A DNA stretch of 64,000 nt, taken from Rhodobiaceae bacterium. GTDB taxonomy: Bacteria > Pseudomonadota > Alphaproteobacteria > Parvibaculales > Parvibaculaceae. Shown here piece after piece: positions 1 through 64,000 of this stretch. The DNA is taken from contig CP030277.1 of NCBI GenBank assembly GCA_003330885.1, forward strand, positions 2,840,001 to 2,904,000, read 5' to 3'. How positions within the stretch are numbered: position 1 is the stretch's first letter; each line of letters opens with the position of its first letter. Under the pieces are notes generated by a model. That model did no database searches. It was not told where the DNA came from and saw only the letters and a list, made by a program, of their open reading frames with translations. A program made the translations under genes and the position numbers.

Positions 1-117
1 CATAACAGCAGTGAAATTGAAGCCCTTCTAGGCTATCGTGGACGATCTGAGATGATCCACCGGGACGATCTTGTCCTCAAGAAAACCCTCAGAACCGAAG
101 ACACCAACCCAAAGTAG
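1..117 (+). CDS. proB: Glutamate 5-kinase, C-terminal end (partial)
   Basis: Frame 1 is open from the window edge to a TAG at 115-117 and encodes the last 38 residues of a protein. The tail contains [17 protein letters not shown], which matches the end of the C-terminal PUA domain of bacterial glutamate 5-kinase. That enzyme phosphorylates glutamate in the first step of proline synthesis. proA follows 16 bp downstream on the same strand, the usual proBA order, which supports the call. The kinase domain lies outside the window, so nothing can be said about its integrity. Confidence 0.88.
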
Positions 118-133
118 AAATGGGGATAAGGCT

Positions 134-1423
134 ATGAGCATCGCCGACCTGAATGCAGCAAATGACGATATTGAGGCCATCATGGCAGATATCGGCGCGC
201 GTGCCCGCGCTGCCGCAAAACAGCTCGCGACCATTCCGACCAAGCAAAAAGATGCAGCCCTTCTGGCAAGTGCCATGCTTGTGCGCGCAAATGCAGGCGA
301 CATCTTGGAAGCCAATGCCAAAGACATGGAAGTTGGCCGCGCAAAAAATCTTTCAGCACCAATGATGGATCGCCTGATGCTGGACGATGCACGCATTGAG
401 GCAATTGCCAAAGGCATTGAAGACGTCGCAGGCCTGAAAGACCCAGTTGGCGATGTGATGGCAGATTGGGAGCAACCCAGCGGGCTCAACATTTCCCGTG
501 TCCGCGTGCCCCTTGGTGTCATTGGCGTGATCTATGAAAGCCGCCCCAATGTAACCGCAGATGCCGCAGTTCTTTGTCTGAAAGCGGGGAATGCAGCTAT
601 CCTTCGCGGCGGCTCCGAAAGCTTTCATTCAAGCCGCGCCATTTTCGAATGCCTCGAAGAAGGCATGGCAGCCGCAAACCTGCCTGACGGCGCCGTTCAA
701 ATCGTACCAACAACAGACCGCGCGGCAGTTGGCGAAATGCTCAAAGGCCTGGACGGCAATCTCGACCTCATCATTCCACGCGGCGGGCGGTCACTGGTCG
801 AGCGCGTACAGAACGAAGCCCGCGTTCCTGTCTTCGCGCACTTGGATGGTATTTGCCACGTCTACGTAGACCGTGATGCCGACACTAAGATGGCACAGGA
901 AATTGTTGTAAACGCCAAGATGCGTCGCACGGCCATTTGCGGTGCCGCAGAAACAGTGCTTATCGACAAGGCTGGCGCTGACAAAAACCTCGCACCTGTT
1001 ATTGCAAGCCTGATCGACGCAGGTTGTGAAGTCCGCGGCGACGATGCTAGCCAGGCTGCTGACGCCCGCGTAAAGCCTGCAACGGATCAGGACTATGGGA
1101 CTGAATTTCTCGATGCGATCATATCCATCGCTGTCGTAGACGATGTGAAAGACGCGATGCACCACATCAGCGAGCACGGCTCGGACCACACCGATTGCAT
1201 TGTGACCGATAACGCCGAAACCGCAGCACGCTTCCTCAATGAAGTTGATAGCGCCATCGTCCTGCACAATGCGTCCACACAATATGCCGACGGCGGAGAG
1301 TTTGGCATGGGCGCAGAGATCGGAATTGCCACTGGCAAGTTTCATGCGCGCGGACCTGTTGGCCTGGAGCAGCTCACCAGCTTTAAGTATCAGGTGCGCG
1401 GCAGCGGCCAGGCCCGTCCGTAA
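134..1423 (+). CDS. proA: Gamma-glutamyl phosphate reductase
   Basis: The 429-residue protein is the NADPH-dependent glutamate-5-semialdehyde dehydrogenase of proline synthesis, an aldehyde-dehydrogenase-fold enzyme acting in the cytosol. Family segments seen are [36 protein letters not shown] and the catalytic cysteine region [10 protein letters not shown]. The reading frame stays open back to 71, but that start lies inside proB. ATG 134 is preceded by GGGGATAAGG and gives the usual family length, so it was chosen. It forms an operon with proB, and nadD starts 10 bp after its stop. Confidence 0.95.
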
Positions 1424-1432
1424 CGCCGCACC

Positions 1433-2023
1433 GTGAAACTCCCTCTCGCAACCAGTCCAGGCCTGAAAGTTGGGTTGCTCGGCGGCTCGTTTAACCCCGC
1501 CCATGAAGGCCACAGACTTGTTTCTTTGATGGCGTTGCGCCAATTGCAGCTTGATCAGGTCTGGTGGCTCGTCTCACCGCAAAACCCCCTCAAATCGGAA
1601 AGCGATATGGCACCGCTTGACCAGAGACTGAGGGGCGCAGAAAAGCGTGCGGCTCATCCAAAAATCATCACCACCGATATTGAAGCTCATCTTGGCACCC
1701 GCTTCACGGTCGATACCGTGGCAGCCCTTCAGCACCGTTACGCCCAGGTTCACTTCGTATGGCTCATGGGTGCCGACAATATGATCCAGCTGCCCCGCTG
1801 GGCGAAATGGCGTGAGCTGGTTGAAACCATCCCCATGGCGATCTATCCCCGCCCGGGTTTTAACTTGAAGGCCCGCCTGTCACCTGCCGCCACAACCTAC
1901 AGATCCAGCTGGTTAGACGCGTCCGATGCCGCACGGCTTCCTAGACTTAAAGCACCGGCCTTTTGCTTCCTGGAAGGTCCTCAGAATCCAATTTCTGCCA
2001 CGAGGCTGCGCCACGAGACATAA
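1433..2023 (+). CDS. nadD: Nicotinate-nucleotide adenylyltransferase
   Basis: The 196-residue nucleotidyltransferase makes deamido-NAD from nicotinate mononucleotide and ATP. The nucleotide-binding motif GGSFNPAHEGH (the HxGH signature) is near residues 18-28, WLMGADNM is central, and the ISATRLR signature is almost at the C-terminus. The start is GTG 1433, 10 bp after proA, which suggests co-transcription. Linkage of nadD to rsfS and rlmH is widely conserved. The C-terminus stops just after the ISxTxxR motif, as in other short alphaproteobacterial NadD proteins. Confidence 0.93.
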   Translation: MKLPLATSPGLKVGLLGGSFNPAHEGHRLVSLMALRQLQLDQVWWLVSPQNPLKSESDMAPLDQRLRGAEKRAAHPKIITTDIEAHLGTRFTVDTVAALQHRYAQVHFVWLMGADNMIQLPRWAKWRELVETIPMAIYPRPGFNLKARLSPAATTYRSSWLDASDAARLPRLKAPAFCFLEGPQNPISATRLRHET

Positions 2024-2212
2024 GTTCCCTTCGTCGCCATCATCTAAGCCATTGAAAACAATAAACATTTCACTGAATCCGTCATTCATGCGGGGTTTCA
2101 TTGAATTGTCGCGGGCAAGCAGTCATATTTCCCGTGAGAGCCGTGAGCTGCGTCTCTCGCAGAGGCCAAAAGCCCCTGCTGTCGTCATGCATAGGGACCC
2201 CGATTTGGGGAC

Positions 2213-2218
2213 AAGGAG
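2213..2218 (+). promoter_or_regulatory. Shine-Dalgarno placed for a CTG start of rsfS
   Basis: AAGGAG at 2213-2218 is the strongest ribosome-binding site in the gap before rsfS. It lies 21 nt before the first ATG (2240), which is too far, but 6 nt before an in-frame CTG at 2225. This suggests initiation at CTG or use of a later ATG. It is an inference from spacing only. Confidence 0.4.
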
Positions 2219-2239
2219 TTATCCCTGAGCGCTCAAAAC

Positions 2240-2665
2240 ATGGACTCTTCAGTCCAATCTCAGTCACCTGCGGGCAGCAAAGCCCCCACGTCGGCTGGAG
2301 AAAAATCAACCCAAGCCCAATCAAACGCAATGCTCGATCTCGTTCTGACTTGTCTCGACGATGACAAGGCCGAGGAGATTGTGTCGATCAACCTTGAGGG
2401 AAAATCTGCGATCGCCGACCACATGGTCGTCGCTAGTGGTCGCTCTCAACGACATGTAGGCGCATTGGCGGATCACCTGACACGGCGCATGAAAGAGGAA
2501 GGTCTCGGAAACGCGCGCGTAGAAGGACTGCAGCAATCTGATTGGGTACTGATCGATGGCGGCGATGTGATCATTCACATCTTCCGGCCAGAGGTTCGCG
2601 AGTTCTACAAGTTGGAAAAGATGTGGTCGGCCGATGTAACGGCTGAGCGGATCGCCATCAGCTAG
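2240..2665 (+). CDS. rsfS: Ribosomal silencing factor RsfS
   Basis: RsfS binds ribosomal protein uL14 and blocks joining of the subunits, lowering translation when nutrients are scarce. The conserved core starts around residue 31 (LDLVLTCLDDDKAEEI) and runs through ADHMVVASGRSQRHV, VEGLQQSDWVLIDGGDVIIHIF and FYKLEKMW. The first 30 residues are Ser/Gln/Ala-rich and not part of the fold. The start is uncertain: ATG 2240 has no well-placed ribosome site, an in-frame CTG at 2225 does, and ATG 2330 begins right at the core. rlmH follows 6 bp after the stop, which is the normal rsfS-rlmH pair. Confidence 0.92.
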   Translation: MDSSVQSQSPAGSKAPTSAGEKSTQAQSNAMLDLVLTCLDDDKAEEIVSINLEGKSAIADHMVVASGRSQRHVGALADHLTRRMKEEGLGNARVEGLQQSDWVLIDGGDVIIHIFRPEVREFYKLEKMWSADVTAERIAIS

Positions 2666-2671
2666 ACCGCG

Positions 2672-3157
2672 ATGCGGGTAGAGATTATTGCCGTGGGCCG
2701 GATGAAGCCGGGCCCCGAGAAGGACCTTTTCGACAATTTCGCAAAACGGTTTGATGGTCAGGGCAAGTCCTTGAGCCTCGGGCCGCTGGTTCTCACCGAA
2801 GTAGAAGAGAAGAAAAACCTTGGACGCGCAGAACTTGCTGCCCGAGAAGGTGAAAAGATTCTCCAAGCCCTGCCCAAAGGCGCAAAACTTATCGTCCTTG
2901 ACGAACGCGGGCGCTCCTTGAAAAGCAAAGAATTTTCCCAGAAACTCAGCCTGTGGCGTGACGAGGGTGCGCCCGCCTGTGCATTCGTGATTGGCGGCGC
3001 AGGCGGTTTAAGCGATGACGTTAGGAACCGCGCAGATTTCAAGCTCTCATTCGGGAGCCAAACATGGCCACATATGATGGCGCGGGTTATGTTGTCTGAA
3101 CAATTGTACCGAGCAGCAACAATTATCGCAGGCCATCCCTACCACCGTGATGAGTAG
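2672..3157 (+). CDS. rlmH: 23S rRNA (pseudouridine-1915-N3)-methyltransferase
   Basis: This 161-residue SPOUT-fold enzyme methylates pseudouridine 1915 in helix 69 of 23S rRNA, using S-adenosylmethionine, on assembled 70S ribosomes. It starts with RVEIIAVGRMKPGPE. The SAM-binding knot shows as FVIGGAGGLSDDV, and the protein ends in the family tail EQLYRAATIIAGHPYHRDE. Length is typical. It is almost certainly co-translated with rsfS upstream. A possible terminator 44 bp downstream separates it from the gpmI-envC-ctpA operon. Confidence 0.96.
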   Translation: MRVEIIAVGRMKPGPEKDLFDNFAKRFDGQGKSLSLGPLVLTEVEEKKNLGRAELAAREGEKILQALPKGAKLIVLDERGRSLKSKEFSQKLSLWRDEGAPACAFVIGGAGGLSDDVRNRADFKLSFGSQTWPHMMARVMLSEQLYRAATIIAGHPYHRDE

Positions 3158-3200
3158 ATAGACCCTCGACTCTGGACAGGATATGACCTGCTCAGTAGGG

Positions 3201-3237
3201 TCGCTCCCTTCCCATCGGTGAAGAGCGATTCTTTTTT
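3201..3237 (+). terminator. Possible Rho-independent terminator after rlmH
   Basis: TCGCTC (3201-3206) can pair with GAGCGA (3223-3228), and an inner TTC/GAA extends the stem past a 2-nt bulge. The stem is followed by TTCTTTTTT. It would end the proBA-rlmH transcript. The stem is modest, so the call is tentative. Confidence 0.5.
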
Positions 3238-3295
3238 CCGCACTGGCAGTTACGCCAGCGCATTGAGACCCAAAGACTTCAGGAGAGACACTTAA

Positions 3296-4879
3296 ATGGC
3301 GCGCGCGACAAGCATAGAACCCGTCGTACTTGCCATTCTGGACGGATGGGGAAATCGCGCTGACACAGATGGAAACGCAATTGCCAATGCCAAGACACCC
3401 ATCTTCGATCGTCTAGCTGCACGCGGAATGCGAACAATGTTGGCCGCAAGCGGAGAAGCTGTGGGCCTCGGCCCTGATCAGCCGGGCAACTTGGAAGCCG
3501 GACACCGTGCCATCGGTGCTGGCCGGACAGAACCGCAATTTGCGGTGCGCGTAAATGCAGCTTTTGCAGGTGATGGACCCGAACCCATTGCAGACAATAG
3601 AGAGCTGCAGGATCTCATCTTGAAGGCGCGCAGCGTCGGCGGTGCCATCCATCTCGTCGGTTTGATCTCACCTGCAGGCGTTGAGGGGCACCAATATCAT
3701 TTGGCTGTGCTTGCAGCACTCATGAGCCACGAAGGCGTGCAGGTCTGGATCCATGCGATTCTGGATGGCGAGGATGCAGGCGCGCAGAGTGGTGCTGACT
3801 GTCTCGGCGAGTTTCTCCATGACATTGAGGGAGCTGATAATGCGCAACTCGTGTCAGTCATGGGACGCCGCTACGCCTTTGATCGGCTCCAACGCGAAGG
3901 ACAGACCGGCCTTGCCTTGAAGGCAATCGTGGAAGCCGGAGCTGTGTCGGTCGACTACGCCGTGCCTTATATCGCTGAGTGTTACGAAAAGGGTCTTTGC
4001 GACGCCGACATTCCACCGGCCATTCTTACTGGCTACGGAGGTCTGCGTCAGGATGATGCGTTGTTGCTCGCCCTTTTGCGCGCCGATGGCGCAGCACCTT
4101 TAATGGCGGCCTTGTCAGCTACACCCAAGACTTCAGCGATCAGCATTGCACCAGTAGAGCTTTCGGCGGTTTGCAGTCTCACACCTCTCGCTTACCCCTT
4201 GCGCGACCAAATACCCTCTCTTTTTGAGGAGAGCCGCTTAAACGGAACCTTGAGCGAAGCGCTCGCAACCGCCGGAAAAAGACAACTCTACATATCCGAT
4301 GAAGCATCTCCCTTCGCATTGGGCACCTATCAGCTCTGTGGCAGACCCGCTGCCTTTGAAGGCGAGACGCACATCGCGCTGCCAAGCCCCAAACGCCAGC
4401 AGTTTGAGAAAAAACCTGAGCTAGCAGCCTTAGACCTGGCAAATGAAACCGTGAGCGCTGTGAAAGCAGGCAGCGCCGATGCCATCATCGTACACTTCCC
4501 GAATGTTGGGCTCGCCGCCCGCACCGGTGACCCGGCCTTGGTGAAGAAGGCGGCAGAAATTGTCGACAAGGCACTCGGGAAGATCACAGCCATTCTGGAG
4601 AAGCGCGGCGGCACCCTGATGATTACGGCCTCTCATGGGAACGCTGAAGACATGCGCGCCGACGATACGGGAAAAGCCAATGCGCGAAACACCCGGGCCG
4701 CTGTACCGCTCGTGATCGACGGACCACCAGCCGCAATGGTAGACATTGCTTTGAAGCCTGGCCGTCTGGAAGATGTAGCACCGACACTCCTGGCGCTCTT
4801 CAATGCACCCCCGCCACAGGAGATGTCCGGCATGTCACTCCTGGTGTCCAATGAGGCGGAGGCCCATGAGGCCGTTTAG
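3296..4879 (+). CDS. GpmI-like protein with a dismantled active site (iPGM pseudoenzyme)
   Basis: The 527 residues align over the full length with cofactor-independent phosphoglycerate mutase: LDGWG at 15-19, GNAIANAKTP, GNxExGH at 64-70, IGAGR, GRRYAFDR, and the ITA(x)HGNAEDM and VAPTLLAL regions. The reactive serine of GNSEVGH is Leu66. Judged against known iPGM sites, the Asp of ADHGNAE is Ser446, the Asp and His of the PDMVGHTG motif are Gly405 and Arg409, the late metal-binding His is Asn465, the substrate His of GGVHSH is Glu130 and the Arg of DGRD is Glu159. Asp16 and His447 remain. The frame is intact, so this is drift rather than a frameshift. Mutase activity is very unlikely. It overlaps the EnvC-like gene by 14 bp, in the same order as the E. 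coli gpmM-envC-yibQ operon. No signal peptide is seen, so it is probably cytosolic. The start has AGGAG well placed upstream. Confidence 0.85.
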   Translation: MARATSIEPVVLAILDGWGNRADTDGNAIANAKTPIFDRLAARGMRTMLAASGEAVGLGPDQPGNLEAGHRAIGAGRTEPQFAVRVNAAFAGDGPEPIADNRELQDLILKARSVGGAIHLVGLISPAGVEGHQYHLAVLAALMSHEGVQVWIHAILDGEDAGAQSGADCLGEFLHDIEGADNAQLVSVMGRRYAFDRLQREGQTGLALKAIVEAGAVSVDYAVPYIAECYEKGLCDADIPPAILTGYGGLRQDDALLLALLRADGAAPLMAALSATPKTSAISIAPVELSAVCSLTPLAYPLRDQIPSLFEESRLNGTLSEALATAGKRQLYISDEASPFALGTYQLCGRPAAFEGETHIALPSPKRQQFEKKPELAALDLANETVSAVKAGSADAIIVHFPNVGLAARTGDPALVKKAAEIVDKALGKITAILEKRGGTLMITASHGNAEDMRADDTGKANARNTRAAVPLVIDGPPAAMVDIALKPGRLEDVAPTLLALFNAPPPQEMSGMSLLVSNEAEAHEAV

Positions 4880-6149
4880 CACAGCCTGCACCCTGACCGG
4901 TGCGACACTGGTGAGTATGGGCCTTGCCATAGGCCTTCCATCATTTGCGAATGAAACGGACCCGACACGCCTTCAGGAACTGGAAGGCGAAATCGAAGAT
5001 CGGGTCGAGCGTCGCAAACAGTTGGAGGCAGAGGCAAATGCACTCGCCGATGAAGTGCAAGACATCCGCCAACAGCTCATTGAAGCTGCTGCCAGAGTCC
5101 AAGCCCGTGAACGCGACGTAACTGATTCAGAGACCAGGCTCGCAGGCCTCGAAGCAGCTCAGGCCGTGCTCCTGGCACAGCTGGAAACGCGGCGCGCTGA
5201 GCTGACAGATACACTCGCCGCCCTGCAGCGGCTTGACCGAAATCCGCCCCCAGCGCTCGCGGTGCGCCCGGACGATGCAGTGTCAGCGATGCGAAGTGCC
5301 CTGTTGCTGTCAACCATTGTGCCCAAGCTCGAGAAAGACGCTCGAGAGATACGCGAACGCCTGGAAGAATTGGAAACGGTCAAAGCAGATCTGGTCGCCG
5401 AACAAGAGACATTTGACACAGCCTCTCTTGATCTGTCCGGAGAACGAGAAAAACTGAACCAACTACTGAAAGCCAAAGTCACGGCACAAGCCGCCGCGCG
5501 GGCCCTGGCTGAGGAAGAAGCGGCAGCTCTTGCCACACTTTCTCGTGAGGCAGAAAGTCTTAAAGACCTGATCGCACGCCTGGAAGCGCGGGCAGCAAGC
5601 AGAACGCCTGTCCCTCGCCCCACCTTCACCGAACCGGCAGTGCCCGCCGCCACAGACCCCATACCGGCCGAACGCCAGGTGGCAGCACTTGCCCCCAATC
5701 TCGCCCCAAGCCACCTCTTTTCGGCGTCCAAAGGGCTTATCAGGCCGCCTGTCGAGGGAATTACGCTCGGACGCTATGGAACCGATGATGGCGTTGGCGG
5801 AACGGTACAAGGGTTAACGCTTGAGACCCGGCCTGAAGCGCCAGTTACGGCCCCATTTGACGGCAGAATAGCTTTTGCCGGACCCTTTAGGCGCTACGGG
5901 CAACTCTTGATCCTAGAGGTCGGCGAGGGGTACCATCTGCTCCTTGCGGGCATGACCCGAATCGACGGAATTGTTGGCCAGAATGTGCTGGCAGGAGAAC
6001 CCGTCGGCGCGATGGGGCTGACCCGCTCTGAGGAGTCTTCGAACGCTGGCAGCGACAAGCCGGCGCTCTATATTGAGTTAAGGCGAAACGGAACACCCGT
6101 CGACCCAAGACCCTGGTTTGTCGCAAGTGATAGGAAGGCCCGAGGCTGA
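4866..6149 (+). CDS. envC: EnvC-like murein hydrolase activator (degenerate LytM/M23 domain)
   Basis: The protein has about 427 residues: a signal peptide (about 1-28, ending SFA-NE), a long Glu/Arg/Ala-rich coiled coil (about 30-250), a Pro-rich linker and a C-terminal LytM domain (about 300-425). The LytM domain has DGRIAFAGPFRRYG and ALYIELRRNGTPVDPRPWF but lacks the HxxxD and HxH zinc ligands, as EnvC proteins do. These proteins act in the periplasm and switch on amidases at the division site rather than cutting peptidoglycan themselves. ATG 4866 was preferred to an upstream start deep inside the GpmI-like gene because it leads directly into the signal peptide. The stop overlaps the ctpA start by 1 bp. 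Confidence 0.88.
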   Translation: MRPFSTACTLTGATLVSMGLAIGLPSFANETDPTRLQELEGEIEDRVERRKQLEAEANALADEVQDIRQQLIEAAARVQARERDVTDSETRLAGLEAAQAVLLAQLETRRAELTDTLAALQRLDRNPPPALAVRPDDAVSAMRSALLLSTIVPKLEKDAREIRERLEELETVKADLVAEQETFDTASLDLSGEREKLNQLLKAKVTAQAAARALAEEEAAALATLSREAESLKDLIARLEARAASRTPVPRPTFTEPAVPAATDPIPAERQVAALAPNLAPSHLFSASKGLIRPPVEGITLGRYGTDDGVGGTVQGLTLETRPEAPVTAPFDGRIAFAGPFRRYGQLLILEVGEGYHLLLAGMTRIDGIVGQNVLAGEPVGAMGLTRSEESSNAGSDKPALYIELRRNGTPVDPRPWFVASDRKARG

Positions 6150-7477
6150 TGAATAGGTCCATAATTGCAAGTTTTGCTATTGGTACGCTGGTAGCTGGCG
6201 TCACAGTCTTTGCGCTCCAGCCACTGACCAATGATTCAGCGGCCAATGCAGCCAACTCAGAGACCTATCGCCAGCTCAATCTGTTTGGCGATGTCTTTGA
6301 ACGTGTACGTGCTGACTATGTTGAACCAACAGAAGACTCAGAGCTGATCGACAATGCCATCAACGGCATGCTCCATTCGCTCGACCCGCATTCAAGTTAC
6401 CTAAATCCAAAGAGTTTCCGCGACATGCAGGTGCAGACTCGCGGTGAATTTGGCGGGCTGGGCATTGAAGTCACCATGGAGAACGGCCTGATCAAGGTCG
6501 TCACCCCGATTGACGACACGCCGGCACAGAAAGCCGGCCTGCTGCCTAACGACCTCATCACCCATTTGGATGACACGCCGATCTTGGGTCTGACCCTTGG
6601 CGAGTCGGTCGAAAAAATGCGGGGGCCCGTCGACACAACAATTTCACTCACTGTTCTGCGCGAAGGCGTCGACGAACCGTTTGATGTGAAAGTCACCCGC
6701 GACATCATCACCATTCGTTCCGTCCGCTTCGAACGGGAAGAAGACATCGGCTATATCCGCATTACGAGCTTTAACGAGCAAACCTCAACCGGTTTGGATG
6801 ATGCGATTGAAGAATTGTCCGAGCTCATCGGCGAAGACCGCTTGAAGGGCTATGTCCTTGATCTGCGGAATAATCCTGGTGGCCTCCTTGATCAGGCCAT
6901 TGCGGTCTCAGATGCGTTCCTCGACAAAGGCGAGATCGTTTCAACCCGCGGGCGTCGCACCGAAGAAACACAGCGCTACAATGCCCGTGGCGGGGATAAG
7001 GTCGAGGGCAAACCGGTTATCATTCTGATCAATGGCGGATCAGCCAGCGCATCCGAGATTGTCGCCGGTGCCCTGCAGGACCATGAGCGTGCAACGGTTC
7101 TCGGCACGCGTTCATTCGGCAAAGGCTCCGTCCAGACGATTATTCCACTGGGATCTGATGGCGCCATCCGCCTGACCACAGCGCGGTATTTCACGCCAAG
7201 TGGCACCTCCATTCAGGCCACAGGCATTGAACCAGACATTGAGGTCCACCAGGAAGTCGATGATGAGCGTCAACGCAGAATTACAGGCGAAGCGGCTCTC
7301 CCAGGACACCTGGAAGCAGAGAACGGCAAGGAAGAAGCTTCTGGCTCACCTTCCTACGTCCCAGCAGATCGCGCCGACGACCTTCAGCTGCAATATGCCT
7401 TGGACCTTCTGAATGGCGTTCGGACATATGAAGTGAAAGCAAACACGGACGAACAGAGCGCGACGGTCGCTAACTAA
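6149..7477 (+). CDS. ctpA: Carboxy-terminal processing protease (S41)
   Basis: This 442-residue periplasmic serine protease has an N-terminal signal/anchor (about 5-25), a PDZ domain (about 100-185, with GEFGGLGIEV and PAQKAGLLPNDLI) and an S41 catalytic domain. The Ser-Lys-Gln set is intact by spacing: Ser300 in NGGSASASEI, Lys325 in SFGKG and Gln329. Such proteases trim periplasmic substrates, including murein hydrolases, and are often paired with envC in alphaproteobacteria. The start overlaps the EnvC-like stop by 1 bp, so translation is likely coupled. It is the one clearly active hydrolase in this envelope operon. Confidence 0.94.
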   Translation: MNRSIIASFAIGTLVAGVTVFALQPLTNDSAANAANSETYRQLNLFGDVFERVRADYVEPTEDSELIDNAINGMLHSLDPHSSYLNPKSFRDMQVQTRGEFGGLGIEVTMENGLIKVVTPIDDTPAQKAGLLPNDLITHLDDTPILGLTLGESVEKMRGPVDTTISLTVLREGVDEPFDVKVTRDIITIRSVRFEREEDIGYIRITSFNEQTSTGLDDAIEELSELIGEDRLKGYVLDLRNNPGGLLDQAIAVSDAFLDKGEIVSTRGRRTEETQRYNARGGDKVEGKPVIILINGGSASASEIVAGALQDHERATVLGTRSFGKGSVQTIIPLGSDGAIRLTTARYFTPSGTSIQATGIEPDIEVHQEVDDERQRRITGEAALPGHLEAENGKEEASGSPSYVPADRADDLQLQYALDLLNGVRTYEVKANTDEQSATVAN

Positions 7478-7598
7478 ACAGATACCAGGCAGCAGTAGGA
7501 TGGGAGCGGCAAGCTCTCAACCAACCCGTCGACTGGTAAATTGGAGAAGCCCGGGACATGAGGCCATGTCTCTGGTTTCAAAAAGCGGATAACGCAAG

Positions 7599-8039
7599 GT
7601 GCAGATACGCGACGCTGAAGATGATGACATCAAGGACGTGATTTCGCTTTGGGAACAGTGCGGACTGACACGACCTTGGAATGATCCTCAATCCGACATT
7701 GCTTTGGCGCGACAAACGCCAACATCTAGGCTCATGATCGGCATTGATGAGGACCAGATTGTAGCGACAGCACTTGTCGGGTGCGACGGGCACCGCGGAT
7801 GGCTTTACTACATGGCAGTTGACCCCAATCAGCAAGGCAAGGGCCTGGGCCATAAAATGCTGTCTGCGGCGGAGAAATTCGTCCAGGCTCAAGGCGCTGC
7901 AAAACTCCAGCTGATGGTCCGAACGGACAACACTCAAGCAAGTGGATTCTACCAAACATCAGGATACTTGGCAGAAGATACCACTGTTTTTGGCAAAAGG
8001 TTTGATGGAAAGACATGGGCAGTGCGAGGGGCTGAATAA
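7599..8039 (+). CDS. YpeA-like GNAT acetyltransferase
   Basis: The 146-residue GNAT-fold protein begins at GTG 7599. Landmarks shared with E. coli YpeA are VISLWEQCGLTRPWNDP near the N-terminus, CDGHRGWLYYMAVDP, the acetyl-CoA loop QQGKGLGHKML and a GFYQTSGY-type C-terminal motif. Substrate is unknown. Its stop overlaps the ATG of the next gene by 1 bp, so it belongs to the ctpA-yibQ-like transcription unit although its role there is obscure. The 121-bp gap after ctpA holds a small inverted repeat but no convincing terminator. Confidence 0.85.
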   Translation: MQIRDAEDDDIKDVISLWEQCGLTRPWNDPQSDIALARQTPTSRLMIGIDEDQIVATALVGCDGHRGWLYYMAVDPNQQGKGLGHKMLSAAEKFVQAQGAAKLQLMVRTDNTQASGFYQTSGYLAEDTTVFGKRFDGKTWAVRGAE

Positions 8040-9226
8040 TGGCAAGCAGTTCGACTGCAAGCACTGAAAAACGGCGACTATTGCCCAGCATGCATGCGAG
8101 CCGTATCAGCCCCCTGGCTGTCGGCGCGTTCGTAGTCGCTCTGTCCTACGGTGCCGTCATCCTTTGGCTCTGGGCAACGGGCAATCCAAGCTACATTGGC
8201 CCACAGCAAATCTTAGAGCTGAGCGCTGAACCAGCCATCCCAGCACCCGATCTCCTGAGATCCGGGACAGCTGATGACCCAATCGCCCCGGAGCCTCTGG
8301 AAGACACCAGCGTCTCACTGCCGCCCCCCCTATCCTTAGAGCCCGCAGATCCAGCGTCTACACCTTCGCAGCCTGAAGAAACACCGCGTCCGACAAATCA
8401 GCCGGTCGCTGCTGTCACAGCACTGCCGGCAGCGCCCCTACCCGGCCTGATCGCCAATGGACCACATGGGCCCTTGCCTGTGATTGGGTCCGCCGGACAG
8501 CGGGCATCCACTGCCTACGCACGCCCCTCGGGCCTCACAGCAGCAAATGTGCGCCTGCCCCGTGTTGCGCTGGTTGTTGGGGGATTGGGCATCTCCGAGA
8601 CAGCAACGCGAAATGCCATCGAAAAACTACCGCCAGAGATCACCCTCTCCTTCGCGCCTTATGGGCGCAATCTCCAGAGCTGGATCGACCAGGCCCGCGC
8701 CGCAGGCCATGAAGTCCTTCTGGAATTGCCCATGGAGCCTTACGACTATCCAGCCAACGATCCAGGGCCTTATACCTTGCTCACGTCGCTCAGCGCCGGG
8801 GACAATCTGGATCGCCTGTCCTGGCTGATGAGCCGCTTTACCGGCTATGTCGGGGTGACATCCTATCAGGGTGCGAAATTCACCTCAGACAAAGCCGCCA
8901 TGGAACCCATTCTCGAAGCGCTTGAAAGCCGGGGCGTCATGTATGTCGACCCCGGGACCAGTCGCAGAAGCACAGCACCAGAACTTGCGCAAGAGCTGGG
9001 CCTGCCCTGGACCAAAGGCAACCGCTCTGTGGACCCCACCCGAACGCCACGTGCGATTGACGAAGCGCTCATTGCTCTGCAACAGCAGGCAGGTCAGAAC
9101 GGTGTTGTCGTGGGTCTCGGCACCGCCTTCCCAGTGACCATTGAACGCATCCAAAAATGGACAGAAAACCTTGGGCAAGACGACATTGTTCTGATACCCG
9201 TGAGCGCAACAGCCATAGACGGCTGA
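8039..9226 (+). CDS. Divergent polysaccharide deacetylase family protein (YibQ-like)
   Basis: The 395 residues comprise a cytosolic N-terminus, one membrane anchor (about 27-47), a Pro/Ala-rich linker (60-165) and a divergent polysaccharide deacetylase domain (about 172-390). Family landmarks are ITLSFAPYGRNLQSW, GHEVLLELPMEPYDYP and GLPWTKGNRSVD. The residues expected of an active enzyme are absent: the paired Asp of IDDxG are Gly181-Gly182 (VVGGLG), the NHMGS segment reads SYQGA (275-279), and GHPRP reads GLGTAFP. E. coli yibQ sits after gpmM and envC, so this is the same operon logic with ctpA and an acetyltransferase added. It probably acts in the periplasm as a binding or scaffold protein. 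Confidence 0.85.
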   Translation: MASSSTASTEKRRLLPSMHASRISPLAVGAFVVALSYGAVILWLWATGNPSYIGPQQILELSAEPAIPAPDLLRSGTADDPIAPEPLEDTSVSLPPPLSLEPADPASTPSQPEETPRPTNQPVAAVTALPAAPLPGLIANGPHGPLPVIGSAGQRASTAYARPSGLTAANVRLPRVALVVGGLGISETATRNAIEKLPPEITLSFAPYGRNLQSWIDQARAAGHEVLLELPMEPYDYPANDPGPYTLLTSLSAGDNLDRLSWLMSRFTGYVGVTSYQGAKFTSDKAAMEPILEALESRGVMYVDPGTSRRSTAPELAQELGLPWTKGNRSVDPTRTPRAIDEALIALQQQAGQNGVVVGLGTAFPVTIERIQKWTENLGQDDIVLIPVSATAIDG

Positions 9227-9271
9227 AGCATTTCCAGCTGAAGTTGAAGCACTTCAGCGTCCGGAAATGCG
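9226..9271. repeat. REP-like two-step palindrome
   Basis: GCATTTCC (9228-9235) pairs with GGAAATGC (9263-9270), and inside it GCTGAAGT (9237-9244) pairs with ACTTCAGC (9251-9258). The layout of AGCATTTCC, an inner stem and GGAAATGCG resembles repeated palindromes common in intergenic DNA of Hyphomicrobiales. It lies in the 84-bp gap between the YibQ-like gene and rppH, with no T-run, so it is not a standard terminator. Only one copy was found in this window. Confidence 0.65.
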
Positions 9272-9310
9272 ATAGACAAAGTCCAACACACCTACGTTTC
9301 TGAGAAGTCC

Positions 9311-9817
9311 ATGTCCGATAAATCAACCGAACTGCCTTATCGCCGCTGTGTCGGCATCATGCTCATCAATTCGGAAGGAAAGGTCTGGATCGGTGATCGG
9401 ATCGGATATTCCGACGACAGCCATGACACTGCCTGGCAGATGCCCCAGGGCGGCATTGACAAGGGTGAGGAGCCAGCGACAGCAGCATTGCGCGAACTCG
9501 CGGAAGAGGCCGGAACCGACCAGGCAGAGATTGTTCAGGAATCTGAGCATTGGTACAATTACGATCTGCCCAAAGAGATTGTCGGCAAGGCGCTCAAGGG
9601 AAAGTATCGCGGGCAAACACAACGCTGGTTTCTGCTGCGCTTCACGGGCACGGATGGCGATATCGACATCACAGCAGATGACCACCAGGAATTCTCAGCC
9701 TGGAGATGGGCAGACATGGATGAGCTTGCCGATCTGATCGTCCCTTTCAAAAGAGACGTCTACACTCAGGTGGTCAATGAGTTTCAAGATACGGTCAAGA
9801 CACTCGCGGGTAAATAA
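9311..9817 (+). CDS. rppH: RNA pyrophosphohydrolase (Nudix)
   Basis: The 168-residue Nudix enzyme removes pyrophosphate from the 5' triphosphate end of mRNA and so starts RNase E-dependent decay. It has the RppH start YRRCVGIMLINSEGKVWIG, the phrase WQMPQGGIDKGE, the Nudix helix with RELAEEAGT, and WFLLRF. Length and motifs are typical of alphaproteobacterial RppH. Its last 23 bp overlap the end of the convergent membrane-protein gene at 9795. Confidence 0.94.
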   Translation: MSDKSTELPYRRCVGIMLINSEGKVWIGDRIGYSDDSHDTAWQMPQGGIDKGEEPATAALRELAEEAGTDQAEIVQESEHWYNYDLPKEIVGKALKGKYRGQTQRWFLLRFTGTDGDIDITADDHQEFSAWRWADMDELADLIVPFKRDVYTQVVNEFQDTVKTLAGK

Positions 9818-10235
9818 ATTCCGTCTCACCGAGCACGAAGTACCGAACAAGCTCCACAACATCAATCGGGACTGAAATCGCTGTCGTTACCAGCCACAAC
9901 GCAAGGTAGACACCGGCTACAGTTTTCCATGAAATTTCACGCCACCGGCTCAGAACATATATCAGTGCTGGCGCCCAAAAGAGAACGTGCCCCAACGCCA
10001 AGAGGCGAACCGGACCAAATGTTGCTGCAATTGGATAGCCCACCACATAGTTGGCGAACGCAGCGGCAGCGACAACTTGCAGCAATCGGTTGTGACGATT
10101 GAAAATCAGAATGACAAAGGAAGCAAATTGCAGTGCGGTCATCCAGTTCAGCCACGCCTGAAGGTAAGGTGGAAACGCAGCTGAGTGCGATTGCATCTCC
10201 TCAAGCGAGTATTGGAACCAGACGATTTCGTCCAT
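9795..10235 (-). CDS. Small membrane protein of unknown function
   Basis: This is a 146-residue hydrophobic protein with about four predicted membrane helices, including segments around LQFASFVILIF, LLALGHVLFWAPALIYVL and VYLALWLVTTAISVPIDVV. I do not recognise a family. The ATG at 10235 is preceded by GGGAAGCTCAC, a plausible ribosome site. The 3' end overlaps rppH by 23 bp, so the two transcripts would be antisense there. The hydrophobic pattern and ribosome site favour a real gene. Confidence 0.68.
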   Translation of the reverse strand: MDEIVWFQYSLEEMQSHSAAFPPYLQAWLNWMTALQFASFVILIFNRHNRLLQVVAAAAFANYVVGYPIAATFGPVRLLALGHVLFWAPALIYVLSRWREISWKTVAGVYLALWLVTTAISVPIDVVELVRYFVLGETEFIYPRVS

Positions 10236-10321
10236 GTGAGCTTCCCATAGGAAGGTTTAGGCTACCCTGATACAGAAGCTTCCTAGGGAACCATTCGTCA
10301 CGCAGTGTTAAGCCAATTGAC

Positions 10322-11143
10322 TTAGGCCGCGAGCGCTTGCGCTTTGCGCGTCCGGCGCTGCCAGACTTTCCATACAATCGGTTCCAGCATCCGCATAAAA
10401 CGGCCATGCGGCGCAATCCCAACCGCTTTTGCAATCATAGAGAGAAGCCGGTTGGTATGTGTTCTCTTATAGAGAACCAACGCCCGCGCCTCATAAGCGG
10501 CCGCATATTTCTCACGGCTGTAAGCGGCCCCATCGCCAGGTTTTGTATTTGCGGCAAAATAGGCAGACGCCAGCTCATCATCATCCGCCTCATTAACCCG
10601 CAACAGCGCGACCTTTGCCTTCTCGAACAAAGAAGGTTGTTCGTCAATTTCATTGAGCGTGTCGTAGAAGAGCTTGTAGTGGCGAAACTCATCGGCCGCA
10701 ATCCGCTGCGCAACCTGGCGTAGAACTGGTTCGTCGGTCGCTTCCTTGATCGCCGTATAGAAGGAAGACGTCCCACTCTCCACAACACAGCGCGCAACCA
10801 TCTCGCCCGCGCGAGATCCGCGTACACTTTCCGTTGCATCTGTCGGGATCTGATAGATTTCCTGGAAGCGCTTGAAAGCAATCTCAAAGGAGAAGCCCGG
10901 ATCTGCTAGCTCTGCCCACTTGGCTAGCGCCGCCCCGTGCTGCTCTTCTTCACGTCCCCATTGATGAATGGTTTCCTGCACCGCTGGCAGGTCAGAGAAA
11001 ACATTGACGAGATAGGTGACATAGTCGCCCGCATTATACTCAACCATGGCGGCTGCCTTCACGGCAGCCAATAAGTCGGGATCGACCTTCGCGGCATCAA
11101 ATTGATCCCACGCAATGTCATCCAAGGTCCAATGCTCGTCCAT
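10322..11143 (-). CDS. Ferritin-like di-iron domain protein
   Basis: The protein has about 273 residues and is mostly helical. Two ExxH pairs with partner acids fit a ferritin-like di-iron four-helix bundle: EEEQHG near residues 65-70, and DEFRHYKLF further on. The motifs suit a di-iron or rubrerythrin-like protein, but substrate and reaction cannot be assigned. ATG 11143 is preferred to the TTG two codons earlier. The C-terminus is basic. It is transcribed after the atp operon terminator, so it likely has its own promoter in 11144-11233. Confidence 0.75.
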   Translation of the reverse strand: MDEHWTLDDIAWDQFDAAKVDPDLLAAVKAAAMVEYNAGDYVTYLVNVFSDLPAVQETIHQWGREEEQHGAALAKWAELADPGFSFEIAFKRFQEIYQIPTDATESVRGSRAGEMVARCVVESGTSSFYTAIKEATDEPVLRQVAQRIAADEFRHYKLFYDTLNEIDEQPSLFEKAKVALLRVNEADDDELASAYFAANTKPGDGAAYSREKYAAAYEARALVLYKRTHTNRLLSMIAKAVGIAPHGRFMRMLEPIVWKVWQRRTRKAQALAA

Positions 11144-11233
11144 GTTCAATCCAATCGCTCAAAAGCTCTCGCAGGCCCGAACGGTCATTATAGACCGATC
11201 TGTCAAAAGCGCGAATGCGGCGAACCAACCCAC

Positions 11234-11262
11234 AAAAAAGGCGGCACCCGAGAGTACCGCCT
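11234..11262 (-). terminator. Rho-independent terminator of the atp operon
   Basis: On the minus strand AGGCGG (from 11262) pairs with CCGCCT (to 11239), extended by an inner pair past one mismatch, and is followed at once by a run of six T. It starts 25 bp after the atpC stop and fits as the end of the F1 transcript. Confidence 0.85.
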
Positions 11263-11286
11263 CAAACTCTGTAAGGTTCGTCTGGG

Positions 11287-11685
11287 TTAAACCGCAGCGC
11301 GAAGCTCCTGAAGCTGATCGAGATGAGCTTGAGCCTTTGCCTTCGCTTCATCGCTCGACGCATCCTGCACATCTTCACCAGCATCTTTGATCCGCTGATC
11401 AAGAGCGGCAGCGTCGAGCTCAGACAGAGGCACAGCCTCTTCAGCCAGTACGGTGAGGCCCGCAGGCGTCACTTCCGCAAAACCGCCACGCACGAAAATG
11501 CGCATGTCATTGCCATCTGTGCCACTGACATCCAGCACACCCACACGGAGTGTCGACATGACAGGTGCATGGCCCGCCAGCACGCCAAAGTCGCCTTCGG
11601 CACCTGGCACAATGACCATCTCTGCTTCCGTCGACATCAAAAGACGCTCAGGCGCTACGAGATCAAATTTCAGCTTTTCAGCCAT
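11287..11685 (-). CDS. atpC: ATP synthase F1 subunit epsilon
   Basis: The 132-residue central-stalk subunit couples rotation to the catalytic head and can inhibit ATP hydrolysis. The N-terminal beta-sandwich shows LVAPERLLMSTEAEMVIVPG, FGVLAGHAPVMSTLRVG and FVRGGFAEVTPAGLTVLAEEA; the C-terminal part is the helical hairpin. Last gene of the operon, followed by a clear terminator. Confidence 0.96.
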   Translation of the reverse strand: MAEKLKFDLVAPERLLMSTEAEMVIVPGAEGDFGVLAGHAPVMSTLRVGVLDVSGTDGNDMRIFVRGGFAEVTPAGLTVLAEEAVPLSELDAAALDQRIKDAGEDVQDASSDEAKAKAQAHLDQLQELRAAV

Positions 11686-11713
11686 GAGGCAAACCTCTGT
11701 TCAAGCTCTGAAG

Positions 11714-13162
<1,449 letters not shown>

Positions 13163-13193
13163 TCAACAAGAGGCTAGCGTCCAACAAAATATC

Positions 13194-14087
13194 TTAGAGC
13201 GCTTCAGCGCCCGAAATAATCTCAATCAATTCTTTCGTAATCTGAGCCTGGCGGGAGCGGTTATAGGTGATCGTCAGCTTGTCGATCATTTCACCCGCAT
13301 TCCGTGTCGCATTGTCCATCGCAGACATACGCGCGCCTTGCTCAGACGCAGAATTCTCTAGAAGACCCCGGAAGATCTGCACCGCAATGTTTCGCGGCAG
13401 CAATTCTTTCAGAATGTCTGTTTCCTCTGGCTCGTACTCGTAAGCCGCACCACCCAGATCGACACTCTCATCTTCAGCGCCTTCGATAGCTTCGATCCGC
13501 GCAGGGATCAGCTGCAAAGCCGTTGGGATCTGTGTCACAACGCTCTCAAACTCAGAGTAGAAGAGCGTACAGACGTCAAACTCACCCGCTTCAAAGAGCG
13601 AGAGAACTTGGGAAGCAATGCCGTCTGCATTTGCAAACGCAACCTGCTTCACCTCTGAGAGGTCAACAAAATCAATAAACAGATCGCTATAGAGGCGCTT
13701 CAGCTGGTCACGGCCCTTTTTGCCGACTGGCAAAAGCTTGACGGTTTTGCCCTGACCTTGAAGGCGAATGATCTCTTCGCGCGCCAGACGCACGATCGAT
13801 GAGTTGAAACCACCGCAGAGACCACGCTCGGACGTCGCAACAATCAACAGATGCGTATCGTCTTTGCCCGTGCCCACCATCAATTCAGGGGCACCATCAC
13901 GGCCTTCCATGCCCGCAGACAGGTTCGCCAACACACCGCTCATCCGAGCAGCATAAGGACGGGCTGCTTCAGCAGCTTCCTGTGCCCGGCGCAGTTTCGC
14001 TGCCGCCACCATCTGCATGGCACGCGTAATCTTCTGCGTGTTTTTCACGCTGGAGATCCGGTTTCTTAGTTCCTTAAGGCTGGCCAT
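13194..14087 (-). CDS. atpG: ATP synthase F1 subunit gamma
   Basis: The 297-residue rotor shaft has long N- and C-terminal helices forming the coiled coil ([21 protein letters not shown] and [16 protein letters not shown], with FNRSRQ-type residues following), and GLCGGFN in the Rossmann-like middle part. The length is typical of alphaproteobacteria. Genes on both sides complete the F1 order atpH-atpA-atpG-atpD-atpC. Confidence 0.97.
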
Positions 14088-14120
14088 ATCGCCATCAGTC
14101 CTGTTTGGTCAGAAGAAGGC

Positions 14121-15650
14121 TTATGCAAACGCCTTGGTGAAACTCTCGACAACCTCTTTGAGGCTCGCTTCCGTCGCATCAGAAAGCGCAAGCTCCTGAC
14201 GGATGGTATCAAGAAGGTCAGCATTCTTGTCGCGCACGGTGCGAAGAAGCTCTTCTTCGTAGCGTCCAACGTCTGCCGTTGGAATGCCATCAAGATGGCC
14301 GTTCACGCCGGCATAGATCACAACAACCTGCTCTTCGACTTTAAGGGGAGAGAACTGACCCTGCTTCAGAAGCTCGGTCAGGCGCTCACCGCGATTGAGA
14401 AGACGCTGCGTTGTCACATCAAGGTCAGAACCAAACTGCGCAAACGCCGCCATTTCGCGATACTGCGCAAGCTCACCCTTAATCTTACCGGCAACCTGCT
14501 TCATCGCTTTTACCTGAGCAGATGAACCAACACGGCTCACAGACAGACCCACATTCACCGCAGGACGAATGCCCTGATAGAAGAGATCTGTTTCAAGGAA
14601 GATCTGACCGTCAGTGATCGAAATCACGTTAGTCGGAATGTAGGCAGACACGTCGTTCGCCTGGGTTTCAATGATCGGCAGTGCCGTCAGAGAGCCAGAG
14701 CCATTGTCTTCGTTGAGCTTCGCAGCCCGTTCGAGAAGACGTGAGTGAAGGTAGAAAACGTCCCCAGGATACGCTTCACGCCCAGGAGGACGACGAAGAA
14801 GAAGAGACATCTGACGATAAGCAACAGCCTGCTTGGACAGGTCATCATAAACCGCCAGAGCATGCATGCCATTGTCACGGAAATATTCGCCGATCGCACA
14901 GCCAGCAAATGGTGCCAGGAACTGAAGCGGTGCAGGCTCAGACGCCGTCGCCGCAACAACCACTGAATATTCAAGAGCGCCGTTTTCTTCCAGCGTCTTC
15001 ACGATCTGCGCAACCGTTGAGCGCTTCTGACCCACAGCGATGTAAACACAGTAGAGCTTCTTGCTCTCATCATCACCCGCGTTGAGCGGCTTCTGGTTGA
15101 GCATGGCGTCAATCGCCACAGCTGTCTTACCGGTTTGACGGTCACCAATGATCAGCTCACGCTGGCCACGACCAATCGGGATCAAAGCATCAATAGCTTT
15201 AAGGCCTGTCTGCATGGGCTCATGCACAGACTTACGCGGGATGATGCCCGGTGCCTTCACGTCCACACGACGACGTTCTGTCGCCTCAATGGGACCCTTG
15301 CCGTCAATCGGATTGCCGAGCGGATCAACCACACGACCCAAGAGACCCTTGCCGACCGGCACGTCCACGATGGCGCCAGTCCGCTTAACGGTGTCGCCTT
15401 CCTTAATGTCACGGTCAGAACCGAAAATCACGGCACCGACATTGTCGCTTTCCAGGTTCAGCGCCATGCCCCGAATTCCACCTGGGAATTCGACCATCTC
15501 ACCAGCCTGCACGTTATCGAGACCGTAAATACGGGCGATACCGTCACCAACGGACAGAACCTGTCCGATTTCCGAGACCTCAGCTTCGTCACCGAAACCT
15601 TTGATCTGTTCCTTAAGGATTGCAGAAATTTCCGCGGCCTGAATGTCCAT
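14121..15650 (-). CDS. atpA: ATP synthase F1 subunit alpha
   Basis: This 509-residue non-catalytic nucleotide-binding subunit of the F1 head has Walker [10 protein letters not shown], the family start [18 protein letters not shown], and the [18 protein letters not shown] signature. The ATG shares 1 bp with the atpH stop, which points to translational coupling between delta and alpha. Confidence 0.98.
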
Positions 15651-16210
15651 CAGCCAGCCTCTTTCATCGCAAATTTGAGGTTATTGAGTTTGGTGCGGAG
15701 TGAGGAGTCGATCATTCGACTTCCCACTTTGACAACGAGACCGCCAAGCAGCTCCTTGTCCACCCGTGTTTCGATTTGTACGTCACGACCCATAGCGGCA
15801 TTGAGCGCTTGTTTGAGCGCCGCAACCTGAGGATCGCCCAGCGGGTAAGCGCTGGTGACGTCAGCAGAAATTTCACCGCGCGACTGAGCCAGAAGCTGGC
15901 CATACGCACGGATCATATCCTGAAGTGCAAAAATTCGGCGGTTGGCAATCACCACGCCGACAAAATTCTGGGTCAATGTCTGAACGCCGGCCTTCGTCAG
16001 GATCGCTGACATGGCGGCGGCCTGATCGTCGGTGGAGAAGACAGGGCTTCTCACAAGCCGTTTCAGGTCGTCAGACGTATCGATCAGACCGCTCAGACCC
16101 GTGAGGTCTGCCGCGACCGTATCAAGGGCGCCTGCCTGGTCTGCCAGCTCAAAGAGAGCTGTTGCATAGCGACCGGCAACGCCGGAAGCGAGTGGTTTAT
16201 CAGCTGACAC
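15650..16210 (-). CDS. atpH: ATP synthase F1 subunit delta
   Basis: The 186-residue peripheral-stalk cap links F1 to F0. Family landmarks are [15 protein letters not shown] at the N-terminus and [22 protein letters not shown] at the end. The frame is open back to 16480, but homologues start at this point, so GTG 16210 is chosen even though the ribosome site is weak. The upstream 274 bp hold the operon promoter region and a strong hairpin. F0 genes are not in the window, the split arrangement usual in alphaproteobacteria. Confidence 0.9.
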
Positions 16211-16253
16211 GTGTGTGCTCGCAACGCTTGGTCTAGGACGGTTACCTGAGATT

Positions 16254-16268
16254 CCCGGGTGACCCGGG
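16254..16268. promoter_or_regulatory. GC-rich hairpin in the atp leader
   Basis: CCCGGG-TGA-CCCGGG forms a perfect 6-bp stem with a 3-nt loop, 44 bp upstream of the atpH GTG. No T-run follows. It may shape the leader of the F1 transcript or be a protein site; function is unknown. Confidence 0.4.
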
Positions 16269-16484
16269 CAAACAGGATAACCTCCTGAAAACATTGATGT
16301 TATGGCAAACGGAAAACAGCCAACAAAGTGACCGCCCCCGAAACCGGGCGTGTGGTAACACGCAGGCATAGCAGGTGCAATGCCCAAGCCCAGAAAATCG
16401 CGCAGGTGCGGCAATTCGGCGTCATTTTTGTCGCACTTTCCCCGTAGACGGACCATTGGCTGCGAGTCCGCCAGAACCAATCAA

Positions 16485-18698
16485 TCAAAGGAAAGAATAG
16501 GGATCCACATCCACTGAGACTCGGACCGCATTGGGCACCTTTACCCGCGACAGCCAGTCCGCCACATAGTCCTGGATCGGCACGTTCCGGGTGCTTTTCA
16601 CCAGGAATCGGACCCGGTGGCGGCCGCGGAGGAGTGCGAGAGGCGCGGGAGCAGGGCCAAAGACGCTGATTCCCTCTTGGGAGGCATGCGACCGGGCGAG
16701 CTCACGGGAAACACCATGCACCTGTTGAGGATTGGGGCCTGAGACAACAATGCCTACGAGACGCCCATAGGGCGGATAGCCGGTACGCTCCCGCATGGAA
16801 GCCTCCCGCTCAAGGAATCGGTCCCGCTCTCCTTGTATAAGGGCCTGCATGACCGGGTGCTCGGGCATATAGGTCTGGAGATAAACCCGGCCCGGCCGAT
16901 CAGCGCGCCCAGCACGCCCTGCCACCTGATGAAGCAGCTGGAAAGTGCGCTCGCCTGCGCGCAGATCGCCATTCTCAAGCCCCAGATCCGCATCCACCAC
17001 GCCAACAACCGTCAACAACGGAAAGTTGTGCCCTTTCGCCACGATCTGGGTCCCCACAATCACATCAACTTCGTGATCCGTAATCTGCCGGATCGCTTCT
17101 GTATGCGCTGCAGGCCCGCGAAGACTGTCAGACGACAGGAGAGCCAACCGTGCCTCCGGGAATTTCTGAACCACTTCCTCAGCGATTCTCTCAACGCCTG
17201 GACCGCACGCAATAAGCGCATCCTCATCATTGCAGGAGGGACACGCACGCGGCACAGGCGCGGAGTAGCCACAATGGTGGCATGTCAGTTCCTTGCGAAA
17301 CCGGTGCTCCACGAGCCAAGAATCGCATTCAGGGCAGCCAATCCGATGCCCGCACGTCCGGCACAGCGTAAGCGGTGCATATCCCCGCCGGTTGAGGAAC
17401 AGCATGGATTGCTCACCCTTTGAGAGCGCTTCCGCTATCTCTCTTACAAGCGGAGGCGAAATCCACTCACCTTTTTCAGGCGGGTGCGCGCGCATATCAA
17501 TCGCCCCGACAGCGGGCATCACCGCAGGCCCATGCCGCTCAGGCAGAACCAGATGGTCATATTTGCCAGACCAGACATTCGCCATGGTTTCAAGGGACGG
17601 CGTGGCAGACGCCAGCACAACGGGGAAACCACCGAGCGATCCCCGCACCACACTCATATCCCGCGCATTGTAGGAAACGCCCTCTTCCTGCTTGAACGCA
17701 CTTTCATGCTCTTCATCCACCACGATGAGCCCCAAGTCCGGATAGGGAAGAAAAAGGGCAGAGCGCGCGCCCACCACAGCTTTTGCCGTTCCGTCCGCGA
17801 CAGCCCGCCAGACACGCTTTCGCTCTTTGGTGGAAAGATCTGAGTGCCATTCCGCCGGGCGACAACCAAACCGCGCCTCAAACCGCTGCAAAAACTGTCC
17901 CGTCAGCGCAATTTCCGGCAGCAGGATCAAGGCCTGCCGCCCTTTTGCCAAAGCCGCCGCAACCGCTTCAAAATAAACCTCGGTCTTGCCGGACCCAGTC
18001 ACGCCATCCAAGAGCTGCGCTGAAAACCCGCCTTGCTCAATACGCGTGGTCAGCTGGTCTGCTGCAAATTGTTGATCTTCAGACAGGTTCGCGCCCACGC
18101 GCGCCAAATCCGGCTCATCAAAGGGAGCATCAGCGGGAAGCTCCACCGCTTCAAATGTGCCTGCATCTATAAGACCGCGAACAACTGCCGGAGAGACACC
18201 CGCTTCGTCTGCAATCTCCCGCGTTGTCCGCGCGAAACCATCCTTCGCCAGCTCCAGAACTTTTTCCCTGCCAGGCGTCATACGCCCTGGCGGCGGCCCA
18301 CCAAGCCGATACACAGTCCGCACACCAGCAGGCTCCAAGGCGCCCGGCACCCGAACCGCCAAACGCAACACAGCACCTGGCGGGGACAAGGTGTAGACCG
18401 CAATCCAATCAACAAACTGTCGGAGCGCATGGGTCATGGGGGGCGCATCAAGTTTGTCGATAATTGATTTCAATCGATTGTGACCGACCTCTCCGCTGCC
18501 TTCACCCCAAACGACACCGAGCACTTCCCGTGGCCCCAAAGGCACAGTCACATAGTCACCTGTGCCAACATTGAGAGTGTCAGGCACCGAATAGTCATAA
18601 GGTCCCGGAATGCCGAGCGGCAACAGAACGGAGACAACCCGCTGCTTCTGGGGCGCTTCATCCTTAAAAAGATCGCTGTCTGAAAATTCGCTCGGCAT
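16485..18698 (-). CDS. priA: Primosomal replication restart helicase
   Basis: The 737-residue superfamily 2 DNA helicase reloads the replisome at stalled forks. It has an N-terminal 3'-end-binding domain, Walker A DGVTGSGKTEVYFEA, the DEEH box (VVDEEHESAF) and the zinc region with paired cysteines (CRTCGHRIGCPEC, then CHHC and CPSC) inserted in the helicase core, plus HQVAGRAGRADRPG as motif VI. It is complete. A 6-bp inverted repeat (18711-18726, ACCCTT/AAGGGT) lies 13 bp before the start. It is divergent from the transaldolase gene. Confidence 0.96.
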   Translation of the reverse strand: MPSEFSDSDLFKDEAPQKQRVVSVLLPLGIPGPYDYSVPDTLNVGTGDYVTVPLGPREVLGVVWGEGSGEVGHNRLKSIIDKLDAPPMTHALRQFVDWIAVYTLSPPGAVLRLAVRVPGALEPAGVRTVYRLGGPPPGRMTPGREKVLELAKDGFARTTREIADEAGVSPAVVRGLIDAGTFEAVELPADAPFDEPDLARVGANLSEDQQFAADQLTTRIEQGGFSAQLLDGVTGSGKTEVYFEAVAAALAKGRQALILLPEIALTGQFLQRFEARFGCRPAEWHSDLSTKERKRVWRAVADGTAKAVVGARSALFLPYPDLGLIVVDEEHESAFKQEEGVSYNARDMSVVRGSLGGFPVVLASATPSLETMANVWSGKYDHLVLPERHGPAVMPAVGAIDMRAHPPEKGEWISPPLVREIAEALSKGEQSMLFLNRRGYAPLTLCRTCGHRIGCPECDSWLVEHRFRKELTCHHCGYSAPVPRACPSCNDEDALIACGPGVERIAEEVVQKFPEARLALLSSDSLRGPAAHTEAIRQITDHEVDVIVGTQIVAKGHNFPLLTVVGVVDADLGLENGDLRAGERTFQLLHQVAGRAGRADRPGRVYLQTYMPEHPVMQALIQGERDRFLEREASMRERTGYPPYGRLVGIVVSGPNPQQVHGVSRELARSHASQEGISVFGPAPAPLALLRGRHRVRFLVKSTRNVPIQDYVADWLSRVKVPNAVRVSVDVDPYSFL

Positions 18699-18840
18699 GG
18701 CGCAACCTTAACCCTTCAACAAGGGTGCGCGCAGTAACTCTCTTTCTCTCCTTGGCAAATTCGTCAAGGCGATGGACAATGCGCCCCACACACAATGAAG
18801 TCCGACACTTGGGCAGCGCGACCAGAGGCCATAGCAAGAC

Positions 18841-19494
18841 ATGAAGTTTTTTATCGACACAGCAGACATTGATGAGATTCGCGACCTGAGTGATTCAGGC
18901 TTGCTCGATGGCGTTACGACCAACCCATCACTTGTCGCTAAAACAGGCCGCGACTTTTTCGAAGTTGTAAAAGAGATATGCGGAACGATCGATGGCCCGG
19001 TCAGCGCAGAAGTTACTGCCCTCGATGCAGACGGCATGATCAAGGAAGGCAAGACAGTTGCAAAACTCGCTGACAATGTTGTCGTCAAGCTTCCACTCAT
19101 TTGGGAAGGACTGAAAGCCTGTCGCGCACTGACCGCCGAGGGCATCAAGACAAATGTCACGCTCTGCTTCTCAGCAACCCAAGCCTTGCTCGCCGCCAAA
19201 GCAGGGGCAACCTATATCTCCCCCTTTGTCGGGCGTCTGGACGACATTCACATTGATGGCATGGAACTGATTGAGGATATTCGGGCGATCTACGATAATT
19301 ACGACGATCTCGATACCGAAATCCTGGTGGCTTCAATCCGCAATCCAAACCATGTAAAAGACGCAGCTCTAATTGGTGCAGATGTCGTGACGGTCCCCCC
19401 ATCGGTACTGCGAACACTCGTGGCGCACCCTCTAACAGACAAAGGTCTCGCGGCATTCCTCGCAGACTGGGAAAAAACCGGCCAGAAGATTTAA
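18841..19494 (+). CDS. fsa: Transaldolase / fructose-6-phosphate aldolase family
   Basis: The 217-residue TIM-barrel aldolase belongs to the short transaldolase family. [30 protein letters not shown] and the Schiff-base lysine at about residue 83 ([14 protein letters not shown]) are present, with [13 protein letters not shown] later. Family members interconvert sugar phosphates in the pentose phosphate pathway or cleave fructose 6-phosphate; sequence alone does not separate the two activities. Divergent from priA with 142 bp between, so both promoters lie in that gap. Confidence 0.9.
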
Positions 19495-19523
19495 GGCCAA
19501 CGGTAATCAGGAACTTTCAAAGT

Positions 19524-20267
19524 ATGTCGCGTCCAATAGATCCCAGCCAACAACATGATGCATCGCAACCTGTCGATGGGTCACTCACCGCCGAGGCGGT
19601 GAAACAATATCTGCTGGCAAATCCAGATTTCATTTTGGACGATGATGACCTGATTTCATCAATGAGCGCGCCCAAAAACGCTTCGGGCAATAATGTGCTC
19701 GACCTCCAATCAGTGATGATTGGGCGCCTTCAACACAAGGTGGGGCAACTCCGCGACATCCAGGCAGAACTCATCGACGCAGCCTCCATCAACGCGCTCA
19801 CCCGCGACCGCGTGTTGGTTGCAGTCCTGAAACTCATGGATTCCAAAAGCTTTGAGGAACTCATTGCCTTCATCACGGAGCCTTCTGGTCTTGCCGCAGC
19901 GCTTGACCTCGACACAGTCGCTCTTGCTGTAGAAAGCAAAGCAGACGTGCCGGGACTTGGCGTCAGAGGCTTGCGCATTCTCGAAGCAAACGGTGTTGAT
20001 GCACTGATTGGATCAGGCGAACCTTACCGTTTGAGCGCGGAGATCAATTCAAACCCGGGGCTCTATGGCGGCTCTGCTCCCCATGTCAGATCAGAAGCGT
20101 TGGTGCGCCTCACCTTCTCAAAATCCACACCACCTGGAATTCTGGCATTGGGCTCCGCCCATCCAGAACAATTTCACCCAACCCAGGCAGCCGATCTGCT
20201 TGAGTTTATGGGCCGCGTCGTTGAACGCGCGGTACGCTTATGGCTGGATCTGCCCCAAAACGTTTAG
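19524..20267 (+). CDS. DUF484 (GAF-like) family protein
   Basis: The 247-residue DUF484 protein shows the family phrases VKQYLLANPDFILDDDDLI, VLDLQSVMIGRLQHKVGQLRD, LVRLTFSKSTPPGILALGS and QAADLLEFMGRVVERAVRLWL. The N-terminal part is helical, then a GAF-like sensor fold follows. Function is unknown. Family members lie next to xerC in many proteobacteria, as here, where it overlaps xerC by 28 bp. Confidence 0.88.
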   Translation: MSRPIDPSQQHDASQPVDGSLTAEAVKQYLLANPDFILDDDDLISSMSAPKNASGNNVLDLQSVMIGRLQHKVGQLRDIQAELIDAASINALTRDRVLVAVLKLMDSKSFEELIAFITEPSGLAAALDLDTVALAVESKADVPGLGVRGLRILEANGVDALIGSGEPYRLSAEINSNPGLYGGSAPHVRSEALVRLTFSKSTPPGILALGSAHPEQFHPTQAADLLEFMGRVVERAVRLWLDLPQNV

Positions 20268-21256
20268 AGAGACCAATAACCGGCCGCCTGAACGGCCCGC
20301 CGGAAGAAGTTGCCGCAACCATCGCAGGCGCAGCTTCCGCAGGCAAAGCTGTTTCCAGCTACCTGACCTTCCTCACCAGTGAGAAACGAGCAAGCCCCAA
20401 AACGATAGAGAACTATGCGCGTGATCTCATGCGCTTCTTCGAGTTCCTGCTCGATCACCTGGAAGGTGATGCCAGCCTTGAGGATTTAGCGGCCCTCTCT
20501 GTCAGCGACTTTCGTGCCTTCCTGGCCCATCGTCGCCGAGAGGGCTTAAGTGCCAAGAGCATTGCCCGAACACTCTCCTCGCTGCGTGGTTTTTTTGGAC
20601 ATCTGGAACGCGAGGGCCTGGCGACAAACCATGCCCTTAAACGCTTGAAGACACCCAAAATCCCTCACAGCATCCCGAAGCCGGTATCGGAGGCAGGGGC
20701 ACTCAATCTGTTGGAAGACGCGAAAACAATCTCGACAGAGCCCTGGGTCGCCGCCCGTGACACAAGCATTGTGACGCTGCTTTATGCCTGTGGATTGCGG
20801 ATTGCTGAGGCCCTGTCCCTCAACCAAAACGATGCTCCCTTCGGCGAGACACTGCGCATCATCGGCAAGGGCAACAAAGAACGCATCGTTCCAGTTCTGC
20901 CCGCAGCCAGAGACGCCGTTGATCAGTACCAGACTCTCTGTCCTCATCCGCTAGACGGCGACGACCCACTTTTTGCAGGGGTCCGGGGCAAAAGGCTCAA
21001 CCCACGAGAAGTACAAAAACTGATGGCAACCCTGCGCGTGCGCTTGGGACTTCCTGACACGGCAACACCCCATGCGCTCCGCCATTCTTTTGCGACGCAT
21101 CTCCTAAGTGCCGGAGGCGATCTGAGATCTATTCAGGAACTGCTCGGCCATGCGAGCCTGTCATCGACACAAGTCTATACAGAAGTCGATGCAGACCGTC
21201 TTCGAGAGATCTACGACAAGGCCCACCCGGCACAAAAGGGCTCAAAGCCGACCTAG
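20240..21256 (+). CDS. xerC: Site-specific tyrosine recombinase XerC
   Basis: The 338-residue recombinase acts with XerD at dif to resolve chromosome dimers. An N-terminal core-binding domain (about 35-135) precedes the catalytic domain, where all active residues are visible: Arg187 (CGLRIAE), Lys213 (GKGNKER), His278 and Arg281 (HALRHSFATHLL), His304 (LLGHASLSSTQ) and Tyr313 (VYTEVD). The start inside the DUF484 gene adds about 30 residues before the usual N-terminus, so a later start is possible. The xerC assignment over xerD rests on the DUF484 linkage. Confidence 0.93.
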   Translation: MAGSAPKRLERPITGRLNGPPEEVAATIAGAASAGKAVSSYLTFLTSEKRASPKTIENYARDLMRFFEFLLDHLEGDASLEDLAALSVSDFRAFLAHRRREGLSAKSIARTLSSLRGFFGHLEREGLATNHALKRLKTPKIPHSIPKPVSEAGALNLLEDAKTISTEPWVAARDTSIVTLLYACGLRIAEALSLNQNDAPFGETLRIIGKGNKERIVPVLPAARDAVDQYQTLCPHPLDGDDPLFAGVRGKRLNPREVQKLMATLRVRLGLPDTATPHALRHSFATHLLSAGGDLRSIQELLGHASLSSTQVYTEVDADRLREIYDKAHPAQKGSKPT

Positions 21257-21272
21257 CTGCAGAAACACCCGA

Positions 21273-22676
21273 TTACATGTGCAGGGGGCGACCATCCACT
21301 GCAAGCGCTGCCTCTTTGACAGCTTCAGACAATGTTGGGTGAGCATGGCAGGTGCGCGCAATATCTTCCGCAGCGCCGCCAAATTCCATCACTGTCACAG
21401 CCTCGTGGATCATCTCACCGGCCTGCGTGCCGATAATGTGAACACCCAAAACCTTGTCGGTCTTTTTGTCCGCCAGGATTTTCACAAAGCCGTCTGTCTG
21501 CTGGTTGGCTTTCGCACGCCCGTTTGCGGTGAAGGGGAATTTTCCTGCGCGATAGTCAATACCGGCTTCTTTCAATTCTTCTTCGGTCTTACCGACACTT
21601 GCCACTTCCGGCTGCGTATACACAACGCCTGGAATAACATCGTAATTCATATGAGGCATTTGGCCCGCCAGTCGCTCAGCCAGGACCACACCTTCTTCCA
21701 TCGCCTTGTGAGCGAGCATAGGCCCCGTGATCGCATCGCCAATTGCGTGCACACCATCCACATTGGTTTTGAGATGCGCGTCCACTTTGATGCGACCGCG
21801 CTCATCAACCTCAACACCGGCCTTGTCGAGCCCGAGACCTTCGGTGTAAGCGACCCGGCCGATGCAAACCAAAACCACGTCAGCATCTAAAACTTCCGTG
21901 TCGCCACCCTTGGCAGGCTCAATAGATACCTTGAGACCTTTTCCACTCTTCTCAACGCCAGTCACTTTGGAGCCAAGCTTTAGAGAAAATTTCTGCTTCT
22001 TCAGAATTCGCTGGAAGGTCTTCGCCACTTCTCCATCCATACCCGGCAGAATTGCAGGCAGGAATTCAACAACTGTGACGTCGGACCCGAGGCGATTCCA
22101 AACAGACCCAAGCTCCAGACCAATCACACCGCCGCCGACGACAACCAGCTTGCCCGGAACTTTCTCAAGCTCCAGTGCACCAGTTGAGGAGACAATCTGT
22201 TTTTCATCAACGTCAATACCAGGCAGCTGCGCGACATCGGACCCTGTCGCCAGCACAATGTCAGACGCCTTCAGTATCCGCGATCCACCTTCAGTAAGGG
22301 CGACTTCAACTTCGCCGGCACCTTTGAGTGTTCCTGTGCCCTTTACCCATTCAATCTTGTTTTTCTTGAACAGGAATTCGATGCCTTGCGTATTCCCATC
22401 AATCGCCTGCTGCTTAAAACTCTGCATGACTTTGAGGTCGAGCTTGGGCTTACCAACATTGATGCCCATTTTTTCAAAATGGTCGGTCTCAGCAAAAAGC
22501 TCTGACGCATGAAGCAGCGCCTTTGAGGGGATGCACCCAACATTGAGGCAGGTTCCACCAAGTGCATCACGTTTTTCAACGCACGCAACGCTCATCCCCA
22601 ATTGAGACGCGCGGATTGCACATTCATAGCCGCCAGGGCCTGCACCGATAACAATAAGATCGAACGTGTCGGACAT
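21273..22676 (-). CDS. lpdA: Dihydrolipoyl dehydrogenase (E3)
   Basis: This 467-residue FAD flavoenzyme reoxidises dihydrolipoamide of 2-oxoacid dehydrogenase complexes with NAD. An N-terminal FAD fold (IVIGAGPGGYECAIRA), the redox disulfide GGTCLNVGCIPSK, the NAD fold VVVGGGVIGLELG, and the C-terminal His-Glu region CHAHPTLSEAVKEAAL are present. It is last in the sucA-sucB-lpdA string, so it most likely serves 2-oxoglutarate dehydrogenase. It converges with xerC, 16 bp apart, with no clear terminator between them. Confidence 0.97.
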   Translation of the reverse strand: MSDTFDLIVIGAGPGGYECAIRASQLGMSVACVEKRDALGGTCLNVGCIPSKALLHASELFAETDHFEKMGINVGKPKLDLKVMQSFKQQAIDGNTQGIEFLFKKNKIEWVKGTGTLKGAGEVEVALTEGGSRILKASDIVLATGSDVAQLPGIDVDEKQIVSSTGALELEKVPGKLVVVGGGVIGLELGSVWNRLGSDVTVVEFLPAILPGMDGEVAKTFQRILKKQKFSLKLGSKVTGVEKSGKGLKVSIEPAKGGDTEVLDADVVLVCIGRVAYTEGLGLDKAGVEVDERGRIKVDAHLKTNVDGVHAIGDAITGPMLAHKAMEEGVVLAERLAGQMPHMNYDVIPGVVYTQPEVASVGKTEEELKEAGIDYRAGKFPFTANGRAKANQQTDGFVKILADKKTDKVLGVHIIGTQAGEMIHEAVTVMEFGGAAEDIARTCHAHPTLSEAVKEAALAVDGRPLHM

Positions 22677-22748
22677 GGGAGAACCCTACCTTCGCATTGA
22701 GCAGCACCGGGCAGGCATCCCGTCCAGGAAAGACCTGCCGCCAGATTT

Positions 22749-24026
22749 TTAAAGATCAAGAAGCAAACGCTGTGGGTCTTCCAGGCATTCTTTGACCCGC
22801 ACCAGAAAGGTCACAGCTTCTTTGCCGTCAACAATCCGATGATCATAGGAAAGCGCCAGATACATCATCGGACGCACCTGGATCTCACCATTCACAACCA
22901 TCGGACGTTCCTGAATTTTGTGCATGCCCAGAATACCGGACTGAGGTGCGTTCAGGATCGGGGTCGACATGAGCGAACCGTAGACACCTCCATTGGAGAT
23001 GGTGAAAGTACCGCCTTGCAAATCATCAATCTTGAGGTTCCCGTCACGGGCTGCCTGACCATAAGCATTGATTGCTTTCTCGATGCCGGCAAGCGACAGG
23101 TCCTGGGCGTCTTTCAGCACTGGCACGACAAGACCTTTGTCCGTCCCGACTGCGACACCAATATTGTAGAAATTCTTGTAGACCAGCTCGTCGCCATCAA
23201 TTTCAGCATTCACTGCCGGGATGTCTTTGAGCGCTGTAATACAGGCTTTGACGAAAAAGCTCATGAAGCCCAAGCGCACGCCGTGCTTCTTCTCAAACAG
23301 TTCTTTGTACTGCGACCGCGCCGCCATCACTGCACCAAGGTCAACTTCGTTGAACGTGGTGAGCATGGCTGCAGTGTTCTGCGCCTCTTTAAGGCGCGTC
23401 GCAATCGTCTTGCGAAGACGGGTCATGCGCACGCGTTCTTCCCGGGCACCCTGGTCAACAGCCGGAGTGCTGGCAGGTTTCGCTGCAGCGGGTACCGCGA
23501 TCGGAGTAGCAGCTGTAGCTGCCGGAGCTGCAGCGCCTTTTGCCTCAAGCACTGCCAGCACATCACCCTTGACGATGCGACCGTCTTTGCCGCTGCCGGA
23601 AATCATGGATGGATCAAGGCCGTTTTCATCAATCAGCTTTTTCACCGCTGGAGACAAGGCCTCACTACCGCCATCTGACGCCGCAGCAGGCGCAGGTGCT
23701 GGCGCCGGTTCTGGCTCAGCCTTTGGAGCTGGCTCAGCTTTAACTTCTTCTTTCGCAGCAGCGGGCTTTGCTTTGACAACAGCACCATCGCCATCACCAA
23801 TCATGCCGAGCAACGCGTCCACTTCCACAGTCTCACCAGTTTCAACGGTGATTTCTGCCAGAACACCTGCAGCAGGAGAGGGGAGCTCGATCGTGACCTT
23901 ATCGGTCTCAAGCTCCACCAGCGGCTCATCGACAGCGACAGCATCGCCAGCCTGTTTGAACCATTGGATCACCTCTGCCTCTGTGACGGATTCACCGAGC
24001 GTAGGGACGCGAATTTCAGTGCTCAT
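22749..24026 (-). CDS. sucB: Dihydrolipoyllysine succinyltransferase (E2 of 2-oxoglutarate dehydrogenase)
   Basis: The 425-residue E2 has one lipoyl domain with the lipoylated lysine at about residue 43 ([12 protein letters not shown]), an Ala/Pro/Glu linker, a peripheral-subunit-binding domain ([19 protein letters not shown]), a second linker and the catalytic acyltransferase domain ending in the active-site motif [12 protein letters not shown]. It transfers the succinyl group to CoA. It lies 23 bp after sucA in the same direction. Confidence 0.97.
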
Positions 24027-24049
24027 AATTTCCTGCCGTTTTCTATCAG

Positions 24050-26995
24050 TCAGTCGACGATCAATGCTTCAGAAAGAAGCTGGTTCAGTTCTTGAAGATG
24101 TTTACTCATGAGGCCTGTTGCAGGCGACGCGGCCGCAGGGCGGCCCGCATAGGTTGCCCGGCGCTTGCGTGCACCAACGTGCGACAAGACCCACTCAATA
24201 TTTGGCTCCACAAAGAACCAGGCACCCATATTTTTCGGCTCTTCCTGGCACCACACAAATTCTGCATTCTCAAACCGGCCGAGTTCCTTGATCAGTGCGC
24301 GGGCCGGGAACGGATAAAGCTGTTCGACACGCAAGATGTACACATCGTCAATGCCGTGCTCTTCGCGTTTCTCGTAAAGATCGTAATAGACCTTGCCGGT
24401 ACACATCACGACACGGCGGATTTTTTTGTCATCCACGAGCTTGATCTTCTGATCAGGCAAAAGCTCTGCGTCGTCCCACAGCAAGCGGTGGAACGAACTA
24501 TCGGGTCCAAGCTCTTTCAATGTTGAAACGGCCCGCTTATGCCGCAAAAGCGACTTCGGCGTCATAATAATCAGCGGCTTGCGGAAGTTCCGGTGCATCT
24601 GGCGACGCAGCACATGAAAGTAGTTTGCAGGCGTTGAGCAATTCACCACTTGCATATTGTCTTCTGCGCAAAGCTGCAGGTAGCGCTCCAACCGTGCCGA
24701 TGAGTGCTCTGGGCCTTGACCCTCATATCCATGAGGCAACAGCATTACGAGGCCACACATACGCAGCCACTTGCGCTCGCCACTGGAAATAAACTGGTCA
24801 ATCACGACCTGCGCACCATTGGCAAAGTCGCCAAACTGGGCTTCCCAAAGGACGAGCGAATTAGGTTCAGCCAGACTGTAGCCATACTCAAAGCCAAGCA
24901 CCGCATTTTCCGACAGCATGGAGTTGATCACTTCAAACTCCGCGTCCCCCGTAGCAACAGAGTTGAGCGGAATGAAACGATCTTCATTCACCTGATCATT
25001 CAAAACAGAGTGCCGCTGAACAAAAGTCCCGCGTTCTGAATCCTGACCCACCAAACGCACGCCAGTGCCTTCGTTCAAGAGCGAGCCATAGGCCAGATGC
25101 TCAGCCATGCCCCAATCAATGCCGGCTTCTGTCTCGATCATTTTCCGGCGATTTTTCAGTAATCTCTGCAGGGTCTTATGCGCGTTGAAATCATCGGGGA
25201 TCGTTGTGATCTTTTCGCCGATCTCAACAAGGGTCTCATGCGGCACTGCGGTTTCCCCGCGACGCGCATCACCCTGTGCTTGAGAAAAGCCCGACCATTT
25301 GCCATCGAGCCAATCGGCCTTGTTCGGACGAAAACCTTTTGCCGCAGCAAGATCACCATCCAGCTGTGCACGGAACCCGGTGATGCGTTCGTCAACATCG
25401 GCTTGTGTAACAAGCCCTTCATTCACCAGGCGCTTGGCATAAATTTCAAGCGTCGTTGATTGATTGCCAATCTTTTTGTACATGAGCGGCTGCGTCAAAG
25501 ACGGATCATCGCCCTCATTGTGGCCAAAGCGGCGATAGCAGAACATGTCGATAACAACCGGCTTGCCGAATTTCTGGCGGAACTCAACTGCAACCTTCGC
25601 CGCGTGAACTACAGCTTCCGGGTCATCCCCATTCACATGAAAGATCGGCGCACCCACCATTTTCGCCATATCAGACGGATAGGGTGACGATCGTGAGTGG
25701 TGCGGCGCTGTCGTAAAGCCAATCTGGTTATTGACGATGAAGTGGATCGAGCCCCCCGTACGGTGACCCTTGAGACCCGAGAGCCCAAGGCACTCAGCCA
25801 CAACACCTTGGCCAGCAAAGGCCGCGTCGCCATGAAGAAGCAGCGGGATAACGGATCCGCGCTCGCGGTCATGGAGCTGATCCTGCTTCGCCCGAGCTTT
25901 GCCGAGCACAACCGGATCAACAATCTCCAGGTGAGATGGATTGGCCGTCAGCGACAAATGCACTTTGTTGCCATCAAATTCGCGGTCCGACGACGCGCCA
26001 AGGTGATATTTCACATCGCCTGAGCCATCTACGTCTTCAGGATTGGCAGAACCGCCATAGAATTCATGGAAAATGGCTTGATAGGGTTTCCCCATCACAT
26101 TGGTCAGCACATTCAGACGACCCCGGTGAGGCATGCCCACCACAATCTCCTTGGCACCAAGAGCGCCGCCGCGCTTGATGATCTGCTCAAGTGCGGGAAT
26201 GGTGGCCTCACCGCCATCAAGGCCAAAGCGTTTCGTGCCGGTATATTTCACCGCCAGGAACTTCTCGAACCCTTCCGCATGAATAAGCTTATCGAGAATG
26301 GCGAGACGCCCTTCCCGCGTAAAGCTGATTTCCTTGTCGCGACCTTCGATACGTTCCTGGATCCAGGCTTTTTCCTCTGGGTCAGAAACATGCATGAACT
26401 CAACCGCGAAAGTCCCGCAATAGGTCCGACGCAAAATCTCCAGCATTTCGCGGATCGTCGATGTCTCAAGGCCCAGCACGTAATCAAGGAAGATGGGTCG
26501 ATCGAGATCCTCGGGTCCGAACCCGTAGCTTTCAGGCTGGAGTTCCGGATGATGGCTCTCTTCGCGCAGCGCCAACGGATCGAGATCCGCATCCAGATGG
26601 CCACGAATACGATAGGCGCGGATCATCATGATCGCGCGGACCGAGTCGAGCGTAGAGGCCCGAATACTTTCTTCGGAGGCTTCCGGCGTACGTGCCTGTA
26701 GTTTGGTTCGGATCGCCTGTTCATCTGCCGCCGGCCAATTTCCGTCCAGCGCACTGACCATCTCCCCATTGGCGTGCATTGGCCAATCCTGGCGCTTCCA
26801 AGACGCACCCTCTGCTTCTCTCAAAACATCGGCAGTGTCATCACCGAGGGATGCGAAGAAAGTCCGCCATTCCGCGTCAACCGACTGGGGATCGTTCTGA
26901 AAACGGGCGTAAAGCTCTTCAACAAAGGGGGCATTGGTACCAAACAGGAACGATGTCCGTTCAAGCTGTTCGTTTGAACTGCTTTTGCTCATCAT
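24050..26995 (-). CDS. sucA: 2-Oxoglutarate dehydrogenase E1
   Basis: This thiamine diphosphate enzyme of about 981 residues decarboxylates 2-oxoglutarate. Landmarks are [18 protein letters not shown] at the N-terminus, [36 protein letters not shown], the [16 protein letters not shown] box and [12 protein letters not shown] near the end. The open frame runs upstream to a TTG at 27028, but the paired ATGs at 26995 and 26992 fit the family start better. Part of sucCDAB-lpdA, with a 195-bp gap to sucD that could hold an extra promoter or attenuator. Confidence 0.97.
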
Positions 26996-27190
26996 GGCTG
27001 GTGCAGGTCTTCCCCGCACTCCTCTCAAACCCTCGCCAGGGAGCTCAGAAAGCAGATTTCCGCGCGAGGTCGTATGGTTAATTTCCTGAGTGTGCCACGC
27101 AGGTCGTTAACTAGCCATTTAAAATCGCGAGACAAAAACACAAGTCTCACGCCAGAAAAAGTGAAGAGCCGGACCTGCGTTAAGGGGTGA

Positions 27191-28066
27191 TTAACCTTTA
27201 AGCACATCCGCCAAAGTCGTTCCCAGAGCAGACGGAGATGGCGAAACGGTGATGCCCGCTGAGCGCATCGCTTCCATCTTGTCTTCCGCACCACCTTTAC
27301 CACCGGCAATGATCGCGCCGGCATGACCCATGCGCCGTCCGGGAGGTGCTGTGACACCTGCGATGAAGCCAACAACAGGCTTCTTCACTTTGGATGCTTT
27401 GAGAAACTCAGCTGCTTCTTCTTCCGCGGACCCGCCGATTTCCCCAATCATGATGATGGATTCGGTCTGATCGTCGCCAAGGAACATATCAAGGCAATCA
27501 ATGAAGTTCGTCCCATTGACCGGGTCGCCACCAATACCGATACACGTGGACTGGCCCATGCCTGTCGCCGTTGTCTGAGCAACCGCTTCATAGGTGAGCG
27601 TACCAGAGCGTGAGACAATACCCACAGAACCAGACTGGTGAATATGACCGGGCATAATGCCGATCTTGCATGCGCCTGGCGTAATAACACCTGGGCAATT
27701 GGGCCCGACAAGGCGCGTCCTCGACCCGCTAAGCGCCCGTTTCACCTTCACCATATCGAGCACGGGGATGCCCTCTGTGATGCAGACGGCAAGCTCAATG
27801 CCTGCGTCAATGGCCTCAAGGATCGCATCCGCTGCAAACGGAGGCGGCACATAGATAGCCGACGCCGTAGCTCCCGTCTTATCGACAGCTTCAGCAACTG
27901 TGTTGAACACAGGAAGGTCAAGATGAGTAGAGCCACCTTTGCCAGGGCTCACACCACCAACCATTTTTGTTCCATAAGCAATCGCGCCTTCAGAGTGGAA
28001 AGTCCCCTGATTGCCGGTAAAGCCCTGACAGATCACTTTGGTGTTTGCATCAACGAGAACAGCCAT
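27191..28066 (-). CDS. sucD: Succinyl-CoA synthetase subunit alpha
   Basis: The 291-residue subunit binds CoA ([17 protein letters not shown]) and carries the phosphohistidine in [17 protein letters not shown]. It makes ATP or GTP from succinyl-CoA with SucC. Length is standard. The start overlaps the sucC stop by 1 bp, indicating coupled translation. Confidence 0.98.
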
Positions 28067-29235
28067 TACTTGGCCTCCTTCACGGCTTTAACGATTTTGT
28101 CTGCCGCGTCGGCAAGATCGGAAGCGGAAATGATCGGCAAGCCGGACTTGGCCATAATCTCTTTTCCCTGCTCCACATTGGTTCCTTCAAGGCGGACAAC
28201 CAACGGCACATCCAGCTTGACCTCTTTAGCGGCAGCGACAACACCTTCAGCAACAACGTCGCAACGCATAATGCCGCCAAAGATGTTCACCAGAATGCCT
28301 TCAACATTCGGGTCCGACAGAATGATTTTGAAGGCTGCAGTGACCTTCTCGGTCGTCGCGCCACCGCCCACATCAAGGAAGTTGGCAGGCTCTGATCCGT
28401 AGAGCTTGATAATGTCCATGGTCGCCATGGCAAGACCCGCACCGTTCACCATGCAACCGATCGTGCCATCAAGCGTTACATAGTTGAGGTCATACTTAGA
28501 CGCCTCAATCTCGTGCGCGTCTTCTTCGTCAAGGTCGCGAAGCTCCAACAGGTCTTTGTGACGATAGAGCGCGTTGTCATCAAAGTTCATCTTGGCATCA
28601 AGGCAGATCACATCGCCCGAGCCAGTAACGACCAGAGGATTAATCTCCAAGAGACTCATGTCTTCGCCAACGAAAGCGTCATAAAGTTTTGAGATAAGCG
28701 CGACCGCCTGTTTGGCCGTATCACCTGACAGACCAAGTGCATAGGCAACCTTGCGACCATGAAATCCAGATATGCCACTCGCGGGATCGATGTCAAAGGT
28801 CAGGATCTTCTCTGGCGTGCTTGCAGCGACTTCCTCAATGTCCATACCGCCTTCGGTGGAAGCGATAAATGAGACACGGGAGTTGGCGCGGTCCACGAGA
28901 GCAGAGAGGTAAAGTTCTGAAGCAATGTCCGACCCGTCTTCAATATAGATGCGGCCGACTTTTTTGCCCTCAGGCCCCGTCTGATGGGTAACCAGGGTCA
29001 TGCCCAACATGCGCTCAGCTTCCTGGCGGACCTCATCGATCGATTTGACGACCTTTACGCCGCCACCTTTACCGCGACCGCCTGCGTGGATCTGCGCCTT
29101 GACAACCCAAACCGGGCCACCCAATTCTTCAGCAGCCTTCACTGCTTCATCGACGCTAAATGCGGGTTTTCCCTTGGGAACGGGCACGCCATATTTCGCG
29201 AGCACCGACTTGGCTTGGTATTCATGGATATTCAT
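28066..29235 (-). CDS. sucC: Succinyl-CoA synthetase subunit beta
   Basis: This 389-residue ATP-grasp subunit begins [20 protein letters not shown] and carries the nucleotide-grasp region [19 protein letters not shown] and the Mg-binding [27 protein letters not shown] and [13 protein letters not shown] form the C-terminal CoA-ligase domain. Together with sucD it feeds the succinate dehydrogenase cluster located elsewhere in the window. Confidence 0.98.
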
Positions 29236-29350
29236 GGGCAGTCCACCGGCTGGATCGACGCGAATCTGCGTCGGAAATGGTGAGAAAGAGACGGGCCGTT
29301 TATAGCACCCAAGGTCTGCATATCAACCGGCAAGGCGTCGCGATTGTAGT

Positions 29351-29947
29351 TTAATCCGCCCATACGGGCTGATCGACGCCTGACGCTACGGCAGTCAAAA
29401 GTGACCTTGTAAGCGCAATTGCCTGATCAACGCTGAGCCTCTGAACTCCCCGCAGGTGTCGCCACGATTGCCAACTGGTCAGCAGCTCGACCTGCGCAAC
29501 CAGACTTTCCGTCTTAACCCCACAAAATGGCTCAAGTGCCTCTGCCAACCGCCCGCGATATCTGGCATCGCAGATTGCATTTGCCGTCGCTACCGACGGG
29601 AGAAAACGTTCACCAGCATCCGCCAAATGCTTGAAATCCGCAGCTGCCTCATAGAATTTGGCGCGCAGCGCCACGACTTCGTCTAGCACCTCTGCCAAAT
29701 TGTTCCCTGATGGCATTGCTTCATCTATGTCGCTGAACAGGTCGCCCGCAACCTTTCTCAGCTCTACCGCAATCGCGTCCAAAGAGGGATAACAAGCCTC
29801 AATTTGAGCCGCAGAAAGGCCTGTTTTTCCTGAGATTGAATCCAGAGTGGGAATTACGCGCTCAGACACCGCAAGCCCTAGCGTGGCATCTCTTATAAGG
29901 TCGCGCATCGTCTCAACCAGATCCGCCTCGGCCCGCATTTTCAGCAT
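29351..29947 (-). CDS. TetR-like regulator, copy 1
   Basis: This is a 198-residue helical protein. The N-terminal part reads like a divergent TetR helix-turn-helix (PTLDSISGKTGLSAAQIEACYPSLDAI), and the end has the TetR-type ligand-domain motif LTSWQSWRHLRGVQRLSVDQA. It is a clear paralogue of the gene at 30050: both share the SGKTGLS/SEKSGVP turn, the YPSLD/YPTIED helix and the SWxxWRHxRxxQRLS motif. The ATG has AGGGGG 6 nt upstream. It is placed between TCA genes, but whether it controls them is unknown. Confidence 0.75.
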   Translation of the reverse strand: MLKMRAEADLVETMRDLIRDATLGLAVSERVIPTLDSISGKTGLSAAQIEACYPSLDAIAVELRKVAGDLFSDIDEAMPSGNNLAEVLDEVVALRAKFYEAAADFKHLADAGERFLPSVATANAICDARYRGRLAEALEPFCGVKTESLVAQVELLTSWQSWRHLRGVQRLSVDQAIALTRSLLTAVASGVDQPVWAD

Positions 29948-29993
29948 GTAATACCCCCTAAAAAATCAGCGGAACACGGCGGATTTTTGCAGT

Positions 29994-30015
29994 CAATCAC
30001 CCGAAAGGGTGATTG
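29994..30015. promoter_or_regulatory. Perfect 9-bp inverted repeat between the TetR-like genes
   Basis: CAATCACCC and GGGTGATTG flank a GAAA tetraloop. It is 47 bp upstream of the copy 1 start and 35 bp after the copy 2 stop. No T-run follows on either strand, so an operator or an mRNA-processing hairpin fits better than a terminator. Confidence 0.55.
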
Positions 30016-30049
30016 GGAAACAGACTAAATCGCCACCAAAGACACCCCA

Positions 30050-30628
30050 CTAGGGCGTCCGGACAACTTGCCGAACCAGATTGCAAACAATCCTACGTGT
30101 TTGTTCCTCACTCAATCGCTGAATATTCCGCATATGACGCCAGAACTCCCAGCTGACCAGGGCTTCAACCTGCGCCGCCATTTCATCGGTCTTCTGTCCA
30201 AAATGAGGCTGCAACATATCGAATATGCGGGCGCGAAACAGACCATCTCTGATCGCCCGTTTTTCGCGGATTTTGGGGAACATGTGCTCAGAGACTTCAC
30301 CATATGTGCGCACAAATGCCGTTTCTTCGTAGAGATCAATCCTGATGTCTACAAGCTGTGCAAGCATATCCTTCAGATCACCCGGCTCAGGAAATGCGTC
30401 ATATTGCGGTGCAAGGTTTGCATCGAGCACATCAGTGATATCAACCGCCAGGTCTTCAATCGTTGGATACATTTTGTTGATTTGGTCTTCAGGCACCCCT
30501 GATTTTTCGGAGAGGTTTTTTGGATCAGGGATCTTTCGATCGTCATGCATGAGGCGGAAGACCGCTTTCCTGACTTTCTCCCGCACGGCCTCTAGATCTG
30601 CATCCATATTGCTTGGCTCAACACCCAT
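30050..30628 (-). CDS. TetR-like regulator, copy 2
   Basis: The protein has about 192 residues and is paralogous to the downstream gene at 29351. A divergent helix-turn-helix (IPDPKNLSEKSGVPEDQINKMYP) is followed by an all-helical domain with LVSWEFWRHMRNIQRLSEEQ near the end. The open frame runs back to 30739, but that extension reads as non-coding sequence. ATG 30628 was chosen, with ATG 30607 as an alternative. A palindrome at 30644-30660 sits just before the start and could be its own operator. Confidence 0.72.
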   Translation of the reverse strand: MGVEPSNMDADLEAVREKVRKAVFRLMHDDRKIPDPKNLSEKSGVPEDQINKMYPTIEDLAVDITDVLDANLAPQYDAFPEPGDLKDMLAQLVDIRIDLYEETAFVRTYGEVSEHMFPKIREKRAIRDGLFRARIFDMLQPHFGQKTDEMAAQVEALVSWEFWRHMRNIQRLSEEQTRRIVCNLVRQVVRTP

Positions 30629-30643
30629 GACAAGTTTGCTCGA

Positions 30644-30660
30644 CCTTATTTCAAGTAAGG
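30644..30660. promoter_or_regulatory. Candidate operator palindrome before TetR-like copy 2
   Basis: The 17-bp CCTTATTTCAAGTAAGG is a near-perfect palindrome (five outer pairs exact, inner TT/AA exact), centred 24 bp upstream of the chosen ATG at 30628. Size and position suit an autoregulatory TetR-type operator. This is inference only. Confidence 0.45.
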
Positions 30661-30776
30661 ATAACGATAAGCCAGTGTGTCGGTTTGGGAAGAGGCTCAG
30701 CACCCATAACTTACAAATACGTTGGCAACACCCGATCACATAAAAGTGAAGGGTTTAGTTTGTTAAAGAAAAATCC

Positions 30777-31853
30777 TCACAAAGCGCCATAGTTGATCTC
30801 ATTCGAGCCGGCCGGGAGATGAACACGCAGTCCGTCATAGCCAAGAACAACCCCTTCTGACCTGACATCTGAAACGCCGCGCATAAAGATGTCTTCCATG
30901 ACTCCCAGAGGCATTGGCGGCACGATGTGATTGTAAATCAGCAACTCGGCATTCGCCTCATTGGCTACCTCAGCAGCATCAACAGGCGAGGTATGCACTT
31001 CAGAGGCATCGGTCAAAATCTTTGCCGTTGCTGACTGACCATTATCGCGAAGCGCGCCAATGATCGTATGGATGTTGGCCATCCCCATGACCTCATGCAC
31101 CATGACGTCTGCATCAGCTCCAAAGCGCACCATGTTTTGGTCTCGCACCGTGTCACCAGAGAACACCACCGATCGGTCTTTAAAGTCGATCCGGTAGCCA
31201 TAGGCATTTTCGAGCGGCACATGGTCGACTTTGAACGCTGTGATCTTCAAATCACCATCTTCGATGACAGTGACAACTTCATCACGACTGGGCACGACGA
31301 AGGCAGTCGAGTTAATCGCCTGGGCTTGAGGTGCAAAAACTTCTTCGCCGTGATGGTCAATCCGAGATTTGCTGTCGATCCCAAATGCGGAAAATGTCCC
31401 ATTGGCGAGGTTTTCAACACCGGGAGGTCCATAAAGCTCAAGCGGCGATGTCCGGCCACCAGCCCAGCTATTCATCGCAACATCACCGAGCCCGGCTATG
31501 TGATCTGAGTGCAGATGGGTGTAGAGCACACCTTCGATCTGCCCCATCGGTACACGCAATTGTTGCAATCGCTGCGCCCCGCCGGTGCCACTATCAACAA
31601 GGAAAACGCGCCCGCCTGCCGCAACCAAGGTGCAGGGGCCTGCGCGTTCTGGGTCAGGAAACGGTCCACCGGTGCCGCAGAATATGAGGGTCAGGCTATC
31701 AGGGTCAGAAAGGTCAGCCTGGTCTGAGGAGACCACTGCATTTGCACCGCGCTCCAGAACCACATCCTGAACCGCCGGAACCCTTAGGCCAATGGCTACC
31801 ACCCCCACAAGAACAACGATGGCACCAGCACCCCACAGCAAAACGCGTCTCAT
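30777..31853 (-). CDS. Membrane-anchored metallo-beta-lactamase-fold hydrolase (RNase Z-like group)
   Basis: The 358 residues have an N-terminal hydrophobic anchor (about 5-23) and an MBL domain. The metal motif THLHSDH gives His113, His115, Asp117 and His118; FSGDTVRDQNMV and a late IYNHIVP supply further ligands. The CGTGGPFPDPERAGP start and the GYRIDFKDRSVVFSGDT segment are like exported RNase Z/arylsulfatase-type MBL proteins. Substrate is unknown. It heads the MBL-TetR-TetR trio inserted between mdh and sucC and is shielded from mdh by a strong terminator. Confidence 0.82.
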   Translation of the reverse strand: MRRVLLWGAGAIVVLVGVVAIGLRVPAVQDVVLERGANAVVSSDQADLSDPDSLTLIFCGTGGPFPDPERAGPCTLVAAGGRVFLVDSGTGGAQRLQQLRVPMGQIEGVLYTHLHSDHIAGLGDVAMNSWAGGRTSPLELYGPPGVENLANGTFSAFGIDSKSRIDHHGEEVFAPQAQAINSTAFVVPSRDEVVTVIEDGDLKITAFKVDHVPLENAYGYRIDFKDRSVVFSGDTVRDQNMVRFGADADVMVHEVMGMANIHTIIGALRDNGQSATAKILTDASEVHTSPVDAAEVANEANAELLIYNHIVPPMPLGVMEDIFMRGVSDVRSEGVVLGYDGLRVHLPAGSNEINYGAL

Positions 31854-31934
31854 TCACTCAGTCCCCTGATGACTTCACCCAAGCCTGTATTTTGACATAA
31901 ATAGTGCCAATACCAAAAGAAAAAGCGCGGGGCA

Positions 31935-31964
31935 CAAAAAACGGGGCCCGAAGGCCCCGTTTTC
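31935..31964 (-). terminator. Rho-independent terminator of mdh
   Basis: ACGGGGCC and GGCCCCGT form a perfect 8-bp stem around a 4-nt loop (TTCG on the minus strand) and are followed on the minus strand by a run of six T. It is 21 bp after the mdh stop. The opposite strand also has a T-run of four. Confidence 0.92.
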
Positions 31965-31984
31965 AGCACTCAAATGACTGAGCC

Positions 31985-33419
<1,435 letters not shown>

Positions 33420-34157
33420 ATGCCAAAGGGGTTAAATACGCATATCGGTGATGAGGCGTTCCGGCCGCTCACCACGGGCCGGCAGGCTCAACGACCAGCA
33501 AGCAAAAAAAATCGTGTCCGCAAGTCAGGGATCGCAGCCACTGTTGCGGCAGGTCTGATGCTTTCAGGGTGCGCATCGCCCATTATCGGTGCGCTGACCA
33601 TCGGCGAAATTGCATCCATCGCGGGTCTTGTTTCAACATTTATGTCCGGCCAGGATCTGACCGAGCATGCATTGTCTGCAGCGACCGGCAAGGATTGCCG
33701 GATACTGGAAGCCATGTTGCGCTCTGAGCGTGATTTCTGCGTTGAACATAGCGACAGCGCAACCGACAACGACTTTGAAGGTGTAATAGCGCTCTTTGAC
33801 GAGGGTCAAGGGACGACATCAACAATCGCTGCCGCTGATACAAACAACAGCCTACAGGCAGAAGCTGATTTGATTGCGTTGGGCTTCGCGCCTATTGACC
33901 GGGGAATTGCCCGTGATCGATTTGCGCTGGAAACAGCCAACGCTGAACCGGAAGAGCGGAAAAGGCAACCCGTTGCATTTGGCATGCTACAGGCCTCCTA
34001 CGGTCAGTCCTGGTCCTATGAGCTGACCACCCGAAGAGATGGGTCGCGGTATGCGCAGTCTGGCACCAGTCGCCAGCTCGCAAGCGCAGAACCAACAGCA
34101 CTTCCGGGCACACGAGCCGACGGTGCCGTGATTTTGCCAGAGCCTGTTGCGAACTAG
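33420..34157 (+). CDS. Putative lipoprotein of unknown function
   Basis: The protein has about 245 residues. A basic N-terminal stretch is followed by a hydrophobic segment and lipobox GLMLSGCASP, so the mature protein should be lipid-anchored at the Cys near residue 52. IGEIASIAGLVSTFMSGQDLTEHALSAATGKDC matches a short conserved region found in alphaproteobacterial lipoproteins of unknown role. The long n-region before the lipobox is unusual, and a later start cannot be excluded. ATG 33420 is preceded by GGGGTAGG; a GTG lies one codon earlier. Confidence 0.75.
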   Translation: MPKGLNTHIGDEAFRPLTTGRQAQRPASKKNRVRKSGIAATVAAGLMLSGCASPIIGALTIGEIASIAGLVSTFMSGQDLTEHALSAATGKDCRILEAMLRSERDFCVEHSDSATDNDFEGVIALFDEGQGTTSTIAAADTNNSLQAEADLIALGFAPIDRGIARDRFALETANAEPEERKRQPVAFGMLQASYGQSWSYELTTRRDGSRYAQSGTSRQLASAEPTALPGTRADGAVILPEPVAN

Positions 34158-34176
34158 GAAGCTGGCTGAAGACGTT

Positions 34177-34206
34177 AAAAAGGGTGGCTTTGGCCGCCCT
34201 TTTTTA
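34177..34206. terminator. Bidirectional terminator between convergent genes
   Basis: AAAGGGTGGC (34179-34188) and GCCGCCCTTT (34193-34202) form a stem, with one mismatch, around a TTTG loop, followed by T6 on the plus strand and by a T-run on the minus strand. It serves the lipoprotein gene and the convergent hydrolase gene. Confidence 0.88.
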
Positions 34207-35232
34207 TTGCCTAGGTTCAGGATCAATAGCCGACGCGTGTCGGTGCACAGCATCAACCACCAAAGGGATGTATGTTTCTGACATCCCGATCTGAGGGTGG
34301 TTGGCCTCAGCGACGAGGTAATACCGTCCGATCGAAGAAAGCTTCGAGAGTTCAGTTTGCATCTCAGTCCAGCTGGGCTGCATCTCGTCGGGCCAATCTC
34401 CTGCGACAAAGACATCAAGCGGTAGATTTCCCAGCCCTGCCTGCGCAACCTCACGGCCAGCAACTGCCGTTCGTTCCCAGCCGCGCGCTTCTTCCGCTGT
34501 GCCGCGCATATGCGAGATGGAATTCAACAGAGCCAGCGACTGCTCATAATCCGCTCCTTCCAGCCCATCAATAGCCGGGGCGAAAAGATCAAAGGCACGC
34601 GGCACCCCAAACACGTTGAGCCAGGGCGCCAACTGAAAACCTTCCAACAGCTCCCGGAAGCCCTCTTGTGCAAAAGGCGGGAAACGCTCCCCCATATCCT
34701 CATGGCTTGAGTCCAAAAGAATGAGCGCACCCACACGTGCGGGATAATCTTTCGCGAACACCCGGGCGACGACGCCCCCATAGGAATGCCCAACCAGAAT
34801 GATCGGACCAGTGATCGATGCAGCGTTCAGCAAGCGGGCCAGCCGGTCGCTCGCAAGCCCGGCATCTCTGGCAGCGCCACTGTCCTTGCTCCACCCCAAC
34901 CCATCTCGGTCATAGGAGCAAACCCGAAATTCTGGCTCCAGCAGCCGTTCAAGCGGTCGCCAGCTGGACGCGGGATTGCCCATGCCTGATGAGAGCACCA
35001 CCGTCTGATCGCCAGCACCACGACAAACCATATGAAGGGAGACATCCCCTACATCATAGAGCTTACCAGGCGCCGGATAGAGCGACGCCGCCCGCATCTC
35101 CCCAATACGCTGGAACACCATGCCGGCAATAATGAGCATGAGCACAAGCGCCAGAATGGCAAGCCCTGCCCTGCGCACAAGCCGCCAGGGGCCCATGACT
35201 GATCCTTGTTGCTTTATCGCTGTCTCGCTCAT
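34204..35232 (-). CDS. Alpha/beta hydrolase with N-terminal membrane anchor
   Basis: The protein has about 342 residues. A transmembrane segment at about 20-45 (LAILALVLMLIIAGMVF) precedes an alpha/beta hydrolase fold. The oxyanion part is VVLSSGMGNPASSW, the nucleophile elbow is GHSYGG with its Ser, and LILLDSSHEDMGE and a late ANHPQIG supply acid and histidine. The substrate is unknown. ATG 35232 has GGGAGCGTGAG immediately upstream and was preferred to ATG 35262. The hydrolase domain likely faces the periplasm. Confidence 0.82.
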   Translation of the reverse strand: MSETAIKQQGSVMGPWRLVRRAGLAILALVLMLIIAGMVFQRIGEMRAASLYPAPGKLYDVGDVSLHMVCRGAGDQTVVLSSGMGNPASSWRPLERLLEPEFRVCSYDRDGLGWSKDSGAARDAGLASDRLARLLNAASITGPIILVGHSYGGVVARVFAKDYPARVGALILLDSSHEDMGERFPPFAQEGFRELLEGFQLAPWLNVFGVPRAFDLFAPAIDGLEGADYEQSLALLNSISHMRGTAEEARGWERTAVAGREVAQAGLGNLPLDVFVAGDWPDEMQPSWTEMQTELSKLSSIGRYYLVAEANHPQIGMSETYIPLVVDAVHRHASAIDPEPRQ

Positions 35233-35343
35233 CTCACGCTCCCATACAGTTTGTATGAACATGGTCGGAGCCTGCCCCAGAAACGAGCTATCGAGGGAAC
35301 CAATTAAATTGTTTGACTTAGAGCCGCAGCAACGTGGGCAGGG

Positions 35344-36462
35344 TCACAGATTGTGAGCGTCCAGATAGTCTGCGCTCTGCATTTCCATCAGCCTTGAAAC
35401 CGTCCGCTCAAATTCGAAGCTGCCATCACCGCTTTTGTAAAGCGCTTGCGGCTCAACGGCAGCAGATGCCACCAGCCGCACTTTTCTTTCATAGAAGGCA
35501 TCAATCAGCGTGACGAAACGCTTGGCTTCGTTCCTGTTGGCGGCACTGAGCTCGGGGATGTGGTCAATGAAGACCGTACTAAAACATTCAGCGATCTTCA
35601 GATAGTCGGCAGCACCCAAAGGCTTTGCACAGAGGTCCGCGAAGCTAAAACGCGCCACCTCGTGAACAGCTTGTGGAACTTCTACAGCACGGCCTTTGAC
35701 GGCAAGTGTCCTTGGCTTGGGTTTCAGACTGTTTGTCAGACTATCGAAACAGGCATCCATTTTGCGATCTGCGCCCATATCAAGCGGTACGTAATAGACA
35801 GCCATACCGTTCATGCGGTCGAGCCGGTAATCCGTGTCGCTATCAAGCGGCACCACCTCCATGGCCTGTTCCACCAGATCAATGAAAGGCAGGAAACGGT
35901 GGCGGTTGAGCCCCCCTTCATAGAGGCCCGACGGCGCCCTGTTGGAGGTGGCGACCACGACCACGCCCAGCTCAAACAACCGGGTGAACAACCGCCCGAG
36001 AATTGAAGCATCCGCAATATCGTGCACCTGAAACTCATCGAAGCAGAGCAGCGTCGCTTCGCGCGCGATCTGGGAGGCCACAGGCAGGATAGGATCATCG
36101 CCCTTGGCCTGCCCTGCCTTTTCTCGTTTGCGCCAAGCGAAGATCCGCTCATGGGTTTCCGCCATGAACTCGTGAAAATGCACCCGGCGTTTTTGAGCAA
36201 CAGGCGCTGTTTCAAAGAACATATCCATCAGCATGGATTTGCCTCGGCCCACGTCCCCCCATAGATAAATGCCTTCAGGAGGGCTAACCGGCTGACCCAG
36301 GCCCAGAAAGCGCAGCCGCCCTGTCTTTAAGCCAGGGCGCCAATCACTCAGTGCATCGTATAGCCGTTGCAGGTTGCGCACGGCGCGTTCCTGCGCAGGA
36401 TCGTGGGCAATGTCCCCACCATCTGTCAGTGCGCGATACTTCTGAACCGGGCCGTCTGTCAT
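35344..36462 (-). CDS. zapE: Cell division AFG1-like ATPase
   Basis: The 372-residue AFG1/ZapE family ATPase has Walker A WGDVGRGKSMLMD, Walker B LLCFDEFQVHDIADA, ATSNRAPSGLYEGGLNRHRFLPFI, and the C-terminal RFVTLIDAFYERKVRLVASA region. E. coli ZapE acts at the Z-ring under stress; mitochondrial homologues handle membrane proteins. ZapE is commonly near mdh/sucCD in alphaproteobacteria, as here. Complete. Confidence 0.93.
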   Translation of the reverse strand: MTDGPVQKYRALTDGGDIAHDPAQERAVRNLQRLYDALSDWRPGLKTGRLRFLGLGQPVSPPEGIYLWGDVGRGKSMLMDMFFETAPVAQKRRVHFHEFMAETHERIFAWRKREKAGQAKGDDPILPVASQIAREATLLCFDEFQVHDIADASILGRLFTRLFELGVVVVATSNRAPSGLYEGGLNRHRFLPFIDLVEQAMEVVPLDSDTDYRLDRMNGMAVYYVPLDMGADRKMDACFDSLTNSLKPKPRTLAVKGRAVEVPQAVHEVARFSFADLCAKPLGAADYLKIAECFSTVFIDHIPELSAANRNEAKRFVTLIDAFYERKVRLVASAAVEPQALYKSGDGSFEFERTVSRLMEMQSADYLDAHNL

Positions 36463-36542
36463 TTAGAACGCGAGAATCCAAAAAAGAACATTTCAAGAAC
36501 ATGCGGCCTTTGCTACCCTTCAAGACAAAAGGAGCAAATGCC

Positions 36543-36878
36543 GTGACCTCACTCATATCTCTCGCCGCGCGATTTGAACAGGCATCAAAGAAGTATGCTG
36601 CCGACAATGGCATCAGGCGAACCGAAGAGTGGTTCACGCTCAAAATGCAGGAAGAGCTCGGCGAACTCACCCAGGCCTGGATGAAATGGGCGGGACATGG
36701 ACGGCGAAAAGGTAAGTCGGAAACTGACCTCCACCACGACATGTCAGATGAAACAGCAGACCTTCTGGGCCACGTCCTTCTGTTCGCAAGGCAGCATAAT
36801 ATCGACTTGGAAGCGGCGATCAGGCGCAAATGGCGGTTCGATCCAACGACCGACACACCTTTCTCTGAAGTCGATTAG
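36543..36878 (+). CDS. MazG-like nucleotide pyrophosphohydrolase
   Basis: The protein has about 111 residues and an all-alpha NTP-pyrophosphatase fold. The metal motifs are KMQEELGELTQAWMKW (ExxE) and DETADLLGHVLLFA (ExxD). Members hydrolyse non-canonical or damaged nucleoside triphosphates. The start is set by AAGGAG at 36529-36534 placed 8 nt before GTG 36543; upstream in-frame starts lie against zapE. Its stop overlaps the convergent PEP-mutase-like gene by 4 bp. Confidence 0.8.
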   Translation: MTSLISLAARFEQASKKYAADNGIRRTEEWFTLKMQEELGELTQAWMKWAGHGRRKGKSETDLHHDMSDETADLLGHVLLFARQHNIDLEAAIRRKWRFDPTTDTPFSEVD

Positions 36879-37684
36879 CCAAGGAGTTTTGTGAGATCCC
36901 GATAAGGCGGATCATCATTCACAAAGCTGAAACTTCCCTGGTCTCTCATCTCCTTCGCCGCTTTCAAAAAGCCGCCAAGTGCCGCGACCGCCAAAGCACT
37001 CCCTGTGCTGATCCGCTTAACGCCAGCAGCGGCCAGCTGATCAACGGTTAGCGAATGGCCTGGCAGGCCGGCCAACACATTCACGGGACGATCAACCGAG
37101 CGCACCAGTTCGGCAATCTCCTCAATATCCGTAAGGCCCGGCGCATAGAGCACGTCAGCGCCTGCGGCCTGATAGGCTTGCAGCCGTTCGATGACAGCAC
37201 TGAGATTCCGGTCACCCACGACATAATTCTCAGCCCGCGCCGTCAGAACAAAAGAAATCTCACCACCATGCGCCGCCTCCGCCGCAGCTTCAATTCGAGC
37301 CTTTGCCAAATCGATAGGATAGAGCGACCGATCCGGCCTCATATCTTCAATGGAACCACCCGCAAGCCCTGCAGCAATGCCAAGCCGGATCGTTTCAGCT
37401 ACCGCGTCTGGTCCATCACCCCAGCCATTTTCCAGATCCGCGTTCACCGGCAGGGAAGTCGCATCAACAATCTCCGCAACATGCGCAAGCATGGCGTCGC
37501 GCCCAACACGATTATCAAGCGTGCCAATGGAGTAGGCATAACCAGCGCTCGATGATGCAAGTGCCTCAAACCCAAGCCCCTCCAGAAGACGTGCGGTACC
37601 ACGGTCGTAAGGGTTGGGGATGACGAGGGGCTTATCCTGTGCGTGGAGTGCCTTTAGTCGTTCTGCTTTTGCTTTCTGGCTCAT
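36875..37684 (-). CDS. Isocitrate lyase / PEP mutase family protein
   Basis: The 269-residue TIM-barrel protein has PLVIPNPYDRGTARLLEGLGFEALA, the metal-binding NADLENGWGD, the GGSIEDM segment and a C-terminal GVKRISTGSALAVAAL. The classical isocitrate lyase KKCGH loop is absent, so it is a member of the broad family with oxaloacetate-, methylisocitrate- or phosphonate-type activities. A specific reaction cannot be chosen. It is followed upstream by an arylamine N-acetyltransferase gene on the same strand. Confidence 0.82.
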   Translation of the reverse strand: MSQKAKAERLKALHAQDKPLVIPNPYDRGTARLLEGLGFEALASSSAGYAYSIGTLDNRVGRDAMLAHVAEIVDATSLPVNADLENGWGDGPDAVAETIRLGIAAGLAGGSIEDMRPDRSLYPIDLAKARIEAAAEAAHGGEISFVLTARAENYVVGDRNLSAVIERLQAYQAAGADVLYAPGLTDIEEIAELVRSVDRPVNVLAGLPGHSLTVDQLAAAGVKRISTGSALAVAALGGFLKAAKEMRDQGSFSFVNDDPPYRDLTKLLG

Positions 37685-37758
37685 GCGTCTTATCCCTGTT
37701 CTGGTGAGACGTTGGATATGGGGCTGGAGTATCCCGCAAGCTCGCCACTTTCGGACGC

Positions 37759-38601
37759 TTACAAAGCTGACGGGACCAGGAATCGTTCCAGGACTTTTCG
37801 CTGCTCATCCGTTTCCACAGGAAGGTCAAAGTGCAGATCAAGCAGCGCGACCATCTCATCGACATCTGCGATCTCATGAACGGTCTGATCTTCGCCGCGT
37901 TTTCGTTCAATGAATGTGTTGTTGAAAATCATGCGCCTTGCCTCTGCAGACGGGCGTTCAACAATCAGGTTATTGGTGAAAAGAGACTCCGGGTGGGTGG
38001 ACGTGTACCAGCTCGATAGCTCGTAATCGACAGGCGATTGTGGTGTCAGGGTGAACTCGCAGACATTCGCCCACCTATCATCTGGGGCAGCCTGTCCAAG
38101 ATTAGCCTGGATCGTATAGTTCTCGCCGTGCCTCACGATCCGGTGATCCTCGTGCCGCGTCTTTTGAACGAGATCAGGCTCCAGCTTTAACACGCCGGTC
38201 AGGCGAATACCGCCAAAGCCCCCATCATAGATGTAAGCGCCATCATCAAACTCAACGCAGATCAGCATATGCGTCAAAGGGGCCGCAACACCATCCTCAA
38301 CCATCCAGCGCACGCGCCCGATTAAACCTCTGGCCTTGAAGCCCAATTGGCTCAAGGCGGCGAGCGCCAACCCGTTCTGCTCAAAACAATAACCACCACG
38401 ACAGGCACCAACGATCTTGCTCTGCAATGTGTCGAGATCAAGCTGCACACCCTGCCCGAACAGAATGCTCAAATTTTCAAACGGAATGGAGGTAGCATGG
38501 GCAAACTGGATGGCCGTCAGATTTTCCAACGTCGGTTCCCGCCCCCCCTCATACCCGATGCGGGCAAAATAGGCTTCAATATCAATTGGCATATCGGACA
38601 T
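37759..38601 (-). CDS. nat: Arylamine N-acetyltransferase
   Basis: This enzyme of about 280 residues transfers acetyl from acetyl-CoA to arylamines and hydrazines. The cysteine-protease-like triad is visible: Cys72 in CRGGYCFEQN, His111 in LTHMLI and Asp126 in YIYDGGFG. ATG 38601 is preferred to the earlier in-frame start at 38646, because that one lies inside the mmsA terminator hairpin. Length is typical. Confidence 0.92.
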   Translation of the reverse strand: MSDMPIDIEAYFARIGYEGGREPTLENLTAIQFAHATSIPFENLSILFGQGVQLDLDTLQSKIVGACRGGYCFEQNGLALAALSQLGFKARGLIGRVRWMVEDGVAAPLTHMLICVEFDDGAYIYDGGFGGIRLTGVLKLEPDLVQKTRHEDHRIVRHGENYTIQANLGQAAPDDRWANVCEFTLTPQSPVDYELSSWYTSTHPESLFTNNLIVERPSAEARRMIFNNTFIERKRGEDQTVHEIADVDEMVALLDLHFDLPVETDEQRKVLERFLVPSAL

Positions 38602-38615
38602 GAGGAACCCCGCCA

Positions 38616-38650
38616 CAAAAAAGGAGTGCTCCCTATGTAGGAGCACTCCT
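38616..38650 (-). terminator. Strong Rho-independent terminator of mmsA
   Basis: AGGAGTGCTCC and GGAGCACTCCT form a perfect 11-bp stem with a 7-nt loop, followed on the minus strand by T7. It lies 67 bp after the mmsA stop and only 15 bp before the nat start, so nat must be transcribed from a promoter overlapping it or by read-through. Confidence 0.95.
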
Positions 38651-38716
38651 GTAAATTACCTAGAGCCAATTCGCGTTCTACACAGCTCCATATTCCCGCA
38701 CCCTAATTTTTAGGGC

Positions 38717-40216
38717 CTATTTCATCGTGGGGATCACGAAGCTGGAGCCTTCTTTCACGCCAGTTGGCCAACGCGACGTCACGGTTTTCACCTTGGTATA
38801 GAACTTCACACCTTCCGTACCATGTTGGTTCGTATCGCCAAAGGCAGAGCGCTTCCAGCCACCGAATGAGTGATAGGCGAGCGGCACAGGGATCGGCACA
38901 TTGATGCCCACCATGCCCACATTCACCTTGGACGCGAAGCTGCGGGCGGCGTCTCCGTCTCGGGTGAAGATCGCTACACCGTTGCCGTATTGATGCTCAC
39001 TTGGGAGTTTGGCCGCTTCTTCAAACGTCTCCGCGCGCACGACAGAGAGAACCGGTCCGAATATCTCTTCTTTCCAGATGTCCATATCCGGCGTCACATT
39101 ATCAAAGAGCGAACCGCCAATGAAAAAGCCGTCTTCATAGCCCTGCAGTTCAAAGCCACGGCCATCCACAAGAAGGTCGGCGCCTTGCTCAACACCGCGA
39201 TCGATCCAGCCGGCAACCTTGTCGCGCTGCTCAGCTGTGACCATTGGGCCGTAATCCGCATCAACGTCCGTCGAAAGACCAACTTTCAGGCTTTCAACGC
39301 GCGGAATGAGTTTCTCAATCAACCGGTCACCGGTTTCCTTACCGACGGGCACAGCGACGGAGAGCGCCATGCAGCGTTCGCCAGCTGAACCATACCCAGC
39401 ACCGATGAGATCATCGACGACACGATCTAGGTCAGCGTCAGGCATGATGATGGCGTGGTTCTTTGCCCCACCCATAGCCTGCACCCGCTTCCCGTGGGCG
39501 GCACCTGTTGCGTAAATATATTCTGCAATCGCCGACGAACCGACAAAGCTGATTGCTTCAACCTGCGGGTCGGTCAGAAGCGTGTCGACCGCCTCCTTGT
39601 CCCCATTGACCACATTGAGCACACCGGCAGGGGCACCCGCTTCCATGAAAAGTTCTGCCAGACGCAATGGCACGCTCGGGTCTTTTTCCGATGGCTTGCA
39701 GACAAAAGTATTGCCGCAGGCAATTGCCACACCGAACATCCACATGGGGATCATGGCCGGAAAGTTGAACGGTGTAATACCGGCACACACGCCCAGTGGC
39801 TGGCGCATGGAGTACATATCAATGTCTGGGCCGGCACCTTCGGTGAATTCACCTTTCTGGAGATGGGGAATGCCACAGGCAAACTCGATCACCTCCAGAC
39901 CACGTTGAATATCGCCCCTACTGTCAGCGATCACCTTGCCATGTTCAGAAGAGAGCATCTCCGCCAGCTCATTCATATTGTCTTCAAGCAGACGTTTGAA
40001 ATCAAACATGACCCGCGCGCGGCGCTGCGGGTTAGTGGCGGCCCAGCCAGGGAATGCGGCAGCAGAAGAGGCAATACCTGCCCGTACTTCATCAGCGCTC
40101 GCAAGCGGTGTCTGAGCGGTAACCTCACCCGTATTCGGATTGAAGACACCTAGTGTCCGGCCACTCGTGCCAGCGACTTTGGCGCCATTGATAAAGTGAT
40201 GCAGCTCTTTGGCCAT
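38717..40216 (-). CDS. mmsA: CoA-acylating methylmalonate-semialdehyde dehydrogenase
   Basis: This enzyme of about 499 residues converts methylmalonate semialdehyde to propionyl-CoA in valine and myo-inositol breakdown. Hallmarks are SSEHGKVIADSRGDI, GVCAGITPFNFPAMIPMWM and the catalytic-Cys segment GSAGERCMALS. The start is ATG 40216, with GTG 40225 as an in-frame alternative. Monocistronic by its own terminator. Confidence 0.94.
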   Translation of the reverse strand: MAKELHHFINGAKVAGTSGRTLGVFNPNTGEVTAQTPLASADEVRAGIASSAAAFPGWAATNPQRRARVMFDFKRLLEDNMNELAEMLSSEHGKVIADSRGDIQRGLEVIEFACGIPHLQKGEFTEGAGPDIDMYSMRQPLGVCAGITPFNFPAMIPMWMFGVAIACGNTFVCKPSEKDPSVPLRLAELFMEAGAPAGVLNVVNGDKEAVDTLLTDPQVEAISFVGSSAIAEYIYATGAAHGKRVQAMGGAKNHAIIMPDADLDRVVDDLIGAGYGSAGERCMALSVAVPVGKETGDRLIEKLIPRVESLKVGLSTDVDADYGPMVTAEQRDKVAGWIDRGVEQGADLLVDGRGFELQGYEDGFFIGGSLFDNVTPDMDIWKEEIFGPVLSVVRAETFEEAAKLPSEHQYGNGVAIFTRDGDAARSFASKVNVGMVGINVPIPVPLAYHSFGGWKRSAFGDTNQHGTEGVKFYTKVKTVTSRWPTGVKEGSSFVIPTMK

Positions 40217-40380
40217 GCTCGTCACGCGATCCCGTTACCGAGTGCGTCTCCCTGGTTCAGATCTTCTTAATTTGCCCTCTGTTCCTAGCGCTCGCGACGG
40301 TTTGCTGCAAGAGCTTGAACCGTGAAGCACCGGACCCGCCCCACCAGGTGATCAAAATATTCGCCAGGGAAAAATGGATC

Positions 40381-41046
40381 TCAGGGCCGCTTCAGAAGCC
40401 AACCCACAATAAACGTCGCGGCAACCGCGCCTGCGAGCTGGGCGGCGATGAAGAGGGCTGCATTATCAGGATGAATGCCAGAAAATGTATCCGTAAAGGT
40501 GCGGGCAATTGTCACCGCCGGGTTGGCGAAAGACGTGGACGAGGTGAACCAATATCCAGCGGTGATGAAGAGCCCCACCGCATAGGGAACAGCCTGCGGC
40601 GCTGCCTTTATGCATCCGAGGATTGTGGTAACGAGGCCAAAAGTGGCAACAATCTCGCCGGTCCATTGGCCAGGGCCCGTGCGCACATTGGTGGAGCTTT
40701 GGATCAGCGACTGATCAAACATCAGGTGAGCCACCACGGCGCCAGCGACAGCAGCACAGACCTGCACCAGAACGTAAACACCTCCCTGTCCCCAGCCAAT
40801 TTCACGACGAAGGGCGAAGGCAAGCGTCACCGCGGGATTAAAGTGGGCGCCAGATATCGGCCCAAAGATCAAAATAAGAACTGCGAGAATAGCACCGGTG
40901 GCAATTGTGTTCCCCAAAAGCGCAATCGCGTCATTTCCACCTGCAAGGCTCTCGCCCATAATTCCCGACCCCACGACGGTGGCCAGCAAAAAGAATGTCC
41001 CAAGCGCCTCAGCTGCAAGGCGACGTCCAAAATCAATTTCCTGCAT
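40381..41046 (-). CDS. aqpS: Aquaglyceroporin of the arsenic operon (AqpS-like)
   Basis: The 221-residue MIP-family channel has two pore half-helices, FNPAVTLAF (NPA 70-72) and FANPAVTIA (NPA 175-177). The residue after the second NPA is Val rather than the Arg of ordinary aquaporins. A Val there is also reported for Sinorhizobium AqpS, which conducts arsenite. The stop-to-start distance from arsC is 6 bp, so it is the last gene of arsR-arsI-arsC-aqpS. The likely role is letting arsenite made by ArsC flow out of the cell. Confidence 0.88.
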   Translation of the reverse strand: MQEIDFGRRLAAEALGTFFLLATVVGSGIMGESLAGGNDAIALLGNTIATGAILAVLILIFGPISGAHFNPAVTLAFALRREIGWGQGGVYVLVQVCAAVAGAVVAHLMFDQSLIQSSTNVRTGPGQWTGEIVATFGLVTTILGCIKAAPQAVPYAVGLFITAGYWFTSSTSFANPAVTIARTFTDTFSGIHPDNAALFIAAQLAGAVAATFIVGWLLKRP

Positions 41047-41052
41047 GAAAAA

Positions 41053-41580
41053 TTAGGCGCTTTCGTTCTTCTGATCGGTGGAGCTCTTACCGATTTTGTC
41101 CAATTCGCGTTTCAGCGCGAGCTCATCCAAACTGGACAGCGGAAGGTTTGCAAAAATATCAATCCGCGCCCTGATTTGACGAAACACATCCAGAAAGATC
41201 GCCCGCTTCTCTACGTCCGGACCTTCAAAAGCAGCCGGGTCTTCAAACGGCCAATGGGCGCTCGCAGGATGCCCTGGCCAAACCGGACAGACTTCTCCAG
41301 CTGCATTGTCACAAACCGTAAAAATGAAATCCATCTGCGGCGCATCATCAGCAGCAAACTCATCCCACGACTTGGACCGCAGACCATCGACAGAGATCTT
41401 CGCAATCTTGAGCGTTTCCAAAGCCGTCTCATTGGGCGCACCTGTCGGCTGGCTTCCCGCCGAGAACGCCTGAAAGGACGCTCCCGGTAGGGAATTAAGA
41501 TAGGCCTCCGCAAGCAGACTGCGTGCGGAGTTACCGGTGCATAAGAACAGCACGTTGTAGGGGGTCAATCGGTCACTCAT
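41053..41580 (-). CDS. arsC: Arsenate reductase, thioredoxin-coupled (LMW phosphatase type)
   Basis: The 175-residue protein reduces arsenate to arsenite. The phosphatase loop is CTGNSAR (Cys14 to Arg20) and two further cysteines, Cys90 and Cys98 in FTVCDNAAGEVCPVWPG, fit the three-cysteine relay of thioredoxin-dependent ArsC. The C-terminal 40 residues are a helical extension seen in related proteins. It lies 3 bp after arsI. Confidence 0.93.
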   Translation of the reverse strand: MSDRLTPYNVLFLCTGNSARSLLAEAYLNSLPGASFQAFSAGSQPTGAPNETALETLKIAKISVDGLRSKSWDEFAADDAPQMDFIFTVCDNAAGEVCPVWPGHPASAHWPFEDPAAFEGPDVEKRAIFLDVFRQIRARIDIFANLPLSSLDELALKRELDKIGKSSTDQKNESA

Positions 41581-41583
41581 CGC

Positions 41584-42042
41584 TTAGCAACATCCGCCCT
41601 TGTGCGTGGGCACCGGCGTTTCTCGGACAAGCTCAGTGGCCACGGCTTCGGGTCGCAAGTCGGGTCCCGTTCCCCGCTCTTCCGTCTGGTGTTTCGTGTG
41701 GAAGGCTTCCCACATCACACCGTCCGGGTCTGTCGTCCAGCTCTTTTCTGACTTGTGGTAGCAGCAGGTCGTGACACCTTCAGGAAGATAGGGACCTTCT
41801 GCTTGTTTGAACTGTTCGAAGAGTGGTTCAAGCTCATCTTCGCTCTCAACCTGTATCCCAGCATGATTGAAACCCGTCTCTGACTGTGCAGGCTCCACCA
41901 CGAAATTCACCCGAGGGTCGTCCAACATCCACTTCGCATAATCCTCGCGCTTCGTGGTTGGTTCTTGACCAAACATGGCCGAATAGAAACTGATCGACTT
42001 TTCCAGGTCTGCAACTGCAAAGCTCACATGTAGTCTTTTCAT
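41584..42042 (-). CDS. arsI: ArsI-type C-As lyase (VOC dioxygenase)
   Basis: This vicinal-oxygen-chelate protein of about 152 residues strips the methyl group from trivalent methylarsenicals. Candidate Fe(II) ligands are His5, His60 and Glu112; the arsenic-binding vicinal cysteines are Cys93-Cys94 in TTCCYHKSEKSW. The C-terminus ends in another CC pair. The ATG overlaps the arsR stop as ATGA, with GAGGAGACAGGAAC upstream. Its closeness to arsR and arsC supports ArsI over the related CadI label. Confidence 0.9.
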   Translation of the reverse strand: MKRLHVSFAVADLEKSISFYSAMFGQEPTTKREDYAKWMLDDPRVNFVVEPAQSETGFNHAGIQVESEDELEPLFEQFKQAEGPYLPEGVTTCCYHKSEKSWTTDPDGVMWEAFHTKHQTEERGTGPDLRPEAVATELVRETPVPTHKGGCC

Positions 42043-42371
42043 GTTCCTGTCTCCTCTAGTGCGGGTGCACACGCACCCTGACAACAATCTTCCAAAAGGT
42101 AATCGGCAAGGGCGCGCATGCCGCCGAGATTTGCCGTGTAGATAATCGAGCGTCCATCACGACGCGCAGAAACAAGTCCCGCCCGCGTGAGCTCCTTTAA
42201 ATGAAAGGAGAGGGTCGGCGCTGCGACCCCCAATTGCTCTGCGAGACCGCCAGCTGGCAATCCGGCCTCATCTGCATTTGGCGAATGGGCCCGCACCAGC
42301 GTGCGGAATATCTCCAAACGGGTTTCCTGAGCGAGCGCACCAAGTGCCTCTATAGCGTTTATCATTTCCAT
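42039..42371 (-). CDS. arsR: ArsR-family arsenite-responsive repressor
   Basis: The 110-residue winged-helix repressor has its recognition region at about 39-75 (LAEQLGVAAPTLSFHLKELTRAGL and DGRSIIYTA). Three cysteines near the end, Cys96, Cys97 and Cys101 (EDCCQGAC), resemble the C-terminal cysteine triad reported for Acidithiobacillus ferrooxidans ArsR rather than the CVC of plasmid R773 ArsR. First gene of the operon. The stop and the arsI start share ATGA. Confidence 0.93.
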   Translation of the reverse strand: MEMINAIEALGALAQETRLEIFRTLVRAHSPNADEAGLPAGGLAEQLGVAAPTLSFHLKELTRAGLVSARRDGRSIIYTANLGGMRALADYLLEDCCQGACAPALEETGT

Positions 42372-42380
42372 ATTTTGATA

Positions 42381-42396
42381 ATTATAGAATTATAAT
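42381..42396. promoter_or_regulatory. AT-rich inverted repeat, probable ArsR operator / -10 region
   Basis: ATTATA-GAAT-TATAAT is a perfect 6-bp inverted repeat 10 bp upstream of the arsR ATG, in otherwise GC-rich DNA. The minus strand reads TATAAT, a consensus -10 box, so a bound ArsR would cover the promoter. TTGAAA at 42406-42401 on the minus strand is a possible -35 with short spacing. Confidence 0.6.
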
Positions 42397-42495
42397 GACA
42401 TTTCAACCCCTACCCCTCAAAAAGTCGATAAACCTGACAGGACGCGCAGTTTTGCTAGGGTGGGCAGACAATTTTATTGATGAAGGGGAGAGAAG

Positions 42496-42798
42496 ATGAT
42501 CGTCATTACCGGACAGGCCGCCATTGCCGCCGACAAGCTTGAGGCCTTCCGCCCCGTGGCAGAACGACAAGTCACCCTCTCCCGGAAGGAAGAGGGCTGC
42601 CTCAACTATGGCTATTATGAAGATGCTATGGCGCCGGGAACCTTCCTCTTCTACGAAGAATGGAAAGACCAGGCCGCTGTCGATTTTCACTTTGCTCAAG
42701 CCTATTGCCTGGAATTCATGGCAGCGGCTGGGGACCTCTCCTCAACGCCACCCAAGGTCAATATTCATCAGGTCGAAAACACGCAAGTGATTGGCTAA
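42496..42798 (+). CDS. Antibiotic biosynthesis monooxygenase (ABM) domain protein
   Basis: The 100-residue single ABM domain reads IVITGQAAIAADKLEAF, EEGCLNYGYYED and FLFYEEWKDQAAVDFH. Proteins of this fold oxidise quinols or degrade haem, or have no known substrate. The ATG has GGGGAGAGAAG upstream. Divergent from arsR with 124 bp between; nothing ties it to arsenic chemistry. Confidence 0.85.
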   Translation: MIVITGQAAIAADKLEAFRPVAERQVTLSRKEEGCLNYGYYEDAMAPGTFLFYEEWKDQAAVDFHFAQAYCLEFMAAAGDLSSTPPKVNIHQVENTQVIG

Positions 42799-42821
42799 GT
42801 CGCTGGCGACACCACACCGCA

Positions 42822-42863
42822 TAAAAGAAAACGCCCTCCCCTTCGATCAGAAAGAGAGGGCGT
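42822..42863 (-). terminator. Terminator after the YbjN-domain gene
   Basis: ACGCCCTC (42831-42838) pairs with GAGGGCGT (42856-42863). On the minus strand the stem is followed by TTTTCTTTTAT. It lies between convergent genes and ends the minus-strand transcript; on the plus strand the T-run is poor. Confidence 0.75.
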
Positions 42864-42888
42864 CTTAGGTCTAGAAAACGAGTAAGGC

Positions 42889-43389
42889 TTAGCCTTCCCA
42901 CTCGATCAGATCTTCAAACTTGTCGACCACCTCACCAAAGGTCGCAACCGTATTGATGAAGTTCACATCAGAGATACCGCCTTCCAGCGTGACCCATTGC
43001 TCGATCACGGGATCGTTCTCATCGTCGATATAGGCCTGGCTGAAGCGCTCACCGGCGTTGAAATCATTGATCGCTTTGTAGCTAGGGCGATTATCCATAG
43101 ACCAACCCACATAGAGCTGCAGGAACTCACATGCCTTGCCCGTCTTGCCGCATTCATAGAAATAGATGACAGCATTTGAGTCCGCGAGTTTGAAGTTCAG
43201 GATCGGCAGATCCTCATAATCCGTATCGGCGATATGAACATCTTCATACCCGTTATCCCGAAGCATCTCGACAATGTCATTGGGTTCAATTGTCCCGATA
43301 TATTCAGCAGCGCTTGCAGGTGCGGCGGCAATGCCCATCGTTCCAAGAGTAAATAGCGCTGCGCCGAAAAGGCGTTTTATCTGGTTCAC
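42889..43389 (-). CDS. Exported YbjN-domain protein
   Basis: The 166-residue protein has a clear signal peptide (about 1-27, ending ASAAE). The rest matches the YbjN/type III chaperone-like fold: IVEMLRDNGYEDVHI, an acidic DYEDLPILNF strand and FYECGKTGKACEFLQLYVGW with two cysteines that could pair in the periplasm. The function is unknown. The start is GTG 43389 with AGGAG 9 nt upstream. Confidence 0.8.
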   Translation of the reverse strand: MNQIKRLFGAALFTLGTMGIAAAPASAAEYIGTIEPNDIVEMLRDNGYEDVHIADTDYEDLPILNFKLADSNAVIYFYECGKTGKACEFLQLYVGWSMDNRPSYKAINDFNAGERFSQAYIDDENDPVIEQWVTLEGGISDVNFINTVATFGEVVDKFEDLIEWEG

Positions 43390-43513
43390 TGTCCAGGCTC
43401 CTATGTTGCGTACCCCGTTTAGATATCACTCTACCTCACCCAAAACCCTATGCAAACTATGTGCATGCGTTTCGCGGAGAATGGTGGTTTTTCCTGCGCC
43501 TCCGCGCTGACGG

Positions 43514-44887
43514 TCAGTCTGCCGGCGCGCCAATGGCACCCGACCAGTCCACCGATCGCGTGGCATACATCGTGAGTGCCAGCACGCCAAAGGCAATCAG
43601 CGCGCCCACCAAAAGCGCGTAAGCCGCGACCTGCAGAATAATATAGAGCAACCCATAAAGCCCAAGCAGGGAGAGTGCTGCGATTGCACCGCGTCGGACC
43701 TGACCAAAGATGGCGGACACATAGCCACCATTGAGCGCCGCCACCGCTCCACTTGCCACGGCATAAGCGGGACCAAACCCAGTGACTTCAGCAAAGGCGA
43801 GCAGGAGCACATAAAAGATCACCAGGCCAAACCCGAACAATACATACTGAACCGCATGCACCCGGGTTCCCGCCCGAAGCTCCAGCAGAAAAACGGCAAG
43901 GAACCCAGTCGCCAGAAACAGGATGGCGTATTTGGCCGACCGCGAGACAAGCTGATAGCTGTCTGCCTCTTCCACAAAGCCCACCTTCACAGCCTTCGCA
44001 AACAGGGGCGAAATGTTCTGATCTGAATAGCGCCAGAACTGGGGATAGGAGCGCGCCACATAGGGCACAGACCAATCGGCCTCAAACCCGTCAGCGCTCA
44101 GGACATACGTGTCGGGCAAATAGCCACCACCAAAACTCGGATGCTGCCAGTCAGACGTCATGCGGATGGAACTTGTCTGCCCCACAGGGGCGAAGCTTAA
44201 AGACTGCGTGCCATTGAACGCCATCGTCACCGAGAAAAACAGAGTTTCTTCCAAGGCTCCGTCCGGCAAAGACAGATGAAGCCCGCCATACCCGTCGCTT
44301 TGCGGGAGGTTGAGACTGGGAACAAAATCAACCGGCGTTGGCGCCGCCCCAAGGCGGAGACCCGGCACTTCGCGAAGGCCCGTCGGGTCTTGAATACGAA
44401 GCGCAATAAAGGCATCCCCCCATTGCGGTGCATAACCTTCCGGCAGACGCTCCATGATTTTGTCGCGGGCAGGAAAGCGTCCCTCAATCAGAGTATCAGC
44501 GTGATAGACCGGCACTTCATAAATGGCACGCTCACGGAGTGAGACCTCACTGCGCACTGTCGCTGTCATCTCATCGGGCAGGACAATCAGAAAATCTTTT
44601 CGCGACACATTCGTCGTGACGCCATTCTGTGTGTTCGTAAAACTGCCTCTGAAGGGCACCACCAGGAAGGGCCCTGCGACGCTCTGCTCCGCACCCCAGC
44701 TTTCGGCTACTTCCTGCACAACCTGGACTTCGTAACTCTGACGGTCCTCGATCAACATCCAGACAAAGAGCATCGGGATCATGAGCGCAAGCGTCAGCCC
44801 GCAAATGACAAAGAACTTCACTCCCGGACTGTGTAGTGACGGGCGAAGGGACGGACGGACGGTGGATGATTGATCGATGGCAGACAT
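43514..44887 (-). CDS. creD: Inner membrane protein CreD
   Basis: This CreD-family membrane protein has about 457 residues. One helix near the N-terminus (FFVICGLTLALMIPMLFVWML) is followed by a large periplasmic domain and about five C-terminal helices. E. coli CreD is induced by the CreBC two-component system and affects envelope integrity and colicin tolerance. No creB or creC is in the window. ATG 44887 is set by AGGGGAAC 6 nt upstream; an earlier in-frame start at 44914 is less likely. Confidence 0.88.
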   Translation of the reverse strand: MSAIDQSSTVRPSLRPSLHSPGVKFFVICGLTLALMIPMLFVWMLIEDRQSYEVQVVQEVAESWGAEQSVAGPFLVVPFRGSFTNTQNGVTTNVSRKDFLIVLPDEMTATVRSEVSLRERAIYEVPVYHADTLIEGRFPARDKIMERLPEGYAPQWGDAFIALRIQDPTGLREVPGLRLGAAPTPVDFVPSLNLPQSDGYGGLHLSLPDGALEETLFFSVTMAFNGTQSLSFAPVGQTSSIRMTSDWQHPSFGGGYLPDTYVLSADGFEADWSVPYVARSYPQFWRYSDQNISPLFAKAVKVGFVEEADSYQLVSRSAKYAILFLATGFLAVFLLELRAGTRVHAVQYVLFGFGLVIFYVLLLAFAEVTGFGPAYAVASGAVAALNGGYVSAIFGQVRRGAIAALSLLGLYGLLYIILQVAAYALLVGALIAFGVLALTMYATRSVDWSGAIGAPAD

Positions 44888-45067
44888 GAAATGTTCCCCT
44901 GAAGATGACAGCAAACACTTTCATGTCTCATCCGGGCAGCACTTGGACCCGACTGCGGCAACCCGTAGGTTCATTTAAGGCGATGTCGTGGCACGAGTAC
45001 GTGTCAGCCAATCACTTTAAGGTCAATGTTTTCATTGGCAAACAATATGTAATCCGATTAATGCGGA

Positions 45068-46234
45068 TTAGGGCGAAGGAGGATGCGGCGAAATATGTTT
45101 CGCCCCATCTAGCTTAGCGTTTTCGAAACTCACATTATTTAACTTAGCCTCAGAAAAATCTGCCCCAGACAGGTTCGCACTTTCAAAATTAGTCTCGAGG
45201 CAACCGCTTCCAAAGAACGTTGCGCCCTGCAAATTTGCGACGGCAAAATTTGTCCTTAAGAGTTCGCTAGAGTTAAATCTGGTTCTCACCAGTCGCGCTC
45301 CATGAAACTTCGAGAAAGCCAAATCTGCCCTTGAAAAATCTGCAGTCTGAAGAAAAGCCTCCTCAAAATGAGCACCTTCGAGCCTAGCATCCGCAAAATA
45401 GGCCATGTTCATCTCGGCCCCCGTTGCGAGGAAACCTCTTAGTGTAGCATTTCTAAAACTAGCCGAGTTTGCAGACGTATTTGAAAAGTCAGCCTTGTCC
45501 ATGGATGAGTAGTCAAAATTCGAACTATCCAATCGGAACCAAGAGAAGTCCGCCTCTGGTAAAACCAAGCCGCCAAAGTCGACCCTCTGGAGGTCAATCT
45601 TCCCAGAAACTCTAATCTCGTGTTTCTTATCAAGAATTCTGATCAGGACAGTGAGAGCAGCAACAACATCCAATTCGGGCCCAGTGGGAATTGTCATATT
45701 CAGTTCATCGGAGACAGACGAATGGTCGCGAATGAACGCTGCAAGCATCGACGATATTGCTTCTAAATCACGCCCGCTATCTTTCGCGATCCGTTCCAAC
45801 GCATAAACTGCGCCCAGTCGAACAGATAGTTTCTCGTTACCCAATTGTTCAACAGCCCTCGTGAAACGCTCGGTGATTTGCGACTGCTCCGAGAGCTTTC
45901 TGGTTTCCTCTGCAATCCTAGCTTGCTCATCAAGCGCTTTGGTTCGACGCGCGGCGAGTGAAAGACCGTAGAGACCAGCCGCACCAGCTGCGACGGTAGC
46001 CAACGACCAGAGAAGATTGCGCATGCCTTCCGGGTCAGCGCTCCAAAAAGCGACAGTGAGGAAGTCTCCCTCCGCTGTCCGGCCCAGCAGCAACCATGTA
46101 ACGATGACCGCACCGAAGCCAAAACCGAGATAAGGCACAGGCGAACGCACGACGCTTCTACAAATCCGCTCAAGGTCGCAGATCAGATCATCTATCAGTT
46201 CCCAGATTATGTAGATCGGGTTCATAGGCTCCAT
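45068..46234 (-). CDS. Membrane protein with pentapeptide repeats
   Basis: The 388 residues have two N-terminal membrane helices (about 35-50 and 70-93), a helical linker containing RFTRAVEQLGNEKLSVRLGA then VYALERIAKDS, which is common before such repeats, and a C-terminal right-handed beta-helix of A(D/N)(L/F)xx repeats (about 220-380; for example ADFSNTSANSASF, ANLSGADFSEAKL). The DNA is visibly richer in A and T than its neighbours, which suggests acquisition. No role can be assigned; pentapeptide proteins range from topoisomerase protection to scaffolding. Confidence 0.85.
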   Translation of the reverse strand: MEPMNPIYIIWELIDDLICDLERICRSVVRSPVPYLGFGFGAVIVTWLLLGRTAEGDFLTVAFWSADPEGMRNLLWSLATVAAGAAGLYGLSLAARRTKALDEQARIAEETRKLSEQSQITERFTRAVEQLGNEKLSVRLGAVYALERIAKDSGRDLEAISSMLAAFIRDHSSVSDELNMTIPTGPELDVVAALTVLIRILDKKHEIRVSGKIDLQRVDFGGLVLPEADFSWFRLDSSNFDYSSMDKADFSNTSANSASFRNATLRGFLATGAEMNMAYFADARLEGAHFEEAFLQTADFSRADLAFSKFHGARLVRTRFNSSELLRTNFAVANLQGATFFGSGCLETNFESANLSGADFSEAKLNNVSFENAKLDGAKHISPHPPSP

Positions 46235-46316
46235 CCAAAATAGCCATTTTGAACAGGACTCCCGATTCTCGGGGCTGCGTCAAGGCGAGTACACAGGTTT
46301 TCCACCACACTCCACC

Positions 46317-46407
46317 GTCATTGCCGGACTTGTTCCGGCAATCCAGGGGCTTGGGGCACGGCAGGCATTTCCTTGCCCTGGATACCCGGGACAAGCCCGG
46401 GTATGAC
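46317..46407. repeat. Inverted pair of 28-bp palindromic units (REP-like)
   Basis: The left unit 46317-46344 runs GTCATTGCCGGA-CTTGT-TCCGGCAATCC; the right unit 46380-46407 is a diverged inverted copy. Each unit folds as a perfect 9-bp stem with a 5-nt loop. A similar pair with the same frame (GTCA..CTTG..TCC) lies at 63062-63139. The element sits between the pentapeptide gene and sdhB. Confidence 0.8.
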
Positions 46408-46452
46408 AGCAGCGCGTGTGGCAGCCGGTTTGGGAAAATTCTTGCTCCAAAC

Positions 46453-46486
46453 CAAAAAAGCCGCCACCTGTGTCAGGCAGCGGCCT
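46453..46486 (-). terminator. Rho-independent terminator of sdhCDAB
   Basis: On the minus strand GCCGCTGCCTG pairs with CAGGTGGCGGC around a 3-nt loop, with one non-canonical pair, and is followed by T6. It lies 25 bp after the sdhB stop. Confidence 0.93.
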
Positions 46487-46511
46487 TTGAACCTTGGAAC
46501 GCGCGGAACAA

Positions 46512-47291
46512 TCAGACGCGGCGTTCGACCATCATCTTCTTGATCTCGGCAATGGCCTTGGCAGGGCTTAGGCCCTTCGGGCAGGCTTTCGCACAGTTCA
46601 TGATCGTGTGGCAGCGATAAAGCCGGAACGGGTCTTCCAGATTATCAAGACGCTCACCGGTTGCTTCATCGCGACTGTCGATGAGCCAGCGATAGGCCTG
46701 CAACAAAACAGCTGGTCCCAGATAGCGGTCGCCATTCCACCAGTAAGACGGGCACGACGTGGAACAACAAGCACAGAGAATGCACTCATAAAGACCGTCG
46801 AGCTTCTCGCGATCTTCCGTTGATTGCTTCCACTCTTTTTCCGGCTGCACAGACGTCGTCTGAAGCCACGGCTCAATCGACGCGTGCTGCGCATAAAAGT
46901 TCGTGAGATCCGGCACCAGGTCCTTCACCACATCCATATGCGGCAGCGGATAGATTTTCACCTCACCCTTCACCTCATCAATGCCTTTGGTGCAGGCAAG
47001 TGTATTGGTGCCATCAATATTCATGGCGCAGGAGCCGCAAATGCCTTCCCGGCAGGACCGGCGGAAGGTAAGCGTTGGATCGGTTTCGTTTTTAATCTTG
47101 ATGAGCGCGTCGAGCACCATGGGTCCGCAGCTATCCATGTCGACTTGATATTCATCAATGCTCGGGTCCGCGCCGCCATCCGGGTCGTAGCGATACACCT
47201 TGAATGTGCGCAGGTTCTTCGCGTCCGCTGGCGCGGCGTGCTTTTTGCCTTTTGTGGGCTTGGAGCCTTTAGGCAGTGCTAGTTCAACCAT
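46512..47291 (-). CDS. sdhB: Succinate dehydrogenase iron-sulfur subunit
   Basis: The 259-residue subunit passes electrons from FAD to quinone. The 2Fe-2S ligands are in [16 protein letters not shown] and a later Cys; the 4Fe-4S and 3Fe-4S ligands are in [17 protein letters not shown] and [15 protein letters not shown]. Length is typical and no ligand is missing. Last gene of sdhCDAB. Confidence 0.98.
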
Positions 47292-47309
47292 CTGTCTCTC
47301 CTCGCCGCC

Positions 47310-49106
47310 TTAGTAAACGCGTTCTTTGGGTTCGATATAGTCGACTTCATTCGTCATCGTGTAGGTGTGCACGGGACGATAGGTCAGCTTCACGTTCCGG
47401 GCATCATCAACCCATGAAAGCGTGTGCTTCATCCAGTTTTCATCATCTCGGGTATCGAAGTCTTCCCGCGCGTGGCCGCCGCGGCTTTCCTTCCGCGCGT
47501 CCGCGCCATTCATCGTGGCACGGGCCTGAATAATGAGATTGTCGAACTCAAGCGTTTCAATAAGATCGGAATTCCAGATGAGCGACCGGTCGGTGACGCC
47601 AATGTCTTCCGACCCCGCATGAACCTGCTCCATGAGCTTCACGCCTTCTTCCAGAACATCACCGGTCCGGTAGACCGCGCAATTATTCTGCATCACCCGC
47701 TGCATGCGACCACGCAGCTCGGCAGTCGGCGTGCTGCCCTTGGCATTGCGGAAGTGATCAAGACGCTCAATCGAGTTCTGACCGGCATTTTTCGGCAACG
47801 GCTTGGTTGGTCCACCTGCGGTGAGTTTCTCACCGGCGCGAAGACCCGCCGCCCGGCCAAACACAACCAGGTCGATAAGGGAGTTTGAACCAAGGCGGTT
47901 CGCCCCGTGAACCGACACGCAGGCCGCTTCACCAATGGCCATAAGACCCTGAACCGTTTTCTCCGGATCGTTTGGATCGCCTGCGATCACTTCCCCATGA
48001 TAGTTCGTGGGGATGCCACCCATATTATAGTGGACCGTTGGGATAACCGGGATCGGCTCTTTGGTCACGTCTACGCCAGCAAAGATACGGGCAGACTCTG
48101 AAATACCTGGCAGGCGGGCTGCGAGAATTTCCGGGTCCAAATGATCGAGATGCAGGAAGATGTGGTCATTCTCCGCACCAACGCCACGGCCTTCACGGAT
48201 TTCCATGGTCATGGAGCGTGAGACCACATCGCGGGAGGCCAAGTCTTTCGCCGACGGTGCGTAGCGTTCCATGAAACGCTCACCTTCGGAATTGACGAGA
48301 TAACCGCCTTCCCCACGAGAGCCTTCAGTGATCAAACAGCCTGATCCATAAATGCCCGTTGGGTGGAACTGCACAAACTCCATGTCCTGAAGCGGCAGGC
48401 CAGCTCGAAGCGCCATCGCATTGCCATCACCAGTGCACGTGTGAGCAGATGTCGCTGAGAAATAGGCCCGGCCATAACCGCCCGTCGCCAGGATCGTCTC
48501 GTTACTGTGGAAACGATGCAGCGTGCCATCATCCATTTTGAGCGCGACAACACCGACGCACGCCCCTTCATCATCCATGATGAGGTCGATGGCGAAATAT
48601 TCAATGAAGAACTCCGCATCATAGCGGAGCGACTGGCCGTAAAGCGTGTGCAGGATCGCGTGACCAGTCCGGTCCGCCGCCGCACAGGTGCGCTGCGCAA
48701 TGCCCTTGCCATATTCCGTTGTCATGCCACCGAAAGGACGCTGATAGATCTTGCCTTCCTCCGTCCGGCTGAAGGGAACACCAAAGTGCTCCAGCTCATA
48801 AACAGCTTCCGGCGCATTGCGGCAGAGATATTCAATCGCGTCCTGATCGCCCAGCCAGTCTGACCCCTTTACGGTGTCATACATGTGCCATTTCCAGTCG
48901 TCCTGGCCCATATTGCCGAGCGCTGCGGAAATGCCACCCTGCGCCGCAACCGTGTGCGAGCGCGTCGGGAAGACCTTGGTGATGTTCGCGGTCTTAAGAC
49001 CCGCCTGCGCGCAGCCCAAAGTCGCACGAAGACCAGCACCGCCGGCACCCACCACGACCACATCGAATGTGTGATCTGTAAACTCGTATTCTGTCGAGGC
49101 GCTCAT
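47310..49106 (-). CDS. sdhA: Succinate dehydrogenase flavoprotein subunit
   Basis: The 598-residue flavoprotein oxidises succinate to fumarate. It has the FAD fold [14 protein letters not shown], the covalent-FAD histidine in [10 protein letters not shown], the catalytic [21 protein letters not shown], and [19 protein letters not shown]. The end [13 protein letters not shown]-like tail ([13 protein letters not shown]) is standard. sdhB follows 18 bp later. Confidence 0.98.
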
Positions 49107-49135
49107 CGCCGTCTCCTACCAATTCAGCTAATGGG

Positions 49136-49519
49136 TCAGCCGCCAAAGCCGAGCTTCAGCACTGCATAGATGCAGGCCAGGCCTACCACTGCCGCGAAAA
49201 AATTATTGCCGATGATGGAGAGCAGCTTCATGCCCTCGCCATTCACATAATCCTCGATGATCTCCTTCATGCCGATGCGCATGTGATAGACGCCCGACAG
49301 AATGAGAAGCAGGAAGAGGATCGAAACCACCGGCATGGAAAGATAGGCTTTGACCGTCGCATAGTCCCCGCCGACAAGTGCCACGACCGATGCAAGGGCA
49401 AAGATGACCAGCGGAACATTGGCGACAGCGGTTAGCCGCTGCAGCCAGAAACTGTCTGTGCCGGACTTTGCCGACCCATGACCACGAACGCGGGAAAGAG
49501 GGGTGCGCATGTCAGCCAT
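49136..49519 (-). CDS. sdhD: Succinate dehydrogenase membrane anchor subunit D
   Basis: The protein has about 127 residues and three membrane helices (VPLVIFALASVVALVG, VVSILFLLLILSGVYHMRIG, FFAAVVGLACIYAVL). The haem/quinone region HMRIGMKEIIEDYV is visible. ATG 49519 has AGGAGGGC just upstream, inside the end of sdhC, and begins 1 bp after the sdhC stop. ATG 49510 is an alternative. Confidence 0.93.
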   Translation of the reverse strand: MADMRTPLSRVRGHGSAKSGTDSFWLQRLTAVANVPLVIFALASVVALVGGDYATVKAYLSMPVVSILFLLLILSGVYHMRIGMKEIIEDYVNGEGMKLLSIIGNNFFAAVVGLACIYAVLKLGFGG

Positions 49520-49520
49520 C

Positions 49521-49937
49521 TCAGAGCCCTCCTGCCATCGCATAGGCCACGGCCCAGACGATCAATGTGAGAACAATGGATCCTGCAAGCGTGAGACGCG
49601 CCATCCATTCGACAGTGCCAAGCTCAAAGCCCTTGCCCAGATCCCAGACGAAGTGGCGGATACCGCCAAGCAGATGATGGATCAGCGCCCAAGTGTAGCC
49701 GAAGAGCACCAAGCGCCCGAACCATGACGTGGCAACGTCCATGAAGACGCCATAAGCCTCAGGTCCCGTCGCAGCAGCAATCAGCCACCAGGCAAGAAGA
49801 AGTGTGCCGAAATAGAGAGCTCCACCAGTGATGCGATGCACAATCGACATCATCATAGTGAGCATAGGCCGGTAGATCCCCATATGGGGCGACAGCGGCC
49901 GGGCGCGCCCAGGTGCCTTCACAGACGTTTCTGCCAT
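49521..49937 (-). CDS. sdhC: Succinate dehydrogenase cytochrome b556 subunit
   Basis: This 138-residue membrane anchor has three helices. RPLSPHMGIYRP and MMSIVHRITGGALY form the quinone-site start, and LIHHLLGGIRHFVWD carries the haem-ligand histidine. First gene of sdhCDAB; the upstream 203 bp holds the promoter and an unusual palindrome at 50081. Confidence 0.96.
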   Translation of the reverse strand: MAETSVKAPGRARPLSPHMGIYRPMLTMMMSIVHRITGGALYFGTLLLAWWLIAAATGPEAYGVFMDVATSWFGRLVLFGYTWALIHHLLGGIRHFVWDLGKGFELGTVEWMARLTLAGSIVLTLIVWAVAYAMAGGL

Positions 49938-50080
49938 GGTTCTGTCCTTGATAGGTGTCGTCCGGCCTCTCCGCCGGGTGCAGCACCGTTGGGAATATGA
50001 GTCCCGTGTTTAGCGAACAGAGGAGGACAAGGCAAATAACAAGGCCCCAAAGAGGGCCAGTTTTTGGCACTTTTGCTTAG

Positions 50081-50103
50081 TTTTTGCGAGTGTCTCGCAA
50101 AAA
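50081..50103. promoter_or_regulatory. A/T-flanked perfect palindrome upstream of sdhC
   Basis: TTTTTGCGA and TCGCAAAAA flank a 5-nt centre, a perfect 9-bp inverted repeat 144 bp before the sdhC ATG and 37 bp after the STAS-like gene stop. The T-run is on the 5' side of the stem on both strands, so it is not a standard terminator. An operator is possible. Confidence 0.45.
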
Positions 50104-50140
50104 AGTTGCGCCAATGCACGAGTAACTGCCTTCGCTCAGC

Positions 50141-50545
50141 TCAATTGGCGACGCGGCTTTCGGACTGATCATTCGTCACCTGGTCTCTCAACCAGGCACG
50201 TGCCTCCTCAACCTCAACAAATTGCCGTTGCGGAAAGGGGCTGTTTTGGAACTGCATGAACAAATTACCGATCAGCTGGGTCAGTTTACCAGGGGTCAGA
50301 ATGGCGCTTGCGATGGTGAAACTGGCAAGATCATGTTTGGAAAGAACGGCGCCTATCTTCGCAAGGTCAGTGGCAGACTTGGCCTTCACCAGAACGGCAA
50401 TGCGTTCTTCCCCCCATTCTTCCTGAGACCGTTCGACGACATCCTGCACCAGCTCGGCAGTCGCAATCGCTGTCCCATAGTCGATCGTAACGATACCAGG
50501 TTCTTCTTCGACCAAAGTCACATCACCCACGACTGCCTGCTTCAT
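50141..50545 (-). CDS. Small STAS-like protein of unknown function
   Basis: This cytosolic protein of about 134 residues has a strand-helix pattern (DVTLVEEEPGIVTIDYG, then AELVQDVVERSQEEW, then RIAVLVKAKSATDL) that resembles SpoIIAA/STAS-like proteins. LFMQFQNSPFPQRQFVEVEEARAWL at the end resembles their last helix region. No function can be named. ATG 50545 has GGGAGAGAG upstream and was preferred to the start at 50596. Confidence 0.7.
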   Translation of the reverse strand: MKQAVVGDVTLVEEEPGIVTIDYGTAIATAELVQDVVERSQEEWGEERIAVLVKAKSATDLAKIGAVLSKHDLASFTIASAILTPGKLTQLIGNLFMQFQNSPFPQRQFVEVEEARAWLRDQVTNDQSESRVAN

Positions 50546-50637
50546 ACATCTCTCTCCCATTCGCCCACAGCCGTGTTTTACCTTATTCTGACGCAAATTT
50601 CCCCCAGCCTGTTGGACGGCGCTAAATCTGGCTCACC

Positions 50638-51483
50638 ATGGACCCATCCTTCTGCGTTATCGAAAAAAATAGAGTATTACTCCAAGATCGCGAGACTGAT
50701 GTCTTTCCCCTTTACAGCATCACCAAGACGATTATTGCCGCGCTCATTTTCGATTTGGGTCTGGAAATTGACAGACCTGCCTCTCACTGGTTGGACGAAA
50801 GCTGGCTCCCGCGGGGAAACGAGATCAACCTGCAGCACCTACTGACCCACACGTCTGGTCTACGTGATTATTTCAGCGTTGCCACCTATCACGCCGCCGT
50901 TCAGAACGGTGGAACAGCATGGTCCGACAATGAATTCGCCCAACATACAGTGAGGCAGCCGCTTTTGTTCGAACCAGGACAGGGTTGGGCCTACTCAAAT
51001 CCAGGCTATTGGGCGCTAAAACGGGTCTGCGAACTGGAAAGCGGCATGAGTTTTACCGCCCTCGTCAGAAAACACATCAACCATGGCCTCCTACTACCAT
51101 CGCTCAAAGCTGTGAGCGGCCTCTTTTCCGAAGACCTTCCTCAATACGAAGCAGGCTGGGTATGGCATGGCCTGGTCTGTGGCAATGCCTGCGATACCGC
51201 TCAGTTTATGGCGTCAGATCTTGTATCCAGGCTCGCCCGCCAGCTCGTGCCCGTGCCCAATGCAGGTCCGACCTTTCCAGATGCGGCCTATGGTCTGGGG
51301 GTGATGGGAGATTTGAGCGGCACCAATTACGGACACAATGGCAGCGGTCCGGGCTTCAGCACATCCTGCTTTCACTTTCCAAAGTCGGGCATCACGGTAA
51401 GCTGTTTGTTGCCATATGACGGTCCAGAGGATGCGGCCTATGCAAAGATGCAGGCACTAGCCAAACAGTTTGGCGCAATCTAG
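50638..51483 (+). CDS. Serine hydrolase, class C beta-lactamase fold
   Basis: The 281-residue protein has SITK (catalytic Ser and Lys near residues 28-31), LLTHTSGLRDYF, YSNPGYW (the YxN motif) and GHNGSGPGFS (HxG near the end), the three penicillin-binding elements in order. It lacks a signal peptide and is shorter than true AmpC, so it is more likely a cytosolic esterase or peptidase than a beta-lactamase. The stop overlaps the open frame of the next gene, a TetR regulator. Confidence 0.82.
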   Translation: MDPSFCVIEKNRVLLQDRETDVFPLYSITKTIIAALIFDLGLEIDRPASHWLDESWLPRGNEINLQHLLTHTSGLRDYFSVATYHAAVQNGGTAWSDNEFAQHTVRQPLLFEPGQGWAYSNPGYWALKRVCELESGMSFTALVRKHINHGLLLPSLKAVSGLFSEDLPQYEAGWVWHGLVCGNACDTAQFMASDLVSRLARQLVPVPNAGPTFPDAAYGLGVMGDLSGTNYGHNGSGPGFSTSCFHFPKSGITVSCLLPYDGPEDAAYAKMQALAKQFGAI

Positions 51484-51532
51484 CGAACCTCCTGGCTTGC
51501 AAAGTGAATATCTTAGAGCAATACTCCAGCCT

Positions 51533-52117
51533 ATGGTGTCGAAAGAAAGCAAAACCTATCTTGCCGGCGTCGCAGCAGCGAAAAGGCTCTTTTCAGAGCG
51601 TGGTTACGACGCCGTCTCGACCGCCGAAATTCGCCAAGCCGCTGGCATGTCGAACGGCAGCCTCTTCCACCATTTTGAGAACAAGGAAGGCATAGCCGTA
51701 GCGGTTTTTGTGACTCTTGTGCGTACCTATCAGGCGGAAATCGCCGAAAAGCTCGCGCCCACACGGCGCGCAGCAGATGGCATCGAGGCCTTCATTCGCG
51801 CCCATAACCTCTGGATCGAACGCGACCCGGACGGCGCTCGAATTCTCTTTAACGGCCACCATCCAAGCTGGAGCGAAACAGCGCTGAAAAGGATCAGGGC
51901 TGAAAACCAGGGCTTTGGACAGACGCTTCAGAACTGGAAAAACAATCTGGAAGACAAGGAGCGCCTTCAGAACTGGAGTCTTGCTCTAATTCTGGCGACA
52001 TTGGTCGGGCCAACACAGGTCATGTGCCGCGCCTGGCTCTCAGGACAGTCGAAGGTTCCACCGAGTGAAAACATCGAAAACCTCGTAAAACTGGCACAAA
52101 AGGCTCTGCTTTCATAA
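51533..52117 (+). CDS. TetR-family transcriptional regulator
   Basis: The regulator has about 194 residues. The helix-turn-helix is canonical: FSERGYDAVSTAEIRQAAGM followed by SNGSLFHHFENKEGIA. A C-terminal helical ligand domain follows. ATG 51533 is chosen; the open frame reaches back to 51470, inside the serine hydrolase, with no better ribosome site. Its closeness to the hydrolase gene suggests control of that gene. Confidence 0.85.
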   Translation: MVSKESKTYLAGVAAAKRLFSERGYDAVSTAEIRQAAGMSNGSLFHHFENKEGIAVAVFVTLVRTYQAEIAEKLAPTRRAADGIEAFIRAHNLWIERDPDGARILFNGHHPSWSETALKRIRAENQGFGQTLQNWKNNLEDKERLQNWSLALILATLVGPTQVMCRAWLSGQSKVPPSENIENLVKLAQKALLS

Positions 52118-52199
52118 AGCGTGTCGAGACACTCCCCGTAGAGCAGGCATCTCTGAAACTTGGTTCCCTGACAATGGGCATCCATATTGGAGTGTAGCT

Positions 52200-53105
52200 C
52201 TAGTTGGACATCTCCTGTGCACAAACATCGATCAAAGGACCAAGGGCTGCTTGCTCACCTGCCTCAACCAACCCATCAGCACCCGCCGCCTGACGTACCG
52301 CATCTTCAAGACAGACAGTCAGCGCGTCCTCAGACGACGGAGCTGCGCCGGGGTCATAGCGTAACCCAACCGCAATCAAGCCGCCCTGGCCATCTGGCCC
52401 ATATTCCCTGGTAACAGCCGAGCAGCAAATCGCACATGAAGAAGCCTGGCCAAATGCCTCGCCAAATCTGGCTTTTCCAGCTTCCCATTGGGCATCGAAG
52501 GGCAGATCAGCGAACGGCTCTATCATAATGTCCCAGGGCGTCATGTTGGCACTGGCGATCAGGTCACTGTCTGCACCAAGGCGCGTGCCTCCGAGCCCGC
52601 CATTACACCGATCCCCAAAAGCGTGGACTTTGATATCAGAAAGCCCTCCACCCTGAGACCTAAGGCGTCCAGTGATCAACGAACCAAATACGCCCGATCC
52701 GCCCCAATTATCATATGCTTCAAGGGCAAGCCGCCCGTCATCAGACATGAGAGCAAGCCGCACTCCGGAGTACCGGCGATCAAAATCAGCATCGCCAGGC
52801 TCTCCACGTTGGAGTGATACTCTAATCCAATCACCATCGATCTCTGTTTCGGCATCCTCGGGAGAGCAATCAACAAGGGAAATGCGGGCAGGCGCTTCAG
52901 GCGCATCTGGTGATACCGACACATCCAGGAGCGGCCAGAGACAGGCCGGATCGATCGCGACCGCTTTAGCCTCATCTGACGCGGGAGCCACCTTCTCCGC
53001 CAAAGCTCCCTCAGTGTCTTCAACAAAATAGGCGCCAAACCCCAGAAACAGGCCGACCACGGCAACGACAATCAATACACCGCCAATGGCAACAAGACGT
53101 CCCAT
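52200..53105 (-). CDS. Membrane-anchored protein of unknown function
   Basis: The 301 residues have an N-terminal transmembrane segment (about 4-27) and a mostly acidic soluble part, probably periplasmic. There are several cysteines, including SSCAICCS near residue 229 and a late CLEDAV and DVCAQE, which could form disulfides or bind metal. No family was recognised. The start has GAGGTTTT just upstream. Confidence 0.72.
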   Translation of the reverse strand: MGRLVAIGGVLIVVAVVGLFLGFGAYFVEDTEGALAEKVAPASDEAKAVAIDPACLWPLLDVSVSPDAPEAPARISLVDCSPEDAETEIDGDWIRVSLQRGEPGDADFDRRYSGVRLALMSDDGRLALEAYDNWGGSGVFGSLITGRLRSQGGGLSDIKVHAFGDRCNGGLGGTRLGADSDLIASANMTPWDIMIEPFADLPFDAQWEAGKARFGEAFGQASSCAICCSAVTREYGPDGQGGLIAVGLRYDPGAAPSSEDALTVCLEDAVRQAAGADGLVEAGEQAALGPLIDVCAQEMSN

Positions 53106-53131
53106 AAAACCTCGTAGAAAACGGTCTCAAC

Positions 53132-54181
53132 CTACTTCGGCATCAAGACCCAATAGTCGAGATCCAACACCACACCCTCATCATACCCCTTGTCTGCCGG
53201 ACCGGGGAATGAGGCACAGGGCAGATCCTTCGTGGCGATGGTCCGCAAGCGAAGCGCGCCAAGATCAGACCGCCCGTCAAGCTCAACGCACTCGAGAACC
53301 TCAGACCAGGCAAAGACCGTGTCGCCTCCAAAGCAAGGCGCCACATGTCGCCCACCATTGATTGCTGCAATCAGGAACGCGTTTCCCAATCCGTTAAACG
53401 TCAGCGCCCGGGCCAAGGAGATCACGTGCCCACCATACATGAGCCGTCGCCCAAACCGCCCCTGGCCTTCTGTGAACTGGTTGAAATGCACCTTCGCCGT
53501 ATTCTGATAAAGCCGCGTCGCCATCATGTGTTCAGCTTCTTCAATGGTCACGCCATCCACATGATCGATCTTCTCACCAACCTGATAATCCCCCCACCGG
53601 TGGGCAGAGCCAGAAAGCTGAGTATCAATGCCGGAGAAACCCGTCGCAGCTGGCAATGCAAAGTGTTTGGGTTCCACCACCTTCGGAAGGTTTGGCACAT
53701 CCTCTTCCGGCGCAGGAGAGGCTTCGTCCCGCTTGCGCACCATCACCCAGCGCACATAGTCGAGCACATTGTCGCCTGACTGGCTTGACCCGGTTGAGCG
53801 CACATAGACCACGCCGGTCTTGCCATTAGAGTTTTCTTTAAGGCCGATCACCTTCGAGACTGTTGTGATCGTATCACCAGGGAAGACGGGTTTAAGGAAC
53901 CGGCAATCCGCATAGCCGAGGTTTGCCACTGCGTTCAAAGAAATATCCGGCACCGTTTTGCCGAAAACGAAATGAAAGGCAAGCATATCGTCGATAGGGG
54001 CTTGGGCGTATCCCACCTGCTGCGCAAATGCATCAGACGACTGCAGAGCAAATCGCATCGGGAACAAGCTGTTGTAAACAGCAACATCACCGGCGGTAAT
54101 TGTCCGCGGCGTGGCATGGGTCAATACTTGACCGACGCTGAAATCCTCAAAAAAATTTCCTGAACCCGTCTTGTCGCTCAT
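53132..54181 (-). CDS. mch: MaoC-family dehydratase, mesaconyl-CoA hydratase-like
   Basis: The 349-residue protein has two hot-dog domains. FFEDFSVGQVLTHATPRTIT and FPMRFALQSSDAFA form the first; the second has VHFNQFTEGQGRFGRRLMYGGHVISLARALTFNG. Length and layout match mesaconyl-CoA (2-methylfumaryl-CoA) hydratase of the ethylmalonyl-CoA pathway, which interconverts mesaconyl-CoA and beta-methylmalyl-CoA. A CitE/malyl-CoA-type gene two genes upstream on the same strand supports this. Other MaoC activities remain possible. Confidence 0.78.
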   Translation of the reverse strand: MSDKTGSGNFFEDFSVGQVLTHATPRTITAGDVAVYNSLFPMRFALQSSDAFAQQVGYAQAPIDDMLAFHFVFGKTVPDISLNAVANLGYADCRFLKPVFPGDTITTVSKVIGLKENSNGKTGVVYVRSTGSSQSGDNVLDYVRWVMVRKRDEASPAPEEDVPNLPKVVEPKHFALPAATGFSGIDTQLSGSAHRWGDYQVGEKIDHVDGVTIEEAEHMMATRLYQNTAKVHFNQFTEGQGRFGRRLMYGGHVISLARALTFNGLGNAFLIAAINGGRHVAPCFGGDTVFAWSEVLECVELDGRSDLGALRLRTIATKDLPCASFPGPADKGYDEGVVLDLDYWVLMPK

Positions 54182-54284
54182 CGCCGTTCTGCCTCTAAAC
54201 TGCTCACCATTAGCTGCAGCCTATATCAGCCTCCAGCGGACCTGTACACAGACCCTGATCCGTCCCAGTGAGCCCTAGGCGCCT

Positions 54285-54800
54285 TTAGCCTTGAGGTTCC
54301 ACAAAATCCTCAGGAGAAAACTGCTGCGCCGTATCCTCATCAATGTAGCGCATGGTTCCCTCTGCCCAGACACCGATCTTTCCAATAGTGGGAAAACGCG
54401 ACATGTCTGTTGGTGTGCGTTCTCCACCCATCAGATAAACCAGATCAGCCTCGCCGGTATTGTAAAGCTGGTGAACTGCCCCATCGATCGGAAAGCCAAC
54501 ATAGTCGCCCGGCCCAACGGCAACGCGCTCTTCGTCAATTTCCATCTCCCCATTTCCTTCAAGGATGAAGACAAACTCTTCTTGAGCACTATGGGAGTGG
54601 GGAACAAAACTCTCTCGACCTGGCGGAATGCGTCCAAGCCCAAGCTGCGCACGTTGCATCCCAACACGATCAGACAGAGGCACAAACGAAATTGCCGAAT
54701 TGGGGTTGAGCGGATGCGTGAAGGAATAGATCTCCGCCGGTTTCAGCTCCGCCGTTCGGATCACATATTCTTCCGCAGTCGGCTTCTTGGTCTCACCCAT
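54285..54800 (-). CDS. Cupin-domain protein
   Basis: This 171-residue single cupin has a metal motif PHSHSAQEEFVFILEGNGEMEI (His-x-His and Glu), followed by GPGDYVGFPIDGAVHQLYN with the second-motif His. The function is unknown. It lies between the mesaconyl-CoA-hydratase-like and CitE-like genes in the same direction. The ATG has GGGAGCGAGATC upstream. Confidence 0.83.
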   Translation of the reverse strand: MGETKKPTAEEYVIRTAELKPAEIYSFTHPLNPNSAISFVPLSDRVGMQRAQLGLGRIPPGRESFVPHSHSAQEEFVFILEGNGEMEIDEERVAVGPGDYVGFPIDGAVHQLYNTGEADLVYLMGGERTPTDMSRFPTIGKIGVWAEGTMRYIDEDTAQQFSPEDFVEPQG

Positions 54801-54864
54801 GATCTCGCTCCCATTGATCGATGCAGCATCACACCATAAGAGAACGTATCATGAACAATTGTAC

Positions 54865-55752
54865 TCAACCAGCAGCTTCTAACTCGGCAATCGCATCTGC
54901 AATCGAAACCACACGCTCGGCGATTTCCGCATGGAGCAGCTCAACCATCTTGCCATCCACCTTGATGACGCCTTTGCCCGCATTTTCGGGCTGTTTGAAG
55001 GCCTCGATCACCTGACGTGAAAATGCAACCTCATCATCATCCGGCGAGAAGATCTTATTGCAGGGTCCCACCTGGCTTGGATGGATCAACGTCTTGCCAT
55101 CTAGACCCAGATCCCGACCCTGCTCACAGATCGCTGCAAAGCCGCTCTCGTCCTTAATGTCATTATAGACACCATCAAGGATCGTGATCCCATAGGCACG
55201 AGCTGCCAACATGCAAAGGCCAAGCGACGTCACCATCGGCAACCGGTCTGGCGTATGTGCACAACGCAGCTCTTTAGCAATGTCGTTTGTGCCCATGACC
55301 CAGGTCGTCATGCGGGTCTCTGACGCCGTTGCCGCAATTGCCTGTGCTTGCAACATGGCGAGCGGTGTTTCCATCATCGCCCAAAGCTGAAGCCCCTCAC
55401 CAGCCCCAGCCCTATCAAGAAGCGCAGACGCTTCACGCACATCCTCAGCAGAGCTGATCTTCGGAACGAGAATGGCATCGGGCCCAGCAGCAACTGCCGC
55501 TTCAATGTCTGCCCCGCCCCACTCAGTAGAAAGGGCATTCACCCGAATGATGATCTCACGCTTACCATAGCCGCCCTGCTTGACCGCATCGCAGACCTGG
55601 GCTCGTGCTTCAGCTTTGACGTCCGGCGCCACAGCATCCTCCAGATCAAGAATAAGGGCATCAGCAGGAATGGAGCGCGCCTTCTCCAGCGCGCGCGCAT
55701 TTGATCCTGGCATGTAAAGGACAGAACGGCGTGGACGGGCGGCAGAGGTCAT
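54865..55752 (-). CDS. CitE-like CoA ester lyase / malyl-CoA thioesterase
   Basis: This is a 295-residue TIM-barrel protein of the HpcH/HpaI-CitE family. RRSVLYMPGSNARALEKAR, the Mg-binding LDLEDAVAPDVK, IIIRVNALSTEW and MMETPLAML are present. The sequence is closer in style to short CitE/Mcl2 proteins (malyl-CoA thioesterase or lyase, about 290 residues) than to Mcl1. With the hydratase-like gene it could complete the malyl/methylmalyl-CoA steps of glyoxylate assimilation. The exact reaction is open. Confidence 0.8.
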   Translation of the reverse strand: MTSAARPRRSVLYMPGSNARALEKARSIPADALILDLEDAVAPDVKAEARAQVCDAVKQGGYGKREIIIRVNALSTEWGGADIEAAVAAGPDAILVPKISSAEDVREASALLDRAGAGEGLQLWAMMETPLAMLQAQAIAATASETRMTTWVMGTNDIAKELRCAHTPDRLPMVTSLGLCMLAARAYGITILDGVYNDIKDESGFAAICEQGRDLGLDGKTLIHPSQVGPCNKIFSPDDDEVAFSRQVIEAFKQPENAGKGVIKVDGKMVELLHAEIAERVVSIADAIAELEAAG

Positions 55753-55984
55753 GAGGAAGTCTCCAGACAGAAGGTGGTATGAATTGGGCGCAGACTAGTG
55801 AGCTTGCAGCAATGTGCCAAGCGTGAAACCGCTGGATATTGGGATGTGCCTGGGAGGATTGATTTCTCAAAAAACCCTCTCAGTTTCAAGGTTATAGCAC
55901 TTCGGCTTAGATCAAAAGTTTAACTTGGGTGAAACACTTATTCTGCCAAAGTGACAGTGGTGGCAACGACTCTGTGAGGTAGAC

Positions 55985-58006
55985 ATGGATCTAGCGTCCT
56001 CATTCGGTGCTATCGCAGCATCGCTGACCGACGGTTTCGTGACGATTGATGAACAAGGCATCATCGCGGCCATCAATCCCGCCGTAGAAGAAATATTCGG
56101 CTATAGCGACCAGGAACTTCTTGGCAAAAACATCTCTGTACTCATGTCTGCACGACACGCAGTCAAACATCAGGCGCATCTTGATGCATCAACTGTGGGG
56201 AAGAGGGGCCGACCTCTCACACCTGACAGAACGCTGCCTGGGAAGAAAAAAGATGGCACAATCATCCCGGTTTCGATCAAAGTTTTCTCTCTTCCCGGCG
56301 ACAAAGATACAAAGTTCTTCCTCGGTCTGATTACAGACCAATCAGCTGACGAGGCACTAAAAGAAGAGCGTCACAAGACGGAGCTCCTGTACCGAAACAT
56401 CGATCTTTTGGAGGGAGTAGGACTCTGGCGCTTCAACATCGCAAGTGACCTCCTAGAGTGGACAGACCAAGTCTATAAAATTCACGGTCTTCACCGGGAG
56501 AGCTTCACCCCCACCATCCAGTCGGCCCTTGAGCAATATCACCCCGATGACCAGGAGACGGTCAGCGCGTCCATCTTAGAAGCCATCAACAAAGGCGAAA
56601 GCTTCGAATTTCGTGCGCGCCTGGTTCGACCGGACCTGTCCATTTGCCACGTTCGCTCCAGCGGACAAAGTGAGCTTGATTCTGATGGAAACCCGATATC
56701 GATTTTCGGAACCTATGTAGACATCACAAAAGAACAGGAGCTCGCCGCTCAATTCGAACGCCAAGCCTATTCGCTGCAAAAGTTGTCAGACGAATTAGAA
56801 ACTGCAAAAGAAAAGGCAGAGGCAGCAAGTGAAACCAAATCTGCCTTTCTCGCAAACATGAGCCACGAGGTACGAACGCCCCTAAACGGCGTTCTGGGCA
56901 TGATCTCTCTCCTTGAACTTTCGACACTTGATGATCAACAGACCGAATGTATCGATATGGCCAAGCAAGCGGCCTATGCAGCCCTCGAACTGATCAATGA
57001 CCTACTCGATTTCTCGCAAATGGAAGCAGCGAGACTCTCCATCTATCCCGAAGACTTCCTCCTATCTGACCTGCTGGCGAGACTCAGAGTCATGCTCACT
57101 CCCAAGGCAGAGAAAAAGTCGCTAGACCTCTCAATTGAGAGCGACCTCACCGAATGTACCGTCACAGGTGATGCCCTGCGGATTCAGCAGATCCTCATCA
57201 ACCTTGGTGACAACGCCATTAAGTTCACCGAAGCAGGGCACATACATGTCCACCTGTCTCAGTGCAAGGAAACCAAGGGACTCCAGATCACCGTCGAAGA
57301 CACAGGCGAGGGGATGACGCGAGATCAACTGGACCGAATTTTCGATCGCTTCGAACAGCTCGACCCATCCAGCACACGTAGACATGACGGCGTTGGACTT
57401 GGCCTCTCAATCTGCAAAAACCTCATTGATCTGATGGACGGCGACATTCGTGTCGAGTCAACGCTTGGCAATGGAACCTGCTTTTCAGTCACGCTGCCCG
57501 TACCGCTTTCTCACACACAAGCGCCAACCAGGCCGCAGGCAGACAATCAGGTGCCTGACGTCCATGCGGGCCTTAGGATTCTCGCCGCGGAAGACAACGC
57601 CATGAACCAGGAAATACTGAAGCGCCTCTCCAAAGCACTGGATTTTGAGTTGGCCATTGCAGACAACGGCGCTGAAGCTGTTGCGATGTTCTGCCCGGAC
57701 CGGTTTGACATTATTCTTATGGATATCCACATGCCCATAATGGATGGCCTAGAGGCCTCCAAAACCATCCGAGCGACGGGCGCAGAAATACCAATTCTGG
57801 CCCTTACTGCAGACGTCACAAATGACATGGCGGAACGCTTTGCACGCGCGGGCATTAATGGCTTTGTCACAAAACCCTATGAGTTGGGTACCCTTGTTTC
57901 AGAAATTGAGCGGGTGATCGAAGCGACAGACAAAGACATGATAAGAGAGGCCGAGCTCACGCAGCTGCCGCATGAACAATTCGATCAAGCGGCAAGCGCA
58001 AGGTAA
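55985..58006 (+). CDS. PAS-PAS hybrid sensor histidine kinase with receiver
   Basis: The 673 residues comprise PAS 1 (about 5-118), PAS/PAC 2 (about 140-255), a coiled coil, HisKA with His294 ([12 protein letters not shown]), an HATPase ([30 protein letters not shown]) and a receiver domain (about 531-655) with phospho-acceptor Asp580 ([11 protein letters not shown]) and a late Lys (VTKPYE). No membrane helix, so it is cytosolic. Phosphate likely passes from His294 to Asp580 and on to an unseen partner. The 3' end overlaps the convergent Amt-kinase gene by 50 bp. Confidence 0.92.
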
Positions 58007-60089
58007 TCGTTGTTCCCTGACCAGGCGACGAATTGATCACAAACGTCGCATCATGAAGCCGTGCCAGTGCAACTGTCAGCGGCAGCCCCAGACCCGTGCC
58101 CTCGGCGGAATAAACTGTTTCATCTGTGGATATCTGCCTGAATGGTTCGAGCGCTTTTGACATATCGTCTTTTGCAATTCCGATCCCCGTATCGCTCACT
58201 TGCAGAGCCACCCGTCCATCAGGTTCAACAAAGGCAGACAAGCGTACCGTGCCTTTCTCTGGCGTAAACTTGACGGCGTTGGATACAAGGTTGAGCACCA
58301 TTTGCCGCATGGCACGCTTATCAGCAATAACGAGCGGCACACCCGGAGCGACAGAAACTTCAAAAGAAACCAGGTCATCGTCGACACGGTGCCGGATCAT
58401 CGACGCGCAAGAGTCAAAGAGATTTCCAAGATCCAATTCATCGTCATCAAGCTCAAAACGGTTCGCTTCAATCTTTGAGAGATCCAGAATGTCATTGATC
58501 AAACTGAGAAGGTGCCGGCTGGAGCTATGAATATCATCCACATATTCCTTGTATTGCGCATTCTCCAGCGGCCCAAAAAGCTCATTATTGATGATCTCTG
58601 AAAATCCGATGATGGCGTTGAGCGGCGTCCTGAGCTCATGGCTCATATTGGCCAGAAACTCTGACTTGGAGGCATTCGCCAGCTCCGCTTTGTCGCGTGC
58701 ATCAATCACCTGTGCGATAGCAGTGTCATTTGCCAGTACTTGCTGTGTAAATCTGTCGAGCACCTTGTTGTAGCGCACCGCAATCTCGCCAGCTTCAGTG
58801 AAATTCTCAACAGGGACATGATTTGAAAAATCACCCCGTCTGCTTTGGTCCTCCATCACATTCAAAAGACTGAGCAATGCTGAATTGGCGCCATGTTCTG
58901 AGACGTTGAGCCCTTCTCGTTCCGCCCGCGAACTCACCCGCAACGGAACAAACGCGTCGATAAAGGCCAGAACCGAAAACGAAACACCAAAAGCATAGGC
59001 GCCTACTGCGGCAACTCCGAGCAACTGAATGCCCAGCTGATCAGTCCGCGCAACGCCCGCACCAAAGAACGAAGTGTCTGCAAACAGGCTGACAGCAATC
59101 GTGCCCCAGATACCGGCCGCAAGATGAACTGGGACTGCACCAACGGCATCATCCACTTCCCAGGTCTCCAGTTGCACGGTCGCCGCAAAGCAAACGACAC
59201 CACCAACAGCACCTATCAATACAGCGTCATAGACAGCAACCATGTTTGCCGAAGCGGTGATCGCCACCAGCCCGGCGAGAACACCATTCAACACCGCATT
59301 TGGATGAGGCCGACCATGTTTCAGCCAGGTAAGCAGGATCGCCGCGCCACCTCCAGCAGCAGCCGCAAGCAGCGTATTGACGAGGACAAGGGGAACCGAT
59401 CCATCGAACGCAAGCGTCGACCCTCCGTTAAACCCAAACCATCCAATGAAGATGAGAAACATGCCAAGCGCCGCCATTGGCATATTGTGCGGCTCGATTT
59501 CTCGGCCCTCGGGTCCAAAACGACCAAGACGCGGGCCGAGTACCAGCACGGCGGCAAGGGCCACCCAACCACCGACTGAATGCACGACCGTAGACCCAGC
59601 AAAATCGATGAAGCCCAACGTCTCCAGCCAACCTTGCGTCTCTGTATTAAGCAGGCTTGCCCATACCCAATGGCCGGTGACCGGATAAATGATCGCTGCA
59701 AGCAGAACGGATGCGATGATGAAACTGCGAAAGGACATGCGTTCTGCAACCGCCCCGGAGAAGATCGTCACCGCAGTGCTGCAAAAGGCCAGCTGGAAAA
59801 AAAAGAAGGCAATCAGCCAAACATCATTTGCCGTTGCATTAAGACCAACGCTTGGAAAGAAACCGCTCGTGCCGATGACACCATTATCCGATGCCCCAAA
59901 CATCAGGCCAAAGCCCACCGCCCAAAACAAGAGGCTCGCAATACAAAAGTCACTGATATTTTTCAGCGCAACATTGATGGAGTTTTTCGCGCGGACGAGG
60001 CCCGTCTCCAAACAGATAAACCCTGCCTGCATTAGCAGAACCAACACCGTGCAGATAACGACCCAGCCAGCATCAATTGTCAGCGGCAT
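57957..60089 (-). CDS. Ammonium transporter - histidine kinase fusion (Amt-HK sensor)
   Basis: The protein has about 710 residues. Residues 1-400 are a full Amt domain with eleven or so helices: the twin pore histidines are His170 (STVVHSVGG) and His322 ([12 protein letters not shown]), Asp162 (FIDFAG) and GWFGFNGGS are in place, and the Amt C-terminal phrase [18 protein letters not shown] is kept. A linker (about 405-455) leads to HisKA with His484 ([12 protein letters not shown]) and an HATPase ([28 protein letters not shown]). There is no receiver. Related Amt-kinases are known as ammonium sensors. ATG 60089 with GAGGG upstream is preferred to TTG 60095. Confidence 0.93.
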
Positions 60090-60219
60090 ACTCAACCCTC
60101 AAGGAACACAAGACGCCGTAACTGGGCGTCGCGAAACAGAGGGCAGGATCACCTTCGAAGCGTTAAGGGCATGAAAATGATCATCTCAATTTGCAGGAAT
60201 GTTGCGATGCAAACACAGA

Positions 60220-60256
60220 AAACGAAAAGGGCCCTGGCCGTTTCTTGCCAGAGCCC
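60220..60256 (-). terminator. Rho-independent terminator of asd
   Basis: On the minus strand GGGCTCTGGC pairs with GCCAGGGCCC (one G-T pair) around an 8-nt loop, and is followed by TTTTCGTTTT. It lies 24 bp after the asd stop. Confidence 0.92.
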
Positions 60257-60280
60257 TAACGATTGAATTGTCTTTAAGCG

Positions 60281-61306
60281 TTATGCCGCTTTTTTGATCA
60301 GTCCGCGCTCGAGCAAAAGCTCGGCAATCTGGATGGCGTTGAGTGCCGCACCCTTACGCAGATTGTCAGACACGCACCAAAGGCTAAGACCATTGTCGAG
60401 TGTAGGGTCAACACGAATACGGCTGACAAAGACGGCAAAGTCACCAACACACTCAACTGGCGTGATATAGCCACCGTCTTCACGCTTATCGACCACCAGC
60501 ACGCCCGGCGCCTCACGCAGGATTTCGCGCGCCTGATTGTCATCGATTTCGTTTTCAAACTCGATATTCACCGACTCCGAATGGCCAACAAAAACAGGTA
60601 CACGCGCGACCGTCACGGACACCTTGATCTTAGGGTCCAGGATCTTCTTGGTCTCAACGACCATCTTCCACTCTTCCGTCGTCCCGCCATCGTCCATGAA
60701 ATCCCCACCATGCGGGATCACGTTAAACGCAATCTGCTTGGGATAAACCTCCTTGACGATCGGATCATTCACGAAAATTGCCCGTGTCTGATTAAAGAGC
60801 TCATCCATCGCGTCCTTGCCGGTTCCGGACACGGACTGATAGGTAGACACAACGATCCGCTTGATCTTCGCCGCATCATGCAACGGCTTCAGCGCGACCA
60901 TCAACTGCATTGTCGAGCAATTGGGGTTGGCAATAATGTTCTTCTTCGAGAAGAGATCAACATCCTGCGGGTTCACCTCCGGCACGATGAGCGGCACGTC
61001 CGGGTCCATCCGCCACTTCGACGAATTATCGATCACCACACAGCCCTTGGCCGCGATTTTGGGAGACCATTCACCTGACACCGTTCCACCAGCTGACATG
61101 AGACAAATGTCCGTACCCGTGAAATCGTAATTCTCAAGCGCCTGACATTTCAAAGTTCGATCACCGAAGGAGACTTCTCTACCCTGGCTGCGACGGGACG
61201 CAAGCGCCACCACTTCGGTCGCCGGGAATTCCCGCTCGTCCAGAATGTTCAGCAATTCATGGCCCACATTTCCTGTGGCACCAACGATGGCGATTTTCAA
61301 ACCCAT
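60281..61306 (-). CDS. asd: Aspartate-semialdehyde dehydrogenase
   Basis: The 341-residue NADPH enzyme is at the branch to lysine, threonine and methionine. KIAIVGATGNVGHELLNIL binds the cofactor; the catalytic cysteine is Cys130 in NPNCSTMQL, and GHSESVNIEFE carries the catalytic His. Length is typical. It lies downstream of leuB (111 bp), a linkage common in alphaproteobacteria. Confidence 0.97.
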   Translation of the reverse strand: MGLKIAIVGATGNVGHELLNILDEREFPATEVVALASRRSQGREVSFGDRTLKCQALENYDFTGTDICLMSAGGTVSGEWSPKIAAKGCVVIDNSSKWRMDPDVPLIVPEVNPQDVDLFSKKNIIANPNCSTMQLMVALKPLHDAAKIKRIVVSTYQSVSGTGKDAMDELFNQTRAIFVNDPIVKEVYPKQIAFNVIPHGGDFMDDGGTTEEWKMVVETKKILDPKIKVSVTVARVPVFVGHSESVNIEFENEIDDNQAREILREAPGVLVVDKREDGGYITPVECVGDFAVFVSRIRVDPTLDNGLSLWCVSDNLRKGAALNAIQIAELLLERGLIKKAA

Positions 61307-61417
61307 CTTACTTCTCCTTGAGCCAACCCGCTTTGTATTGACGGCGAGTTCTCTTCTTCGGATGACCGCCTGATGCGATCATGTCCGTGAGCATATCAGG
61401 TGGTCGGTTAAATCTGT

Positions 61418-62524
61418 TTAAGTGGTCCGTTTGGTGAGCGCAGCCAGAATTGCGTCGCCCATTTCCACGGTGCCAACCTGTTTTTTGCCCGGCTGCATGA
61501 TGTCGCCTGTGCGATAGCCATCAGCCAGCACATCTTCGACAGCACCCTCCAGCAGATCCGCATCTGCGCCGAGATCAAACGTGTAACGAAGCGCCATCGC
61601 AAACGAGAGAACCGTCGCTATCGGGTTAGCAAGCCCTTGGCCCGAAATGTCTGGCGCTGACCCGTGCACTGGTTCGTACATGGCGCACGCTTTGCCGTTT
61701 TCATCTTTTGCGCCAAGAGACGCAGACGGCAACATGCCGAGCGAGCCCGTAAGCATAGCGGCAACGTCCGACAACATGTCGCCGAACAGATTGTCAGTGA
61801 CGATCACGTCAAACTGCTTCGGGTTTTTCACAAGCTGCATGCCGCAATTGTCAGCAAGCATGTGCTCAAGCTTCACGTCCGGGAATTCTTCTGCACCCAG
61901 CTTCACCATCTCCTGATACCAGAAGAGGCCAGACTGCATCACGTTCCGCTTCTCAACAGACATCACCCGATTGTCGCGCTTCTTGGCAAGATCAAAGGCG
62001 ACCCGGCCGATACGCTGAATTTCATGGGTATCATAGACCTGCATGTCATAGCCCCGGCGTTCGCCGTTTGGCAGATCATCAATCCCCTTTGGCTCACCGA
62101 AGTAAACACCGCCGGTAAGCTCGCGCACGATCATAATATCGAGACCCTGAACGAGCTCCGTCTTAAGCGAGGAGGCTTCAGCAAGGGCCGGGAAGCAGAT
62201 GGCAGGGCGCAGGTTAGCGAAGAGGCCGAGGTCTTTGCGCAGACGCAGGAGACCGGCTTCAGGGCGCACCTCAAACGGCACATCATCCCACTTAGGACCG
62301 CCTACTGCACCGAGCATCACAGCATCAGCGGCCTTGGCCTTCTCAACCGTCTCGTCAGTCACAGCAACGCCATGGGCGTCATAGCAGGAACCACCCACAA
62401 GCTCATTCTCGACAACCCCGTCAAAGCCACGGTTCTCATTGAACCAGGCAATAACCCGCTCAACTTCGCCCATCACTTCAGGGCCAATGCCGTCACCGGC
62501 AACTATGAGAATATTTCTGCTCAT
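61418..62524 (-). CDS. leuB: 3-Isopropylmalate dehydrogenase
   Basis: The 368-residue NAD beta-decarboxylating dehydrogenase is the third step of leucine synthesis. [50 protein letters not shown] and [19 protein letters not shown] are all present. It is separated from leuD by a small membrane-protein gene and a palindromic repeat, so co-transcription with leuCD is doubtful. Confidence 0.97.
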
Positions 62525-62719
62525 GGCTCAACTAAACCTTTGACTTTATTGGCATTTATGATGCTCAAAGGCCCATCGCCGCTCAATCCAGTAGCGAGCG
62601 CGGAAGGTTCCATGCCTCATCAAATGCGGAATTTGCGAGCGTCTTAGCTGTTTTTGAGGGTTCTGTCACCCTTCAGCGCCCAGAATCCCCACACGTCCGA
62701 CTGAATTAGATGTGATTGC

Positions 62720-63007
62720 CTATTTTGGGTCCTTAGGCCTTGGTGGTTTATCGTCACCTCGACCGAAGATGTAGCCGGCCACACCTCCCAGCAGGGTCGC
62801 AATCACCTCTGTCGGCATCTCGTCACTGACCACCAGAAGCATCAAGATTGTCGGCAGCAAGAGCACCAGACCCAGGCCTTGCAGATTATAGGGGCCGAGC
62901 CCCTTCGCTTTAATCCGCTCCGCCATGATGCGCAGCCCAAACCAGCCCATCATCAGCGCGAGCGCGGAGGCAGCAACGGTTGCGATCAAATCCGTATTGA
63001 GTTCCAT
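62720..63007 (-). CDS. Small membrane protein of unknown function
   Basis: The 95-residue protein has three hydrophobic segments (about 8-28, 45-62, 65-82) and ends in a charged tail RGDDKPPRPKDPK. No family recognised; the layout is holin-like only in a superficial way. The ATG has GGGAGGGCTTT upstream, a good ribosome site. It sits between leuD and leuB. Confidence 0.7.
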   Translation of the reverse strand: MELNTDLIATVAASALALMMGWFGLRIMAERIKAKGLGPYNLQGLGLVLLLPTILMLLVVSDEMPTEVIATLLGGVAGYIFGRGDDKPPRPKDPK

Positions 63008-63061
63008 AAAGCCCTCCCATTCCCCGACGAAGGTTTAACCTAGCGGCTCATTCCCCTCCCT

Positions 63062-63139
63062 GTCATCCTCGGGCTTGACCCGAGGATCCATACTGAATCG
63101 AAAGGGCCCATGGACCCTCGGGTCAAGCCCGAGGGTGAC
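63062..63139. repeat. Second inverted pair of 28-bp palindromic units
   Basis: Units 63062-63089 and 63112-63139 are inverted copies, each with a stem of CCTCGGG/CCCGAGG type around CTTGA or TCAAG. They share the frame of the pair at 46317 but have different stem bases. Located between leuD and the small membrane protein. Confidence 0.8.
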
Positions 63140-63143
63140 ACTG

Positions 63144-63179
63144 AGAAAAAAATCCCCGGAAGCAGACGCTACCGGGGAT
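63144..63179 (-). terminator. Rho-independent terminator of leuCD
   Basis: On the minus strand ATCCCCGG pairs with CCGGGGAT and is followed by T7. It lies 43 bp after the leuD stop. The promoter-proximal arm is duplicated: a 14-bp direct repeat (63172-63185 and 63186-63199) gives a second possible arm. Confidence 0.92.
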
Positions 63180-63221
63180 CAATGTCCGGGGATCAATGTA
63201 AAGTTCGAATGAAGTGAGCGC

Positions 63222-63827
63222 TTAAAGCCAGGGCTGCTCTGTGGCCCGTGTCTTTTCAAACGATGTGATCTTCTCTTCCTTCTGTAGCGTGAGCCCCACA
63301 TCATCAAGACCTTCCATCAGGCAATGCTTACGGAAGGGATCAATGTCGAAAGAGACGGTGCCGCCATCCGGGCCTTTGATCTCCTGGGCTTCCAGGTCAA
63401 CAGAGACGGTCGCATTCGCGCCGCGCTCCGCATCATCCATCAGCTTGTCCACATCAGCTTGTGAAAGTTTGATCGGCAGGATGCCGTTCTTGAAGCAGTT
63501 ATTGTAAAAGATGTCAGCGAACGAAGTGGAGATGATCACCTTGATGCCAAAGTCCGCAATCGCCCACGGTGCATGTTCACGCGATGAACCACAGCCGAAA
63601 TTGTCGCCGGCTACAAGAATTTCCGCATTCCGATACTGAGGTTTATTCAGCACGAAGTCTGGAATCTCAACGCCTTCTTTTGTGAAACGCATTTCATCAA
63701 ACAGGTTCTTACCCAAACCCGTCCGCTTGATGGTTTTCAGGAACTGCTTTGGAATGATCATGTCCGTGTCGACATTCAGGATCGGCAGGGGGGCGGCAAC
63801 GCCATCTACTTTTTTAAACTTTTCCAT
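63222..63827 (-). CDS. leuD: 3-Isopropylmalate dehydratase small subunit
   Basis: The 201-residue swivel domain completes the aconitase-like dehydratase with Leu[17 protein letters not shown] at the start, [17 protein letters not shown] and the [15 protein letters not shown] segment are diagnostic. The leuC stop is 11 bp upstream, with GGAGAACGAGC as ribosome site. Complete. Confidence 0.97.
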
Positions 63828-63838
63828 GCTCGTTCTCC

Positions 63839-64000
63839 TTAAACTTTCCGCACGTCAACAAAGTGACCCGCAATCGCCGCAGCTGCTGCCATCTCCGGCG
63901 ATACTAGGTGCGTGCGTCCACCGCGGCCCTGACGGCCTTCAAAGTTGCGGTTGGATGTGGAGGCGCAGCGCTCGCCCTCTTCCAACTTGTCGGCATTCAT
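63839..64000 (-). CDS. leuC: 3-Isopropylmalate dehydratase large subunit, C-terminal end (partial)
   Basis: The minus-strand frame is open from the window edge to a TAA at 63841-63839. The last 53 residues read ...[17 protein letters not shown] then [21 protein letters not shown], the standard LeuC tail. The iron-sulfur cysteines lie outside the window except the Cys in [12 protein letters not shown]. Operon with leuD, 11 bp apart. Confidence 0.95.

Follow-up and report, generated by a model that had tools for sequence, protein, structure and literature searches.

An arsR-arsI-arsC-aqpS operon and the apparent exchange of an AqpS channel and an Acr3 pump at one locus

The operon and its predicted products

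We analyzed a 64-kb stretch of DNA (the window) from a Rhodobiaceae bacterium. Four open reading frames (ORFs), arsR, arsI, arsC, and aqpS, lie on the minus strand of the window (Table 1), where an earlier note made from the sequence alone had placed them. The gene identities and the tight packing described in that note are borne out by curated family models and by the ORF coordinates: arsR and arsI share an ATGA, and gaps of 3 bp and 6 bp separate arsI from arsC and arsC from aqpS. Set codon by codon against their counterparts in two congeners (G001 and G003), the four genes have dN/dS values of 0.02–0.08, although most of these comparisons are near saturation at synonymous sites; the genes are thus under purifying selection, their proteins are maintained, and the ORFs are not chance readings. 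The G+C content of the operon (55.4%) is close to that of the window (54.9%). The dehydrogenase gene downstream serves as a syntenic anchor and lies outside the arsenic system. Scans of the 64-kb window for Rfam families and for tRNA genes found nothing.

Table 1. Features of the ars operon and its downstream neighbor (window coordinates)
Feature	Coordinates	Strand	Description
arsR	42039..42371	-	ArsR/SmtB repressor, 110 aa; NF033788 64.3 bits, cut-off 55
arsI	41584..42042	-	VOC-fold ArsI/CadI family, 152 aa; NF041414 118.9 bits, cut-off 116
arsC	41053..41580	-	LMW-phosphatase-type arsenate reductase, 175 aa; PF01451 LMWPc 57.1 bits, cut-off 23.2
aqpS	40381..41046	-	MIP channel, 221 aa; PF00230 MIP 97.4 bits, cut-off 25
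putative ArsR operator	42378..42395	-	TTATAATTCTATAATTAT; inverted repeat ATAATT-N4-AATTAT at 42378-42393
methylmalonate-semialdehyde dehydrogenase gene	38717..40225	-	TIGR01722 678.7 bits, cut-off 448.5

ArsR has a C96-C97 pair and C101 close to its C-terminus, resembling the type-2 As(III) site of AfArsR (C95, C96, and C102; PMC11868830), except that the third cysteine lies 4 residues past the pair here and 6 residues past it in AfArsR. SpArsR, which is without the third cysteine, is reported to respond to methylarsenite but to be unresponsive to As(III) (PMC11868830). The window's ArsR has a third cysteine and is therefore predicted to be an As(III) sensor. The putative operator overlaps a sigma-70-like −10 element (promoter-like TTGAAA-17-AATTAT; three promoter-like matches were found in the region, with 0.9 expected by chance). 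A search within the 64-kb window placed the putative operator at one position, with 0 expected.

ArsI exceeds the cut-off of NF041414, a model that spans both ArsI and CadI, by only 2.9 bits. Its best PDB matches are 5d4f and 5c4p, which we take to be Thermomonospora curvata ArsI, with identity in 40 of 119 aligned columns. The vicinal pair C93-C94 aligns with C95-C96 of the 5d4f chain, and residues H5, H60, and E112 align with Q5, H62, and E114 (position 5 of that chain being Gln), which are presumably the metal ligands. The alignment is consistent with a C-As lyase that would turn methylarsenite into arsenite.

The cysteines of ArsC are C14, within CTGNSARS, and C90 and C98, which we take to be the P-loop cysteine and the two shuttle cysteines, respectively. 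The protein scored 76.3 bits against TIGR02691, the equivalog model for the pI258 thioredoxin-coupled ArsC, below the cut-off of 174.3, and is therefore named LMWP-type only. Arsenate reduction is its predicted activity.

Over 100% of the query, the channel shares 57.8% identity with Sinorhizobium meliloti AqpS; its two NPA motifs start from positions 70 and 175 of the numbering used here. In the sequence alignment its filter residues T50/Y165/S172/V178 correspond to T49/Y164/S171/V177 of S. meliloti AqpS, whereas GlpF has W/G/F/R and AqpZ has F/H/T/R at what we take to be their filter positions, so that Val178 occupies the place of the filter arginine of GlpF and AqpZ. The earlier note had described an NPA-Val aquaglyceroporin, which the motifs and Val178 confirm; the loss of pore residues that it had set against its own reading is absent, all four filter residues matching AqpS. 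Arsenite can also enter through a channel, a point against an exit role. S. meliloti AqpS is reported to conduct As(OH)3 (PMC6205960; PMC4435449) and to make cells resistant to arsenite formed internally but sensitive to external arsenite (PMC6205960). The filter arginine of AQP9 may be needed for the movement of As(III) and MAs(III) (PMC1440775), and valine at this position speaks against As(III) exit; yet S. meliloti AqpS also has valine there. By its likeness to that protein, the window's channel would carry As(OH)3 outward.

Arsenic genes elsewhere in the genome

The genome (G000) is a single contig of 3,862,255 bases, with an estimated completeness of 100%. Searches of all of it at E ≤ 0.001 found no Acr3, ArsB, ArsP, ArsJ, or ArsH. 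The absence of arsB and acr3 from the operon, as claimed in the earlier note, thus holds for the genome as well, as does that of arsH, and a pump gene elsewhere, which the note had named as evidence against its reading, did not appear among the Acr3, ArsB, ArsP, and ArsJ families. The statement that there is no pump therefore holds beyond the operon for these four families. An Acr3 elsewhere under the same operator was considered and dropped: the genome has neither Acr3 nor ArsB, and the operator lies at one place in the window. The sole other MIP gene of the genome encodes an AqpZ-type F/H/T/R filter.

For arsM, which the note had listed with arsB, acr3, and arsH as genes to look for, the outcome was divided: an ArsM-like gene is present, and it falls below the curated cut-offs. 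None of the genome's 17 matches to the ArsM model NF008823 exceeds its cut-off, and since the model also matched 14/14 control genomes, most of the 17 are ordinary methyltransferases. The ArsM-like protein, of 340 aa and ending in vicinal cysteines (G000:C1:611646-612668; L092:7647-8669), scored 378 bits with NF040538 (cut-off 500) and 203 bits with NF008823 (cut-off 263), and because it is under both cut-offs we call it ArsM-like only. Its best match was an arsinothricin-type ArsM model, again below cut-off; among the ORFs around the gene, no partner gene of an arsinothricin cluster was recognized by eye. The view that the genome is without ArsM was set aside in light of this putative gene (611,646-612,668). 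The cell may therefore produce methylarsenite of its own, with the putative ArsM as the candidate enzyme.

Channel and pump genes in the genus, the family, and beyond

In all seven genomes of the genus, the ars operon lies before the same dehydrogenase gene (matched by sequence similarity), which is also found 3' of the ars operon in several other family members by the same measure. The last slot of the operon is occupied by aqpS in five of the seven (G000, G001, G003, G004, and G005) and by acr3 in the other two (G002 and G006). G005, whose channel gene is split over two reading frames in an assembly that contains ambiguous bases, was counted as AqpS-bearing. The best-conserved upstream stretch in the seven genomes is the bases directly before arsR, where TTATAWTTCTATAATTAT is present in 7/7, in the aqpS and acr3 forms alike. 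The inverted repeat is perfect in three genomes (G000, G002, and G004) and has one changed arm base in the other four. Since the putative operator is present whichever gene ends the operon, we predict that a single ArsR switch controls the channel exit and the pump exit alike. AqpS and Acr3 thus appear to be an interchangeable part at one locus within the genus.

A census of 37 family genomes, including that of the window, gave AqpS in 8 (G000, G001, G003, G004, G005, G013, G014, and G017), Acr3 over the cut-off in 25, and ArsB in one (G007). Close AqpS relatives were defined by scores above 100 bits; weaker MIP matches, at 43 bits or less, were not counted. None of the 37 genomes has two of the three transporters, and three have none of them (G011, with 68% completeness, G031, and G033). 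The exclusion between AqpS and any pump in the family has a Fisher p of 4.3e-6, uncorrected for kinship.

ArsI was found in 32 of the 61 genomes searched (E ≤ 1e-12), and we read 30 ArsI loci including that of the window, 27 from the family and 3 from outside it. With stretches extended, the family ArsI operons end in acr3 in 17 of the 27 and in aqp in 6; the remaining 4 loci are too short to tell or are without arsC after arsI. Two of the three loci outside the family (L130 and L132) have ArsI with AqpS. Two family genomes, G013 and G014, have arsR-arsC-aqpS without arsI, again before the same dehydrogenase gene. A point against a single locus is G017, whose AqpS operon is elsewhere, before an MlaE-type permease gene and not the dehydrogenase gene. 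Well-supported branches of the ArsI tree require the last gene to have changed at least twice, whereas the ArsC and dehydrogenase trees force only one change each; all three trees have weak internal support, and the G006 ArsI row is without a clean N-terminus.

In three genomes, arsI and arsC are separated by a TauD/TfdA-family dioxygenase gene, at L146:2932-3912 (G002), L152:2547-3575 (G028), and L149:2946-3947 (G005), the L149 copy being judged by its similar start only. The window's operon is without it.

Public genomes were scanned for the channel, giving at least 578 relatives, the best 80 of which were kept. Neighbors were scored with named reference proteins; an overlap filter dropped the ArsI of L079, and the 4-kb neighbor counts are hence minima. 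All-against-all BLAST clustering of the neighbors was discarded because it merged overlapping reading frames into one group. ArsI lies near AqpS in seven of the 80 best loci (L031, L056, L071, L072, L077, L078, and L079). The order arsR-arsI-arsC-aqpS occurs, among the best 80 of at least 578, in two Sphingopyxis loci (L071 and L072) and one Novosphingobium locus (L077), and a Hydrogenophilales locus (L056) has the same order with two arsC-like genes. The ArsI proteins of the Sphingopyxis, Novosphingobium, and L056 loci score 136–152 bits against the window's protein. On a Sphingomonas daechungensis plasmid, arsI-arsC is followed by an unannotated channel match in two pieces. ArsH is within 4 kb of AqpS in at least 9 of the 80 best loci. 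The earlier note had held the pairing of arsI with aqpS to be less common than arsR-aqpS-arsC-arsH, which the counts among these nearest relatives (7/80 and at least 9/80) do not sustain; arsI beside aqpS is recurrent, and the combination is not unique.

Acr3 was recognized within 4 kb of AqpS in none of the 80 best loci, many of whose contigs end sooner. In 47 AqpS-bearing genomes outside the family, a subset of the 80 loci mostly on longer contigs, Acr3 gave some match in 10 and a match over the cut-off in 5. Exclusion of Acr3 by AqpS is therefore not absolute outside the family, where it is a tendency only.

Two other gene neighborhoods of the channel were seen in this set. In seven loci (L009, L015, L018, L020, L027, L030, and L041; five titled Rhodobacterales), AqpS is accompanied by arsD and by genes for a MalY/PatB-like protein and an ArsA ATPase, and no Acr3 was recognized within 4 kb; ArsA beside a channel rather than a pump is odd. 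A search of four of these genomes (L015, L020, L027, and L041) for Acr3 found it elsewhere in one, that of L020. Four further loci (L099, on a Ruegeria sp. YS9 plasmid, L035, L047, and L052) have AqpS in the vicinity of ArsH and MalY/PatB genes; a gene resembling threonine/serine dehydratase is also present in L099, L035, and L047, and one resembling aspartoacylase in L099 and L052. Roseobacters and their relatives possibly have here an unknown module linked to arsenic or to amino acids.

Known operons and the proposed exit of arsenite

A survey of 685 ars operons counted 717 transporters, 18 of them MIPs, and 18/18 of the MIPs were without another transporter (PMC4435449), so the absence of a pump from a MIP-bearing ars operon is the rule. 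The window's operon, with no other known arsenic transporter, is of this kind. The arsR-aqpS-arsC-arsH operon on pSymB of S. meliloti likewise has AqpS, ArsR control, and no pump in the operon, but differs in gene order and in having a glutaredoxin-type ArsC and ArsH, where the window has an LMW-phosphatase ArsC and ArsI. The Sphingopyxis and Novosphingobium loci (L071, L072, and L077) have the same four families in the same order in other lineages; one Sphingopyxis genome (G100, with L071) additionally has Acr3 elsewhere. SAR11 bacteria have an LMWPc_ArsC with AqpS downstream (PMC6426599), as here, whereas the part of that article on the pair mentions no arsI alongside, the only ArsI-like domain there being that of a csdB.

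Operons with the same first three genes and a pump last are arsR-arsI-arsC-acr3 on pNL2 of Novosphingobium aromaticivorans and on an Azospirillum thermophilum plasmid, and the 17 arsI-acr3 operons of the family, with an extra gene between arsI and arsC in G002 and G028. The Thiomonas arsRICB operon has the same first three genes in the same order, with an ArsB-type pump at its end in place of AqpS (PMC4589449). Further published arsI operons with an ArsB-type pump are Cupriavidus arsICBR, arsRIC1C2BC3H1P, and Pseudomonas arsRICBCH. The main text on these four published operons, and that of PMC6514093, describes no channel beside arsI, and no paper title found in the open-licence literature concerns an operon that joins arsI and aqpS or an exchange of Acr3 and AqpS.

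We consider it likely, with good confidence, that the locus is an ArsR-controlled detoxification operon in which AqpS replaces Acr3 as a channel exit. ArsC would reduce arsenate to arsenite, and ArsI would cleave trivalent methylarsenite, supplied by neighbors or made by the cell's putative ArsM, into arsenite and formaldehyde. Uncharged As(OH)3 would leave via AqpS down the gradient built inside by ArsC and ArsI. Filling the slot held by Acr3 in some close relatives, AqpS would stand in for it, and our preferred reading makes the channel an interchangeable way out for the As(III) that ArsC and ArsI may form. We infer arsenate reduction, demethylation, and direction of flow from family membership; transport and induction are likewise predictions.

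It is unlikely that ArsI is instead a CadI-like or other metal-thiol VOC enzyme: the narrow score margin with a model that joins ArsI and CadI would allow it, but the vicinal cysteine pair and the three putative ligand positions align with 5d4f, and arsR adjoins arsI in 29 of the 30 ArsI loci read. The exit might also be some other unrecognized active transporter encoded elsewhere, with AqpS taking up a different small neutral solute. That the genome search spanned only the Acr3, ArsB, ArsP, and ArsJ families leaves room for such a transporter; the position of aqpS in the operon, the exclusion with Acr3 and ArsB in the family, and the filter identical to that of AqpS make this very improbable.

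AqpS might, finally, act mainly in both directions, letting in MAs(III) for demethylation by ArsI and letting out As(III) through the same pore, with the one-carbon fragment oxidized for energy. SAR11 bacteria, some with the ArsC-AqpS pair, are reported to oxidize DMA methyl groups to CO2, and ATP rises in HTCC7211 on DMA and MMA (PMC6426599); AQP9, an aquaglyceroporin, conducts MAs(III) (PMC1440775). The recurrence of arsI beside aqpS among the best 80 loci also fits. However, ArsI loci of the family are paired with acr3 more often than with aqp (17/27 vs 6/27), which points to detoxification; G013 and G014 have the channel operon at the same dehydrogenase gene without arsI, and the window's operon is without a one-carbon gene. 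We regard such scavenging as a long shot, and it is highly doubtful that the swap from Acr3 to AqpS turned a one-way detoxification into a two-way exchange, with ArsI setting the gradient and supplying the one-carbon fragment. Were it so, close species would differ in feeding on methylated arsenic and merely surviving it.

The operon, which we read as a detoxification operon with a channel exit, is otherwise an ordinary AqpS-type operon with ArsI; what is added here is comparative, the apparent exchange of channel and pump at one locus. In the reviews consulted, S. meliloti is the main basis for the view that a passive channel can do a pump's work. Here, relatives with the same kind of regulator, operator, ArsI, ArsC, and chromosomal place differ in pump versus channel, and the genus is a natural swap experiment bearing on when a downhill exit suffices and whether the channel admits methylarsenite.
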